The translations under genes and the position numbers were made by a program. Shown here piece after piece: positions 1 through 47,244 of a stretch of 47,244 nucleotides of DNA. Source of the stretch: Candidatus Woesearchaeota archaeon (lineage in GTDB: Archaea > Nanobdellota > Nanobdellia > Woesearchaeales > ARS49); the NCBI GenBank assembly GCA_016188265.1, contig JACPID010000024.1:1-47244 (forward strand), in the 5' to 3' direction. Position 1 is the stretch's first letter, and each line of letters starts with the position of its first letter. Below the pieces are notes generated by a model. That model ran no database searches. It was not told the DNA's origin and worked only from the letters and a program-made list of their open reading frames with translations.

Positions 1-993
1 ACTGCTCTTCTTAGCGGTGCACTGTTAGCATTTATTAGTTATCCAATTTATAAGTATACAAAGAAATTTATTAAAAATGACGGATTGCGTGCGAGCTTGC
101 TTACTCTTGTTATTTTTTTAGTGCTGACTTTGCCGTTAATTTACGTGGTTAGTAATGTTACTAGAGAATCGATTTTCAGGCAAACAAACCAACTTTATTT
201 AACTGCTAAACAAAAGGTTTTCAGTGGAAATATTTTAAATTTAGATTGTGAAGGCCAGAAATCTTTTGCTTGTGATTTAAATGAAAATATTAATGCAGCA
301 CTGGATAATCCAGATGCAAGGCAATACCTTGCAAATATTATTGGTGATGCACTGACTTTATTTTCTAAATCAATTTCTGATATTTTATTATCAATTCCTA
401 AATTATTCATTAGTATTATAATAACGGTTCTTGCTGTGTTTTATTTTTTACGTGATGGAAAAACAAGTATTGATAGAATACAGCTTTTGTTGCCTCTCAA
501 AAAACACCATCAAATTGAATTATTTACAAAATTATATGATATTGCATATGCTGTTTTATATGGGACTTTATTAGTTGCGCTGCTTCAGGGTGTTTATGCT
601 GCCATTGGTTTTGCTGTTTTTGGGTTTAGCAATACTTTTATTATCGGCGCTTTTATTTTCTTTTTTGCACTGCTCCCTCTAATCGGCGCATGGGTTGTTT
701 GGGTTCCAATAGTTTTATTTCACATACTTTCAAGTTATGTTTCAGGAGAAGTTGCAATTATAAAATGGATTTTGCTTGTATTGTTTGGGTTTTCTATTTC
801 AACAATTGATAATTTAATAAGGCCTTTTGTAATTGGTGGAAAAGCTAGAATGAATGCGTTGTTAATATTCTTAGGAGTACTTGGAGGTTTGTTAATGTTT
901 GGTATTTTTGGTTTTGTTTTTGGCCCGATTGTTTTAGGTCTTGCTAAAGTTTTGCTTGAGATTTATGAAGAAGAAAAAACTTGTGCAAAATGA
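1..993 (+). CDS. AI-2E family transporter (5'-truncated by window edge)
   Basis: The reading frame is open from base 1 and runs to the TGA at 991-993, so the true start lies outside the window; a TTG at 85 is only an internal leucine. The visible 330 residues are almost all hydrophobic helices with short polar loops, including a helix pair of the AI-2E exporter family (PF01594) and the typical C-terminal segment in which a Leu-Ile-Arg-Pro stretch is followed by a Gly-rich helix. The family comprises polytopic inner-membrane exporters or antiporters (TqsA-like, some Na+/H+ antiporters); the substrate cannot be read from sequence. The stop overlaps the start of the AMP phosphorylase gene (ATGA), suggesting one transcript, although no functional link is obvious. 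Confidence 0.85.
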   Translation, partial: TALLSGALLAFISYPIYKYTKKFIKNDGLRASLLTLVIFLVLTLPLIYVVSNVTRESIFRQTNQLYLTAKQKVFSGNILNLDCEGQKSFACDLNENINAALDNPDARQYLANIIGDALTLFSKSISDILLSIPKLFISIIITVLAVFYFLRDGKTSIDRIQLLLPLKKHHQIELFTKLYDIAYAVLYGTLLVALLQGVYAAIGFAVFGFSNTFIIGAFIFFFALLPLIGAWVVWVPIVLFHILSSYVSGEVAIIKWILLVLFGFSISTIDNLIRPFVIGGKARMNALLIFLGVLGGLLMFGIFGFVFGPIVLGLAKVLLEIYEEEKTCAK

Positions 994-2483
994 AATTAAT
1001 TGTTAAAGATGTTGATATTGCAGCTGGAGGAGTGTATGTTGTTTTGCTTAATCAAAAGGATGCAGAACTTTTAGACCTGCATCACATGGATCGTGTTGTT
1101 GTACAGCATAATTCAAAAAAAATAGTTGCAGTATTAAATATTGGTGAATCAAATAAGCCAGTTTCTCCTGGGAGAATAGGTCTTTTTGAAGAAGTTATTT
1201 CTGCATTAAAAGTTAAGAATGGAGATACAGTTTCAGTTTCGCTTGCTAGAAAGCCAAATTCAATTGTTGCAATTAGAAAAAAACTTGATGGAAGAGAGTT
1301 ATCTTATGAAGATACTTTGTTGATAGTAAAAGATATAGTTAATGATAGATTAACCAGTATTGAACTAACAAGTTATGTTGCTGCTAATTATACTTTAGGT
1401 ATGAGTAGAAAAGAGATTGTTGATTTAACAAAAGCAATGACTGTGACAGGAGAGCAAATTAAGATAAAATCAAAGCCAGTTCTTGACATTCACTCAATCG
1501 GCGGTGTGCCTGGAAACCGAACAACAATTATTATTGTTCCAATTATTTTAGCAGCAGGATGCGTGATACCAAAAACAAGCAGTAGAGCCATAACATCTCC
1601 AGCAGGTACTGCAGATACAATGGAAGTGTTTTGTCCTGTAATTGCTTCAGCTAAAAAAATAAAATCATTATTAAAAGAAATTGGCGGCTTTATTTTATGG
1701 GGCGGAGCAGTTAATCTTGCACCTGCAGATGATAAAATTATCAAAGTTGAGCATCCTTTAAGCATTGATGCAGAAGGTCAAATGCTAGCTTCTATAATGG
1801 CAAAAAAAGCATGTGTTAGTGCAACACATTTACTTATGGAAATTCCTTTAGGTGCTGGTTCTAAAGTTAAAAATCGCGAAGAAGCACTGCATTTAAAAAA
1901 TGAATTTGAATTTTTAGGGAAAGAATTAGGAATAAATATTTTAGCTTATTTATCAGACGGAACTCAGCCGATAGGTAATGGTATTGGCCCAATTTTAGAA
2001 GCAAGAGATTGTTTATGGCTGCTTCAAAATGATCCGAGAGCTCCTCAAGATTTAAGAGAAAAATCACTTGAAATGGCTGGTTTGTTATTGGAATTTTCTG
2101 GTAAAGTTAAAAAAGGGCAAGGATATTCTCTGGCAGAACAATTGCTTAATTCTGGAAAAGCATACAACACTTTTGTTAAGCTTATAAAAGCCCAAGGAGG
2201 AAAAGATCCTTCTAAAAACGTTCTTAATCCAAGTAATTTAACATTCACTCTGCGTGCAGCAAACAATGGCTACATTACCCATATTGATACTATTGCTATT
2301 GCAAAAATCGCACGATTAGCAGGAGCACCTAAGGATATTAATTCAGGCATTTATTTATACAAGCATAAAGATAATTATGTTAAAAAAGGAGATGCATTAT
2401 TAACAGTTTATGCCCATGGCAAAGAAAAGCTAGTATTTGCAACTGAAGCTTGTAAAGAATTAAAACCCCATCAAATAGAGTAA
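990..2483 (+). CDS. deoA: AMP phosphorylase
   Basis: A 497-residue member of the thymidine/pyrimidine phosphorylase superfamily of the archaeal AMP phosphorylase type, which converts AMP and phosphate to adenine and ribose-1,5-bisphosphate, the first step of the archaeal AMP pathway that can feed form III RuBisCO. Visible features are the extra N-terminal domain characteristic of the archaeal enzyme (about residues 1-85), a helical domain (about 100-150), the phosphate-binding stretch HSIGGVPGNR at 168-177 and SRAITSPAGTADTMEV at 198-213. Length matches the family (about 500). I chose ATG 990, which overlaps the stop of the upstream permease and gives the usual MKLIVK-type N-terminus; a TTG at 981 is also in frame. 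No RuBisCO or ribose-bisphosphate isomerase is in the window, so use in carbon fixation versus nucleoside salvage is undecided. Confidence 0.93.
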   Translation: MKLIVKDVDIAAGGVYVVLLNQKDAELLDLHHMDRVVVQHNSKKIVAVLNIGESNKPVSPGRIGLFEEVISALKVKNGDTVSVSLARKPNSIVAIRKKLDGRELSYEDTLLIVKDIVNDRLTSIELTSYVAANYTLGMSRKEIVDLTKAMTVTGEQIKIKSKPVLDIHSIGGVPGNRTTIIIVPIILAAGCVIPKTSSRAITSPAGTADTMEVFCPVIASAKKIKSLLKEIGGFILWGGAVNLAPADDKIIKVEHPLSIDAEGQMLASIMAKKACVSATHLLMEIPLGAGSKVKNREEALHLKNEFEFLGKELGINILAYLSDGTQPIGNGIGPILEARDCLWLLQNDPRAPQDLREKSLEMAGLLLEFSGKVKKGQGYSLAEQLLNSGKAYNTFVKLIKAQGGKDPSKNVLNPSNLTFTLRAANNGYITHIDTIAIAKIARLAGAPKDINSGIYLYKHKDNYVKKGDALLTVYAHGKEKLVFATEACKELKPHQIE

Positions 2484-2492
2484 TAAGGTAAA

Positions 2493-2500
2493 TATTTATA
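2493..2500 (+). promoter_or_regulatory. TATA box of the gene at 2523
   Basis: TATTTATA lies 23-30 nt upstream of the ATG at 2523. This spacing recurs throughout the window and predicts a leaderless or nearly leaderless transcript. Confidence 0.6.
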
Positions 2501-2522
2501 TTAGCAGAAATTTCTTCTTTTT

Positions 2523-3971
2523 ATGCATTGGAGAGAAATAATAGGTGATCCAAAAGAAGATATTAAAAGAGTAACAATTAATCTGTTTGGAACATCAAAT
2601 CAATATCGTAGCTTAAAAGGCAATGAAAAAATTTCAAGATACCTAATTGATGTTTCAGGAATAATAACAGGTGCTTATTCATTTATTTTAGGGAATCAAA
2701 TACAAAATTTAAACACTTTGGCGCAAGGTGCAGCTATTACTCTTTATTTTATTCTAGATTCTGCAATGGCTATTAATGGTAGTCCTTCTTTTATTGGTCA
2801 AATACAAGACCAATTTAGATGGAGAAGAATAAGTGCAAAACAAGAAAAAGAACACTTGCTTAAGGAAGCTGAAAAAGAAAAACGAAAAATGATGGTTCGT
2901 AGAGAAGTTAGTAAAGAATTAATGTGTTTTTATAAAGATTTTTTTGGAAATTTAGGAGATTTAGAATTTATTTATTTTAAAAAGGGTTTATGTGAAGAAG
3001 AAAAAAAAGATTTATCAGATTTATTAAAACAAGTTGATATTGAATCTCAAAATCTGCCTACAGTTGGTGTTGAATTAGAATATTCATCTAAATTAGCTGA
3101 GAACACTATTAAAAAACTAGTAGATGGGAGCTATGTTTATCCTAATAAAGTTCCCGAGAGTTACAGCAAAGAATACAAATCTGAAATAAGAATTTTGCCA
3201 GCAAAACCTTATGTTTTTCGCTGGTTAATAGAAGAAGTTGGAAAATATTTACCTTCAGAAATTGCACCATCAGTTCAAATTTCTGTTGGAAATGTTAATG
3301 GTAAAAGAATGCCATATATACTCTTAGCTCTTTATTTCATGAGTCCAGATTGTATTTTTCCAACTGTTGTATCAGAAAATAATGATAAAATAGGTTATCC
3401 TGGAGTGTATGTTGGTGAAACTGTAGATGTTGAAGGCAATAAAATAGCAAGAGGGCAGACAAACTATCACTTTATGCATAATTCTGATCCTAATGAAATA
3501 GCAGACGCAGCATTATTTGCAGCAAAACTTCATTCTTTAAATGATACAACATTTAGAGATTTTGAAGATGACTTAAGAGAATTGCTTGGATTTCCAACAA
3601 GGCAAATAAGTGTTAATGGCAAAGAATATATTAAAGAAAATGATGCGCTAAATGAATTATTAAAAAAAAACTGGCCTAATAAAGAAAGAAGTAATCTGTG
3701 TGCATATCAGCCGCCGCCTGAATTTTTTGAGTATAGCATTAACAAAGCTAAAGCGCATTTAGGCCTTATAAATCTTGAAGAGAGATTAGGCATTGAATTA
3801 AAACAAAAACTAGAAGTTTTAAGTGAAGAAAAAATAGAGTTAAGTGAAGATGAAATTGAATTAGTGCAAGAAATTAATAATTCAGTTAAAAAATTACTTA
3901 TAAATTATGCAATAACAACTAGTGAAGACATTCAATACTGCTGTTCTTTTGAAAAAGCATTAAAGCATTAG
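2523..3971 (+). CDS. Uncharacterised membrane-anchored protein, possible amidoligase-like domain
   Basis: I do not recognise this 482-residue protein with confidence. Residues 38-86 contain two hydrophobic stretches likely to be membrane helices; 100-130 is a basic helical segment. The C-terminal two thirds looks globular: VGVELEY at 181-187, then EIRILPAKPY at 221-230 and SVQISVGN at 250-257. An acidic Gly-Val-Glu-x-Glu strand, a second Glu in an E-x-R-x-x-P strand, and an S-V-x-x-S-V-G strand in this order resemble the start of the amidoligase/glutamate-cysteine-ligase fold (PF12224-like), but the expected His motif is replaced by Gln, so this is a weak assignment. The gene has its own TATA box; the small membrane-protein genes downstream are convergent. 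Confidence 0.75.
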   Translation: MHWREIIGDPKEDIKRVTINLFGTSNQYRSLKGNEKISRYLIDVSGIITGAYSFILGNQIQNLNTLAQGAAITLYFILDSAMAINGSPSFIGQIQDQFRWRRISAKQEKEHLLKEAEKEKRKMMVRREVSKELMCFYKDFFGNLGDLEFIYFKKGLCEEEKKDLSDLLKQVDIESQNLPTVGVELEYSSKLAENTIKKLVDGSYVYPNKVPESYSKEYKSEIRILPAKPYVFRWLIEEVGKYLPSEIAPSVQISVGNVNGKRMPYILLALYFMSPDCIFPTVVSENNDKIGYPGVYVGETVDVEGNKIARGQTNYHFMHNSDPNEIADAALFAAKLHSLNDTTFRDFEDDLRELLGFPTRQISVNGKEYIKENDALNELLKKNWPNKERSNLCAYQPPPEFFEYSINKAKAHLGLINLEERLGIELKQKLEVLSEEKIELSEDEIELVQEINNSVKKLLINYAITTSEDIQYCCSFEKALKH

Positions 3972-3975
3972 TAAA

Positions 3976-4281
3976 TTATTGAACTTTATTTTTTTTATAT
4001 GCTACATAAAAAAAGTCAATTAAAAAAGTAGTGATAACAAATGCAGTGGTGCTAGATGCTATTATTGTTTGTTGAGCATCATCAATTATTGCAGTAAAAA
4101 AACCCAACCATTCTATAAAAATGCTTGTTGCCCAGAAAAAACCTAAAAGTGCAGCTATTGAGTATACAAGCCAGTAACTTGATACATTTTTAGTTTTATT
4201 AAAATTTTTAATAGAGAAAACTAAGGTTATTAAGAACAAAACTGAACTTATTCCTTCGATTACTGTTATTTCATATGTCAT
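3976..4281 (-). CDS. Small membrane protein, about three TM segments
   Basis: 101 residues from the ATG at 4281 (MTYEIT start). An in-frame upstream start at 4332 exists but would bury the gene deep in its neighbour. Three hydrophobic segments are visible at about residues 5-23, 34-56 and 70-90. The start overlaps the stop of the next minus-strand gene (4271-4594) by 11 nt, so the pair is probably translated together. The two proteins share a loose pattern (Trp and Tyr in TM2, a run of small residues, Thr-rich TM3) and may be diverged paralogues forming one complex. Function unknown. Confidence 0.65.
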   Translation of the reverse strand: MTYEITVIEGISSVLFLITLVFSIKNFNKTKNVSSYWLVYSIAALLGFFWATSIFIEWLGFFTAIIDDAQQTIIASSTTAFVITTFLIDFFYVAYKKNKVQ

Positions 4282-4594
4282 TTTTTTTAAATTTCTTAAT
4301 TTTTTTAGTAAGTTCTTTTTCAAATAAAACAATCTGTTTATTGCTCAAGTAAGCATTTGTTAAGAATAATAGCGCTGATAATAAAGTTCCAATTAAGTGT
4401 TCAACATAATTTAAAAGTACAGGATAAAAAAAAGTTTCTAGTATTGTTGCAATTGACCCTATTAATAAAGTAGTATAGCCTAAAAAAAACCAAGTAATTG
4501 TGCTTTTATATTTAAAATAAGCATGAATAACAGGAATATAACCAATTAAAATAAGCAATAAAATAATAACTTCATTAACTTCTATGCTAACCAA
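4271..4594 (-). CDS. Small membrane protein, first gene of a two-gene operon
   Basis: 107 residues if started at the TTG at 4594, which is preceded by AAGGTGAT with a 3-nt spacer; a further TTG at 4615 is in frame but lacks a ribosome binding site. Three to four hydrophobic segments occupy most of the chain and the C-terminus is a short Lys-rich tail. The transcript probably arises from the TATA-like element at about 4628-4639, shared with the divergent SET gene. No family recognised. Confidence 0.65.
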   Translation of the reverse strand: MVSIEVNEVIILLLILIGYIPVIHAYFKYKSTITWFFLGYTTLLIGSIATILETFFYPVLLNYVEHLIGTLLSALLFLTNAYLSNKQIVLFEKELTKKIKKFKKNDI

Positions 4595-4597
4595 TTT

Positions 4598-4605
4598 ATC
4601 ACCTT
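4598..4605 (-). promoter_or_regulatory. Shine-Dalgarno site fixing a TTG start
   Basis: On the minus strand AAGGTGAT is followed after AAA by TTG (4594). The same AAGGTGA core precedes the TTG starts at 28628 and 46683. Confidence 0.55.
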
Positions 4606-4627
4606 TTTTATACAAAATTGTGAAGTG

Positions 4628-4639
4628 ATATTTATATAC
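4628..4639. promoter_or_regulatory. Shared TATA element between the SET gene and the small membrane-protein pair
   Basis: ATATTTATATAC reads as a TATA box on both strands. TTTATATA (4631-4638) is 23-30 nt upstream of the SET start at 4661; on the minus strand the same block is 34-45 nt upstream of the TTG at 4594, leaving room for the Shine-Dalgarno site there. Confidence 0.5.
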
Positions 4640-4660
4640 TTTTTTGTTTTCAATATAATT

Positions 4661-5038
4661 ATGATTGATGTTGTTATAAAAAAATCAAAAATACATGGTG
4701 AAGGAATATTTGCGGCGCGTGATTATAATAAATGTGAAGTTGTTATAAGATGGAGTACACATTGTGAATTATCAAAAGAAAAAGTAGGTAAACTATCAGA
4801 AAAAGAAAAACAAAATGTATCATATATTAACGGAAAATATATATTAGTGCCGCCAGAAGGGCGTCTTAATCATTCCTGTAATTCAAATGTGTATTTAGAT
4901 AAAGAAAATTTTTGTTATGTCGCGAAGAGAAATATTAAAAAAGGTGAAGAACTCACAACAGATTACAGAAAGGAATCAGAACCAGGTTTTGAGATGATAT
5001 GCAAGTGCGGAAGTAAAAATTGTCATGGAAATATTTGA
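4661..5038 (+). CDS. SET-domain protein (lysine methyltransferase-like)
   Basis: A 125-residue minimal SET protein. HGEGIFAAR (12-20) is the N-terminal SET strand, NHSCNSN (70-76) the pseudo-knot/SAM-binding motif, GEELTTDY (95-102) carries the catalytic Tyr motif, and a Cys-x-Cys-Gly-Ser-x4-Cys tail (Cys114, 116 and 121) is a post-SET zinc site. SET enzymes transfer methyl groups from SAM to protein lysines; the target here is unknown. Start at ATG 4661 rather than the in-frame GTG at 4625, because the TATA box would fall inside the longer version. The 3' end overlaps the following MgtE-like gene by 14 nt, implying co-translation with cation transporters. Confidence 0.88.
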   Translation: MIDVVIKKSKIHGEGIFAARDYNKCEVVIRWSTHCELSKEKVGKLSEKEKQNVSYINGKYILVPPEGRLNHSCNSNVYLDKENFCYVAKRNIKKGEELTTDYRKESEPGFEMICKCGSKNCHGNI

Positions 5039-5567
5039 TAAAAAATTCAAGGAAATATTTTCTTCTCAGATAGTTTCAATAGTTGGAGGGCTTATTGCAG
5101 GCACAATTCTGGCAATGTATACTGATAAAATATTTTTAATTCCTGGAATTTTAATTTTGCTTCCAGGATTTTTGGAAATGAGGGGAAACATCAGCGGCTC
5201 TTTGGCAGCCCGCCTAGCCTCTGGGATGTATCTTGGAATTGTAAATCCCGAAAAAAATACATCAAGAATTGTTAAAGGAAATGTATTTGCTTCAATAATA
5301 CTTGCAATTGTTGTTTCATTTGTTTTAGGTTTAGTGACTTTTTTTTTTAATTACCTTGTTTTTGGCATTATAACACTTAAAATACTTTTTATTCCAGTAA
5401 TTGCCGGTGCACTGGCAAACTTAATAGAAATACCTTTAACTTTGTTTTTCACATTTTATTTTTTCAGAAAAGGATATGATCCTGATGATATAATGGGTCC
5501 TTTTGTAACTTCAACTGGCGACATAACTAGTATTTTATCGTTATTAATCGTGGTGTTGTTAATATGA
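5025..5567 (+). CDS. MgtE/SLC41-like integral membrane domain protein (first copy)
   Basis: 180 residues consisting only of the MgtE/SLC41 divalent-cation channel domain (PF01769): five hydrophobic helices with the Pro-Gly-Phe-Leu-Glu-Met-Arg-Gly-Asn segment near residues 46-55 and a later Asp-Pro-Asp-Asp / Pro-x-x-x-Ser/Thr-Thr-Gly-Asp segment (about 151-166) that carry the family's metal-pathway residues. The cytosolic N and CBS domains of bacterial MgtE are absent, as is usual for archaeal single-domain relatives. Start ATG 5025 lies inside the SET gene; the end overlaps the second copy by ATGA. Likely imports Mg2+ or another divalent cation as a heterodimer with the next gene product. Confidence 0.85.
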   Translation: MEIFDKKFKEIFSSQIVSIVGGLIAGTILAMYTDKIFLIPGILILLPGFLEMRGNISGSLAARLASGMYLGIVNPEKNTSRIVKGNVFASIILAIVVSFVLGLVTFFFNYLVFGIITLKILFIPVIAGALANLIEIPLTLFFTFYFFRKGYDPDDIMGPFVTSTGDITSILSLLIVVLLI

Positions 5568-6259
5568 AAAAGCTAAAACAACATCTTGAAGAATTGAAGC
5601 AAGTAAAAAGGAAAAAGTACCATCCTATTAAAACAAAGATAAGAAAAAAATACAGATTATCTGGAAAAACCTTGTTTTATATAAAAGAATATGGCCCTCA
5701 TAACAACGTCTCCAGAACAATCATCAAAGAAAGCATAAAGATTCTTATGCTTGCATCTTTATTAAGCTCTTTTGGTGGTTTGGCTGTTGAGAATATTAAA
5801 ACAGTATTTATTTCAATAGTTCCTTTAATTGTGCTTCTTCCTGTATTGAATGATATGTTGGGAGATTACGGGATTATTATATCTTCAAAGTTCACTACAC
5901 TTTTGTATACAGGAAAAATTATGGACAATTGGTACAAAAGTAGTATATTGAAAAAAATGTTGTTGCAAATTTTTATTATAGCAGTATTAACTGCTGTTAT
6001 TAGTTCTTCTATTGCACTGGTTATTTCATCTTTTTCAGGATATAATTTGAATTTTGAAACTTCATACAAAATATTTCTCATAAGTATACTGGACACAATA
6101 TTTATTGTTAGTCTTTTATTTCTAGTAGCAGTTCTTGGCGGTTTGTACATTTACAAAAAAAATGAAGATCCTGATAATTTCTTAATTCCTATTACAACTT
6201 CTATTGCTGATTTTGGAAACATGCTTCTTTTAACGCTTTTGGTTATTTTATTATTTTAG
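5564..6259 (+). CDS. MgtE/SLC41-like integral membrane domain protein (second copy)
   Basis: 231 residues with a basic hydrophilic N-terminal extension (about 1-50) followed by the same five-helix MgtE-type domain. A Leu-Pro-Val-Leu-Asn-Asp-Met-x-Gly-Asp-Tyr-Gly segment (about 86-97) replaces the first-copy Gly-Phe-Leu-Glu-Met-Arg-Gly-Asn, and Glu-Asp-Pro-Asp-Asn with Thr-Thr-Ser-Ile-Ala-Asp near residues 200-215 corresponds to the second pore segment. Two such domains make a full pore in SLC41-type proteins, so the ATGA-coupled pair probably assembles as a heterodimer. Confidence 0.82.
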   Translation: MKKLKQHLEELKQVKRKKYHPIKTKIRKKYRLSGKTLFYIKEYGPHNNVSRTIIKESIKILMLASLLSSFGGLAVENIKTVFISIVPLIVLLPVLNDMLGDYGIIISSKFTTLLYTGKIMDNWYKSSILKKMLLQIFIIAVLTAVISSSIALVISSFSGYNLNFETSYKIFLISILDTIFIVSLLFLVAVLGGLYIYKKNEDPDNFLIPITTSIADFGNMLLLTLLVILLF

Positions 6260-6268
6260 CCGACAAAA

Positions 6269-6276
6269 TTATATAC
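6269..6276 (+). promoter_or_regulatory. TATA box of the RCK protein gene at 6302
   Basis: TTATATAC lies 26-33 nt upstream of ATG 6302. Confidence 0.55.
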
Positions 6277-6301
6277 TTCTAAAATTAGCAGTACTAAAAA
6301 G

Positions 6302-7078
6302 ATGGTGAAAGAAATAGTAAGAGAGATTCCTGTAATAGAAGTATTTGAAGAATTTTTTCATGCGCGTAAAAAAATTATTGCACTACTTATTTTTTTCTTT
6401 AATTTATTTGCTTTTGGCATTATTGGTTATATCATAACTGAAAAAATCAGTCCTTTTCAAGCATTTGATTATACGGTTGATACTCTTATCTTTAAGGAGC
6501 TGGAATTATCTGATGCTGGAAAAACAATTCATACGCTGCTTCTCTTATTTGGCATTATTGTTTTATGGTTTACTGTTTGGACTTCTCTTGATATCTTTCT
6601 TGAGGGTCATTTTCATAAATATTTTTCTGAGGTGAGATTAATGGACAAAATCAAAAAACTTAAACAGCATTATATTCTCTGTGGCGGAGGAAGAGTAGGT
6701 GTACATGTAGCTATGGAGTTAAACAAAAAAAAAATTCCTTTTATAATTATTGAAAAAGACATTCATTTGATTCCTAATCTTAAGAAGAAAAAATTTTTAG
6801 TTTTACACGGAGATTCTTTAGAAGAAGAGATTCTTCTTGAAGCTGGTGTTGAAAAAGCAAAAGCGCTAATCAGTGTTTTATCTGAAACAGAGAAGAATAT
6901 TTTGGTAATTTTAACAGCTAAAGAAATAAATCCTAATCTTAAGATTTATGCTAGAGCGCATGGCGAACATCTTGTGAAAAAACTCAAACGAGCAGGAGCA
7001 GATTATGTCTTCCTTCCAGAAGTAATTTGTGCAGAGGATATTATGAAGAAAGTAGATAAAGAAGAACTTTCCAAATAA
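6302..7078 (+). CDS. Two-TM channel-like protein with TrkA-N (RCK) domain, selectivity filter not recognisable
   Basis: 258 residues: TM1 about 25-45, a pore-loop position at 51-66, TM2 about 76-97, then a Rossmann RCK/TrkA-N domain at 121-245 with the nucleotide-binding turn CGGGRVG at 127-133 and a conserved acidic residue at the end of strand 2 (IIEKD, 149-153). The architecture is that of prokaryotic RCK-gated K+ channels, but the filter Thr-Val-Gly-Tyr-Gly-Asp is missing: the segment reads Phe-Asp-Tyr-Thr-Val-Asp-Thr-Leu-Ile-Phe-Lys-Glu. It may conduct a different ion, act as a non-conducting regulator of the MgtE-like pair upstream, or be a nucleotide sensor. Confidence 0.82.
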   Translation: MVKEIVREIPVIEVFEEFFHARKKIIALLIFFFNLFAFGIIGYIITEKISPFQAFDYTVDTLIFKELELSDAGKTIHTLLLLFGIIVLWFTVWTSLDIFLEGHFHKYFSEVRLMDKIKKLKQHYILCGGGRVGVHVAMELNKKKIPFIIIEKDIHLIPNLKKKKFLVLHGDSLEEEILLEAGVEKAKALISVLSETEKNILVILTAKEINPNLKIYARAHGEHLVKKLKRAGADYVFLPEVICAEDIMKKVDKEELSK

Positions 7079-7103
7079 ACCCTTCTTACACAAATTTTAT
7101 TTT

Positions 7104-7148
7104 TAGTACGCGCCATAATTTGTAGAACACTCTTTATGGCGCGTACTA
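7104..7148. repeat. Long hairpin, 15-bp perfect inverted repeat
   Basis: TAGTACGCGCCATAA at 7104-7118 is repeated inverted at 7134-7148 with a 15-nt loop. It lies between the end of the plus-strand RCK gene and the 3' end of the minus-strand tRNA-Ser. It could be a bidirectional terminator or processing signal, though stem-loops are not the usual archaeal terminator. Confidence 0.7.
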
Positions 7149-7150
7149 TT

Positions 7151-7192
7151 TAGAAAACGAAAGTATTGTCTTATTATTTATTTCGTTTTCTA
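7151..7192. repeat. Second hairpin, 12-bp perfect inverted repeat
   Basis: TAGAAAACGAAA at 7151-7162 pairs with 7181-7192, loop 18 nt. It starts 2 nt after the preceding hairpin, and the two together fill most of the gap between convergent transcription units. Confidence 0.65.
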
Positions 7193-7214
7193 TTTCTTAT
7201 TAATTGAATTCTAA

Positions 7215-7335
7215 CGCCGCCACCCGGATTTGAACCGGGATATCCTTGCGGAAACAGCCTAGCTTTACTTGCGTTCAGGACTTGCCTAAGTGCAAGTTTC
7301 CAGGGCTGCGCAATACCAGGTTATGCGATGGCGGC
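7215..7335 (-). tRNA. tRNA-Ser (anticodon GGA) with a 37-nt intron
   Basis: Seven acceptor pairs (GCCGCCA with TGGCGGC), discriminator G as in archaeal tRNA-Ser, a short D stem with GG in the loop, an extended variable arm (class II) and a perfect T arm CCCGG-TTCAAAT-CCGGG. The anticodon stem CAGCC/GGCTG (7304-7308 with 7255-7259) closes only if an intron at 7261-7297 is removed, at the canonical position after nucleotide 37. The loop then reads CT-GGA-A-A, anticodon GGA. The mature length is 84 nt and CCA is not encoded. Confidence 0.9.
7261..7297 (-). other. tRNA-Ser intron
   Basis: 37 nt inserted between anticodon-loop positions 37 and 38. It contains CTTGC-ACTTAG-GCAAG, an internal 5-bp hairpin, which fits a relaxed bulge-helix-bulge substrate for the archaeal splicing endonuclease. 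Confidence 0.75.
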
Positions 7336-7388
7336 ATTGATGCTAATTTACTCGTCACTTTTAAAAATTTAGCGGTTGGTTTTTGTTA

Positions 7389-7472
7389 TGCAGCTGGCAG
7401 GATTCGAACCTGCGAAGGCACTAAGCCACTAGCTCCTGAAGCTAGCCCATTTGGCCACTCTGGCACAGCTGC
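7389..7472 (-). tRNA. tRNA-Leu (anticodon CAG)
   Basis: 84-nt class II tRNA without intron: acceptor GCAGCTG/CAGCTGC with discriminator A, D loop with the Leu-type GTGGCCAAATGG pattern, anticodon stem CTAGC/GCTAG around TT-CAG-GA, variable arm, T arm GCAGG-TTCGAAT-CCTGC. CCA is not encoded. It lies upstream of tRNA-Ser on the same strand, 53 nt away, so the two may form one precursor. Confidence 0.92.
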
Positions 7473-7492
7473 ATTAAAGAAATATATTATTT

Positions 7493-8230
7493 TTATTTTT
7501 TTAAATTCTTTGTTTTAAACTTCCATGAAGAATCTGTTTCTATTTTTGCTGTAATTAATTGTTTTCTTTCTATTTCTGAGTATTGTGCATCAAAAGAAAT
7601 AACTATTGGAATTGTTAAATTCGTGTTTAATAACTGAATATTTCCTTCATATACTTTGTAATTATGAGAAGACCAATTATTGATAAAAAACTCTCCGTGC
7701 CATTGATCCATTATTTTGCCAATTTTTTCTAAATTTGGGCCGTAAATTATTTTGTTTTTTTTTCTGCCTTCTGATCTTAATAAGCATTTAATATCACTTT
7801 CAAAACATGATACTGCATTTATATGTTTTTTAGCAGGTGTTTTTATATCTATATTTCTAGGTTCCCAAGCTTCTTTTTTGCTTAATTTGAAACTTTCTAA
7901 ATGCAATGCTAATTTTAATGTATAAATATCTTTTTTTGATGAAAATACATATGTTGTGCTATTATTTTCATCAATTGAGTTTATTAATGTATTTTTATAA
8001 AAATCAATTGCATCCTTTATTAACAACTGAATTCTGTTTTCAAGAGGCAGATCACGACGTTCATTATTCCAAAATTCCCGCGATTCTTGAAAAGATGAAT
8101 CGCCATATGTCTGCTTCAATTGTTTATATATAAATAATAATTCTTTTTTTCTTAAGTAATTATCAAAATTCCCTTGATTTGGGAATGTTAATAATCGCGC
8201 AAATGCTTCAAAAGTATTTATTTTTGCCAT
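7493..8230 (-). CDS. Hypothetical protein
   Basis: 245 residues from the ATG at 8230 (MAKINTFEAF start); a GTG at 8275 is also in frame. No domain recognised. The N-terminal 100 residues are helical and charged; the C-terminal part (about 150-245) alternates short hydrophobic strands and polar residues with several Trp, like a small alpha/beta domain. No signal peptide or membrane segment. Promoter region shared with the divergent gene at 8385, which contains several TGTGAT half-sites. Confidence 0.7.
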   Translation of the reverse strand: MAKINTFEAFARLLTFPNQGNFDNYLRKKELLFIYKQLKQTYGDSSFQESREFWNNERRDLPLENRIQLLIKDAIDFYKNTLINSIDENNSTTYVFSSKKDIYTLKLALHLESFKLSKKEAWEPRNIDIKTPAKKHINAVSCFESDIKCLLRSEGRKKNKIIYGPNLEKIGKIMDQWHGEFFINNWSSHNYKVYEGNIQLLNTNLTIPIVISFDAQYSEIERKQLITAKIETDSSWKFKTKNLKK

Positions 8231-8237
8231 AATCATA

Positions 8238-8296
8238 TGTGATTTATTTTTTAGTATTTTAACTTTTATGAACACAATTATGACTTTTTAATCACA
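8238..8296. promoter_or_regulatory. Inverted TGTGAT half-sites near the start of the gene at 7493-8230
   Basis: TGTGAT at 8238-8243 and ATCACA at 8291-8296 face each other 47 nt apart, directly upstream of the minus-strand gene. They match the half-sites of the tight palindrome at 8354-8371, so one regulator may act on both divergent genes. The spacing is loose and the assignment tentative. Confidence 0.35.
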
Positions 8297-8353
8297 GAAA
8301 TATGTTCTAGAAAATATATTTCATTATAATTTTAAGCATCTTTACTATGCTTG

Positions 8354-8371
8354 TGTGATACTTATATCACA
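8354..8371. promoter_or_regulatory. Palindromic operator TGTGAT-N6-ATCACA
   Basis: Perfect 6+6 bp inverted repeat with a 6-nt spacer, the geometry bound by winged-helix/CRP-type dimers. A TATA-like ATTATAAT at 8323-8330 would place the transcription start near or inside this palindrome, so repression by promoter blocking is the simplest reading. It is followed by AGGTGG and the ATG at 8385. Confidence 0.5.
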
Positions 8372-8384
8372 ATAGGTGGTTTTT

Positions 8385-8585
8385 ATGGCAGAAAAAAATG
8401 AACAAATAGGATTTCATAAAGGAGCATTAACAACTTTGGCTAATGAAAGAAATGAATTGCTGAAAATAGTTAATATTGTAGAACAATTAATGCAGGCACA
8501 CATAAAAGCACTAAAAGATCTTGGTGTTGATTTAGAAAAAGAAGCAAAAAAAGAAAAAAGCAAAAAACTTGAAGAAAAAGTATAG
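8385..8585 (+). CDS. Small helical protein preceding the nucleotidyltransferase
   Basis: 66 residues from ATG 8385, with AGGTGG 6 nt upstream. Residues 15-50 form an amphipathic helix (Leu/Ile heptads) and the tail is an alternating Lys/Glu run, so it is probably a small coiled-coil protein. The next gene begins 12 nt downstream with its own GAGAGGAT-type site. Likely a partner of the nucleotidyltransferase-domain protein; no known family recognised. Confidence 0.72.
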   Translation: MAEKNEQIGFHKGALTTLANERNELLKIVNIVEQLMQAHIKALKDLGVDLEKEAKKEKSKKLEEKV

Positions 8586-8596
8586 AGAGGATATTT

Positions 8597-10480
8597 ATGG
8601 CAGGTAAAAAAAAAGAAGAAAAACAAAGGTATGAAAAAGAAGAAGCAAAAACAATGCAGTTACCAGAAGGCATGCCTTTACCTCCTCAAATACCTCCAGA
8701 ATTAAAAGAAAAACTTGACAAAATAAAACAAAAACTAGAAAAATTTTCAAAAGAAGTTGTTAGTAAATTTGAAAAATATATTGTAGGGGTGGCTCTGCTT
8801 CCTCCGCCAAATGTTCATCCAGGAATGACTCCTGAGGAATTAGCAAAAGCACAGCAAGAAAATAAAGATAAAATTCATGCACTTGTTCTTATTGATGATA
8901 GCGAACCTTCAAAGATAAGTAAATTTGAACTTAAAGAAAAGATTAGTGATATTGTTGATAAAACTGCCAAAGAAATTGATCCAAATATTACTCCACAAAT
9001 AGTATTGCTTGGTGAATTATGGCAAAATTGTTATGATGGCAAATATGAAGTTATGCAATTAATAGCGCTTTCTGCACCAGTTTATGACACTGGGATGTTA
9101 TCTGCAATAAAAATAGCAGAATTACATAAAAGCATGGTTTTGAAAAAATTTGAAAAATATATAGTTGCTTATATTCTTGCTGGCAGTCTTGTGCAAGGTA
9201 AAGCAACTAAAGATAGTGATATTGATGTATTTATTGTTATTGACGATACTGATGTCAAAAAAATGACGCGAGTTGAATTAAAAGACAAACTAAGGCAAAT
9301 AATAATCAGCATGGGATTTCAAGCTGGAGAAATTACTGGCATTAGAAATAAGCTTAATGTGCAGGTTTATATTTTAACAGATTTCTGGGAAAGTGTAAAA
9401 GAAGCTCATCCAGTAATTTTCACTTTCTTGAGAGATGGTGTTCCGTTTTTTGACAGGGGGATTTTCATGCCTTGGAAACAGCTTCTTAAAATGGGGCGTA
9501 TAAGGCCAAGTCCTGAAGCAATTGATATGTATATGAGTTCTGGTGAACAAATAATTGATCGTATAAAATTCAAAATAAGAGATATTGGAATGGAAGATTT
9601 GTTTTATTCAATTTTAACGCCATCACAGGCAGCTCTTATGATGTGGGGATTTCCTCCGCCAACACCTAAGGAAACGCCTGAAGTTATGAGGGATATTTTT
9701 GTTAAAAAAGAAAAACTATTGAGTGAAGATGACATTAAAATGCTGGAACACAATATTCAAGTTAGAAAAGAAATTGAGCATGGCACAAAAAAAGAACTTT
9801 CTGGAAAAGAAATGGATGAACTTTTAGAAAATGCTCAAAAATACTTAAAAAGAATCAGAAAATTATTCACGCAAATTGAAAAAATAAAAGAAGAAGAAAC
9901 TCTTTTGAATGTGTATGATACTGTTACAACAATTATGCGTGATATTCTTGTAAGAGAAAATGTTGAAAAAGTAGTTGAAGCTGATCTTTTGCATGAATTT
10001 GAAAATAAATTAGTAAGCACTGGAAAAATTCCTGCTAAATATTTAAGGCAGATCCATGCGGTATTTGATACAAAAAAACATTATGATGCAGGCAAATTAA
10101 CTAAAACAGAAGTAGAAAAAGCAAGAAAAGAAGCAGGAGAATTAATAAGATTCTTAGTGGAGTATCTGCAACGTGAGCGTGGCAAAGAATTAGCAAGAAC
10201 AAAAATTAAAGTAAAACACGGAGAAAAATATGGTGAAGTAACTATTTTAGATAATCAAGCTTTTATTATCAGAGATGTTGATGCTGAAGAAAAAGAAATA
10301 GAAAAAGCGCTTGTGGAAAAAGATGGTTCAATAGGCGTAGCTTCTAAATCATCATATCAAGAATTTGAACAATCATTGGCTAAAGTTAAAATACCTTCTA
10401 AGGTTTTTATTAAAGAGCCAGTGTTTGAAAGTTTAAAAAAAATATTTGGCAAAGATGTTGAAGTTTTAGTGCACGTATGA
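8597..10480 (+). CDS. Tandem nucleotidyltransferase-domain protein
   Basis: 627 residues. Residues 196-214 read GSLVQGKATKDSDIDVFIV, the Gly-Ser and Asp-x-Asp motif of the polymerase-beta-like nucleotidyltransferase fold (PF01909). Residues about 57-168 are a diverged duplicate: KFEKYIV occurs in both halves (57-63 and 185-191), followed by an acidic strand, a charged helix and a Leu-x-Glu/Asp-Phe/Leu-Trp strand, but the first copy has Leu-Pro-Pro-Pro instead of Gly-Ser and lacks Asp-x-Asp, so it is probably inactive. The C-terminal 300 residues are helical followed by an alpha/beta tail. It could nucleotidylate a small molecule, RNA or protein. ATGA overlap couples it to the downstream 5'-nucleotidase gene. 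Confidence 0.85.
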   Translation: MAGKKKEEKQRYEKEEAKTMQLPEGMPLPPQIPPELKEKLDKIKQKLEKFSKEVVSKFEKYIVGVALLPPPNVHPGMTPEELAKAQQENKDKIHALVLIDDSEPSKISKFELKEKISDIVDKTAKEIDPNITPQIVLLGELWQNCYDGKYEVMQLIALSAPVYDTGMLSAIKIAELHKSMVLKKFEKYIVAYILAGSLVQGKATKDSDIDVFIVIDDTDVKKMTRVELKDKLRQIIISMGFQAGEITGIRNKLNVQVYILTDFWESVKEAHPVIFTFLRDGVPFFDRGIFMPWKQLLKMGRIRPSPEAIDMYMSSGEQIIDRIKFKIRDIGMEDLFYSILTPSQAALMMWGFPPPTPKETPEVMRDIFVKKEKLLSEDDIKMLEHNIQVRKEIEHGTKKELSGKEMDELLENAQKYLKRIRKLFTQIEKIKEEETLLNVYDTVTTIMRDILVRENVEKVVEADLLHEFENKLVSTGKIPAKYLRQIHAVFDTKKHYDAGKLTKTEVEKARKEAGELIRFLVEYLQRERGKELARTKIKVKHGEKYGEVTILDNQAFIIRDVDAEEKEIEKALVEKDGSIGVASKSSYQEFEQSLAKVKIPSKVFIKEPVFESLKKIFGKDVEVLVHV

Positions 10481-11016
10481 GAATATTAGTAGATATGGAT
10501 GATGTTATCTCTGACTTTGATAAAGGGTTTGAGCTGGCATGGAAAAAACATTGCCTTGATAAGCCGTACATTCCAGTTGAGAATAGAACAACATTTTACA
10601 TTCAAGAATTTTATCCTGAACATTTACAGCCATTAGTTAGAGAAGTGTTTTCTACACCTGGCTTTTATCTTTCATTACCGCCAATTCTAGGAGGATTAGA
10701 AGCAATGGTTGAAATGAAAAGATTAGGGCATGATGTTTTTATTTGTACCACGCCATTATCAGATTACGAGCATTGTGTATTAGAGAAATATAAATGGATA
10801 GAAAAAAATTTAGGCAAAAAATGGACTGAAAAACTCATACTCACAAAAGATAAAACAGTAGTTACTGGAGCTTACTTAATTGATGATAAACCAGAAATTA
10901 CTGGAGCGGCAATCCCTGTTTGGGAGCACATCCTTTATGATAAATCATATAATAAACAAATAAAAAAGAAAAGACTAACATGGCAGGAGGATTGGAAAAA
11001 AATTTTAGGAATTTAA
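10477..11016 (+). CDS. 5'(3')-deoxyribonucleotidase-like HAD phosphatase
   Basis: 179 residues of the NT5C family (PF06941), HAD superfamily. Motif I is VDMDDVISDFD (4-14) with nucleophile and acid/base Asp; a Thr in ICTTPLS (about 90-96) fits motif II; a Lys in LTKDK and Asp-Asp in LIDDKPE (about 134-140) fit motifs III and IV. Members dephosphorylate deoxynucleoside monophosphates. Its start overlaps the nucleotidyltransferase stop (ATGA), so the two enzymes are probably made together and may act on related nucleotides. Confidence 0.85.
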   Translation: MRILVDMDDVISDFDKGFELAWKKHCLDKPYIPVENRTTFYIQEFYPEHLQPLVREVFSTPGFYLSLPPILGGLEAMVEMKRLGHDVFICTTPLSDYEHCVLEKYKWIEKNLGKKWTEKLILTKDKTVVTGAYLIDDKPEITGAAIPVWEHILYDKSYNKQIKKKRLTWQEDWKKILGI

Positions 11017-13209
11017 TTATAATTTCTTCATTCTTAATGTTAAAGAATTTATAACAACGCTTACAGAGCTTAAACCCATTGCTATTGATGCAAATATTGG
11101 ATTTAATAATAATCCCAAAGGATAAAATATTCCTGCTGCTATCGGAATCATTGCAGTATTATAAAAAAAAGCCCAGAAAAGATTTTGTTTTATTTTCTTT
11201 CTAGTATACTGGCTTAATTTAATTGCTTTGGAAACATCTCTTAAATCATTTTTCATAAGTATTATTTGTCCAGTTTCCATGGCAATATCAGTTCCTGCAC
11301 CAAGAGCAATGCCTAAATCAGCTTGTGCAAGAGCAGGAGCATCATTAATGCCATCGCCAACCATGGCAACTTTTTTGCCTTCTTCTTGCAACAGTTTTAT
11401 TTTATTAGCTTTGTCTGCCGGCTTAACTCGTGCAAGCACATTTTTAATTCCAATTTGTTCTGCAATAGCTTTTGCTACAATTTCATTGTCGCCAGTTAAC
11501 ATAATAAGTTCTTTGTTAAGCGATTTGAGATTTTCAACAGCTTCTTTAGAAGTTTCTTTTAATGTATCCATAATGCCAAAAACACCGAGTGCATTTTTAT
11601 CAAGCGCAACATAAACAACAGTATTTCCTTTTTGCTCTAATAAAGATTTTTTTTGTTCTAATTCTTTGGGAATTTTTATTTTTGCATCGCTAAGCAATTC
11701 ATTTGTGCCAACAAGAACTATTTTTGGCCCCCATTTTGCTCTTACACCTTTACCAGAAATAGCTTCAACAGTTTGTGCTTTTGGAATAACTATTTTTTTT
11801 GCTTTTTTAATAGCCTGCATGATTGCTTTTCCTAAAGGATGCTCGCTTCCTTGTTCAGCAATGCCTGCAATTTTCAACAATTCATTTAATTCAACTCCAT
11901 GAGGAACTGCTGTTGTAACTTCAGGCTCTCCTTTAGTAAGTGTTCCTGTTTTATCAAAAACAATAGTATCAATTGATTGTACTTTTTCGAGAACTTCACC
12001 GCTTCTAATTAAAATTCCATTTTCAGCGCCACGGCCACTGCCAACCATTATTGCAGTAGGAGTTGCAAGACCAAGAGCACAAGGGCATGCAATAATAAGT
12101 ACAGCAATTGCAAATGTTAAAGCTGAACCAAAAGGCTCACCCATTAAGTACCAAAAAGAAAAAGCAATAATTGTGACAAGTAAAACTATTGGAACAAAAA
12201 TTCCTGAGATTTTATCAGCAAGCTTTTGAAGAGGGGCTTTAGCAGATTGAGCTTCTTCTACAAACTTAACAATGTTTGCAAGAACAGTGTCTTTGCCAAT
12301 ATTTTTTGCTTTAATCTGTAAAAAGCCCTGCTTGTTAACAGTTCCTCCAATAACATCATCACTTTTTCTTTTACCTACAGGAATGCTTTCACCAGTAATC
12401 ATGCTTTCATCAACACTTGATTCGCCTTCCATAACAATTCCGTCAACAGGTATTTTTTCTCCTGGCTTAACAATAACAATATCCCCTTTATTGACAAGCT
12501 CTGTTGAAATTCTTTTTTTTACACCATTACGAACAACAAGCGCAAGAACTGGCTGAAGTCTTAATAATTTCTGAATAGCCTGTGATGCTTTTCCGCGAGT
12601 TATTGTTTCTAAATACTTTCCTAAAATAATAAAAGTAATAATAAAAGCAGCAGTATCATAATAAAGCTCTTCTGATTTTAGAAAAGATAAATACACGCTG
12701 TAAAAATAAGCAGCACTAGTACCTAAAGCAATAAGAGAATCCATATTTGCAGAAAAAGATTTTAAACCATTCCAAGTGCCTTTGTAAAAAGGCCAGCCAA
12801 CAGTAAACTGCACAGGAGTTGTTAATAAAAACAACCAAACAGGAGCAGTTTTAACATTTAAACCAAATAATTCCTGAAAAGAAAATACAAACACCCCAAT
12901 ACTAAGCAATAAACTTAACAAAAACAAATTTTTATATCTCACTTGTTCTTTTCTTCGCGCTTCTTCACGTTGCTTAAATGCAGTAAATTCATCAGTAGGC
13001 ATGCCTGCTGTGTATCCAGCATTAATTATTTTTTGAATTAATTGATCTGTACTGGTTAATTTTTCATCAAATTCTACATCAGCAAGACCCTGAGCAAATC
13101 TAACATCAACATTTTTAACACCAGAAACAGATTTTAAAGCTTTAGTAATTGCATTAGCACAGCTAGAACAATGCATGCCACCAACAGACAACTTTGCCTT
13201 TTTTATCAT
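11017..13209 (-). CDS. copA: Copper-translocating P1B-type ATPase (CopA)
   Basis: 730 residues with every hallmark of a Cu+ exporter: one N-terminal HMA domain with GMHCSSC (11-17), the transmembrane CPC (375-377), the A-domain TGES (272-275), the phosphorylation site DKTGT (419-423), the SEHPLG His-Pro (about 455-460), TGDN (572-575), GDGINDAP (618-625), and the Cu+-specific Tyr-Asn (683-684) and Met-x-x-Ser-Ser (711-715) of the last two helices. It exports cytosolic Cu+ with ATP hydrolysis. It stands alone, facing the gene at 13283 across a 73-nt divergent promoter with a tandem 20-bp repeat; no CsoR or CopZ gene is adjacent. Confidence 0.96.
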
Positions 13210-13220
13210 GTCTTGACAGA

Positions 13221-13260
13221 ATAATAAAGTTTACAATATAATAATAAAGTTTATAATATT
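13221..13260. repeat. Tandem 20-bp repeat in the copA divergent promoter
   Basis: Two adjacent 20-nt units (13221-13240 and 13241-13260), each starting ATAATAAAGTTTA, match at 18 of 20 positions. TATA-like sequences for both directions fall inside: minus-strand TTATATTG about 24-33 nt upstream of copA, and TTTATAAT (13250-13257) 26-33 nt upstream of ATG 13283. One period is about two helical turns, so this is a plausible operator for a metal-responsive regulator. Confidence 0.55.
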
Positions 13261-13282
13261 TTGTATTATCTTTCTTAATCAG

Positions 13283-13849
13283 ATGACAATTACAATTAAA
13301 ATAGCAGAATATTTCTTAGGAATACAATCATATAAAGCATACAGCAGTAATATAAAACAGCTTGATGAGATAATTGGGGAGGTTCAAGAATTAAAATTCA
13401 GAGAGAATAATCCTGATTATGAGAAGTATAATACAAACGTAAATAATTTATACAGTAGCATTAATACAAAGTTAGATGAGTTGTACAGTGGCATTAAAGC
13501 ATTTAAAAAATTAGAATACATAGGTTATGGTCTTTTATTAAGTAATAAAGTAGTTTCAAATACCCTCTCTGCAATTGCATTAACATTCATAGGTGAAAAT
13601 TTAATAATAGCAACTTCTTTTTTAACTGTTAGTGAAGGAAGTAGGATTATATTGTCATACTTTAATAAAAAAAGTCTGGAAAATGCAAAAAAAAACCTGC
13701 AATTTATAAAAACCTCTAATACAAAATTATTTAAAATAAAAAAAGAGATTGTTAATCTTAATATTGTTAAACAAAGATATAATGAAGATACTGGAGATTC
13801 TAATAATATTGATACATCAGGTTATGATGGATGGATGAATTCTAATTAA
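13283..13849 (+). CDS. Hypothetical coiled-coil membrane protein
   Basis: 188 residues. The N-terminal 75 residues look like a helical or coiled-coil segment with several Leu/Ile repeats; residues about 82-120 contain one or two hydrophobic segments; a Lys-rich helix follows and the last 25 residues are Asn/Asp-rich and probably disordered. No recognised family. Divergent from copA, with which it shares the repeat-bearing promoter, so copper-linked expression is possible but unproven. Confidence 0.65.
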   Translation: MTITIKIAEYFLGIQSYKAYSSNIKQLDEIIGEVQELKFRENNPDYEKYNTNVNNLYSSINTKLDELYSGIKAFKKLEYIGYGLLLSNKVVSNTLSAIALTFIGENLIIATSFLTVSEGSRIILSYFNKKSLENAKKNLQFIKTSNTKLFKIKKEIVNLNIVKQRYNEDTGDSNNIDTSGYDGWMNSN

Positions 13850-13864
13850 TTGCCAAAATAAAGT

Positions 13865-14266
13865 TTAGTCAAGTTTAATTCTTTTAATACCTTTTATTTT
13901 ATCGAAATCAGAATCATCACTAACTATTTTACTTAATTTGAGTTGTTTCATGCACGCCAAGTGGAATGCATCGCGTGGTTTGAGATTGAATATCTCAATA
14001 AATTCTAAAGCGTCAAGAGGAATTAGCGCTGAAACTTCACGAACTTCTAAGTTTGGCATAAAATAAACGTCCTCTATTGTTTTTCTAAGTAAATCTGCCC
14101 TGCTGTTTTTTCTCAGAACCCACATAACTTCGTCAATAACTAGTACAGAAGTGAACGCTAATAATTTTCCTTCTACAATCTCTTTTTGAATTAGTCTCGC
14201 GTTAACTCCTTTTTTGGTTTGATCTAAAAGTGCAAAAATGAAAAAATTCGCATCAAGATAAATCAT
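13865..14266 (-). CDS. vapC: PIN-domain RNase toxin (VapC family)
   Basis: 133 residues, the usual size. The acidic PIN residues are all present: Asp5 in IYLDAN, Glu46 in VIDEVMW, Asp99 in PRDAFH, and an Asp cluster at 117-120 (SDDSDFD). VapC toxins cleave tRNA or rRNA using Mg2+. It starts 2 nt after the stop of the AbrB-type antitoxin gene, the standard antitoxin-first order. Confidence 0.9.
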   Translation of the reverse strand: MIYLDANFFIFALLDQTKKGVNARLIQKEIVEGKLLAFTSVLVIDEVMWVLRKNSRADLLRKTIEDVYFMPNLEVREVSALIPLDALEFIEIFNLKPRDAFHLACMKQLKLSKIVSDDSDFDKIKGIKRIKLD

Positions 14267-14268
14267 TT

Positions 14269-14514
14269 TTAGAAAATCTCTTCGTAAAGTGCATCTCCGT
14301 AAATAAATTCTTTAGTTACATTAGCGCCTTCTTTCTTAGAAATCTCCTCCCATCTTCTCAAAATATCATCTCCGCTCGAAGGTATGACTCTTAATTCTTT
14401 TTTATCTAATTCCAATAGAACTGTTTTATTTTTAGTTATTCCTAGATTCTCACGTATGATCTTTGGTATAACTATCTGTCCTCTCGCACCAACTTTAGTT
14501 TTAAACTGAAGCAT
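14269..14514 (-). CDS. vapB: AbrB/SpoVT-type antitoxin (VapB)
   Basis: 81 residues. An N-terminal swapped-hairpin DNA-binding domain is evident from KVGARGQIVIPKIIRENLGI (6-25), then a strand-rich segment, and a C-terminal tail with Trp, Phe, Tyr and acidic residues that would fill the toxin active site. TATA-like GATATTTAAA (plus-strand 14535-14544, minus-strand reading TTTAAATATC) lies 21-30 nt upstream. Antitoxins of this type repress their own promoter. Confidence 0.88.
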   Translation of the reverse strand: MLQFKTKVGARGQIVIPKIIRENLGITKNKTVLLELDKKELRVIPSSGDDILRRWEEISKKEGANVTKEFIYGDALYEEIF

Positions 14515-14560
14515 ACTCTATTGTGGAGTTAGCTGATATTTAAATTTTTCCTATCTAAGG

Positions 14561-14575
14561 TATGAATTTTTCATA
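14561..14575. promoter_or_regulatory. Small inverted repeat upstream of the VapBC operon
   Basis: TATGAA-TTT-TTCATA, with a further half-site-like TATGAATA at about 14583-14590. It lies 47-61 nt upstream of vapB and could bind the AbrB-type antitoxin; in such AT-rich DNA chance is a fair alternative. Confidence 0.3.
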
Positions 14576-14680
14576 TTAGCAGTATGAATATCTGAAATTT
14601 TTATTGGAAGCAAATATTAAAATAAAAATAGGAAGGCCTCTGAAGGTTATAAAATTAAAATGAAATAATTTAATAGAAAG

Positions 14681-14690
14681 TTTTAAAAAG
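14681..14690 (+). promoter_or_regulatory. TATA box of the exported subtilase gene
   Basis: TTTTAAAAAG is 25-34 nt upstream of ATG 14715. Confidence 0.4.
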
Positions 14691-14714
14691 AAGTTATTAC
14701 ATAAATTATGAAAA

Positions 14715-15860
14715 ATGAGAAAAATAACTGCTATTTTAACAATAACAATTTTATTGCTTTCACTAGTTGGAGCATCAGGACAGCCAGATAAAGTAAGAGT
14801 GTTTTTGCATTTTAAAGAAAAACCAGATTCTAGTTTAGTTACAAATTCTGGAGGAAGAGTGTTGCATTCGTATAATTTGGTTGATAATGTTCTTGCAGTT
14901 GAATTACCAAAAAATGCTTTATCGGGTTTGAGGAAAAACCCGAATGTTGTTAGTGTTGAATTAGATGTAGAAGTACATACTTTAGTTGGAAATACTGGGA
15001 ATGGAAAAACAGGCAGTGCAACAACACAACCAGCACAAACACTTCCTTGGGGTGTTGATAGAATAAATGCAGAATTATCAACAAATACAGGTGAAGGTGT
15101 AACTGTTTGTATTGTTGATACAGGAATAGATAAAGATCATCTTGACTTACAGGCAAATATTGCTGGAGGAAGAAATTTTGTAGCTAAAGGATTAAAAGTT
15201 GATCCTTCTAAATGGGATGATGATAATGGTCATGGAACACATGTAGCAGGAACAGTAGCTGCACTTAATAATGCAATAGGTGTTGTTGGTGTAGCTCCAA
15301 AAGCTTCACTTCTTGCTGTTAAAGTATTAAACAGGCAAGGAAGTGGGTATTTAAGTGATGTAATTGCAGGTATTGAATATTGTGTAAATAACGGTGCAAA
15401 GGTTGTTTCAATGAGTTTAGGAACAAGTTCTGATGTTCAAGCAATGCATGATGCAGTAGACAAGGCGTATGCAAGCGGAGTTTTATTAGTTGCTGCAGCA
15501 GGTAATGCTAATGGCGGACCAGTTTCTTATCCTGCAGCATATGATTCAGTTATTGCAGTTTCAGCAACTGATAGTACTGATAATCTTGCATGGTTTAGCA
15601 GTGTAGGTCCTGAAGTAGAATTAGCTGCTCCTGGAGTTAGTGTTTTATCAACTTGGAATAATGGCGGTTATAATACTATTAGTGGTACAAGTATGGCAAC
15701 GCCTCATGTAAGCGGGGTAGCTGCACTAGCATTACAAGCTAACCCATTGCTAACAAATACAGAACTTAGAGTCTTACTGCAAAACACAGCAGATGACTTA
15801 GGACTAGCAGGAAGAGATAACTGGTTTGGGTTTGGATTAGTAGATGCATTATTGATGTAA
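14715..15860 (+). CDS. Exported subtilisin-like serine protease (S8)
   Basis: 381 residues: signal peptide 1-20, an I9-type propeptide about 26-90, then the catalytic domain with Asp135 (CIVDTGID), His173 (NGHGTHVAG), oxyanion Asn264 (AAAGN) and Ser326 (SGTSMATPHVSG). All four catalytic residues are intact. No C-terminal anchor or extra domain, so the mature enzyme should be secreted or periplasm-like. Scavenging peptides from the surroundings or a host is a reasonable role for a reduced genome, as inference only. Confidence 0.95.
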   Translation: MRKITAILTITILLLSLVGASGQPDKVRVFLHFKEKPDSSLVTNSGGRVLHSYNLVDNVLAVELPKNALSGLRKNPNVVSVELDVEVHTLVGNTGNGKTGSATTQPAQTLPWGVDRINAELSTNTGEGVTVCIVDTGIDKDHLDLQANIAGGRNFVAKGLKVDPSKWDDDNGHGTHVAGTVAALNNAIGVVGVAPKASLLAVKVLNRQGSGYLSDVIAGIEYCVNNGAKVVSMSLGTSSDVQAMHDAVDKAYASGVLLVAAAGNANGGPVSYPAAYDSVIAVSATDSTDNLAWFSSVGPEVELAAPGVSVLSTWNNGGYNTISGTSMATPHVSGVAALALQANPLLTNTELRVLLQNTADDLGLAGRDNWFGFGLVDALLM

Positions 15861-15873
15861 ATATTTATTTTAT

Positions 15874-16431
15874 TTATTTTCTTTTATATGTACCAATTAA
15901 TTCTGTTTTTTCAATAATGTGGCCTTTCATTGCTTTTTCTAACTCTTTTTTAGTTGTTGTTTCGGGAAGGTCTAATTTTGTATTCAAAGCATAAAGTTTG
16001 AAAAAATACCTGTGTGTTCCTGAAGGAGGGCAAGGACCGCCGTAACCTGATCTTTTAAAATCAGTTATTCCTTCTTTAGCATTTTGTTTTTCTCCTTCTT
16101 TTAATTCTGTTGTTTTAGGATCAATATTCCAAATAACCCAGTGAACCCAAGTGCCCATAGGTGCATCTGGGTCGTCCATAATTAAAGCAAGTGATTGTGC
16201 ATTTTCAGGAACTTCAGAAATAAGTAAAGGCGGAGAAAGATTTTTATCATCACAAGTATATTTTGATGGTATTGTTTTTTTATTTTCAAAAGCAGGACTT
16301 GTTAATTTCATACTATTCACCTCTAATTGGTTTGTAGTTTGTGGTCTGTAGTTGGTGGTTTGTGTGCATGATATTAATGTGAATAAAAGCAATACGATGA
16401 TGGTTTTTGGCAAACCTTTTTTTTTTCTCAT
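15874..16431 (-). CDS. PEBP/YbhB-family (Raf kinase inhibitor-like) lipoprotein
   Basis: 185 residues. An N-terminal hydrophobic helix ends in a lipobox-like LISC (Cys22), followed by a Thr/Gln/Asn linker encoded by a heptanucleotide repeat tract, then a complete phosphatidylethanolamine-binding-protein fold: DDPDAPxxTWVHW (86-97) and GYGGPCPPSGTHRY (129-142) line the anion pocket. Family members bind phospholipid head groups or similar anions; microbial roles are poorly known. The lipidated form suggests retention on the outer face of the membrane. TATA on the minus strand at 16457-16466, 26-35 nt upstream. Confidence 0.9.
   Translation of the reverse strand: MRKKKGLPKTIIVLLLFTLISCTQTTNYRPQTTNQLEVNSMKLTSPAFENKKTIPSKYTCDDKNLSPPLLISEVPENAQSLALIMDDPDAPMGTWVHWVIWNIDPKTTELKEGEKQNAKEGITDFKRSGYGGPCPPSGTHRYFFKLYALNTKLDLPETTTKKELEKAMKGHIIEKTELIGTYKRK
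16329..16363 (-). repeat. Heptanucleotide repeat tract (five units) within the PEBP gene
   Basis: On the minus strand the unit is ACAAACY; on the plus strand five units run GGTTTGT, AGTTTGT, GGTCTGT, AGTTGGT, GGTTTGT with no gaps. It encodes the linker after the lipobox. The same unit recurs at 43629-43656. Confidence 0.6.
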
Positions 16432-16456
16432 TTCTTTTGAAGTTGTAATTGATGCT

Positions 16457-16466
16457 TTTATATAAA
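16457..16466 (-). promoter_or_regulatory. TATA box of the PEBP lipoprotein gene
   Basis: TTTATATAAA, 26-35 nt upstream of the minus-strand ATG at 16431. Confidence 0.55.
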
Positions 16467-16488
16467 TTTTTAGATAACAGAGGAAAAC

Positions 16489-16496
16489 AATATAAA
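16489..16496 (+). promoter_or_regulatory. TATA box of the zinc-ribbon gene
   Basis: AATATAAA, 23-30 nt upstream of ATG 16519. Confidence 0.5.
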
Positions 16497-16518
16497 CCAG
16501 CGCTTATTAGAATTTAGT

Positions 16519-16929
16519 ATGGCGCTTAAATTTCCAAGCTCAGTGGAAGAATGTGTTTATTTTACTCGAAGATTAATTAAAGATGGAAAAGTTGTTGCAT
16601 GGGTTTTTAAAGAGCTTTGTCCAAAGTGCAAGAAGTCTTTAATGGGCAAGCCAAAAGAAAAAGGCAAAGTAAAGATTAGGGCAAAAAAATATGTTTGTGA
16701 GTCTTGCAGTTATACTTTGCCTAAAGAAGAGTATGAAAATACTTTGACTACTAATGTGCAATATACATGTCCACACTGTAAGCATGAAGGAGAAATTCAA
16801 GTTCCTTTTAAAAGAAGAAAAATGCAGGTATTTGATGAAGAAGAACAAAAAAAAATTACTGCTGAGGTTGTAAGGTTTCAATGCCAAAAATGTGGCCAAA
16901 ATATTGACATTACAAAGAAGATGAAATAA
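16519..16929 (+). CDS. Multi-zinc-ribbon protein
   Basis: 136 residues with four CxxC knuckles: 34/37, 60/63, 84/87 and 122/125, enough for two zinc ribbons. Basic stretches (41-56 and 98-101) suggest nucleic-acid or ribosome binding. It appears to be a conserved-type archaeal hypothetical, but no named family is recognised. The next gene starts directly after its stop. Confidence 0.8.
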   Translation: MALKFPSSVEECVYFTRRLIKDGKVVAWVFKELCPKCKKSLMGKPKEKGKVKIRAKKYVCESCSYTLPKEEYENTLTTNVQYTCPHCKHEGEIQVPFKRRKMQVFDEEEQKKITAEVVRFQCQKCGQNIDITKKMK

Positions 16930-17421
16930 ATGGGTTGGAGAAGTTTTTTAGGATTAGCAGAACAGATAACAACAAGAAAGCCTGTTATTGAATTAAGTGA
17001 AGAAATAAATTATTATGAACAAAAAATAAGCAAGACATATTCTCCAATTAAAAGTAAATTATTTAGCAATACTTTAGATTTATTATTAAGGTTAAATCCT
17101 TTATTGTTTCATTTTAAAAAAAAATCTTTTATAGAAGTAAGAAAAGATGTAACATTAATAACAAAATCATGGCTTAAAGTTAAAAGTTCTGTAATTAGCA
17201 TTATTTCTTCATTAAATAAAAAAGAATCAGAAGGCACAATAACTCTAGAAGAAAGAAAAATAAGAAATGAGTTAACAATTATAGATGCTTATAATTTGAA
17301 AATAAAAAATTTAGTTCAGTCAATAGCTGTTGAAGAATTATCTGAAATTAGCATTATAGATTTTATAACAGAATCTGTTGATTTTTCAAGAAAAATAAGA
17401 GAATTATTAGAAAAAATTTAA
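16930..17421 (+). CDS. Hypothetical helical protein
   Basis: 163 residues beginning at the ATG immediately after the zinc-ribbon stop codon, so almost certainly in the same operon. The whole chain is predicted helical, with Leu/Ile-rich amphipathic segments and Lys/Glu-rich turns; no Cys, signal peptide or recognised motif. Its end overlaps the convergent gene at 17418 by a few bases. Confidence 0.65.
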   Translation: MGWRSFLGLAEQITTRKPVIELSEEINYYEQKISKTYSPIKSKLFSNTLDLLLRLNPLLFHFKKKSFIEVRKDVTLITKSWLKVKSSVISIISSLNKKESEGTITLEERKIRNELTIIDAYNLKIKNLVQSIAVEELSEISIIDFITESVDFSRKIRELLEKI

Positions 17422-18125
17422 CAGCTTTCATTAAATAATGTTTTAAACCATTCTGTTTCATGTTTGTAAATGATTCTTAAAGTATGATTAAATTCTTCAT
17501 TTGCAGTTGAATAAAAATCTCTTGCAATTACAAATCCGCTGTTGAGCAATAAGTCTTTTACTGAATTGCTTGTGCCTAAAAAAAAGTTTATTATCATTTT
17601 TTCATAGGGTTTTAATCCTCCGATTTCTTCTATTGCCTCGCAATAGCTTAATTCATAAAGCTCTCGCAGAGGTTCTGAATGGTTTTTTGAAAATCTTTGA
17701 AAAACTTCTCCTCTGAAAAACCCAAAATCAAGAACTGCAGGATGAGACATTAATGTTTTTTTTACAGAAATTATTGTTTCTTTGAGTTTATTTTTATGAA
17801 TGGGATTTTTTTCTTTTAAATCATTGCGCATTTCTTCAAATAAAAATTGTATTTCAGGAGGATAAGCGCAAATTACTTCATCAATAATCATATCTTCAAG
17901 CGCTTGCGTATTTCCTCGTAAATGCATAAGATTTGTTAAGAAATTATTTTCTTTATCATTTTTTGAAATATTAACTTGATCTTTTATAAGCCCATCTAAA
18001 ATTAGAGTACGAAGGCTAAAATGATAAGTAATCGCAAAATTAACATGCTTATTATCAGGAATAAACTCCTTTGTCTTGTTTTTCTTAAAATATTTAGGAA
18101 ATTCACTTTTAAGATAAGTTAGCAT
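17418..18125 (-). CDS. Hypothetical protein
   Basis: 235 residues, no recognised domain, soluble and helical. Notable residues are conserved-looking His (HVNFAITYHFSLR, about 27-39), a Leu-Arg-Gly-Asn motif near 70 and a closing His-Glu-Thr-Glu-Trp. It is read convergently with the preceding gene; a TATA-like TTTAAA on the minus strand is about 30-36 nt upstream of ATG 18125. Confidence 0.65.
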   Translation of the reverse strand: MLTYLKSEFPKYFKKNKTKEFIPDNKHVNFAITYHFSLRTLILDGLIKDQVNISKNDKENNFLTNLMHLRGNTQALEDMIIDEVICAYPPEIQFLFEEMRNDLKEKNPIHKNKLKETIISVKKTLMSHPAVLDFGFFRGEVFQRFSKNHSEPLRELYELSYCEAIEEIGGLKPYEKMIINFFLGTSNSVKDLLLNSGFVIARDFYSTANEEFNHTLRIIYKHETEWFKTLFNESC

Positions 18126-18177
18126 TTTTCAGATATATTGGTGGGATTTTAGTGTTTAAAAATATAACTTAGAAAAC

Positions 18178-18185
18178 TTTATATA
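18178..18185 (+). promoter_or_regulatory. TATA box of the surface-protein operon
   Basis: TTTATATA; predicted start of transcription is near 18207, leaving a short leader that contains GAGGGGGAT (18219-18227) before ATG 18231. Confidence 0.55.
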
Positions 18186-18230
18186 GCGTGGAATTTAATA
18201 ATATTGTACTCTTTAAAAGAGGGGGATTTG

Positions 18231-20231
18231 ATGAATAATAAAGGCCAGCTGACTATATTTATAATCATAGGTATTTTGATTTTGCTTGTTATTGTTGTAG
18301 CTATTTATTTTTACAAACCAGCAGCAGAAGCTCCTTTAGTTTTTGTAGAAAAAGAAGTGCAGCCAATTTATGATATTGTTGAAGCTTGTGTAAAAGAAAT
18401 TTCAAAAGAAGGTCTAGCAAAACTAGGATTGCAGGGAGGGTATATACAAATACCTCCTGCTATTAAAAGAAACCCTTTAAGTTTTCTTTCCATATCTCCT
18501 GATGATTTTGTTGTTAATCCATTGTGGTATTATGAAGGTGAAAATCGTGCTCCTTCTTTGGAATTTATGCAGCGTGAACTTGAAAATTATCTTAAAGAAT
18601 TAGTTATTGATTGTGTTGATGGGTTTTCAGCAGCTCCTGAAGGTTATAAAGTAGAGATAAAGGACGAGTTTAAATCTAAGGTTGTTTTTGGTGAAAAAGA
18701 CACAACAATAAATGTTAATTGGCCTTTAGAAATAAAGTTTCAAGAATTAAAGAAAAGACAGGATGAGTATAGAATAAAATTACCTGTAAGAGTAAAGCCA
18801 GTTTATGAGCTTGCTAAAAAAGTTATGGATGCTGAAAATAAAGAGTTGTTATTTGAGAAACTAACAATGAATCTTCTTGTTCAAAATCCTGAGATTCCTT
18901 TTGATGGTCTAGAATTTAGTTGTGGAAAAAAACAGTGGAATCTTCACTCAATTCAAAAGAGCATTCAAGAATTGTTAAGCTTTACCCTTCCAATTATAAG
19001 AGTGCATAATACTAATTATTTGCCATTTTTGCATCAAGAAGATATAGATGTTTATTATTCTTTGCATGATGCAAGAGTTAAAATGCTTGAATTATTAGAA
19101 AAAGGCAAAAGCAGTCAAGATTATACTTTTGAAGAACTTCCAAAACCATCATACACCCCTCCAGATGCTTTTGACTTTCACCAATTAACATTAGAAGTTG
19201 GAGCGTCAAAAACAAATCTTCAAGCAGGATTTTATTATCTTCCTGAGTGGGGTTTAAGAGTAAGCGCGCAACCAAATGATGGCGGTATGCTAAAAAGCAG
19301 TGTTTTCAAAGGAATAAAATGGATTAGGTTTTTTTGCATTAATCAATGGCATTTTGCATATGATGTTATATATCCAGTTATGGTTTTATTAAGAGATCCT
19401 GAAGCTTTTGATGGAGAAGGCTACACATTCCAGTTTTCATTACCTGTACTTATTAATGATAATCAAGGGGAAAGAGTGTATTATGGATTGAAGCAGTTTA
19501 AAACTGTAGAGTATGATACTGAATTTTGCAATAAACCTGGTAATCAAGCGCTGGATATTAGAGTTAAAGGATTTGAAGAAGGGCTTGCTTTTGCTGTAGA
19601 TTTAGAAGGGGTTAATGTAACTCTAGAATGTGGCCCGCAAATATGCCCGATGGGCATTACTTCTGCTGAAGAAGGAGTGTACAGATTAGAAACAGTAGTT
19701 CCTGAAGGTTGTGCAAATCCTTTTATTAGAGCTGATAAAGAAAATTATGTTTCAGATCAAACAATAGCATTATCAGCTGACAAGCAGGTAGAAATTGTTC
19801 TTACTAAATTAAGAGAGCTTGATATGAGTGTTGTAAAATATGATTATTCAAAATACACAAATCAATTATCTGAAGAAGCTAAACCTTTACTGCCTCAAGA
19901 AAAAGCTTATGTTTACATAACTATTTCAAAAGGCCTTGGTTATGATCAAGTGTTAGAATACCCTGCGCAACACAAAACTGCAAAATTTGCAGAAGACACT
20001 TTAGAATATGATGTGAATATTGTTTTAACAGATGTGTTTGGTAATGTATTGGGAGGTTATGCAGCAGAAAAACTTAAAATCCCTTATGAAGATATAGAAG
20101 GAAGAACAGGAGTTGTATTAAAAGTGTTGCAGTACGCTCCTATTGCAAAAACAGCAGAAGATCAAGCAAATATGATGGGGCTAATTTATAGTCCTGAAAT
20201 GCAGGAAAAACTAAAACCTGAATTCACATGA
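18231..20231 (+). CDS. Large exported protein with pilin-like (class III-type) N-terminus
   Basis: 666 residues from ATG 18231, chosen over a TTG at 18204 because a strong Shine-Dalgarno (GAGGGGGAT) precedes it. The N-terminus, Met-Asn-Asn-Lys-Gly-Gln followed by about 22 hydrophobic residues, resembles archaeal class III (archaellin/pilin) signals cut after Lys-Gly, though the usual Glu is absent. A Cys near residue 50 and a Leu-Gly-Leu-Gln-Gly-Gly-Tyr-Ile segment are, to my knowledge, typical of a widespread uncharacterised DPANN family. The rest is a long strand-rich extracellular domain with several Cys near 460-490. ATGA overlap with the next gene implies translational coupling and probably one surface complex. 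Confidence 0.85.
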   Translation: MNNKGQLTIFIIIGILILLVIVVAIYFYKPAAEAPLVFVEKEVQPIYDIVEACVKEISKEGLAKLGLQGGYIQIPPAIKRNPLSFLSISPDDFVVNPLWYYEGENRAPSLEFMQRELENYLKELVIDCVDGFSAAPEGYKVEIKDEFKSKVVFGEKDTTINVNWPLEIKFQELKKRQDEYRIKLPVRVKPVYELAKKVMDAENKELLFEKLTMNLLVQNPEIPFDGLEFSCGKKQWNLHSIQKSIQELLSFTLPIIRVHNTNYLPFLHQEDIDVYYSLHDARVKMLELLEKGKSSQDYTFEELPKPSYTPPDAFDFHQLTLEVGASKTNLQAGFYYLPEWGLRVSAQPNDGGMLKSSVFKGIKWIRFFCINQWHFAYDVIYPVMVLLRDPEAFDGEGYTFQFSLPVLINDNQGERVYYGLKQFKTVEYDTEFCNKPGNQALDIRVKGFEEGLAFAVDLEGVNVTLECGPQICPMGITSAEEGVYRLETVVPEGCANPFIRADKENYVSDQTIALSADKQVEIVLTKLRELDMSVVKYDYSKYTNQLSEEAKPLLPQEKAYVYITISKGLGYDQVLEYPAQHKTAKFAEDTLEYDVNIVLTDVFGNVLGGYAAEKLKIPYEDIEGRTGVVLKVLQYAPIAKTAEDQANMMGLIYSPEMQEKLKPEFT

Positions 20232-23200
20232 GAATAAAAAAAGAGAAAATAGCATTATTAATGATTTTATTAGTGCTTTCTCTGCCAATTGTTATTGCTC
20301 AAGAGCTTAGCGCAACACTGCCTCCAGTATCACGAGCGCGTTCAATTGATATTCCTGGAACAGCACCACAAGAATCGTCTGTAGAATTAAGAATAAACAA
20401 TGAATTAAGAAGAAAAATATTAGATGTAGGGCAGGGAAATTTTACCTTTTATAATGTATTGTTAAAACAAGATAAAAATAATATAAAATTGCAGTCAAAA
20501 GATTCTGTTGGTAGAATTCAAACAAAAGAGTACACAGTTATAGTTGATGATAAACCTCCTGAATTAGAACTTGAATTGCCACAATTAATTACAAAAACTC
20601 CTGTAGAAATAAAAGGAAAAACAAATGAGCCTATAATAATAACTTATACTGTAACAAAGGGTGCAGATCAAACACCTCCTGATGCAGTTCTTAATTTAGA
20701 AGCAAAAACTGTAAGTTCAAATGAAGTTAATTTGCAATGGAGCTCGCCAATTGCAGAGGATATTTTAGAATACTCAATATACCGTAATAATAAAAGAGTG
20801 GCAGTAACAAAAGAATTAACATATAAAGATTCTAGTGTTGGATCTAATACATCTTATGAATATACTATTTCTGCTGTTGACAAGTCATGCAATGAAGGGC
20901 CTAAAAAATTATTACTAGTTACAACTCAAAAAGGAACAAGTAAAGAAAAACCTGTTCAAGAAACCAAATTATCCTGTTATGTAACACCACAAACTTTGGA
21001 AGTTAAACAAGCTGGTGAGTTTACTATTTCTCTTAACCTTATTCCTGATGTTCCTAATATTGTTTCACTTGTTGCAAAAGACCTTGCAGGCCATGAAGTG
21101 AAAAAAATACAAGTCATGAGTATTGATACACAGCCTCCGGTATTTGATGTAAAAAGTTTAAATTTAAAAGATTTAAGCCCAAGCTATACGCCAAAGGTTC
21201 ATGTAAGAGGAAAAGTAAGTGAAAAATCAGCAATAACTGTTTTTGTAAATAATCGAGCTGTATCAACAAAATTAACAGATGATGCTGGAAACTTTGATAT
21301 GCCTATAACCTTGGAAAGAAAAATAGAAACAGTAAAAAAAGAAAAAACAGCAGCGCTAGAATCAGATGTGCAATGGGTTAATAATATTAAACTTGTAGCT
21401 GTAGATGGCGCAGGGCATAGAACAGAGTACGGTCCTGTGCCTGTGCTTTATGCATTATGCGGTAGCGGAGGAAATTTTAGAATAAATTTTGGAAGCCCTA
21501 TACCAACAAAACTAACACCTCGTTTAATGATGCAGGGATTGCAAACTTTTGGATTTCCCTTTAATATGACTTATGCTGGAAAGTATCCTGTTCGTCTTAG
21601 AAATATAGCAGTGCACCCATTAAGATTAAGCCCGAAAGAAAGAGAAAATTATGATCAAGACTGGATAGCAACGCCATTTGTGTTTAAAGAAGTGTCAAAA
21701 GATGGAAAAAATGTTAATGGTTATGTTCAAGTGCAGTTTAAAAGTTTTGATCCTTTAAGTGAAGTTGAAGGAGCAACAACTTATGCAAAAGAAAAAAAAT
21801 TATCTGAACACAGAACAGGCGACTGCTTAATTCCTGGTTTTGGCTGCGCTAAATTTTATTTAGAAATGGAAACACAGTACAGTGAAAAACAGCCAGTTCT
21901 TGTATTTGATGAAACAAAAAACCAGTATATAGAACAAGAACAATACACTCAGCCAATAACACAAAAAACTTGTGATAGAGTTGAAGTAGCTATTGATATG
22001 GTAAGGCCAGAAAAACTCTTGCCAGACAAGCATTTAGAATCTGTAATAAAATTCTTAAGCGCAACAATCGATGCAATTGATGGAATACTAAAGCCTTTGA
22101 CAAACATAAATACTTTTTTAGTGTATTCTTGTCTTACAGGCACTCTTGGATTAAGTTTTTTAAATTTTAAAGAAGGTTGGGTATGTAAGTTTAAATCTGG
22201 ACTTGATAAATTACCAGGCCTTGGTAAAGATGGAGTTTGGAATTCTGAAATTGCAGAAGCTGGCTTGTGCGAACAGGTTTATGAAGATAAAGCAAAAGAC
22301 TCGTGTAAAATTTGCCAGAAAGCTATAGAAAACAGGAAAAAGTTTGAATTTAATATATTAAGGCCTGCTTGTGATCGTGTTGCAGGACCACCAGCTCCAA
22401 CATTGCAAAACTGGCTTAAACAAAAAGCAGGAGAAGCAACTGAAATAACTAAGTTTATTCCTGAAGGAAAAATTTCTGAGGTTGAATTAAAGCATGATAA
22501 TAAAGTTTTTGTTGGCAGTGATTGTGCATATCTAGAAGATCCAAAAACTAGAAATGCGGTTTTTGGTGAAACTGGTGCAGGTTATGAAAGAGTAAAGAAA
22601 ATCTATGAAAACTGGAAAAACCCTAAACTTAAAGAGCAGTGTTCAGCTTTAACAAGGCCTGCAAATCCTGATTGTTGTGGTTTTGAATATATGAGCGAGT
22701 GGGGTACTGCATGTGGAATTTCTCAATTAGGGCTTGATCCTTTTAATGAAATTAAAGAAAGCGTGTGCTTGGGAGCTAATATTGCTGGACAAAATCAAAT
22801 AACTTTAGCAGATGGAAGTACAGAACAATGTTACAGGTTATGGAATTCAGTCGCTGGATTTTGCGAACCTCAAGGAGGGCCAACAGCACAACCTATACAA
22901 ACAGGAGTAAAATACACTGAAAAACCTGCAAGCGCAGAAACAGATGAAGTGTATGTATTTGTTTATCCAGTTGGTGAATCAACAGAAAAAGGATATGAAA
23001 CAGCAAAGTATAAAGTATTCTTAGGGTATGTTTCTAAAAAATTCAAATTTGAAGAATTAAAAAAAGAAAAAAATCAACCTCCAGGTAAAGAAAATTATTA
23101 CTTAAGCCCTGACTTGTATGCAAGAGAAACAAAAGAAATAACAAACATAGTATATGATGAAAAAGGAACTCTTATTGAACAAACAAATCAAAAAAAACTT

Positions 23201-25390
23201 TCAGAATTACGAAAAGAAATTTGCCAAGAAGCAACACAAACTGATGACTGTTCAGGGGGAGAAAAATCTGAAGCTATTCTTGCACAAATAAGAGCAGTTG
23301 TAGGCAGTACTGACCAGACTTATATTGTTGTTCCAGATTCAGGATTATTAAGAAGTATGCAGTGCTTGTACACTCCGGGAATTATTGGCTGGCTTAGCAG
23401 ATGGAAACAAATAGCAACACATGCAAAAACCTGCTTTCAAACAATACAAGCAACAGGCGATGGAAGTCCAGGCATTTGCCAGGAATTTTTAAGCACTTAT
23501 GTTTGTGATTTTGTTTTTGATGCATTGAGCTGTTTTGCACAAAAATACAGCATAACACCTACAGGTGCAGAAAGAAAATATGGAGGCATTGGCGATGTAC
23601 TAGGAGCTATAACTCATGCTGGAGCTAGAACACAAGAAAGAATGAGAGGCCGTTATGGTGAAACTGCTTTATGGAAGTCATTATTTGTTGAGAAAAAATT
23701 ACAGCATGCTATTTGCCAGTTTGCATTTACAGGAACCTGGGCTTTGGATGTAGAAGCAATAGCTAAACTTTCAGTAGAACAAGTGCCAATACCAAGCCAA
23801 GCAGTGCTTGCTCCCTGCAGAAGAAGATTTGTTGGTTATACACCAATCAAAGCATTTGGAGGAGTTACAGGATTAACCTCGTGGATGTATGAAATGAATG
23901 TTTTTGTAGCTCCAGGAAGCGATCTTGATCTTGAACTTCAACTGCAATGCAGCGATGGATTTAGGTGCGATTCAAGAGATGGATATAAAGGCGGAGAATG
24001 TGACTGCAATAAAGGAGGAAAAAAAATAACAACAGTCTTTCCTGACAACTTCCAATCATTCCTGCCAAAAGAAGAAGTATATGATCAGCCAGTACAAATG
24101 CTAGTTCAAGCAACAAATGCAGATCCAAACCCAACAGTAAGATATGAGAAAGCAGTACTTAAATGGAGTTCCAGAGATCCAAATATTCCAGCACATTTGA
24201 GAGAAGGCCAAACAGAATGCAGTTTTAATCTTGTAGGAGGAGATGCGCCATCCTTCTGCTCCTTTGATCCCTTTACTTTATCATATAGATGCCAGTTTGG
24301 CGCTCAAGAAAGCGGAATAAAATTATTTGAATCCCCTGAATCAAAACCAGAATACACCAATGCATTTGTTAATAAAGCAACAAATGTAAGCATTCCTGTA
24401 TTTACAAAAAGTGAAGTCTTAAATTTTATTCTTAAAATAAAACAATTATTTCCATCAGATAATAAAGGAATGCTTAATCAAAGAAAATTCTTAACATACA
24501 AAATAGTCAACCAGCGCGGAGTAACAATTCATGACTTGTTAAGTGACGAAGGAATAATCTCAATGAATAAGAATATGCTTGCAACTGATGGAACTTCAAA
24601 TAAAAAAGTGGAAATAAAACTACCTTTTGATGATCTTAAAGAAGAGCATTTTGGAAGATCTGAACAAAGAATACTATTCACAGGATATGATGTTAGTGCT
24701 GATAAAGTACTGCCTCAGGACTTCCAAGACTTTATAAGCATAGATCTTTTTGATCAAGCAGGTAATCTGATAAAAGGCACCAAATATTTTGTTCTTGAAT
24801 TTGAAGAAAAAGAAGGACAATTATTTATGAATGTTTATGAATCAGCAGGCGTTGATGTTCCAGTAACAAACAGGCCGGTAACAGAACGCGGATTTCAAGT
24901 ACTACCAGAAACAGCTAGTTCTCCAATGAAAGCTCTAAAGAACGTTCCTGTAAAATTTAATGAAGAAATACGCTTGCAACGACCTAGTGAAGATAGAAGC
25001 AAAACACAATATAATTTAGTTATTAAAATAAAAAAGAACCCTCTATTGCCGCAGCGTAGTAAAACACAAGTTTTTGTTTCTCATCCAAAAAAAGAGCGAA
25101 AAGCAGAGGCAGTGCTTTGCAGCAATGAAGCACGACCAGTAACATGGCAAGCTGTATTTACTATTCATGATGCAGATGAATTTGGCAATCCAACAGATCA
25201 GATATCAGTAGATCCTCAAACAGGTGAAGAAGCAAGTGTTTCAATACCATTTGACATAATATGCGCTAAAGAAGAAGCTAGCTTAAATTTAGGAGAAATT
25301 AAAACATTAGAAGTAATAGAAAAAGAAGAAAATAAAGAAGGAACATCTTCTACATCTCCTGCACCTTCTAAAGATAAAACATTTGTTTAA
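20228..25390 (+). CDS. Giant exported FN3/Ig-like, Cys-rich surface protein
   Basis: 1720 residues, the largest gene here. Signal peptide 1-24 (cut near IVIAQ-E). Residues 35-150 are Ig-like strands; 150-235 form a fibronectin type III domain; another Ig-like unit with the Asp-Thr-x-Pro-Pro boundary follows to about 370. The centre (about 540-1260) is rich in cysteines, with clusters such as Cys-Lys-Ile-Cys, Cys-Cys-Gly and Cys-Asp-Cys, suggesting a disulfide-stabilised extracellular body. The C-terminal 400 residues are again strand-rich, ending in a Ser/Thr/Pro tail with no membrane anchor. Probably held at the surface through the preceding protein, to which it is coupled by ATGA. Adhesion or host contact is inference. 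Confidence 0.85.
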   Translation: MRIKKEKIALLMILLVLSLPIVIAQELSATLPPVSRARSIDIPGTAPQESSVELRINNELRRKILDVGQGNFTFYNVLLKQDKNNIKLQSKDSVGRIQTKEYTVIVDDKPPELELELPQLITKTPVEIKGKTNEPIIITYTVTKGADQTPPDAVLNLEAKTVSSNEVNLQWSSPIAEDILEYSIYRNNKRVAVTKELTYKDSSVGSNTSYEYTISAVDKSCNEGPKKLLLVTTQKGTSKEKPVQETKLSCYVTPQTLEVKQAGEFTISLNLIPDVPNIVSLVAKDLAGHEVKKIQVMSIDTQPPVFDVKSLNLKDLSPSYTPKVHVRGKVSEKSAITVFVNNRAVSTKLTDDAGNFDMPITLERKIETVKKEKTAALESDVQWVNNIKLVAVDGAGHRTEYGPVPVLYALCGSGGNFRINFGSPIPTKLTPRLMMQGLQTFGFPFNMTYAGKYPVRLRNIAVHPLRLSPKERENYDQDWIATPFVFKEVSKDGKNVNGYVQVQFKSFDPLSEVEGATTYAKEKKLSEHRTGDCLIPGFGCAKFYLEMETQYSEKQPVLVFDETKNQYIEQEQYTQPITQKTCDRVEVAIDMVRPEKLLPDKHLESVIKFLSATIDAIDGILKPLTNINTFLVYSCLTGTLGLSFLNFKEGWVCKFKSGLDKLPGLGKDGVWNSEIAEAGLCEQVYEDKAKDSCKICQKAIENRKKFEFNILRPACDRVAGPPAPTLQNWLKQKAGEATEITKFIPEGKISEVELKHDNKVFVGSDCAYLEDPKTRNAVFGETGAGYERVKKIYENWKNPKLKEQCSALTRPANPDCCGFEYMSEWGTACGISQLGLDPFNEIKESVCLGANIAGQNQITLADGSTEQCYRLWNSVAGFCEPQGGPTAQPIQTGVKYTEKPASAETDEVYVFVYPVGESTEKGYETAKYKVFLGYVSKKFKFEELKKEKNQPPGKENYYLSPDLYARETKEITNIVYDEKGTLIEQTNQKKLSELRKEICQEATQTDDCSGGEKSEAILAQIRAVVGSTDQTYIVVPDSGLLRSMQCLYTPGIIGWLSRWKQIATHAKTCFQTIQATGDGSPGICQEFLSTYVCDFVFDALSCFAQKYSITPTGAERKYGGIGDVLGAITHAGARTQERMRGRYGETALWKSLFVEKKLQHAICQFAFTGTWALDVEAIAKLSVEQVPIPSQAVLAPCRRRFVGYTPIKAFGGVTGLTSWMYEMNVFVAPGSDLDLELQLQCSDGFRCDSRDGYKGGECDCNKGGKKITTVFPDNFQSFLPKEEVYDQPVQMLVQATNADPNPTVRYEKAVLKWSSRDPNIPAHLREGQTECSFNLVGGDAPSFCSFDPFTLSYRCQFGAQESGIKLFESPESKPEYTNAFVNKATNVSIPVFTKSEVLNFILKIKQLFPSDNKGMLNQRKFLTYKIVNQRGVTIHDLLSDEGIISMNKNMLATDGTSNKKVEIKLPFDDLKEEHFGRSEQRILFTGYDVSADKVLPQDFQDFISIDLFDQAGNLIKGTKYFVLEFEEKEGQLFMNVYESAGVDVPVTNRPVTERGFQVLPETASSPMKALKNVPVKFNEEIRLQRPSEDRSKTQYNLVIKIKKNPLLPQRSKTQVFVSHPKKERKAEAVLCSNEARPVTWQAVFTIHDADEFGNPTDQISVDPQTGEEASVSIPFDIICAKEEASLNLGEIKTLEVIEKEENKEGTSSTSPAPSKDKTFV

Positions 25391-25423
25391 TTTTATAGCT
25401 AAGATTATGAAGAATAAAAGATT

Positions 25424-26152
25424 ATGAACACATTTATCTACTCTTGGAAATTAACATTAAAACATTGGCCATGGCTAGTTGTGGCTGTTTTTTTTGATGC
25501 ATTATTTATTTTAGGAATTTTATTGCTTAATTTATACATTATCAATCAAATGCAGGAACCGCTGCAAAAAGTAGAAATATTATTGTCAAAAAGTTTTGAA
25601 AGCTTTAATTTATTTCAACCAACAAATAATGAAATTTATCAAAACCAGTTATTTAAAGAAAATTATGCACTGATATTATTCTGGTTTTTATTAAGCATTA
25701 TTGGCTCACTTGTTATCTTTATTATTTGCAAAGGAATCAATTGGGCAATAACTCATTATATAGTTTTCAGAGTGCAGTCTACAGTTTATCGGCCATTAAA
25801 GTTTTTTTTAACTTTTGCCTGGACAAGTATCTTGGCATTTATTGCTTTTATATTATTTTTTACTGGTTTTTCGCTTATATTAAAATCTTACAATGCTATG
25901 ATAATTAATTCAGTAATATCTCTGCTAATTACAAGTTTTTTAGCAGAACAATTATGGAGTTCACCAAAAAAATGGTTTTCATTTACTAAAGAATGGATGA
26001 AAGCATATTTGTTTTCTTTGATGCTTATTTTTGGGGTATTAATCGCAGGATTTTCAATAAATAATGTTATAGGATTCATGATGTTAATAACTGTTATTCC
26101 TTTTGTCCAGCAATATTCTAGAACACTGCTCATAAGCACAATAAATTGTTAG
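25424..26152 (+). CDS. Polytopic membrane protein
   Basis: 242 residues with about five to six TM segments (roughly 16-38, 82-106, 122-146, 151-170, 185-205 and 210-230) and a longer extracellular-type loop (about 40-75) after TM1. It starts 33 nt after the giant surface protein gene, so it is probably the third member of that operon and may help export or anchor the complex. No named family recognised. A degenerate pair of the heptad repeat units falls at 25776-25789. Confidence 0.75.
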   Translation: MNTFIYSWKLTLKHWPWLVVAVFFDALFILGILLLNLYIINQMQEPLQKVEILLSKSFESFNLFQPTNNEIYQNQLFKENYALILFWFLLSIIGSLVIFIICKGINWAITHYIVFRVQSTVYRPLKFFLTFAWTSILAFIAFILFFTGFSLILKSYNAMIINSVISLLITSFLAEQLWSSPKKWFSFTKEWMKAYLFSLMLIFGVLIAGFSINNVIGFMMLITVIPFVQQYSRTLLISTINC

Positions 26153-26154
26153 GA

Positions 26155-26327
26155 TGTCAAAAACTACCTACTAAAGTAGGTAGCGTGTTTACACACAGCT
26201 ACTAAATGATTAAGTAGTTTTTGATCATCACAAAAATGCTTTGCATTTTTGGGATCCTGAAAATCTTTGATTTTCATGATGATCAAAAACTGCTCATCAA
26301 TAGCGTGTGTCATAGCAATTTTTGACA
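26155..26327. repeat. Nested palindromic element with 9-bp terminal inverted repeats
   Basis: This fills most of the 309-bp gap. The ends are TGTCAAAAA (26155-26163) and TTTTTGACA (26319-26327). Inside are CTACCTAC/GTAGGTAG (26164-26183, 4-nt loop), a TAGC-GTGT/ACAC-A-GCTA hairpin at about 26181-26202, and an 18-bp arm at 26213-26230 pairing with 26277-26294 (one mismatch) that encloses two further perfect hairpins: CAAAAATGC/GCATTTTTG (26231-26251) and GAAAATC/GATTTTC (26259-26275). The whole folds as a branched cloverleaf. Candidates are a MITE-like element or a structured RNA; no second copy was noticed in the window. Confidence 0.7.
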
Positions 26328-26461
26328 AAAACGAAAATATTTCATGAAAAAGCATTAAAATCAGCAAAATTACGGAAAAAATAATAATTTTATAATAAAA
26401 AAAAACAATTTACGTTATTTCTAGCATAAGGCATTTTAAAAAAATAATATTTCTTTAATGC
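26328..26461. other. AT-rich spacer, no gene seen
   Basis: The rest of the gap up to ATG 26462 is A/T-rich with TATA-like stretches but no convincing reading frame. It presumably carries the promoter for the 26462/26769 pair. Confidence 0.5.
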
Positions 26462-26791
26462 ATGGCAATTTATACCCCTTACTTAAAAACTAAATCATTT
26501 CCAATACTTGTCAACAAGTTTTTATCAAAGTTCTTTTTTGCAGGAGCAATATTTTTAGGAGCACAATATCATGACACATTGGAGAGATTAGTTGATAATG
26601 TTTTATACCATAATATCCCTCTTGAACATAATTATTTTCCTGATGCAAGGGGATTTAAAATAGATCTTGAACTAACACAAAATGGCAAACGAGCATATTT
26701 TCTAAATTATAATGAAACAAAAATCCCAATAACTTACAATCTTGTTCAAAAATTAGGGGAACTTTCTAATGAGCACATTCAAACTAGATGA
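26462..26791 (+). CDS. Small membrane-anchored protein overlapping the subtilase gene
   Basis: 109 residues from ATG 26462. One likely TM or signal-anchor at about 19-36, then a soluble 70-residue domain with no recognised motif. Its last 23 nt overlap the start of the next gene, with AGGGGA a few bases upstream of that start. The tight coupling suggests a partner, membrane tether or inhibitor of the subtilase. Confidence 0.7.
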   Translation: MAIYTPYLKTKSFPILVNKFLSKFFFAGAIFLGAQYHDTLERLVDNVLYHNIPLEHNYFPDARGFKIDLELTQNGKRAYFLNYNETKIPITYNLVQKLGELSNEHIQTR

Positions 26792-28484
26792 TATTATTTG
26801 TATAACTTCTCAAAAAAAAGAGCAAAGCTTATTTCAAATAAAAGAAGGTGTTTTGGTTGCTCAAAAAACTAATTATTTCATACTTGACTTCGTGCACGCA
26901 CTCATACAGCAAGACATTCCAACAAATGATCTTGCGCAGTACATATACTCCGCAAGCCCTTGGGCGCGTGCACTAAGTCTTTATTTGCAAACAATATATG
27001 GGCCTGCTAGCATAAGATTTACACAACATGGAATAGAACAGATTTTTCTTAAAGATTTAGTTCAGGAATTGCCTGATGAAACACCAAATCAATTTGCATT
27101 CATGCTAGAAAACCAGATTAAGTTTTGTTTTTCTAACTCAACTGAGATAAGTATTCCGCCAAAAGATTATCAGGGAATTATTTTTGAATTCAGCAATTCA
27201 AAAAACAAGAAAAATGCACAATTTTATGAACAGCTCACAAAAGCAATTAAAAATCATGATAAAAATTATGCAGTTGAAATTATAAAAAATAAGTTTAAAC
27301 AAAAAAAAATATTTTCTTTTCTAATTTCAAAAAATAAAAAACAAGAAGAACAAAATTCTCACTCAAAACTTAAAGAAAATGCTTCTTATTCTATTATTTC
27401 TTTTAACAAAAGATTGCTTAATATTCAAGCATACAAATCAAGGCTTGAAAAAGAAATAAAAGATTTAAAACTTCCTTACTACAAATTTCAGCATTTGCCA
27501 TTTATAGCTCTAAAACACGACTTTGAAGATTTTAGCAAAATTTCAAAACAACTTTACAACCAATTTCCTATACAAGTTGTTCCAGCAAGAAGTATTCAAA
27601 TTCCAGATTTTTTGTGTGATTATGTTATTGACAAACCTTCATTACATCCAAATCTTGAACAAATAGGTTTAGAAGAAGCTCATTCTATAACAAAAGGCAA
27701 AGGAGTAAAAGTGGGGATTATTGATACTGGAATTGAGTATACTCATAGTGATCTTTTTCAGTGTTTTGATGAAATCAAAGGATATGACTTTATTACTGGC
27801 AGTGAAAAAATTATTGATGAAAATGGCCATGGAACTCATGTTGCAGGAATAGTTGGAGGAATAACCACAGGAGTAGCGCCTGAATGCACTCTTTACTCAC
27901 TTAGAATTCTTAATGCTGATGGGGTTGGAAGTGAAGTTGATTTATTAAGAGCTCTTGAATGGTCTATAGAAAATAAGTTAGATATTATAAATTTAAGTTT
28001 AGGAAATTATGAAAAATCTTTCACAGAAGAAAGAGCATTGCAAATTGTGAAATCAGAAGGCATCAGTGTTATTTGCGCAGCAGGAAATTCAGGAAAAGAA
28101 GTTTATGAATACCCTTCAGCATATGATAGTACAGTAAGTGTAGCTGCTGTTGATTTATATAATGATAAAGCTTCTTTTAGCACGTATAATGACCAAATAA
28201 CAATTTCTGCGCCAGGGGTGAATATTTTTTCCACATATATTGATAATAGTTTTCAATCACTTAATGGAACAAGCATGGCAGCTCCTCATGTTACAGGTGT
28301 TTGTGCTTTAATTAAGTCTTTACAGCCATCACAATCTCCTGAACAGTTGGATGAGATAATCCAATGTACTGCTCTAAAGCTCGGGCAAAAACTGTACTAC
28401 GGTGCAGGGCTAGTCCGAGCAGACAGAGCAGTTAATGCATATATAAAATTGAAAAGTGGATTAAAAGCGGCTAGTATTAAATGA
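26769..28484 (+). CDS. Subtilisin-like protease with novel N-terminal domain, no signal peptide
   Basis: 571 residues. The C-terminal S8 domain has Asp319 (IIDTGIE), His354 (NGHGTHVAG), Asn440 (AAGN) and Ser502 (NGTSMAAPHVTG), all intact. Residues about 205-280 look like an I9-type propeptide. Residues 1-200 form an additional hydrophilic domain I do not recognise, ending in a Lys/Gln-rich linker. Neither a signal peptide nor a TM helix is present, so the enzyme is probably cytosolic or tethered by the overlapping 109-residue membrane protein. It is unrelated in layout to the exported subtilase at 14715. Confidence 0.9.
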   Translation: MSTFKLDDIICITSQKKEQSLFQIKEGVLVAQKTNYFILDFVHALIQQDIPTNDLAQYIYSASPWARALSLYLQTIYGPASIRFTQHGIEQIFLKDLVQELPDETPNQFAFMLENQIKFCFSNSTEISIPPKDYQGIIFEFSNSKNKKNAQFYEQLTKAIKNHDKNYAVEIIKNKFKQKKIFSFLISKNKKQEEQNSHSKLKENASYSIISFNKRLLNIQAYKSRLEKEIKDLKLPYYKFQHLPFIALKHDFEDFSKISKQLYNQFPIQVVPARSIQIPDFLCDYVIDKPSLHPNLEQIGLEEAHSITKGKGVKVGIIDTGIEYTHSDLFQCFDEIKGYDFITGSEKIIDENGHGTHVAGIVGGITTGVAPECTLYSLRILNADGVGSEVDLLRALEWSIENKLDIINLSLGNYEKSFTEERALQIVKSEGISVICAAGNSGKEVYEYPSAYDSTVSVAAVDLYNDKASFSTYNDQITISAPGVNIFSTYIDNSFQSLNGTSMAAPHVTGVCALIKSLQPSQSPEQLDEIIQCTALKLGQKLYYGAGLVRADRAVNAYIKLKSGLKAASIK

Positions 28485-28504
28485 AGATAAAAAAACAAAT
28501 TCAG

Positions 28505-28518
28505 CCTGCTGGTGCAGG
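28505..28518 (+). repeat. Small GC hairpin after the subtilase gene
   Basis: CCTGC-TGGT-GCAGG, the most GC-rich stem nearby, 21 nt after the stop; possible transcript-end structure. Confidence 0.35.
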
Positions 28519-28540
28519 AAAAGACAGTGAAATATAGTTT

Positions 28541-28586
<46 letters not shown>

Positions 28587-28616
28587 CCCTCTTGTTTATT
28601 CTAAACACAGGTTAAA

Positions 28617-28623
28617 AAGGTGA
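28617..28623 (+). promoter_or_regulatory. Shine-Dalgarno fixing the TTG start at 28628
   Basis: AAGGTGA with a 4-nt spacer to TTG 28628, the same core and spacing as before the aIF5A start. Confidence 0.65.
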
Positions 28624-28627
28624 CACG

Positions 28628-30565
28628 TTGAAACATCTCGTTTATACTGTGTTTGGTTCAGTAGCTTTGGTTGCCGTATTTGCTTTAGTTCTAGTTTTCT
28701 CACAAAGCAGTGCTACTGGTCTTGCAAGTTTTCCTGGAAATCAATATTTTTCAAATTTAAAAATACTTCCTGATCCAGTATATGAAAGTGATAATGTTGT
28801 TTTTGTTATTGATGCCCCTGCATGGATATACAACACTGTATTTTTGTGGAATCAAAAAAATGGTCTGAAAATGCTGCCGCTTTTAGGGTCTAATGCTCAA
28901 GGAGTCTGGCTTTGGCAACAAGCTTCAGGAAAATTTGATTATAATTCTGGATTTGATCTGGGAACAAATTATATTACTTTCTATGCCTGCTTCAGATCAG
29001 CATCAGGATGGGATTGCGGATGGCAGCCACAACCTGATCCATGGTTTAAATTTGAAATAAAAAAAGCATTACCTCCCACTCCTAGCCTGCCTACATTACC
29101 TCTTATACAGCAATGTGTTGATGGAGATAATACTTATGCTATAAGTCAAGCAGGGGGTGCAACTTATAATCCTCCCGGACAAGATCGAAACATTAAATCA
29201 TTTGTAAAATATAAAAGTACTGTGTATGAAGATTATTGTATTTCCACACATATTGGTGTTGGACCTGGCGGGTATAAAAATAAAAGAGTAAGCGAAGGAC
29301 CTTTTATTATTGAGCAAGCTTGTATTGATGGATTGACACAATATGAAACTACACCTTTTGACTGTCCTTATGGTTGCAAAGACGGAGCATGTAAATCACA
29401 ACAAGTAACCTGTCCTTCAGGAAAATTCTTACTAACTGCACCTGATGGATCTCAAGGATGCTGTAATCAAGGAGAATATTTAGCAACAGCTGGTGCGTGT
29501 TGTCCTCTAGGAACTATTTATGATGGAAAAGTATGCAAAACTCAACCAGTCTACGGTAAAAATGTTGTAAAAATAGAAACTCTAACTAATAACTTAACTC
29601 TCAATGAGACTATTGGTTCTGTTAGAGATACTTTAAATGAATTTGATTTAGAGGTATTAAAAGGAGGTGCAGTTTCAACATTAAGCGGAGTAGTCGAATA
29701 TAACCAGTACTTGAAATTTCCCAATTTTCCTGGGTTAATAACCATATTTGGCAAAGATCAAATCGGTAATGTTGGTCATTTTTTGCATGTACATTCAGGA
29801 GAGCTTATTTTTAATTGGTTACTTCAATTTAAAACAGGATTATCATCAACTCTTGATTCAAATAATGAACTTGTAGATTTAATTGGTAAAAGATTGCACG
29901 TATTAGGAAATAATTTTAGTGTGGTACGTGCTAGATTTGTACCTGGCACTGGAGAAACTGAATTAATTTTATTAGGAGGGCCTGTTCTTTTAACACTTGG
30001 TGAAGGAGATAAACAAACAATTCAATTAGGTGGAAAACAACATGAAGTTGAATTATTAACTGTTTCAAATGATACAGTAATATTAAAAGTAGATGGACAA
30101 ACATTTCCAAGAATGAAAGTAGCAGGCTTAGAACCTGCTCCCGATGGAACATTAGTTGGCATAGAATCTATTACTCCAAGCACAAACTCAACAACAGGAG
30201 CAGGAGTAGCAACTGTTTATCTCGAAGCACGTAAATTAGTTTTTAAAGATAATAATGCATTAGATAGAGATGAGTATAATGGTCCAGATGCAGTTAGTGT
30301 TAATAATGAATTTGTTGATTCTGCAAGCTTAGCTATTGATATTGATCATTTGCTAGGTTCTAATCCTATTACACTACGTATAAAAAATATATTTTATTCT
30401 TTACATGCAGATGGGCTTGCTGGAGATATTTTCATTCCTCCAGGACACAGATTAAGCGAATACTTAAATAAACCTGAAGGAATGCTGACAAACAAATGGG
30501 ATATACTTTTTGATGGATTTAATCAAGGTACTGGAACTGCAACCGTATCTGTTATTGGAAATTAA
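28628..30565 (+). CDS. Cys-rich, S-layer-like surface protein under an (AT)n promoter
   Basis: 645 residues. TTG start fixed by AAGGTGA. The N-terminal hydrophobic helix (about 5-28) is a signal peptide or anchor. Residues 35-145 are a strand-rich domain with many Trp; 155-310 are Cys-rich with CPYGCKDGACK and paired Cys-Cys motifs; 310-645 are beta-rich and include a Gly-Asp-x-x-Thr-Ile-x-Leu-Gly-Gly-Lys unit followed by a Val-Asp-Gly strand and an Asp-Gly-Thr-x-x-Gly-Ile-x-x-Ile turn, which resembles repeat units of archaeal S-layer-like proteins (inference). Expected at the cell surface. The AT microsatellite upstream suggests variable expression. Confidence 0.82.
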   Translation: MKHLVYTVFGSVALVAVFALVLVFSQSSATGLASFPGNQYFSNLKILPDPVYESDNVVFVIDAPAWIYNTVFLWNQKNGLKMLPLLGSNAQGVWLWQQASGKFDYNSGFDLGTNYITFYACFRSASGWDCGWQPQPDPWFKFEIKKALPPTPSLPTLPLIQQCVDGDNTYAISQAGGATYNPPGQDRNIKSFVKYKSTVYEDYCISTHIGVGPGGYKNKRVSEGPFIIEQACIDGLTQYETTPFDCPYGCKDGACKSQQVTCPSGKFLLTAPDGSQGCCNQGEYLATAGACCPLGTIYDGKVCKTQPVYGKNVVKIETLTNNLTLNETIGSVRDTLNEFDLEVLKGGAVSTLSGVVEYNQYLKFPNFPGLITIFGKDQIGNVGHFLHVHSGELIFNWLLQFKTGLSSTLDSNNELVDLIGKRLHVLGNNFSVVRARFVPGTGETELILLGGPVLLTLGEGDKQTIQLGGKQHEVELLTVSNDTVILKVDGQTFPRMKVAGLEPAPDGTLVGIESITPSTNSTTGAGVATVYLEARKLVFKDNNALDRDEYNGPDAVSVNNEFVDSASLAIDIDHLLGSNPITLRIKNIFYSLHADGLAGDIFIPPGHRLSEYLNKPEGMLTNKWDILFDGFNQGTGTATVSVIGN

Positions 30566-30613
30566 TACTTGATTTGTCAAAAACTTTGCAAAAAGACAAA
30601 TAAACTACTCAAA

Positions 30614-31207
30614 ATGAATCCAGATATAAGTAACATACTAGAATCCAATGAAAAAGTTGTTTGGCAAGGGATAGTAAATAGAAAAGCTCTTGTTGCATTT
30701 TTAATAATTTCTTTGATTGTAACGTTTATAATTGGAGGAATATTTTTTACACAACAAACAATCAATTATACTTCTAATGGGCAACCCAAACAAATCAGTG
30801 GTTCAATTGTAGGCATTGTTATAATGCTGATTGGATTGTTACTGTCCTTGTTATCATTTTTTTCAGATATGGTTAAGAATTATGCAATAACTAAAAAAAG
30901 AGTTATAATCAAATCTGGATTAATCGGCACTGACTTTAAATCCATTTATTTTGACCAGATTAAGAATATTATAGTTGATGTTGGTTTAATTGGAAAAATT
31001 TTTAGTGTTGGTTCGGTAAAGATTGATATTGGAAAAACAGAAATTTATTCAGGAGGCAAAGGTCAGGTAAGAACAAAAACCGCATATGATGTTTTAAAGC
31101 ATATAGATGCTCCTTACGAGGTATATAAATATCTTCAAAAAACGCTCGAGGGCAGAAAAGAAAGTTTATATTCTGGAAGAGCAGATAAGGAATCGAATCT
31201 GAGGTAA
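30614..31207 (+). CDS. PH-domain (bPH2/YdbT-like) membrane protein
   Basis: 197 residues from ATG 30614; an in-frame start at 30569 is less likely because it directly abuts the upstream stop with no ribosome site. Two TM helices (about 22-42 and 66-86) precede a bacterial PH-like domain (PF03703): NYAITKKRVIIKSGLIG is the characteristic strand pair, followed by an Ile-x-x-Asp-x-x-x-Ile-Gly-x-Ile-Phe-x-x-Gly-x-Val stretch. Function is generic (membrane-surface scaffold). The last residues are charged and probably disordered. Confidence 0.85.
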   Translation: MNPDISNILESNEKVVWQGIVNRKALVAFLIISLIVTFIIGGIFFTQQTINYTSNGQPKQISGSIVGIVIMLIGLLLSLLSFFSDMVKNYAITKKRVIIKSGLIGTDFKSIYFDQIKNIIVDVGLIGKIFSVGSVKIDIGKTEIYSGGKGQVRTKTAYDVLKHIDAPYEVYKYLQKTLEGRKESLYSGRADKESNLR

Positions 31208-31275
31208 TGCAAATATTTTTGAATAAAGTTCGCCCAAAATATTTTATCAAGCACAAATTTTAGAAATAAAAAGTT

Positions 31276-31287
31276 TATACTAGTATA
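31276..31287. promoter_or_regulatory. 12-bp perfect palindrome just upstream of the RHH gene
   Basis: TATACTAGTATA, ending 4 nt before ATG 31292. Ribbon-helix-helix antitoxins bind short palindromes over their own promoters, so this is a plausible autoregulatory operator. Confidence 0.45.
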
Positions 31288-31291
31288 TACT

Positions 31292-31537
31292 ATGAACAAA
31301 TTAGTTAAAAATGTAGATGTTGAAAGTTGGCGCGAGCTTAAATTAGAGGCATCTAAGCATAATATGAATCTTGGAAAATTTTTAAGTTTTTTAGTAAAAG
31401 AACATAAGCAAAAAGGAAAAATGATTCCATTATTTGATTTAATAACTGCAAGTTGCGCTATTAGTAATAATGCTGTATTAATTACTCTCGATAATCATTT
31501 CAAAAATTTAATTGAACTAAAAAAAATAATTCTATAA
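31292..31537 (+). pseudogene. RHH antitoxin fused to a PIN-toxin tail (probable deletion remnant)
   Basis: 81 residues. Residues 1-42 look like a VapB-type ribbon-helix-helix antitoxin (Val-Lys-Asn-Val-Asp strand, Trp-Arg-Glu-Leu-Lys helix, Leu-Gly-Lys-Phe-Leu second helix). Residues 44-81 look like the end of a VapC PIN domain: an Ile-Pro-Leu-Phe-Asp-Leu-Ile-x-Ala-Ser-Cys-Ala-Ile helix with the third acidic residue, then Leu-Ile-Thr-Leu-Asp-Asn-His-Phe with the fourth. The toxin's N-terminal catalytic half is absent, so an in-frame deletion across a vapBC pair is the simplest origin. It could still be expressed as a repressor or decoy. Confidence 0.6.
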
Positions 31538-31547
31538 ATCCTACACT

Positions 31548-34073
31548 TTAGTGTTTTAATTTGTTTTTGAACTCTTCAAATTCTCTTTTAAATCTTTGAA
31601 TGCTTTTTACTAAATACTCGGGCTGTGTTTTAAGAAGTTCACTGAGCTTTTTAACAATATCACCGCCATATATTTCCTTTTTTGACAACTCAAGTTCTTT
31701 TAAATTAATTTGTTTGCCTTTATTAACCGCTTTACGAGCTAATTTCCATTTTTCAAATAATTCTTCTGCACGTGAAGGAATGCAGTTGGGAGGAACATCA
31801 AGTTCTTTAGCTAAAGCGCTAATAAGATTAAGCTGTTCAAAAACATAATCCTTTGCTGCTTTTCCAGCAACAAAAAATATTCTTACAACACCATCTTTAA
31901 CTTTTGTTGATTTTAAAATCTTGATTAATTCAGCTTCTGAAGTATTGTTTAAATGAGTTCCGCCACAAGCTTCAACTTCAACATTTTCAATATTCACAAT
32001 TCTTAATTCTTTTCCAGGAGCTACGCCGCCTTGGTAAATATGAGGTGTGTATTTTTTTTCAGCTTCTGAACGAGGCATAAATAACTTAATAATTGGAATA
32101 CAAGATTTAACAATATTATTTGCTTCATCCTCAATTTTTTTAAGATCTTCATCAGAAATTAATTCATAATGCGTAACATCAATATATGCATGATCAACTG
32201 CTTTTTTTGCGCTGGCTTGATTAATATGCGAGCCTAATACTTTTCTAGCAGAAGCATTGATAATATGTGTTGAAGTATGATGTTGAGTTAATTGTTTTCT
32301 GCGTTCAAAATCAACCTTGCAATTTACAGTATCATTCACAAAAAAATTAGGTTTTTCAGCTAATTTATGAACAATAAGAGTATCTTGTTTAAATACATCA
32401 ATTACTTTTTGTCCATTTATTGTTCCTTCATCATGAATCTGCCCGCCTGAAACAGGATAAAATACAGTCTGATCAAGTACAACATATTTATCCTTGATTG
32501 ATGCAACTTTTGATCTGCACTCAACAAGTTTCCAATCCCCAAAATACAGGGCGCTTGTTGGATTAACAGAACCAAAATATATTTTTTCTTCATGTTCAGC
32601 GCTTGTTTCTTGTTCTTTTCCTGCATGACGATCTGCAACAAGCGAATAAAAATTCTCAGGAACATTAATTTCTTTATTGATTTTCTCTGCTTCTTCTTTA
32701 AGCAATTCAGGAGTTATGCCTTGACTGTCATAAAGTTCTATGAGCTTTTCAGTTGTTAAATCTTTATCAATAACTTTTTGAACTGTGCTTGCAGTCTTTT
32801 GTTTTGTTGCATTATACTTTAGCTTTTCAACTTCAAGAATTTTTCTAACACTTATCAAACTATGCTCTAATTCAGGATATTGCTCCTTTAATTCTTTAAC
32901 ATGCCATTCAGCAACATCACAAATATCAATATTCCACTTATATCTATCAATAAAGCTTAAAGCTCTTCTAAGAATTACTCTTAAATTATACATTCCTCCA
33001 ACATTGCTTGGCAAAGCTCCATCATGAATAGATATAAGCAGCGCTCGAGTATGTTCAGCAACAGAATACAAACCAGCTAAAGGAAGAATTTTTTTACGTA
33101 AATCTTGAAGATTCATACTTAATTTTTTTGCTACATTATTCCATGCTAAATTAATATCACTAACTTCTTGAACATTAAGAAGTGAAGATAAAGGAGCAAA
33201 TTTTTTCATAAATTCTTCATCAAACTCAACACCAGTTAAATCACGCAATTTTTTAACAACATCTGGGAAACTTGTTTCATAAATACTTGCTTTGCCCTGA
33301 GTAAACCATGCAGCTCTTTCTTGCCCTTGGCCCATATCAAGAACTTTGATCTTTAATTCTTTTGCACCTGATGAAGTTACTTCATACTGCATGTATACTT
33401 GATTGCTAATCTCAAGCCCTTTGCTAAAAAATTCTACACAAGGCCCAAAATTACCGCCTCCAGCCCAAGAATCTTCATGAACAATTATATCTTCATTGGA
33501 TAAACCCATTCCTTGATTTAACCATTCAAGATGATCCTTAACATACTTATTTTTGTTATAATTTTCTGGCTGTACAAATGCATGCTGGCCCATCATAACA
33601 AAACCAACATGATGCCCAGTAATACCCACATTATCAATATCAGGAAATCTAAGGCAAAACTGAGGAATAACCAAAGGATTTGCTGGAGGTTCAACTTCGC
33701 CTGTTACAACAAAAGGCTGAAAAGCAGCAATACTTGCAATTGTAAAATCAACAGTAGAATTCCATCTAGCAACAACAGGATAACGTTTAATAGGCGTATA
33801 ACCTAGTTTTTCATGAATTTTTGAAAACCTTTTCCAAACATCAGTATAACTTAATCTTTTTTTTGCAGGAGAATTTCCAATAAAACCAAATCCGCCGCTG
33901 CATGCAGGCTCTCCGCAATGCTGAGCATTAATTGTAGTCCAAAACCATTGACAGCAAGCACACTGTTTACGTTTAAAACCTAATTCTTTAAGTGTTTCAA
34001 CAGGATAATACTGTTCAGGATGCTGTTGAGCTTTTTTTTTAAACTCATTTTTAACTTCTGCATCAGATAACAT
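31548..34073 (-). CDS. alaS: Alanyl-tRNA synthetase (archaeal type)
   Basis: 841 residues. The N-terminal zinc-type cluster (Cys38, 40, 41, 53, 58) and a class II catalytic core with Gly-rich WAGGGNFGPCVEFF (203-216) are archaeal-like. The editing domain is intact: HHTSTH (598-603) and CGGTH (703-707) supply the zinc ligands that hydrolyse Ser-tRNA-Ala and Gly-tRNA-Ala. The C-terminal region after about 730 is short and lacks the Gly-rich DHHA1/C-Ala signature expected in enzymes of about 900 residues. TTTTTAAAAC on the minus strand about 20-29 nt upstream may be the TATA box. Confidence 0.95.
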   Translation of the reverse strand: MLSDAEVKNEFKKKAQQHPEQYYPVETLKELGFKRKQCACCQWFWTTINAQHCGEPACSGGFGFIGNSPAKKRLSYTDVWKRFSKIHEKLGYTPIKRYPVVARWNSTVDFTIASIAAFQPFVVTGEVEPPANPLVIPQFCLRFPDIDNVGITGHHVGFVMMGQHAFVQPENYNKNKYVKDHLEWLNQGMGLSNEDIIVHEDSWAGGGNFGPCVEFFSKGLEISNQVYMQYEVTSSGAKELKIKVLDMGQGQERAAWFTQGKASIYETSFPDVVKKLRDLTGVEFDEEFMKKFAPLSSLLNVQEVSDINLAWNNVAKKLSMNLQDLRKKILPLAGLYSVAEHTRALLISIHDGALPSNVGGMYNLRVILRRALSFIDRYKWNIDICDVAEWHVKELKEQYPELEHSLISVRKILEVEKLKYNATKQKTASTVQKVIDKDLTTEKLIELYDSQGITPELLKEEAEKINKEINVPENFYSLVADRHAGKEQETSAEHEEKIYFGSVNPTSALYFGDWKLVECRSKVASIKDKYVVLDQTVFYPVSGGQIHDEGTINGQKVIDVFKQDTLIVHKLAEKPNFFVNDTVNCKVDFERRKQLTQHHTSTHIINASARKVLGSHINQASAKKAVDHAYIDVTHYELISDEDLKKIEDEANNIVKSCIPIIKLFMPRSEAEKKYTPHIYQGGVAPGKELRIVNIENVEVEACGGTHLNNTSEAELIKILKSTKVKDGVVRIFFVAGKAAKDYVFEQLNLISALAKELDVPPNCIPSRAEELFEKWKLARKAVNKGKQINLKELELSKKEIYGGDIVKKLSELLKTQPEYLVKSIQRFKREFEEFKNKLKH

Positions 34074-34134
34074 ACGCTAATAAAAAAGAATGTGTTTTAA
34101 AAAGATTACTGCCCCAAACTATCTAAAGGATGAA

Positions 34135-34144
34135 ATTTATATAG
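34135..34144 (+). promoter_or_regulatory. TATA box of the TPR-like gene
   Basis: ATTTATATAG-type element 26-35 nt upstream of ATG 34170. Confidence 0.5.
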
Positions 34145-34169
34145 TCTAAAACACTGTACTTGTATACTT

Positions 34170-34670
34170 ATGAATGAAGAATTTCTTGAGTACTGGAGAG
34201 AAGGTAATGATTTATTAAAGCAAAAAAAATATGATGATGCATTAGAAATGCTTAATATTGCTTTGTCAAGCATTCCTGAATCTAATGATTATAATTTTCA
34301 TAAATTTATTATTTTAATGGATATTGGAAGTATTAAAGCATTAAAAGAATTATATGGGGAAGCAAAAACTGCTATGGAGGCTGCTTTTAATTATATTTAT
34401 TATTGTTCAGATAAAGAAACAAAAGCATCTTTTTTTTTAAGAATAGCTACAATTTATTATAAACTTTCAAGAAACGAAGAGAACAGGTTAGAAAAATACT
34501 TTTATGAATACCAATGCGAGGAATGTGTTAAAAATAGCATTTCTTTGTATGCTATGGTTTCAAATAAAAAATTATTAGAAAATGCAAAATCCCTCGAAAG
34601 GTTAATTAAAAAAAATCAAGAATTTAGTATAACAAATAATCCTTGGTCTACTTTTGAATTAAAAGAATAA
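34170..34670 (+). CDS. TPR-like helical repeat protein
   Basis: 166 residues. Residues 5-36 fit a tetratricopeptide repeat (Trp-Arg-Glu-Gly-Asn ... Tyr-Asp-Asp-Ala-Leu-Glu ... Ala-Leu), and further helix pairs follow at about 45-75 and 83-130. TPR proteins scaffold protein contacts. It stands alone between alaS and a convergent surface-protein gene. Confidence 0.75.
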   Translation: MNEEFLEYWREGNDLLKQKKYDDALEMLNIALSSIPESNDYNFHKFIILMDIGSIKALKELYGEAKTAMEAAFNYIYYCSDKETKASFFLRIATIYYKLSRNEENRLEKYFYEYQCEECVKNSISLYAMVSNKKLLENAKSLERLIKKNQEFSITNNPWSTFELKE

Positions 34671-34715
34671 AAAAGAAAAGAAAAAGAGAAATTTTAAAAA
34701 AAATTTCTTCTTATT

Positions 34716-35720
34716 TTAAAGCTCTTCGTCTTCACTTCTGAGCTTGCTGAAACCAATTATTAAACCAACAACAACTAATAATGCAACAAGTACTAATAAT
34801 ACTACTTCAAGTGCACGTTTTAGCTTGCTTGGCTGATCTTTTGCAGTTGAATCATCAACTACTACTGCTGATTCTTCATTGGTTTTCTGAACAGTAACTG
34901 TTGTTTGTACTGGTTCTTGAGCTGCAGATTCACTTGCTTGAACAACAGTTGCTGGCTCAACAACAAGATTTAACAATACTGGTTCAGTTTGCCTGTATTT
35001 GTTATCATATTGGACATCGACACGAAGTGTGTATGTTCCTGGCTTAACATCTGAACCTAGTTTTAAGTACATTTCTTCAGTTTCTTCTTCATCATCAGTT
35101 TCAACTTCTTCAACATAATCTGAAGTACTGAGGCCAAGTTCTGGAACACTGACAGTTACTTTAACATTTTTCTCGTCTTTTTCTCCATTGTTTTCAAGTC
35201 TAACAGTTGTGAGTAAAGCTTGGCCTGCTTTAACTGTTGTGCTTGGGAAAACATTAACATCCTCGACACTTAATTCATGTCGGGGTACATCGACTTTGAT
35301 GTTAAAGTTTTTAACAAGTACTGTTCCATCACGGTCAGATAATAATACTCTGAGTTTGTAATTATCTTCAGCAAGATCTTTTGGAAGTTGCAATTTTAAT
35401 TTTTTAACAGTTAAATGGCTTTTTTCCAAAGAAAAGACGCCCGTATTTGCAACTACTCTCTGGACATCATTATATTCATATCCAGATAAGAAAACTTGTA
35501 ACTCAAGATTATCAACATCTTGATCTGTTGTTAAGTGTACTTTTACTTCCACTTCAGAATTTCGTTCTAAATCAAGTCTGTTTACTCCATTTTCAAGGAC
35601 TGTTACGTCATTGAGTTCGACTTCTTCAACTGTTACTGGCAGTGCAGTAACTGCAAATGCTAAAACAAAAAGTGCTAAAAGCATTGCGCTGAATTTTCCA
35701 AAGATTTTATTTGCTTTCAT
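34716..35720 (-). CDS. C-terminally anchored surface protein with CARDB-like domains
   Basis: 334 residues: signal peptide 1-26 (cut after AVTA), two strand-rich Ig/CARDB-like domains (about 30-145 and 150-255), a Thr/Ser/Gln/Val linker (about 258-300) likely to be glycosylated, one TM helix (about 304-327) and a short acidic cytosolic tail. The layout is that of an archaeal S-layer-associated or stalk protein. The upstream TATA (minus-strand ATTTAAATATTA at 35781-35792) with a GGGGGT Shine-Dalgarno before the ATG suggests a leadered transcript. Confidence 0.82.
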   Translation of the reverse strand: MKANKIFGKFSAMLLALFVLAFAVTALPVTVEEVELNDVTVLENGVNRLDLERNSEVEVKVHLTTDQDVDNLELQVFLSGYEYNDVQRVVANTGVFSLEKSHLTVKKLKLQLPKDLAEDNYKLRVLLSDRDGTVLVKNFNIKVDVPRHELSVEDVNVFPSTTVKAGQALLTTVRLENNGEKDEKNVKVTVSVPELGLSTSDYVEEVETDDEEETEEMYLKLGSDVKPGTYTLRVDVQYDNKYRQTEPVLLNLVVEPATVVQASESAAQEPVQTTVTVQKTNEESAVVVDDSTAKDQPSKLKRALEVVLLVLVALLVVVGLIIGFSKLRSEDEEL

Positions 35721-35780
35721 TGTTACCCCCGACGAATATTTTCGAAATATGATGTTTTATTATCAATTGAAATTACCTAC

Positions 35781-35792
35781 TAATATTTAAAT
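35781..35792 (-). promoter_or_regulatory. TATA box of the anchored surface protein gene
   Basis: ATTTAAATATTA on the minus strand, 61-72 nt upstream of the start, implying a leader of about 35-40 nt. Confidence 0.45.
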
Positions 35793-35860
35793 GTTTCGGA
35801 CCTGTTGCTACTGTAGAGGGAAAACCTTTATAATGGCTGATTTGATTAATTTGCGAACAT

Positions 35861-35870
35861 TTTTTAAATT
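35861..35870 (+). promoter_or_regulatory. Probable TATA box of infB
   Basis: TTTTTAAATT, 21-30 nt upstream of ATG 35891. A second candidate, TTTATAAT, lies at 35827-35834. Confidence 0.4.
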
Positions 35871-35890
35871 ACTCTCTTATAATTCTTATA

Positions 35891-37639
35891 ATGTTGCGAC
35901 AGCCTATTGTTTCAGTTTTAGGGCATGTTGATCATGGTAAAACAAGTTTACTTGATCAAATTAGAGGCAGTGCTATTGCTGCAAAAGAAGCTGGAGGAAT
36001 AACTCAAGCAATTGGTGCATCGATTATTCCTGCTGATACTATTAAAAAAATATGCGGAAAATTATTGCAGGTAGCTAATGTTAAATTTTTTATGCCTGGT
36101 ATTTTAATTATAGATACTCCTGGCCATGCAGCTTTTATGAATATGCGAAAGCATGGGGGAAATCTTGCTGATATTGCAATTTTAGTTATTGATATTAATG
36201 AAGGAATAATGCCTCAAACACAAGAAAGCATTGAAATTCTAAAATCATATAAAACACCTTTTATAATAGCAGCAAATAAAATTGATCTAATTCCGCAATG
36301 GCAGTTGCATAAAAAATCAATAATAGAGTCAATAAATTTGCAATCACAAGCTGCTATAATAACTGTTGAAACAAAAATATACGAGATTGTAGGAAAACTG
36401 TATGATCTTGGATTGCAAGCAGATCGTTTTGATAGGGTAAGTGATTATACTAAACAAATTGCAATAATTCCAATATCTGCAAAAACTGGTGAAGGAATTC
36501 CTGAATTATTAATGGTTATGGCAGGGCTTACACAAAAATATCTTGAACAAACACTTCAGGTAAATGTTGAAGGGCCTGCTAAAGGCACTGTTTTAGAAGT
36601 TAAAGAACAAAAAGGCTTGGGAAAAGTTCTTGACGTAATAATATATGATGGAAAATTAAAGGTTAATGACAAGATAATCATAGGAGCATTGGATGAACCT
36701 GTTGTAACAAAAGTAAAAATTCTTTTAGAGCCTGAACCACTTGCAGAAATGAGAGTAAAATCACCATTTAAAACTGTTAAAGAAGTTACAGCATCTACAG
36801 GAGTAAGAATTGCAGCGCCTGGTATTGATAATGTTATTGGCGGAGTTCCAATTTTTGTAGTAAGTAATTCTGTAGAAGATTTGCAGCGTCAAATAAAAGA
36901 AGAGATGGGTGAAGTTCTTTTTGAAAATGCTGAAAAAGGAGTTGTAATAAAAGCAGACAGTCTTGGAAGTCTTGAAGCTCTTTTGCTTCTTTTAAAACAA
37001 AAAAACATCCCAGTTAAAAAAGCAAGCATAGGCAGCATTACAAAAAAAGACATAGTAGATGCAGAAGCAATGCTTGAAAAAGAACCAATCTTTGCAGCTA
37101 TTCTTGGATTTAATATTTCTAGGCCTGATCAAGAACCTGAAAAAGTTAAAGTATTAACAAATGATGTTATTTATCGTTTAATTGAAACATATGAAGAGTG
37201 GAGTGAAGGAAAAAAGAAAAATCTTGAGCTTGAAAAAATTGAAACTCTCACTAGGCCTTGTAAAATTCAACTGCTTCAAGGGTATGTATTTAGGCAAAAT
37301 AATCCTGCAGTTGTTGGAGTTGAAGTAATTTTAGGAACTTTAAAAAGCAACACTCCGTTAATGAACAAACAGGGAAACATAATAACTACTGTGAAGGGCA
37401 TTCAGCATGAGCAGGAAAATATTGAAAAAGCAGAACGCGGAAAAAAAGTTGCAATTTCATTGCCAGGGGTAACAATTGGAAGGCAACTTCATGAAGGAGA
37501 TATTTTGTATTCAGCAATAACAGAGAATGAATTTAGAAAGTACAAAGAATTTAAGCAATATCTTACAAATGATGAAAAAGAATTATTAAAAGAAATTGCT
37601 CAATTCATGCGTGAAAAAAATGCTGTATGGGGTGTTTGA
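35891..37639 (+). CDS. infB: Translation initiation factor aIF5B
   Basis: 582 residues, the archaeal IF2/eIF5B length. GTPase motifs: G1 GHVDHGKT (11-18), G3 DTPGH (75-79), G4 NKID (129-132) and an Ile-Ser-Ala-Lys G5 near 197-200. Domain 2 beta barrel, the IF2 linker domain and a C-terminal domain IV follow. It promotes subunit joining and initiator-tRNA placement. Its stop overlaps the start of the following PUA-like gene (TGATG). Confidence 0.97.
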   Translation: MLRQPIVSVLGHVDHGKTSLLDQIRGSAIAAKEAGGITQAIGASIIPADTIKKICGKLLQVANVKFFMPGILIIDTPGHAAFMNMRKHGGNLADIAILVIDINEGIMPQTQESIEILKSYKTPFIIAANKIDLIPQWQLHKKSIIESINLQSQAAIITVETKIYEIVGKLYDLGLQADRFDRVSDYTKQIAIIPISAKTGEGIPELLMVMAGLTQKYLEQTLQVNVEGPAKGTVLEVKEQKGLGKVLDVIIYDGKLKVNDKIIIGALDEPVVTKVKILLEPEPLAEMRVKSPFKTVKEVTASTGVRIAAPGIDNVIGGVPIFVVSNSVEDLQRQIKEEMGEVLFENAEKGVVIKADSLGSLEALLLLLKQKNIPVKKASIGSITKKDIVDAEAMLEKEPIFAAILGFNISRPDQEPEKVKVLTNDVIYRLIETYEEWSEGKKKNLELEKIETLTRPCKIQLLQGYVFRQNNPAVVGVEVILGTLKSNTPLMNKQGNIITTVKGIQHEQENIEKAERGKKVAISLPGVTIGRQLHEGDILYSAITENEFRKYKEFKQYLTNDEKELLKEIAQFMREKNAVWGV

Positions 37640-38109
37640 TGAAAGCAATATTTTTGAAAAGCAAGGAAAAAAAAGAGGTTATCAAAAAAATTAAAGATCA
37701 ATGGAGTGTAGATTGCTCTCAATGGCTGAAAAAATATGCTTTTTTGAAAAATGAAAAAGATAAATTATTTCTCATTAATTCAAACATAGCTGGTATTCAA
37801 TTTGAAGAACTGCGAATATCTACTCTTGGATTATATGTAGCGGAACTAAAAAATAATCAAATACGTTTAAGTATTGAAGGATCACAACTCATAGGGCCTG
37901 ATGCAAAAAAAAACATCCTTGAAATAAATGATGAACAAGAAAAAAAATGGATTATAGGAAATGATTTAGATATAAATATTGACAAAATGGGTTTTCAAAT
38001 AATAAAACATAATAATGATTTTTTAGGCACTGGAAAAATAGTTAATAACAAAGTATTAAATTATGTGCCAAAAGAAAGAAGACTGCAAGCAAAAGCATTT
38101 GAAGAATGA
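37639..38109 (+). CDS. PUA-domain RNA-binding protein (RsmF/NOP2 C-terminal-like)
   Basis: 156 residues from ATG 37639, which overlaps the infB stop. The C-terminal half has the layout of a PUA domain: Gly-Pro-Asp-Ala-Lys-Lys (about 89-94), a Trp-Ile-x-Gly-Asn-Asp-Leu strand (about 107-113), Phe-Leu-Gly-Thr-Gly-Lys and the closing Asn-Tyr-Val-Pro-Lys-Glu-Arg-Arg-Leu. That ending matches the small archaeal PUA proteins related to the C-terminus of tRNA/rRNA m5C methyltransferases; the methyltransferase itself is absent. A role in ribosome assembly or translation fits the infB operon. Confidence 0.65.
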   Translation: MKAIFLKSKEKKEVIKKIKDQWSVDCSQWLKKYAFLKNEKDKLFLINSNIAGIQFEELRISTLGLYVAELKNNQIRLSIEGSQLIGPDAKKNILEINDEQEKKWIIGNDLDINIDKMGFQIIKHNNDFLGTGKIVNNKVLNYVPKERRLQAKAFEE

Positions 38110-38128
38110 TGAAGAAAAGGCGAGCAAT

Positions 38129-38950
38129 ATGTTGTTTAATGAAAAAAATAAAAAAAATCTAGAAGAAATAATTAAAGAAAATAAAATAAAGAGACATTTT
38201 GAAAAAACAAATTATTCTTTAACTGATGTTCTTAAGCATCCAATAAAATATTCAAGCGGTGGTTTTCAAGAAGCTTGGGATGATTTGAATTATTCAGTTT
38301 ATAGTTGTGTTAACATATCAAAAACAAAAACAGAATCATTGACTAAATTTTTTGGATTAAATGCTGGTTTATTAACATTTTTTGGAATATGGGCTGTTCC
38401 GCATGAATTAATTCATGCAGGAGTAAATAAATTAACAGGTGGCATAAATAAAGAAATTGTTATTAATTCATTATACGGTGGAAGTATTATTAGTAAATAC
38501 TTTTCTGAAATTCAGTCAAAATTAATGTTGCCCTTTATCGGAGGATATGTTGTGCCAGAAAACAATAGTGATTTAGGATTAGTAGCAATGGCTTTAGCTC
38601 CTTATGTTCTTACACCTTTAGGATTATGTATTGCAAAAAAAGGAAGAGAAAACAAGAATTTATTAACTGCATTATTCGGGTCAGCGCTTATTGCAGCGCA
38701 TCTAGGGGGGGTTGTTGGAGATTTCTGGAGTGTAGGGAGAACTATTATGCTTAAAGGACTAGAAATGTTATATTTTGGTTTAGGAGAAAATACTTCTAAA
38801 TTACCTGAAGAAGCAAATTTATTAGAGCTAAGTTTTTTGCTGCTTGGAGGTTTTTATATAGGATCAAAAGTAATGGGTTATTCATACAGGTTATGCAAAG
38901 GAGCTTTTAATTCAATTAATCAAGCATTCCATAATTCATCTCCAACATGA
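38129..38950 (+). CDS. Putative integral-membrane zinc metalloprotease (HExxH)
   Basis: 273 residues from ATG 38129, preceded by AGGCGAG; longer in-frame starts exist but overlap the upstream gene. A hydrophilic 70-residue N-terminus is followed by hydrophobic helices. HELIH (92-96) lies in a membrane helix (Trp-Ala-Val-Pro-HELIH-Ala), and His191 with Asp198 in a later helix (AAHLGGVVGD, 189-198) could supply the third metal ligand. The pattern resembles DUF3267/M50-like membrane zincins. Substrate unknown. The 3' end overlaps the convergent MCT-1-like gene by 31 nt. Confidence 0.68.
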   Translation: MLFNEKNKKNLEEIIKENKIKRHFEKTNYSLTDVLKHPIKYSSGGFQEAWDDLNYSVYSCVNISKTKTESLTKFFGLNAGLLTFFGIWAVPHELIHAGVNKLTGGINKEIVINSLYGGSIISKYFSEIQSKLMLPFIGGYVVPENNSDLGLVAMALAPYVLTPLGLCIAKKGRENKNLLTALFGSALIAAHLGGVVGDFWSVGRTIMLKGLEMLYFGLGENTSKLPEEANLLELSFLLLGGFYIGSKVMGYSYRLCKGAFNSINQAFHNSSPT

Positions 38951-39381
38951 TGAATATTTTTAACAACTTTGCCTGACTGCATATTTTTCATTGCTTCTGA
39001 ATCAAATAAAGCAATACCTACAGCTAAAGGTTTTTTATGCATAATGTCCACAATAACAACAAAATCATTTTGTTTAATATTCCCACTAATCTCAACTATG
39101 CCTGGACGCATAACATCTGCGCCATCTGCAATAAATTTAACTGCACCCATATCAACAATGATGGTTTTAATAACTTGTTTTTGAAGCAATAATTTAAGCG
39201 CAGGAGCCCATTTTTTCTCATAGATAAAAAATACTGGTTGATCATTTAAATACAAAATAGTATGCTTATTTTTCACGCTATAAACCGCATCTTTTTTAGA
39301 AAATAAATCAGAAATTCCAAATTGTTGTTTTAATTCATAATTTAAATTTAAAATTTCTGATTTATTTAATCTTTTTTTCAT
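38920..39381 (-). CDS. MCT-1/Tma20-like PUA protein
   Basis: 153 residues: an N-terminal DUF1947-like domain (1-75) and a C-terminal PUA domain (76-153) with VDMGAVKFIADGADVMRPGI and a Val-Gly-Ile-Ala-Leu strand. Relatives are the archaeal homologues of eukaryotic MCT-1/Tma20, ribosome-associated proteins that with DENR aid recycling and re-initiation. The start overlaps the stop of the DUF371 gene by ATGA. Confidence 0.88.
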   Translation of the reverse strand: MKKRLNKSEILNLNYELKQQFGISDLFSKKDAVYSVKNKHTILYLNDQPVFFIYEKKWAPALKLLLQKQVIKTIIVDMGAVKFIADGADVMRPGIVEISGNIKQNDFVVIVDIMHKKPLAVGIALFDSEAMKNMQSGKVVKNIHHVGDELWNA

Positions 39382-39782
39382 AAAGGTAAAATAGTAACAT
39401 GCATTTTTTGTTCAGGATTTTTCATAGCATTAATAATATCTCTATTAACATGTTTTGCAGCTTTATTTGCATCTATTGCAAAGGTTCTTTCTGAAATGTA
39501 CTGGCCTAAGCGAATTACTATTTCTTTGCTGTGATTAAATCTTTTATTAACAATTGCAATTATTTCATCTTTAAAAAAATTTGCTTCAAGAACAATTTTT
39601 ACTTTATTATTTTTTTTAACAAGTTCAAGCAGTTCTTTAGCATCAAAATCAGCTTTTATTCCAATAATACAATTGCCTTTTTCAGTAAGATAAACATCTT
39701 TTGTAAATTCAAAAGTAGTTGGGTGAGTGCCTAAAATACTTTTGTGGCCGTAACAACAAAAATGCATTATTGTTTTTTTCAT
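39378..39782 (-). CDS. DUF371 protein
   Basis: 134 residues of the archaeal DUF371 family: a Tyr-Gly-His-x-x-Ile-Leu-Gly-Thr-His-Pro-Thr-Thr-Phe-Glu-Phe-Thr-Lys-Asp opening and Gly-Asn-Cys-Ile-Ile-Gly-Ile-Lys-Ala-Asp strand are diagnostic. Function is not established; co-transcription with the MCT-1-like protein suggests a translation or RNA context. Confidence 0.85.
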   Translation of the reverse strand: MKKTIMHFCCYGHKSILGTHPTTFEFTKDVYLTEKGNCIIGIKADFDAKELLELVKKNNKVKIVLEANFFKDEIIAIVNKRFNHSKEIVIRLGQYISERTFAIDANKAAKHVNRDIINAMKNPEQKMHVTILPL

Positions 39783-39832
39783 AGTTGTATTTATCTTTCA
39801 TGTGGCAAAGTTAGGTATTATGCGCACACTAT

Positions 39833-39842
39833 TTTTATAAAA
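39833..39842 (+). promoter_or_regulatory. TATA box of the asparagine-synthase-domain gene
   Basis: TTTTATAAAA, 22-31 nt upstream of ATG 39864, favouring that start over the TTG at 39855. Confidence 0.5.
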
Positions 39843-39863
39843 CTTTCTTACTAATTGCATCAA

Positions 39864-40730
39864 ATGATTCAACAATTTGAACAAGGCAATTTAATGCCTG
39901 AAAAAGAATGGCAAAATTATATTATGCAGTTAGAAAAAGAAAGCAAGCCGTCAAATAAAGAAGAAGTAAAAAAAGCATTGATTGATGCAGTAAAAAAAAG
40001 AATTCCCAATAAAAAATTTGGTATTTTTTTTTCAGGAGGTGTAGATTCAACAACCATAGCATTTTTGTGTAAACAAAATAATGCTGATTTCACATGCTAT
40101 TCAGTTGGTTTAGAAGGATCTCCTGATTTAATTGAAGGAAAAAAAGCAGCTGAAAAACTTGGCTTAACTCTTAGACAAAAAAAATTTACAATTAAAGAAG
40201 CTGAAGAGATTTTTAAAAAAACAGCAAAATTATTTGATAATCCAGATCCATTGAATGTGGGTGTTGGAGGAGTTATTTTGGCTGCAGTAGAATTAGCAAA
40301 AGAAGATAAAATAAACACATTTTTTAGCGGTCTTGGCAGTGAAGAAATATTTGCAGGATATCAAAGGCATGCAGAAGCAAAAGATGTACATGCTGAATGC
40401 TGGCGAGGGCTTAAAGAAATGTGGAGGAGGGATTTTACAAGAGATTATAAAATTGCAAGCGCTTTAGGAATACATGCGCTGGTTCCATTTCTTGATGAAG
40501 AGCTGATAAGAAAAGCCATGGGAATTTCAGGTGATAAAAAAATCAATGGTGATCATAAAAAAGTAATTCTTCGCGAAATTAGTGAAGAGCTCGGAGTTCC
40601 TAAAGAATTTGCTTGGAGAAAGAAAAAAGCAGCTCAATATGGAAGCTGGTTTGATAAAGCAATGGAAAAACTAGCAAAAAAAATAAGAGTAAATAAAGTA
40701 GAATATGTGAAAATGTTGAATAAAAAATAA
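39864..40730 (+). CDS. Stand-alone asparagine-synthase (PP-loop) domain protein
   Basis: 288 residues. The ATP-pyrophosphatase P-loop SGGVDS is at 57-62; Gly-Leu-Gly-Ser-Glu-Glu-Ile-Phe-Ala-Gly-Tyr (about 161-171) and Pro-Phe-Leu-Asp-Glu-Glu (about 211-216) are the asparagine-synthetase C-domain signatures, and the basic Lys-Lys-Lys-Ala-Ala-Gln-Tyr-Gly tail is conserved in AsnB-like enzymes. The N-terminal class II glutaminase domain of AsnB is missing, so it would need free ammonia or a separate amidotransferase, or it may amidate or adenylate another substrate. Confidence 0.85.
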   Translation: MIQQFEQGNLMPEKEWQNYIMQLEKESKPSNKEEVKKALIDAVKKRIPNKKFGIFFSGGVDSTTIAFLCKQNNADFTCYSVGLEGSPDLIEGKKAAEKLGLTLRQKKFTIKEAEEIFKKTAKLFDNPDPLNVGVGGVILAAVELAKEDKINTFFSGLGSEEIFAGYQRHAEAKDVHAECWRGLKEMWRRDFTRDYKIASALGIHALVPFLDEELIRKAMGISGDKKINGDHKKVILREISEELGVPKEFAWRKKKAAQYGSWFDKAMEKLAKKIRVNKVEYVKMLNKK

Positions 40731-40731
40731 A

Positions 40732-43158
40732 TTATTTCAACATTTTTATCGGTTTTTTCCACAAATTCCATAATTTTCTGGAAAATATTAATGCCAATAA
40801 TAATTCAAGAATAAATAGCCACATGTTAAACGTGCATAAAATGTTTATTAAAATCAGCAATAATAATAAAATTATTGATGCACTTACAATTGTGAAAAAG
40901 CTTTTGTGTCTAGCAGAATAATTTTTAACATATCTATTGACGCTGAGAGTTATTATTAACAATAATATAAATGCAGTTAATAAACCCCATTTTAATTCTG
41001 AAGAACAATAAAATTCTTTTCTAAAAATAGTAGCGCAATCTGTTGGACAGCTAATTGCATCTTCATCAACACCGCAATAACCATTACCACAACCGCATAT
41101 TTTATCAGGCGCTTTTTCTGAAGCAACATGCTTTCCAACTATAACAAGGCTTTCTTTTGGGCAAAAAGGCATACTTAATTCAAAATATTGCTGGTTGCCG
41201 AGCAATGCTCTGTCTGTTATATCTTTTCTTACTTCTTTTGAAACAATTTTTTCCAGAATATTGCGAGCAATTGGGTGCTCAACAATTAATGTATGAGGAA
41301 CATCTAATTCCCAATAATTATCACAGCGATTATTAACATAAATTCCGCCAACATTTTGCGCACTTTTAACTGGGACAATACCATCATTTTTTTCTTTTAC
41401 ACCTAATAATTTTGTAAATTCATAAGGCTGTATTCCTGCAATTACTGAATATTCTATTCCACTAACACGATCAACAAGCTTTCCTTTTATTAATTCTTGA
41501 ACCACCTGCGTATTAATGTCAAACCATCCTGGAATTTTACTATTGACTAAAATATTAAGCAAATCATTAAAAATACCTTCGTCAACAACTCCGTTATTAG
41601 GTACAGAAACAAGAATTACTTTTCTTATTTTATTCAGAAATGATAACTTGTTTTTTTCTGCATATTTAAGAGCTTCTTGAATAATTATTCCACCTAAACT
41701 ATGGCCAACAAAATAAATATTTTCAAACTCATCATTATTTTTTTCAAGATTATCTGCTAAATTTTGTGCATTTTCTTCAATAGGCTGCTTGTAAGGGTAG
41801 CCGAAAGTCCATGCTTGAAATGGCTGTTGAGTTTGCCTAATATCATCAATAATATCCTGATAAGTTGCTGGTGAAACCCCTAATCCATGAACAAGAATAA
41901 CAGCATCTTTTGTTCCTGATAATGAATCATAAACACGTTCCAAAGCAGGTTTTTTACAATTAACACAAATCTGGCCAAATAATGCAAAAATATTTTCATC
42001 AATTTCTAAATTAACATTTGTTGAAAATGTAAATGTTTGTTTATCAATTGATCCGCCAAGATAAACCCAAGCTTCATCAATAAGTGAATAAGCGCTAACA
42101 GAATCAGGATCAATGCTTGGATCTGAAATATAAGGAAGAACAATTCTTGCACTGGCAGATTGATCACTGGCAACAATAACCGGAGCGCCTAATATTTTTA
42201 GTGAAGGATTTTTTGGTTGTTTTAATGTTTTTGTTGGTGATGAAATTCTAATATTAACAGGTTGAGTTGTATTTGCAACAGTTAAAATAAGCCTTCCAGC
42301 AGAAACAGAATCGCCTGAATTTAACAATTCTTTTTTAGTAGGTATGTTTATAGGAGCTAAACTTAAATTAAAATACTCTTCTTGCCTATACACTTTTATA
42401 ATATCTTCACCGCAGCTTAATGTTTCAACAGGCATAACATCTAAAGGTGTACAAATAGAAGTATTGCATCTTAATACTTGAATATCCAAATAATTTTGAG
42501 GTACAGAAATTCTGGTATTAAAACTCATATCTTTTGAACATTTAGCTTCAAAAGGAGGAATAATAACATCATAATCTTTAGGTATTTTAATGCCAAATTT
42601 TGTTTCTCGAAGAATAATTCTTTCATTTTCAGAAATATTCATGCAAGCAAATGGGTTAAGTTCAAAATAATGTTCAGGAATTGCAAATAATGAATAAGCT
42701 TTTGTTCCTAATGCGCGCGCAGTATTAAAAAAACCTTCACCTTCAATAACAATTCTACCTTCAGCCAATGCAGATTCAACAACTTTAACAGGATTAGAAG
42801 CTGTTAAAATACTAGTTAAAGTTCTATCGCTTAAACTAACAGCCATTGTTGGCGAAATATAACCTTTTTCAACAACATCAATTACTCTTCCATCTTTAAT
42901 TGTAACACCAAAAATAAATTCTTCATCTTTAGCTTGAATCTGAACATTCATTTTTTGATCGCCAAGCAATGGCTTAAGTGATTTAGGGACTATTAAAAAT
43001 TCAATTTGAGATTTAAGAATAGGAAACATTTTCACAAACTCTTTAGAAGTGATTTTTTCAGGACACTTGCCAAAACATTGATCAACAACAGGAACAGCAT
43101 CTGCAAAAACAAAAGGAATAATAATTAAAATACATAAAACTATCACGCTCTTTTTCAT
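40732..43158 (-). CDS. Surface mosaic protein: SCP2-like domain, lipase-type alpha/beta hydrolase, Cys knot, TM anchor
   Basis: 808 residues. Signal peptide 1-20. Residues about 60-150 resemble an SCP2 lipid-binding domain (Val-Ser-Leu-Ser-Asp-Arg-Thr-Leu then Ala-Leu-Ala-Glu-Gly-Arg-Ile-Val-Ile-Glu-Gly). A beta domain follows (about 280-398). The alpha/beta hydrolase spans 415-640 with oxyanion HGLG (424-427), nucleophile elbow GHSLGG (Ser487), and probable Asp592 and His622. A Cys-Gly-Asn-Gly-Tyr-Cys ... Cys-Pro-x-Asp-Cys knot (688-708) precedes two to three TM helices (723-792). Likely a surface lipase or esterase. The promoter TATA is shared with the divergent GT2 gene. Confidence 0.82.
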   Translation of the reverse strand: MKKSVIVLCILIIIPFVFADAVPVVDQCFGKCPEKITSKEFVKMFPILKSQIEFLIVPKSLKPLLGDQKMNVQIQAKDEEFIFGVTIKDGRVIDVVEKGYISPTMAVSLSDRTLTSILTASNPVKVVESALAEGRIVIEGEGFFNTARALGTKAYSLFAIPEHYFELNPFACMNISENERIILRETKFGIKIPKDYDVIIPPFEAKCSKDMSFNTRISVPQNYLDIQVLRCNTSICTPLDVMPVETLSCGEDIIKVYRQEEYFNLSLAPINIPTKKELLNSGDSVSAGRLILTVANTTQPVNIRISSPTKTLKQPKNPSLKILGAPVIVASDQSASARIVLPYISDPSIDPDSVSAYSLIDEAWVYLGGSIDKQTFTFSTNVNLEIDENIFALFGQICVNCKKPALERVYDSLSGTKDAVILVHGLGVSPATYQDIIDDIRQTQQPFQAWTFGYPYKQPIEENAQNLADNLEKNNDEFENIYFVGHSLGGIIIQEALKYAEKNKLSFLNKIRKVILVSVPNNGVVDEGIFNDLLNILVNSKIPGWFDINTQVVQELIKGKLVDRVSGIEYSVIAGIQPYEFTKLLGVKEKNDGIVPVKSAQNVGGIYVNNRCDNYWELDVPHTLIVEHPIARNILEKIVSKEVRKDITDRALLGNQQYFELSMPFCPKESLVIVGKHVASEKAPDKICGCGNGYCGVDEDAISCPTDCATIFRKEFYCSSELKWGLLTAFILLLIITLSVNRYVKNYSARHKSFFTIVSASIILLLLLILINILCTFNMWLFILELLLALIFSRKLWNLWKKPIKMLK

Positions 43159-43181
43159 CTATTTATTACATACAGATAAAC

Positions 43182-43189
43182 TATATAAA
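43182..43189. promoter_or_regulatory. Symmetric TATA box of a bidirectional promoter
   Basis: TATATAAA on the plus strand begins 31 nt before ATG 43213; its complement TTTATATA begins 31 nt before the minus-strand ATG at 43158. One element is therefore correctly placed for both genes. Confidence 0.6.
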
Positions 43190-43212
43190 GATAATGGGTT
43201 ATTCTTATTTTC

Positions 43213-43887
43213 ATGCAATTATCTGTAGTTATAGTTAATTATTATTCAAAAGAATTGCCACATTGTTTAAAGACATTGAAAAACAGCGTTCCTCTTGAAT
43301 CAGAAATTTTTATTGTTAATAATTCACCTGAAAAACTTAATTTTGAAGGCGTTACCATAATTCAAAACAATAAAAATATTGGTTATGCAAAAGCTTGCAA
43401 TAAAGGAATTGATGCTGCTAAAGGAAGATACATACTTATTCTAAATCCCGATGTTATTGTTGGAGAATCAACAATAAAGTCTTCCATAAGATTTATGGAT
43501 GAAAATTCTGAAGTAAATATTTGCGGAATAAAATTATTAGAAGAAAATGGAAGTGTACAAGAATCTGCAAGAAATTTTCCTAAATTTTTAGAACTTGTTA
43601 GTAGAAGGTTGTTCAAAAATAATACACTGCAAACCACAAACCATAAACTACCAACTAAAGTAGAGTGGGTGTCTGGAGCTTTTATGCTAATGCGAGGAAA
43701 ACATTATTTTGATGAAAAATTTTTCATGTACTTTGAAGATGTTGATTTGTGCAGAACAGTTGGAAATGTATGGTATTGCCCTTATGCTAGAGCAATGCAT
43801 AAAACAGGTTATGGAAGCAAGAAAAATTTAAGATTATTTTTAGAGCATGTTAAAAGTATGATGTATTATTTTCTGAAGTGGCATTAA
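43213..43887 (+). CDS. Family 2 glycosyltransferase
   Basis: 224 residues of the GT2 rhamnosyltransferase-like group: VVIVNYYSKE (5-14), Asn-Ile-Gly-Tyr-Ala-Lys-Ala-Cys-Asn-x-Gly nucleotide-sugar contact (about 56-66), Leu-Asn-Pro-Asp-Val (about 76-80) as the DxD-like metal motif, and Glu-Asp-Val-Asp-Leu-Cys (about 174-179) as the catalytic-base region. Shorter than typical (about 280-300). It presumably glycosylates surface protein or lipid. A heptad repeat tract encodes Leu-Gln-Thr-Thr-Asn-His-Lys-Leu in a loop. Divergent from the surface lipase-like protein. Confidence 0.9.
   Translation: MQLSVVIVNYYSKELPHCLKTLKNSVPLESEIFIVNNSPEKLNFEGVTIIQNNKNIGYAKACNKGIDAAKGRYILILNPDVIVGESTIKSSIRFMDENSEVNICGIKLLEENGSVQESARNFPKFLELVSRRLFKNNTLQTTNHKLPTKVEWVSGAFMLMRGKHYFDEKFFMYFEDVDLCRTVGNVWYCPYARAMHKTGYGSKKNLRLFLEHVKSMMYYFLKWH
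43629..43656 (+). repeat. Heptanucleotide repeat tract (four units) within the GT2 gene
   Basis: GCAAACC, ACAAACC, ATAAACT, ACCAACT in direct succession, the same ACAAACY unit and the same sense orientation as at 16329-16363. Confidence 0.55.
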
Positions 43888-43894
43888 AAGAAAG

Positions 43895-43902
43895 TTTATA
43901 AA
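43895..43902 (+). promoter_or_regulatory. TATA box of the aRF1 gene
   Basis: TTTATAAA, 25-32 nt upstream of ATG 43927. Confidence 0.55.
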
Positions 43903-43926
43903 CCATCAACTTATCAATCTATTTTT

Positions 43927-45036
43927 ATGGCATTAACATCATATCAAAAATTTCAGTTAAAGAAAATAATTAAAGAACTTGAACAGTATAAAGCTAGGCA
44001 TACTGAATTAGTTAGTGTGTATGTTCCTGCAGGGTATGATTTAATCAAGATAATTCAGCATTTAAGTGAAGAACAAGGTACAGCAACTAATATTAAATCT
44101 AGTTCTACAAGAAATAATGTTATTGATGCTCTAGAAAAAATGATACAACATTTAAGAATTGTAGAAAGAACTCCTGTTAATGGTTTAGCGGTATTTTCTG
44201 GCAATGTAGCTGAAAGAGAAGGCCAAAGTGATGTCAGAGTGTGGAGTGTTGAACCTCCAGCTCCACTAAATATTCGTATTTATCGTTGCGATAAAACATT
44301 TTTATTAGACATATTGCAAGATATGATGACGATTAAAGAAGTGTATGGTCTTGTTGTTATGGATGCCCGAGATGCACATCTTGCATTATTAAAAGGCAAA
44401 TCAATACAGTTCCTTCAAAAAACTCATTCTCATGTTCCTGGAAAGATGAAAGCTGGTGGCCAGAGCTCTGCACGCTTCCAAGCAAATCGCGCTCTTGCTG
44501 TTAAAGATCATCTAAAAAAAGTTGCTGAATACATGAAAGAACAATTTCTAAATTTAGAAGGATTAAAAGGAATTCTTCTCGGAGGCCCAGGGCCTGTTAA
44601 ATATGAATTATACGAAAGCGGGTTTATAACTGGAGATGTTAAAAAGAAAATTCTAGCAATAAAAGATCTATCTTACACAGAAGAATTTGGCTTGCAAGAA
44701 CTTATTGATAAATGCCAAGATGTACTTGCTCAAGAAGAAATTGCTGATGAAAAAAAAATAATGAATAAATTCTTAGAATTGCTTGCCACAAAACCGAGTA
44801 TTGTAGTTTATGGTGAAAAAGATGTTATGAAAGTCCTTGAAATGGGAGCTGCTGAAACAATACTGGTGTCTGAAATTGTTGATATTGAAAAAATTGAGAT
44901 AATAGAAAATAGAGCAAAAGAATTTGGAACAGAAGTAAAAATAATTTCTACTGAAACAAGAGAAGGGGCTCAATTAAAAGAAATTACTGGATTTGGCGCT
45001 ATTTTAAGATATGAAGTTAATGTAGAAGCATTATAG
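43927..45036 (+). CDS. prf1: Peptide chain release factor aRF1, lacking the zinc minidomain
   Basis: 369 residues against about 410-425 in most archaea. Domain 1 keeps the stop-codon motifs NIKS (55-58) and YRCDKTF (119-125); domain 2 has the catalytic AGGQSSARF with GGQ at 177-179. In domain 3 the chain passes from Ser-Glu-Ile-Val-Asp (315-319) directly to Ile-Glu-Lys-Ile-Glu, without the Cys-x-x-Cys zinc minidomain usual there, and then resumes the normal Glu-Gly-Ala-Gln-Leu-Lys ending. It terminates translation at all three stop codons. Confidence 0.95.
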   Translation: MALTSYQKFQLKKIIKELEQYKARHTELVSVYVPAGYDLIKIIQHLSEEQGTATNIKSSSTRNNVIDALEKMIQHLRIVERTPVNGLAVFSGNVAEREGQSDVRVWSVEPPAPLNIRIYRCDKTFLLDILQDMMTIKEVYGLVVMDARDAHLALLKGKSIQFLQKTHSHVPGKMKAGGQSSARFQANRALAVKDHLKKVAEYMKEQFLNLEGLKGILLGGPGPVKYELYESGFITGDVKKKILAIKDLSYTEEFGLQELIDKCQDVLAQEEIADEKKIMNKFLELLATKPSIVVYGEKDVMKVLEMGAAETILVSEIVDIEKIEIIENRAKEFGTEVKIISTETREGAQLKEITGFGAILRYEVNVEAL

Positions 45037-45043
45037 TTTTTTT

Positions 45044-45901
45044 TTAGTTTAATCTAGCGATAATTTTGCCTTTTTTTAATATTCTTACTACACCACTTTC
45101 AGATAGAACAACTGCAATTGCATCACATTTTTTAGTTATAGCAGCACAGCATCTATGTTTTGTTCCAAAACCATCAGGTATTTCAACATCAGAAGTATCT
45201 AAATCTAAGTAAGTTCCTGCACTTTGAATTCTTCCATTGCGCTCTATAATAAATGCTCCATCTAATTGAGAAAATTCTTTAACAGTTTCTTTTATTTCAG
45301 GATCTTGAATTTTGCATTTTTCTTCAGAATAACCTTGAAATGGGTTAAAAATAAGTTGCCTGCAAAACTGCTTAAGTTCATTATAATCGCCAACAACAAA
45401 AGATGTTCCTACTTTTTTGCCTTCACGCCCTTCTTGAACTAATTCAAAAGCAATATTAATTAAACTTTCAAAAGCATCTGAATCAATATTTTCAGTTATT
45501 TTATGAGTGCTTACTTTAAAGAAAACATCATCAATATCAAGAATAAACATCAAACCTGAAAACCCAACACCAAGTGTTTCATCTGCTACGCAAATAACTC
45601 TATCGCCTTTGCTGATGATTTTTTTTGTAACAAAATCACTTAATAAATCCTTAATTGGTTTTAAAGAATCCATTTTTTTAAGTAATGTTGTCTCGTGGAT
45701 TTGGTCTAGATAAGCGCCAGTATCAGTTCGTTTAAAAACAACAGCTCTTACATCAGTGCTTAAGGATTCTTCTGCAGAAATAATTTCAACTTCTTTACGC
45801 GTAAGAGTTACAATAATGTTGGCTTTAATATTGCGAGCAATAGTGCCGACTGCTTGGCTTATGCTCTCTTGAATGGGGTTTGATGGCAAAGATGGTATCA
45901 T
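45044..45901 (-). CDS. dacZ: Diadenylate cyclase (DacZ type), c-di-AMP synthase
   Basis: 285 residues from ATG 45901; an ATG at 45967 would add 22 residues, but the minus-strand TATA GTATTTATGG (about 45964-45973) lies too close to it. An N-terminal pyruvate-kinase-like alpha/beta domain (about 8-150) precedes a DAC domain with DGA at 214-216 and GTKHR at 246-250, where the canonical Arg-His-Arg is Lys-His-Arg. DAC enzymes join two ATP into c-di-AMP, which in archaea is linked to osmotic and K+ control. Convergent with prf1, divergent from the SprT-like gene. Confidence 0.88.
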   Translation of the reverse strand: MIPSLPSNPIQESISQAVGTIARNIKANIIVTLTRKEVEIISAEESLSTDVRAVVFKRTDTGAYLDQIHETTLLKKMDSLKPIKDLLSDFVTKKIISKGDRVICVADETLGVGFSGLMFILDIDDVFFKVSTHKITENIDSDAFESLINIAFELVQEGREGKKVGTSFVVGDYNELKQFCRQLIFNPFQGYSEEKCKIQDPEIKETVKEFSQLDGAFIIERNGRIQSAGTYLDLDTSDVEIPDGFGTKHRCCAAITKKCDAIAVVLSESGVVRILKKGKIIARLN

Positions 45902-45963
45902 ACTCTTTTTAATACTGATAAAAAAATGAAGATAGAACTTATTAAATCTTTTGGCACAATAAT

Positions 45964-45973
45964 CCATAAATAC
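45964..45973. promoter_or_regulatory. TATA element between dacZ and the SprT-like gene
   Basis: CCATAAATAC reads as TATA in both directions, 26-35 nt upstream of ATG 45999 on the plus strand and about 63-72 nt upstream of the dacZ ATG at 45901. Confidence 0.4.
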
Positions 45974-45998
45974 TGATTATTCTATGTTTTATCTCATG

Positions 45999-46667
45999 AA
46001 ATTTATTTATGAAGCTGCAAATCGTTTGAAAATTCAAGAAAAGTATAATTTTTTAGTGAAGTATTCTGGGCGTGTTAAAGGATTCAGGGCATTTGTTAAA
46101 AAAAAAGACATTAATTTGTCATTTACTTTAAGTAAAAAATGGCATGATGTAAGTGAAGAAATAAAAATAGGGCTTGTACAAGAACTTTTAGAAAAAATTC
46201 TTCATTTAGAAAAAATAAAAACAATGAATAAGGATTTATACTATTCTTTTCTTAAAAATGCCCATCTTGCTATTCCAAAAACAAAAACAAATCCATTGCT
46301 TGAGACATTATTTGAAAAATTAAACCAGCAATATTTTGACAGTTTATTGGAAAAACCCAATTTTGGCATTTCAGCTTCCAGCAGAACCCTTGGATGCTAT
46401 GAATACGGCACAGACACAATAACAATAACAAAGCATCTATTTCAACATCCTGAATTACTTGAATATGTTCTATACCATGAAATGTTGCATAAAAAACATA
46501 AATTTTCAAGCAGTAAAGAAAGATCAAGACATCATTCTAAAGCATTTAGAGATGATGAAAAAAAGTTTCAAAATGCAGAATATTATGAAAAAGAATTAGA
46601 GCAGGCAGCAAGAAGTTTTCCTAAAAAAAATTATAGCAATCTTTTTAAATCAAACCATTTCTCTTGA
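45999..46667 (+). CDS. SprT-like metalloprotease domain protein
   Basis: 222 residues from ATG 45999; ATG 45984 is in frame but too near the TATA element. HEMLH (160-164) and RHHSKAF (177-183) match the SprT-like zincin pattern (HExxH plus a downstream His). Eukaryotic Spartan digests DNA-protein crosslinks; archaeal roles are unknown. The N-terminal half is helical and basic. Its stop is directly followed by the aIF5A leader. Confidence 0.82.
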   Translation, partial: KFIYEAANRLKIQEKYNFLVKYSGRVKGFRAFVKKKDINLSFTLSKKWHDVSEEIKIGLVQELLEKILHLEKIKTMNKDLYYSFLKNAHLAIPKTKTNPLLETLFEKLNQQYFDSLLEKPNFGISASSRTLGCYEYGTDTITITKHLFQHPELLEYVLYHEMLHKKHKFSSSKERSRHHSKAFRDDEKKFQNAEYYEKELEQAARSFPKKNYSNLFKSNHFS

Positions 46668-46670
46668 GTG

Positions 46671-46678
46671 AAGGTGAT
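46671..46678 (+). promoter_or_regulatory. Shine-Dalgarno fixing the TTG start of aIF5A
   Basis: AAGGTGAT with a 4-nt spacer to TTG 46683. A GTG at 46668 would place the site inside the coding region. Confidence 0.65.
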
Positions 46679-46682
46679 ATGT

Positions 46683-47084
46683 TTGACAACAAAATTAGTT
46701 GCTGCAGGAAGTATTAAAGAAGGTAGTTTTATAGTTGTAGATGGTGCAGCTTGTAAGGTAGCAGAGGCTACTCATTCAAAATCTGGAAAGCACGGTAGTG
46801 CAAAAATGCGTTTTATCGCAATAGGGGTTTTAGATAACAAAAAAAGAGATATAGTTATTCCTGCATCAGATAATATTGAAGTTCCACTGATTGAGAAAAA
46901 AAGCGCCCAAGTATTATCTGTATCAGGAAATACTGCAAATGTTATGGATATTGAGAGTTATGAAACCTTTGATCTTAATATTCCAGAAGAATTAAAAGAT
47001 CAGGTTATTGAAGGATGCCAAGTATTATACTGGGTTATACTTGATGAAAAAGTTATGAAGCAAGTTAAATCTGGAAGTGAATAA
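46683..47084 (+). CDS. eif5A: Translation factor aIF5A
   Basis: 133 residues. TTG start at 46683 gives the family N-terminus (Met-Thr-Thr-Lys-Leu-Val-x-Ala-Gly-Ser-Ile-Lys-Glu-Gly). The hypusination loop Ser-Lys-Ser-Gly-Lys-His-Gly-Ser-Ala-Lys carries the modified Lys36. It relieves ribosome stalling and aids termination. No deoxyhypusine synthase is in the window. It sits 2 nt before the L40e gene, forming a translation operon. Confidence 0.96.
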   Translation: MTTKLVAAGSIKEGSFIVVDGAACKVAEATHSKSGKHGSAKMRFIAIGVLDNKKRDIVIPASDNIEVPLIEKKSAQVLSVSGNTANVMDIESYETFDLNIPEELKDQVIEGCQVLYWVILDEKVMKQVKSGSE

Positions 47085-47086
47085 AA

Positions 47087-47244
47087 ATGGGAAAATTTCC
47101 TGAAGCTGAAGCAAGATTGTTTAAGGGAAAATTTGTTTGCCGTAGATGCAAATCAGTAATAAGAGCATTAAGCTCAAAAGTACGTGCAGGATACATAACT
47201 TGTAGAAAATGCCAAGGCCATGCTTTTAAGCCAAAAAGAAAGAA
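47087..47244 (+). CDS. rpl40e: Ribosomal protein L40e (3' end beyond window)
   Basis: 52 codons are visible from ATG 47087: Gly-Lys-Phe-Pro-Glu-Ala-Glu-Ala-Arg start, CxxC at 18/21 and 39/42 forming the zinc ribbon, and a basic Lys-Pro-Lys-Arg-Lys tail. L40e is normally about 50-60 residues, so only the stop is missing. Not fused to ubiquitin, as expected in archaea. Confidence 0.93.
   Translation, partial: MGKFPEAEARLFKGKFVCRRCKSVIRALSSKVRAGYITCRKCQGHAFKPKRK

Follow-up and report, generated by a model that had tools for sequence, protein, structure and literature searches.

Transposons of the IS200/IS605 type, such as IS608 and ISDra2, are Y1 HUH systems that carry a subterminal hairpin at each end, insert 3′ of a short target without duplicating it and have a right end that resembles the target (PMC5934647, PMC7290912). 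In IS608, guides lying 5′ of each hairpin pair with the cleavage sites and with the target, insertion falls 3′ of a tetranucleotide, and guide-directed choice of the target is known from engineered guide changes (PMC5934647). Palindrome-associated transposable elements (PATEs), which are ends-only derivatives of IS200/IS605, are short and gene-less, have two palindromic ends and are presumed to be moved in trans (PMC7290912). The REP, BIME and REPIN sequences that accompany TnpA-REP are dispersed small hairpins that carry an unpaired base and occur in pairs (PMC8266576, for REP and BIME).

The archaeal elements described here share with IS200/IS605 the subterminal hairpins, the insertion 3′ of a short target without duplication, the target-like right end and the guides, the pairing of guides with cleavage site and target being in their case statistical and drawn from sequence, and like PATEs they are short, gene-less, bounded by two palindromic ends and presumed to move in trans. 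We consider it very likely that they are non-autonomous, gene-less elements working like the single-strand transposon ends of IS200/IS605, and that the locus under study holds a decayed copy. They depart from IS200/IS605 in several respects. They hold no gene, and both the Y1 transposase and TnpB are absent from the genome in which the locus lies (the source genome). Whereas IS200/IS605 elements have no terminal inverted repeats, the tips here are inverted (TGTC/GACA, over nine bases in the copy under study), each tip belonging to its own hairpin. A long outer stem closes each end around an inner hairpin, the left end (LE) is joined directly to the right end (RE) by a GAGCATGCTC-like palindrome, and there are many natural guide variants. 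Because the enzyme was not found and the tips are inverted repeats, we do not file these elements as members of IS200/IS605. They differ from PATEs in that no full-length parent with identical ends was found in 42 Y1 loci.

The element in the window

The window is the whole stretch of DNA that was analysed, 47,244 nucleotides that form contig C2 of a 923,817-bp, 25-contig, Woesearchaeota-like archaeal genome. The 173-bp palindrome that an earlier note on this sequence described at 26155-26327 is real, with its nested hairpins and with nine-bp inverted ends, TGTCAAAAA at 26155-26163 and TTTTTGACA at 26319-26327. As a single strand the element folds to -67.3 kcal/mol, where shuffled sequences average -30.9 (z -9.46), and none of 200 shuffles does as well. 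The two perfect inner hairpins are likewise present, AAAAATGC-TTT-GCATTTTT at 26232-26250 and GAAAATC-TTT-GATTTTC at 26259-26275. The cloverleaf into which the note arranged these hairpins is one of two possible folds, but comparison with other copies gives two separate hairpins and an insert as the natural units. The long arm around the two perfect hairpins is the 3′ arm of one module paired with the 5′ arm of the next, and the cloverleaf mixes pairing within and between natural units. The features of the locus are as follows, with a slash marking a junction.

26155-26227, minus strand: RE hairpin (module A, 73 bp), with 5′ arm TGATCAAAAACTAC and 3′ arm GTAGTTTTTGACA on the minus strand, from the fold
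26155-26160, minus strand: terminal cleavage-site-like motif of the RE, TTGACA (CR), which imitates the target site, from comparison of REs
26164-26183, minus strand: RE inner hairpin CTACCTACTTTAGTAGGTAG, with a stem of 8, ending 9 nt before the RE tip, from RE anatomy
26184-26187, minus strand: putative RE guide CACG, which adjoins the inner hairpin on its 5′ side and fits TTGAC in the pairing scheme
26228-26279, no strand assigned: 52-bp "mini" double hairpin, inserted where LE and RE meet (TTGATCA/TGATCAA)
26280-26327, minus strand: remnant of the LE hairpin (module B, 48 bp) with its outer arms kept, from the alignment gap and a covariance-model match of 43 bits
26328-26333, minus strand: LE-side flank CGTTTT, which agrees with neither TTNAYA, the target consensus, nor CACG, the LE guide

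Read on the plus strand, the order is thus RE (26155-26227), mini double hairpin (26228-26279) and shortened LE (26280-26327). The alignment of copies shows a gap of about 19 nt in this LE, a deletion that includes most of its inner hairpin. Module A recurs as a unit at about 20 other places of the source genome. The window copy is best read as a decayed, nested relic. It should be immobile, because its LE has no inner hairpin, although the RE is intact, and because a second, mini element occupies its junction.

The element lies between a subtilase gene (PF00082) downstream and a gene upstream for a large fn3/Glucodextran_B-like protein, whose fn3 and Glucodextran_B Pfam matches fall under the curated cut-offs. 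Its gap is not the only gene-free one above 300 bp, as had been claimed: with gaps defined by ORFs of at least 80 aa, 26153-26461 measures 309 bp, yet 8276-8596 (321 bp) is also free of such ORFs. Elsewhere in the window, at 7215-7335 on the minus strand, Rfam finds a 121-nt tRNA that ARAGORN does not report, probably an intron-containing tRNA adjoining tRNA-Leu.

Copies, architecture and distribution

BLAST finds the element at 22 other places in the source genome, and a covariance model of module B, the right half of the window element, adds nine. The RE-tip pattern leads to 11 sites of a second, very uniform and young subfamily, 10 of them counted as new places, and a search with this subfamily adds about five more. 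The union of the BLAST, covariance-model and subfamily lists comes to about 47 related places in 0.92 Mb. Within module B, 16 of 23 pairs have changed on both sides, and the covariation score is 0.331 against 0.193, with none of 500 shuffles as good. The earlier note had named the lack of any other copy and of compensatory changes as the outcome that would count against it; both are present. Several copies are found at the ends of contigs or close to them (C3, C7, C10 and C16), as is expected for repeats in short-read assemblies.

A full element consists of two adjacent hairpins, the LE and the RE. In each, the outer arms hold a single constant base that is unpaired, and there is an inner hairpin as well as a loop that varies. 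The LE begins with (T/C)GTC, CATC or CACT followed by a purine-rich arm, the RE spans TG(C/A)TC-AARAACYAC to GTRGTTYTTGACA, and the junction between them is a palindrome such as GAGCA/TGCTC or GATCA/TGATC. The inner hairpin, often CCACCAGTC-TNTG-ACTGGTGG, has the same orientation in LE and RE. Its distance from the RE tip is 9 nt; from the LE tip it is 10-13 nt in the CC type and about 25 nt in the source-genome type. Each of the 33 REs measured has TTTTTGACA or TTCTTGACA as its last 9 nt. The stems and loops differ freely between subfamilies.

The mini double hairpin is missing from the junction of most other copies, and cassettes related to it are found in genomes G000, G003, G004, G005 and G039. 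One locus of the second subfamily in the source genome (L350) lacks the mini insert and provides an exact empty site beside L345-L347, which indicates that the mini insert is separately mobile.

An exact pattern made of the junction and the RE arm occurs in at least 109 stretches in 84,980 species genomes. On the matches listed, the family hardly occurs outside DPANN archaea: 107 of the 109 are from Woesearchaeota, Pacearchaeota, Nanoarchaeota or archaeal MAGs with similar labels, and the two non-DPANN matches are from Flavobacteriales (L218), in which no LE or RE structure was found, and Amycolatopsis (L263). The RE-tip pattern is present in 26 of 145 genomes of the order, and a reversed control pattern in none of the 145. 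The exact junction pattern is absent from the viral contigs searched.

Some loci are composites. Three in the source genome (L049, L045 and L385, on contigs C8 and C3) are triply nested, with a complete double hairpin inside the LE of another element, and also hold mini cassettes and further small hairpins. In G005, two different nested double hairpins lie within one RE, one of them precisely where the inner hairpin of that RE has its loop (L090, 2400-2690). At 1720-1900 of the same locus, near an element, a partial tRNA-like sequence lies about 100 bp upstream of a fuller one with the same 5′ half. Downstream of a composite element in the source genome (L015 and L020, contigs C23 and C10) we found a long imperfect palindrome, AATTRAGGATAATACTTAACTTTGCCAC ... 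GTGGTAAAGTTAAGTAATAATATAATT, which represents a further repeat family.

Rickettsia palindromic elements are palindromic repeats that can sit in frame within genes. A likeness to them, by description only, is seen in G037 (L061 1501-1606, contig C13), where an element separates codon 2 from codon 3 in a LeuRS-like ORF (..MN/FKEIEKKWQEKW.. once joined). An ATG inside the element opens the frame into the LeuRS-like gene and, as read by eye, seems to give it an in-frame start and a new N-terminus. In the source genome (L007/L014, C24, about 17147-17288) the last base of an element forms the start codon of a gene, GACA/TG, which leaves no room for a leader; the gene was named by eye as tRNA-guanine transglycosylase-like.

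Insertion sites and guide pairing

Joining the two flanks of an element restores an ORF with a Pfam domain across the junction in five cases, two of them copies in the source genome and three in other genomes. The restored domains are Methyltransf_23 (L002), UPF0175 (L023), HIT (L198), CN_hydrolase (L227, in genome G004) and HEPN (L255), and in these five genes nothing is duplicated and nothing is lost. Copies interrupt genes on either strand, and the relative G004 holds two 161-bp copies that are 100% identical and have different flanks. The earlier note had offered a non-autonomous mobile element as one option, and the copies, the exact interruption of genes and the covarying stems support it strongly. 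The target duplications that it predicted are not seen: flanks match over at least 4 nt in 0 of 61 elements, and shorter matches are at the shuffled level. This analysis and that of the target flanks drew on 80 of the at least 109 pattern loci (L179-L258).

The flank on the LE side has a TTNAYA-like consensus, TTNA(A/T)A, with an information content at positions -6 to -1 of 0.83, 0.91, 0.23, 1.32, 0.37 and 1.46 bits (71 LEs). The RE side has almost none (0.05, 0.05, 0.09, 0.23, 0.04 and 0.15 bits; 75 REs). Since the consensus is found on the LE side only, insertion is oriented and takes place 3′ of the target.

Because the guides of IS608 sit 5′ of each hairpin, we compared the four bases 5′ of the LE inner hairpin with the target. 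The base that adjoins the inner hairpin is Watson-Crick complementary to target position -2 in 73 of 75 LEs (44 T-A, 24 A-T and 5 G-C pairs), against a shuffled mean of 47% and with none of 2000 shuffles as good. This test was not blind, the rule having first been noticed by eye in listings. Guide position -4 is complementary to target -4 in 53 of the 75 (0 of 2000 shuffles). Guide by guide, the base at target -2 is A for TTTT (22/22), T for TATA (22/22), A for AATT (10/10), A for GATT (8/8) and C for AATG (5/6). The 75 rows leave out 59 RE-side rows with guides AAAA, AGAA, ACCA or ACCG and five rows with CCAT, TCCA or CCAC, of which three CCAT and one TCCA are misregistered and one is an RE.

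In a second set, made up of LEs of the source-genome type, the hairpins were placed by a model built before the guide rule was known, and several members had been inspected by eye beforehand. Here 34 of 41 are complementary, including a rare C-G pair (shuffled mean 14.2, maximum 25 in 20000), and g-4 pairs with t-4 in 28 of 41. The rule is broken in 2 of 75 LEs of the first set and 7 of 41 of the second, and two of these seven are the halves of the window copy, one without an inner hairpin and the other an RE read backwards. When the second set was first scored automatically, by a poor method that misplaced hairpins, 12 of 29 were complementary; shuffles averaged 8.2, and 1317 of 20000 did as well. 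Within G004 alone 10 of 11 fit, with 56 of 20000 within-genome shuffles as good; within G003 all six fit, the guides varying too little to be informative (3286 of 20000).

The RE guide reads C-A-N-G in most of 33 REs, with C at g-4 in 30, A at g-3 in 32 and G at g-1 in 25, a count from which 26 of 59 distinct REs drop out as having no inner hairpin by the rule used. The RE guides CATG and CACG face a constant end, TTGAC(A). The base is A on both sides of the element in 60 of 61 cases, and for this reason sequence alone cannot decide between TTDAY/A and TTDAYA/ as the cut. If the cut is TTDAY/A, g-1, g-4 and g-3 would lie opposite -1, -3 and -4, the last in agreement with the A+17/T-4 pair given for IS608 (PMC5934647). 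On this statistical evidence, targeting appears to be guide-directed as in the single-strand DNA transposons of the IS200/IS605 type.

We infer a single-stranded DNA intermediate, an enzyme class and a cleavage chemistry along the following lines. Where the DNA is single-stranded, for instance on the lagging strand, the LE and RE hairpins would both fold, and a tyrosine HUH-type transposase supplied in trans would bind them. The tetranucleotide on the 5′ side of each inner hairpin would serve as the guide: the LE guide would pair first with the left cleavage site and then with a new target, the RE guide (CATG/CACG) with the terminal TTGAC. The strand would be cut 3′ of both sites and joined as a circle, which would then insert 3′ of a target matching the LE guide without duplicating it.

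The mobilising enzyme and alternative explanations

The Y1 transposase (PF01797) has no match in the source genome and was not found in the element-rich relatives G003, G004, G005, G014 and G019; TnpB (PF07282) is likewise found in none of these genomes. This holds even for G004, which has identical copies and a completeness of about 99%. PF01797 is present in 16 of 54 relatives and is matched in 72 of 281 genomes of the class, with about 150 Y1 matches. In 42 of these Y1 loci, LE or RE tips were found in the flanks of none. Hairpins like those of IS200 are present at the Y1 loci that were read, and several of them share similar CTTTAG loops, but the ends of these loci are different and their own; for 14 of the 42 the script recognised no Y1 ORF, and hairpins are unlisted for these. 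No element of the form LE-gene-RE turned up in 175 loci at an LE/RE spacing of 100-3500 bp; there were seven candidates, and the one that was read (L090) is a nested insertion. Five loci with LE-only matches of the second subfamily in the source genome were read, and no transposase-like gene was seen. It is possible, if doubtful, that we are dealing with a parasitic, DPANN-wide family of single-strand elements with natural, freely re-evolving guides and no transposase in the genomes they fill. The enzyme would then come from an unrecognised HUH or other family, or be supplied from outside the symbiont by a virus, a plasmid or the host archaeon.

Repeats of the REP/REPIN type, that is, bacterial-style extragenic palindromes spread by a domesticated TnpA-REP, would also give small paired hairpins, here BIME-like, with a conserved unpaired stem base and many copies. 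Moreover, among genomes of the order that were scored for both, Y1 genes are somewhat commoner where the RE tip occurs (7/11 versus 14/55, Fisher p 0.029, counted by hand). The source genome, however, has no Y1 gene, the host is archaeal, the LE and RE have distinct roles and a variable guide reads the target, and we regard this explanation as improbable. The REP-like repeat listed as an option in the earlier note was right in spirit as to repeated hairpins, but the hallmark GTAG 5′ of the palindrome is absent, the bases in that position being TTTT, TATA, AATT, GATT or AATG in the LE and CATG or CACG in the RE. Inverted tips, high copy number and interrupted genes would be equally at home in a classical inverted-repeat MITE with TGTCAAAAA and TTTTTGACA as its terminal inverted repeats and a DDE transposase. 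Such an element is hardly credible here, given that target duplication of any length is absent, that genes are restored with zero duplication, that the LE and RE flanks behave differently and that the target base can be predicted from a guide inside the element.

Strong folds and compensatory changes could also reflect a structured RNA family (a regulator, terminator or processing signal) with stems kept by selection on the transcript, and the window copy and at least some others are intergenic. This option of the earlier note finds no support beyond the stems, and we judge it very unlikely. Genes are interrupted on either strand, stems and loops vary freely between subfamilies, and the matches above the Rfam gathering score in the window are two tRNAs only, with none for the element. 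The flanking host sequence covaries with the element, and guide pairing with flanking host DNA is a feature of DNA transposition. The single-strand recombination sites of tyrosine recombinases invite a similar comparison, since attC sites are folded hairpins with extrahelical bases, and the hairpins here have a constant bulged base and variable loops. That the elements are attC-like sites is nonetheless barely plausible: gene cassettes between the hairpins are not seen, and insertion occurs 3′ of a site that the guide matches, the inner hairpins keeping a set spacing from the tips, which is not known as an integron feature.

The preferred reading therefore remains that of elements working like IS200/IS605 single-strand transposon ends. 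Single-strand transposon ends and PATEs are already known, and what is new is the lineage-wide family, the closed-stem architecture, the natural guide code and the missing enzyme; in the open-access literature searched, no account of elements like these from DPANN archaea was found. Guide change in these archaea is a natural experiment with dozens of repeats, and genome sequences are sufficient for reading the code that links guide and target. Very small genomes hold many of these elements, which interrupt genes, can give genes new starts and nest in one another, and several contigs end in them. For these reasons they matter for the annotation, assembly and evolution of DPANN genomes.
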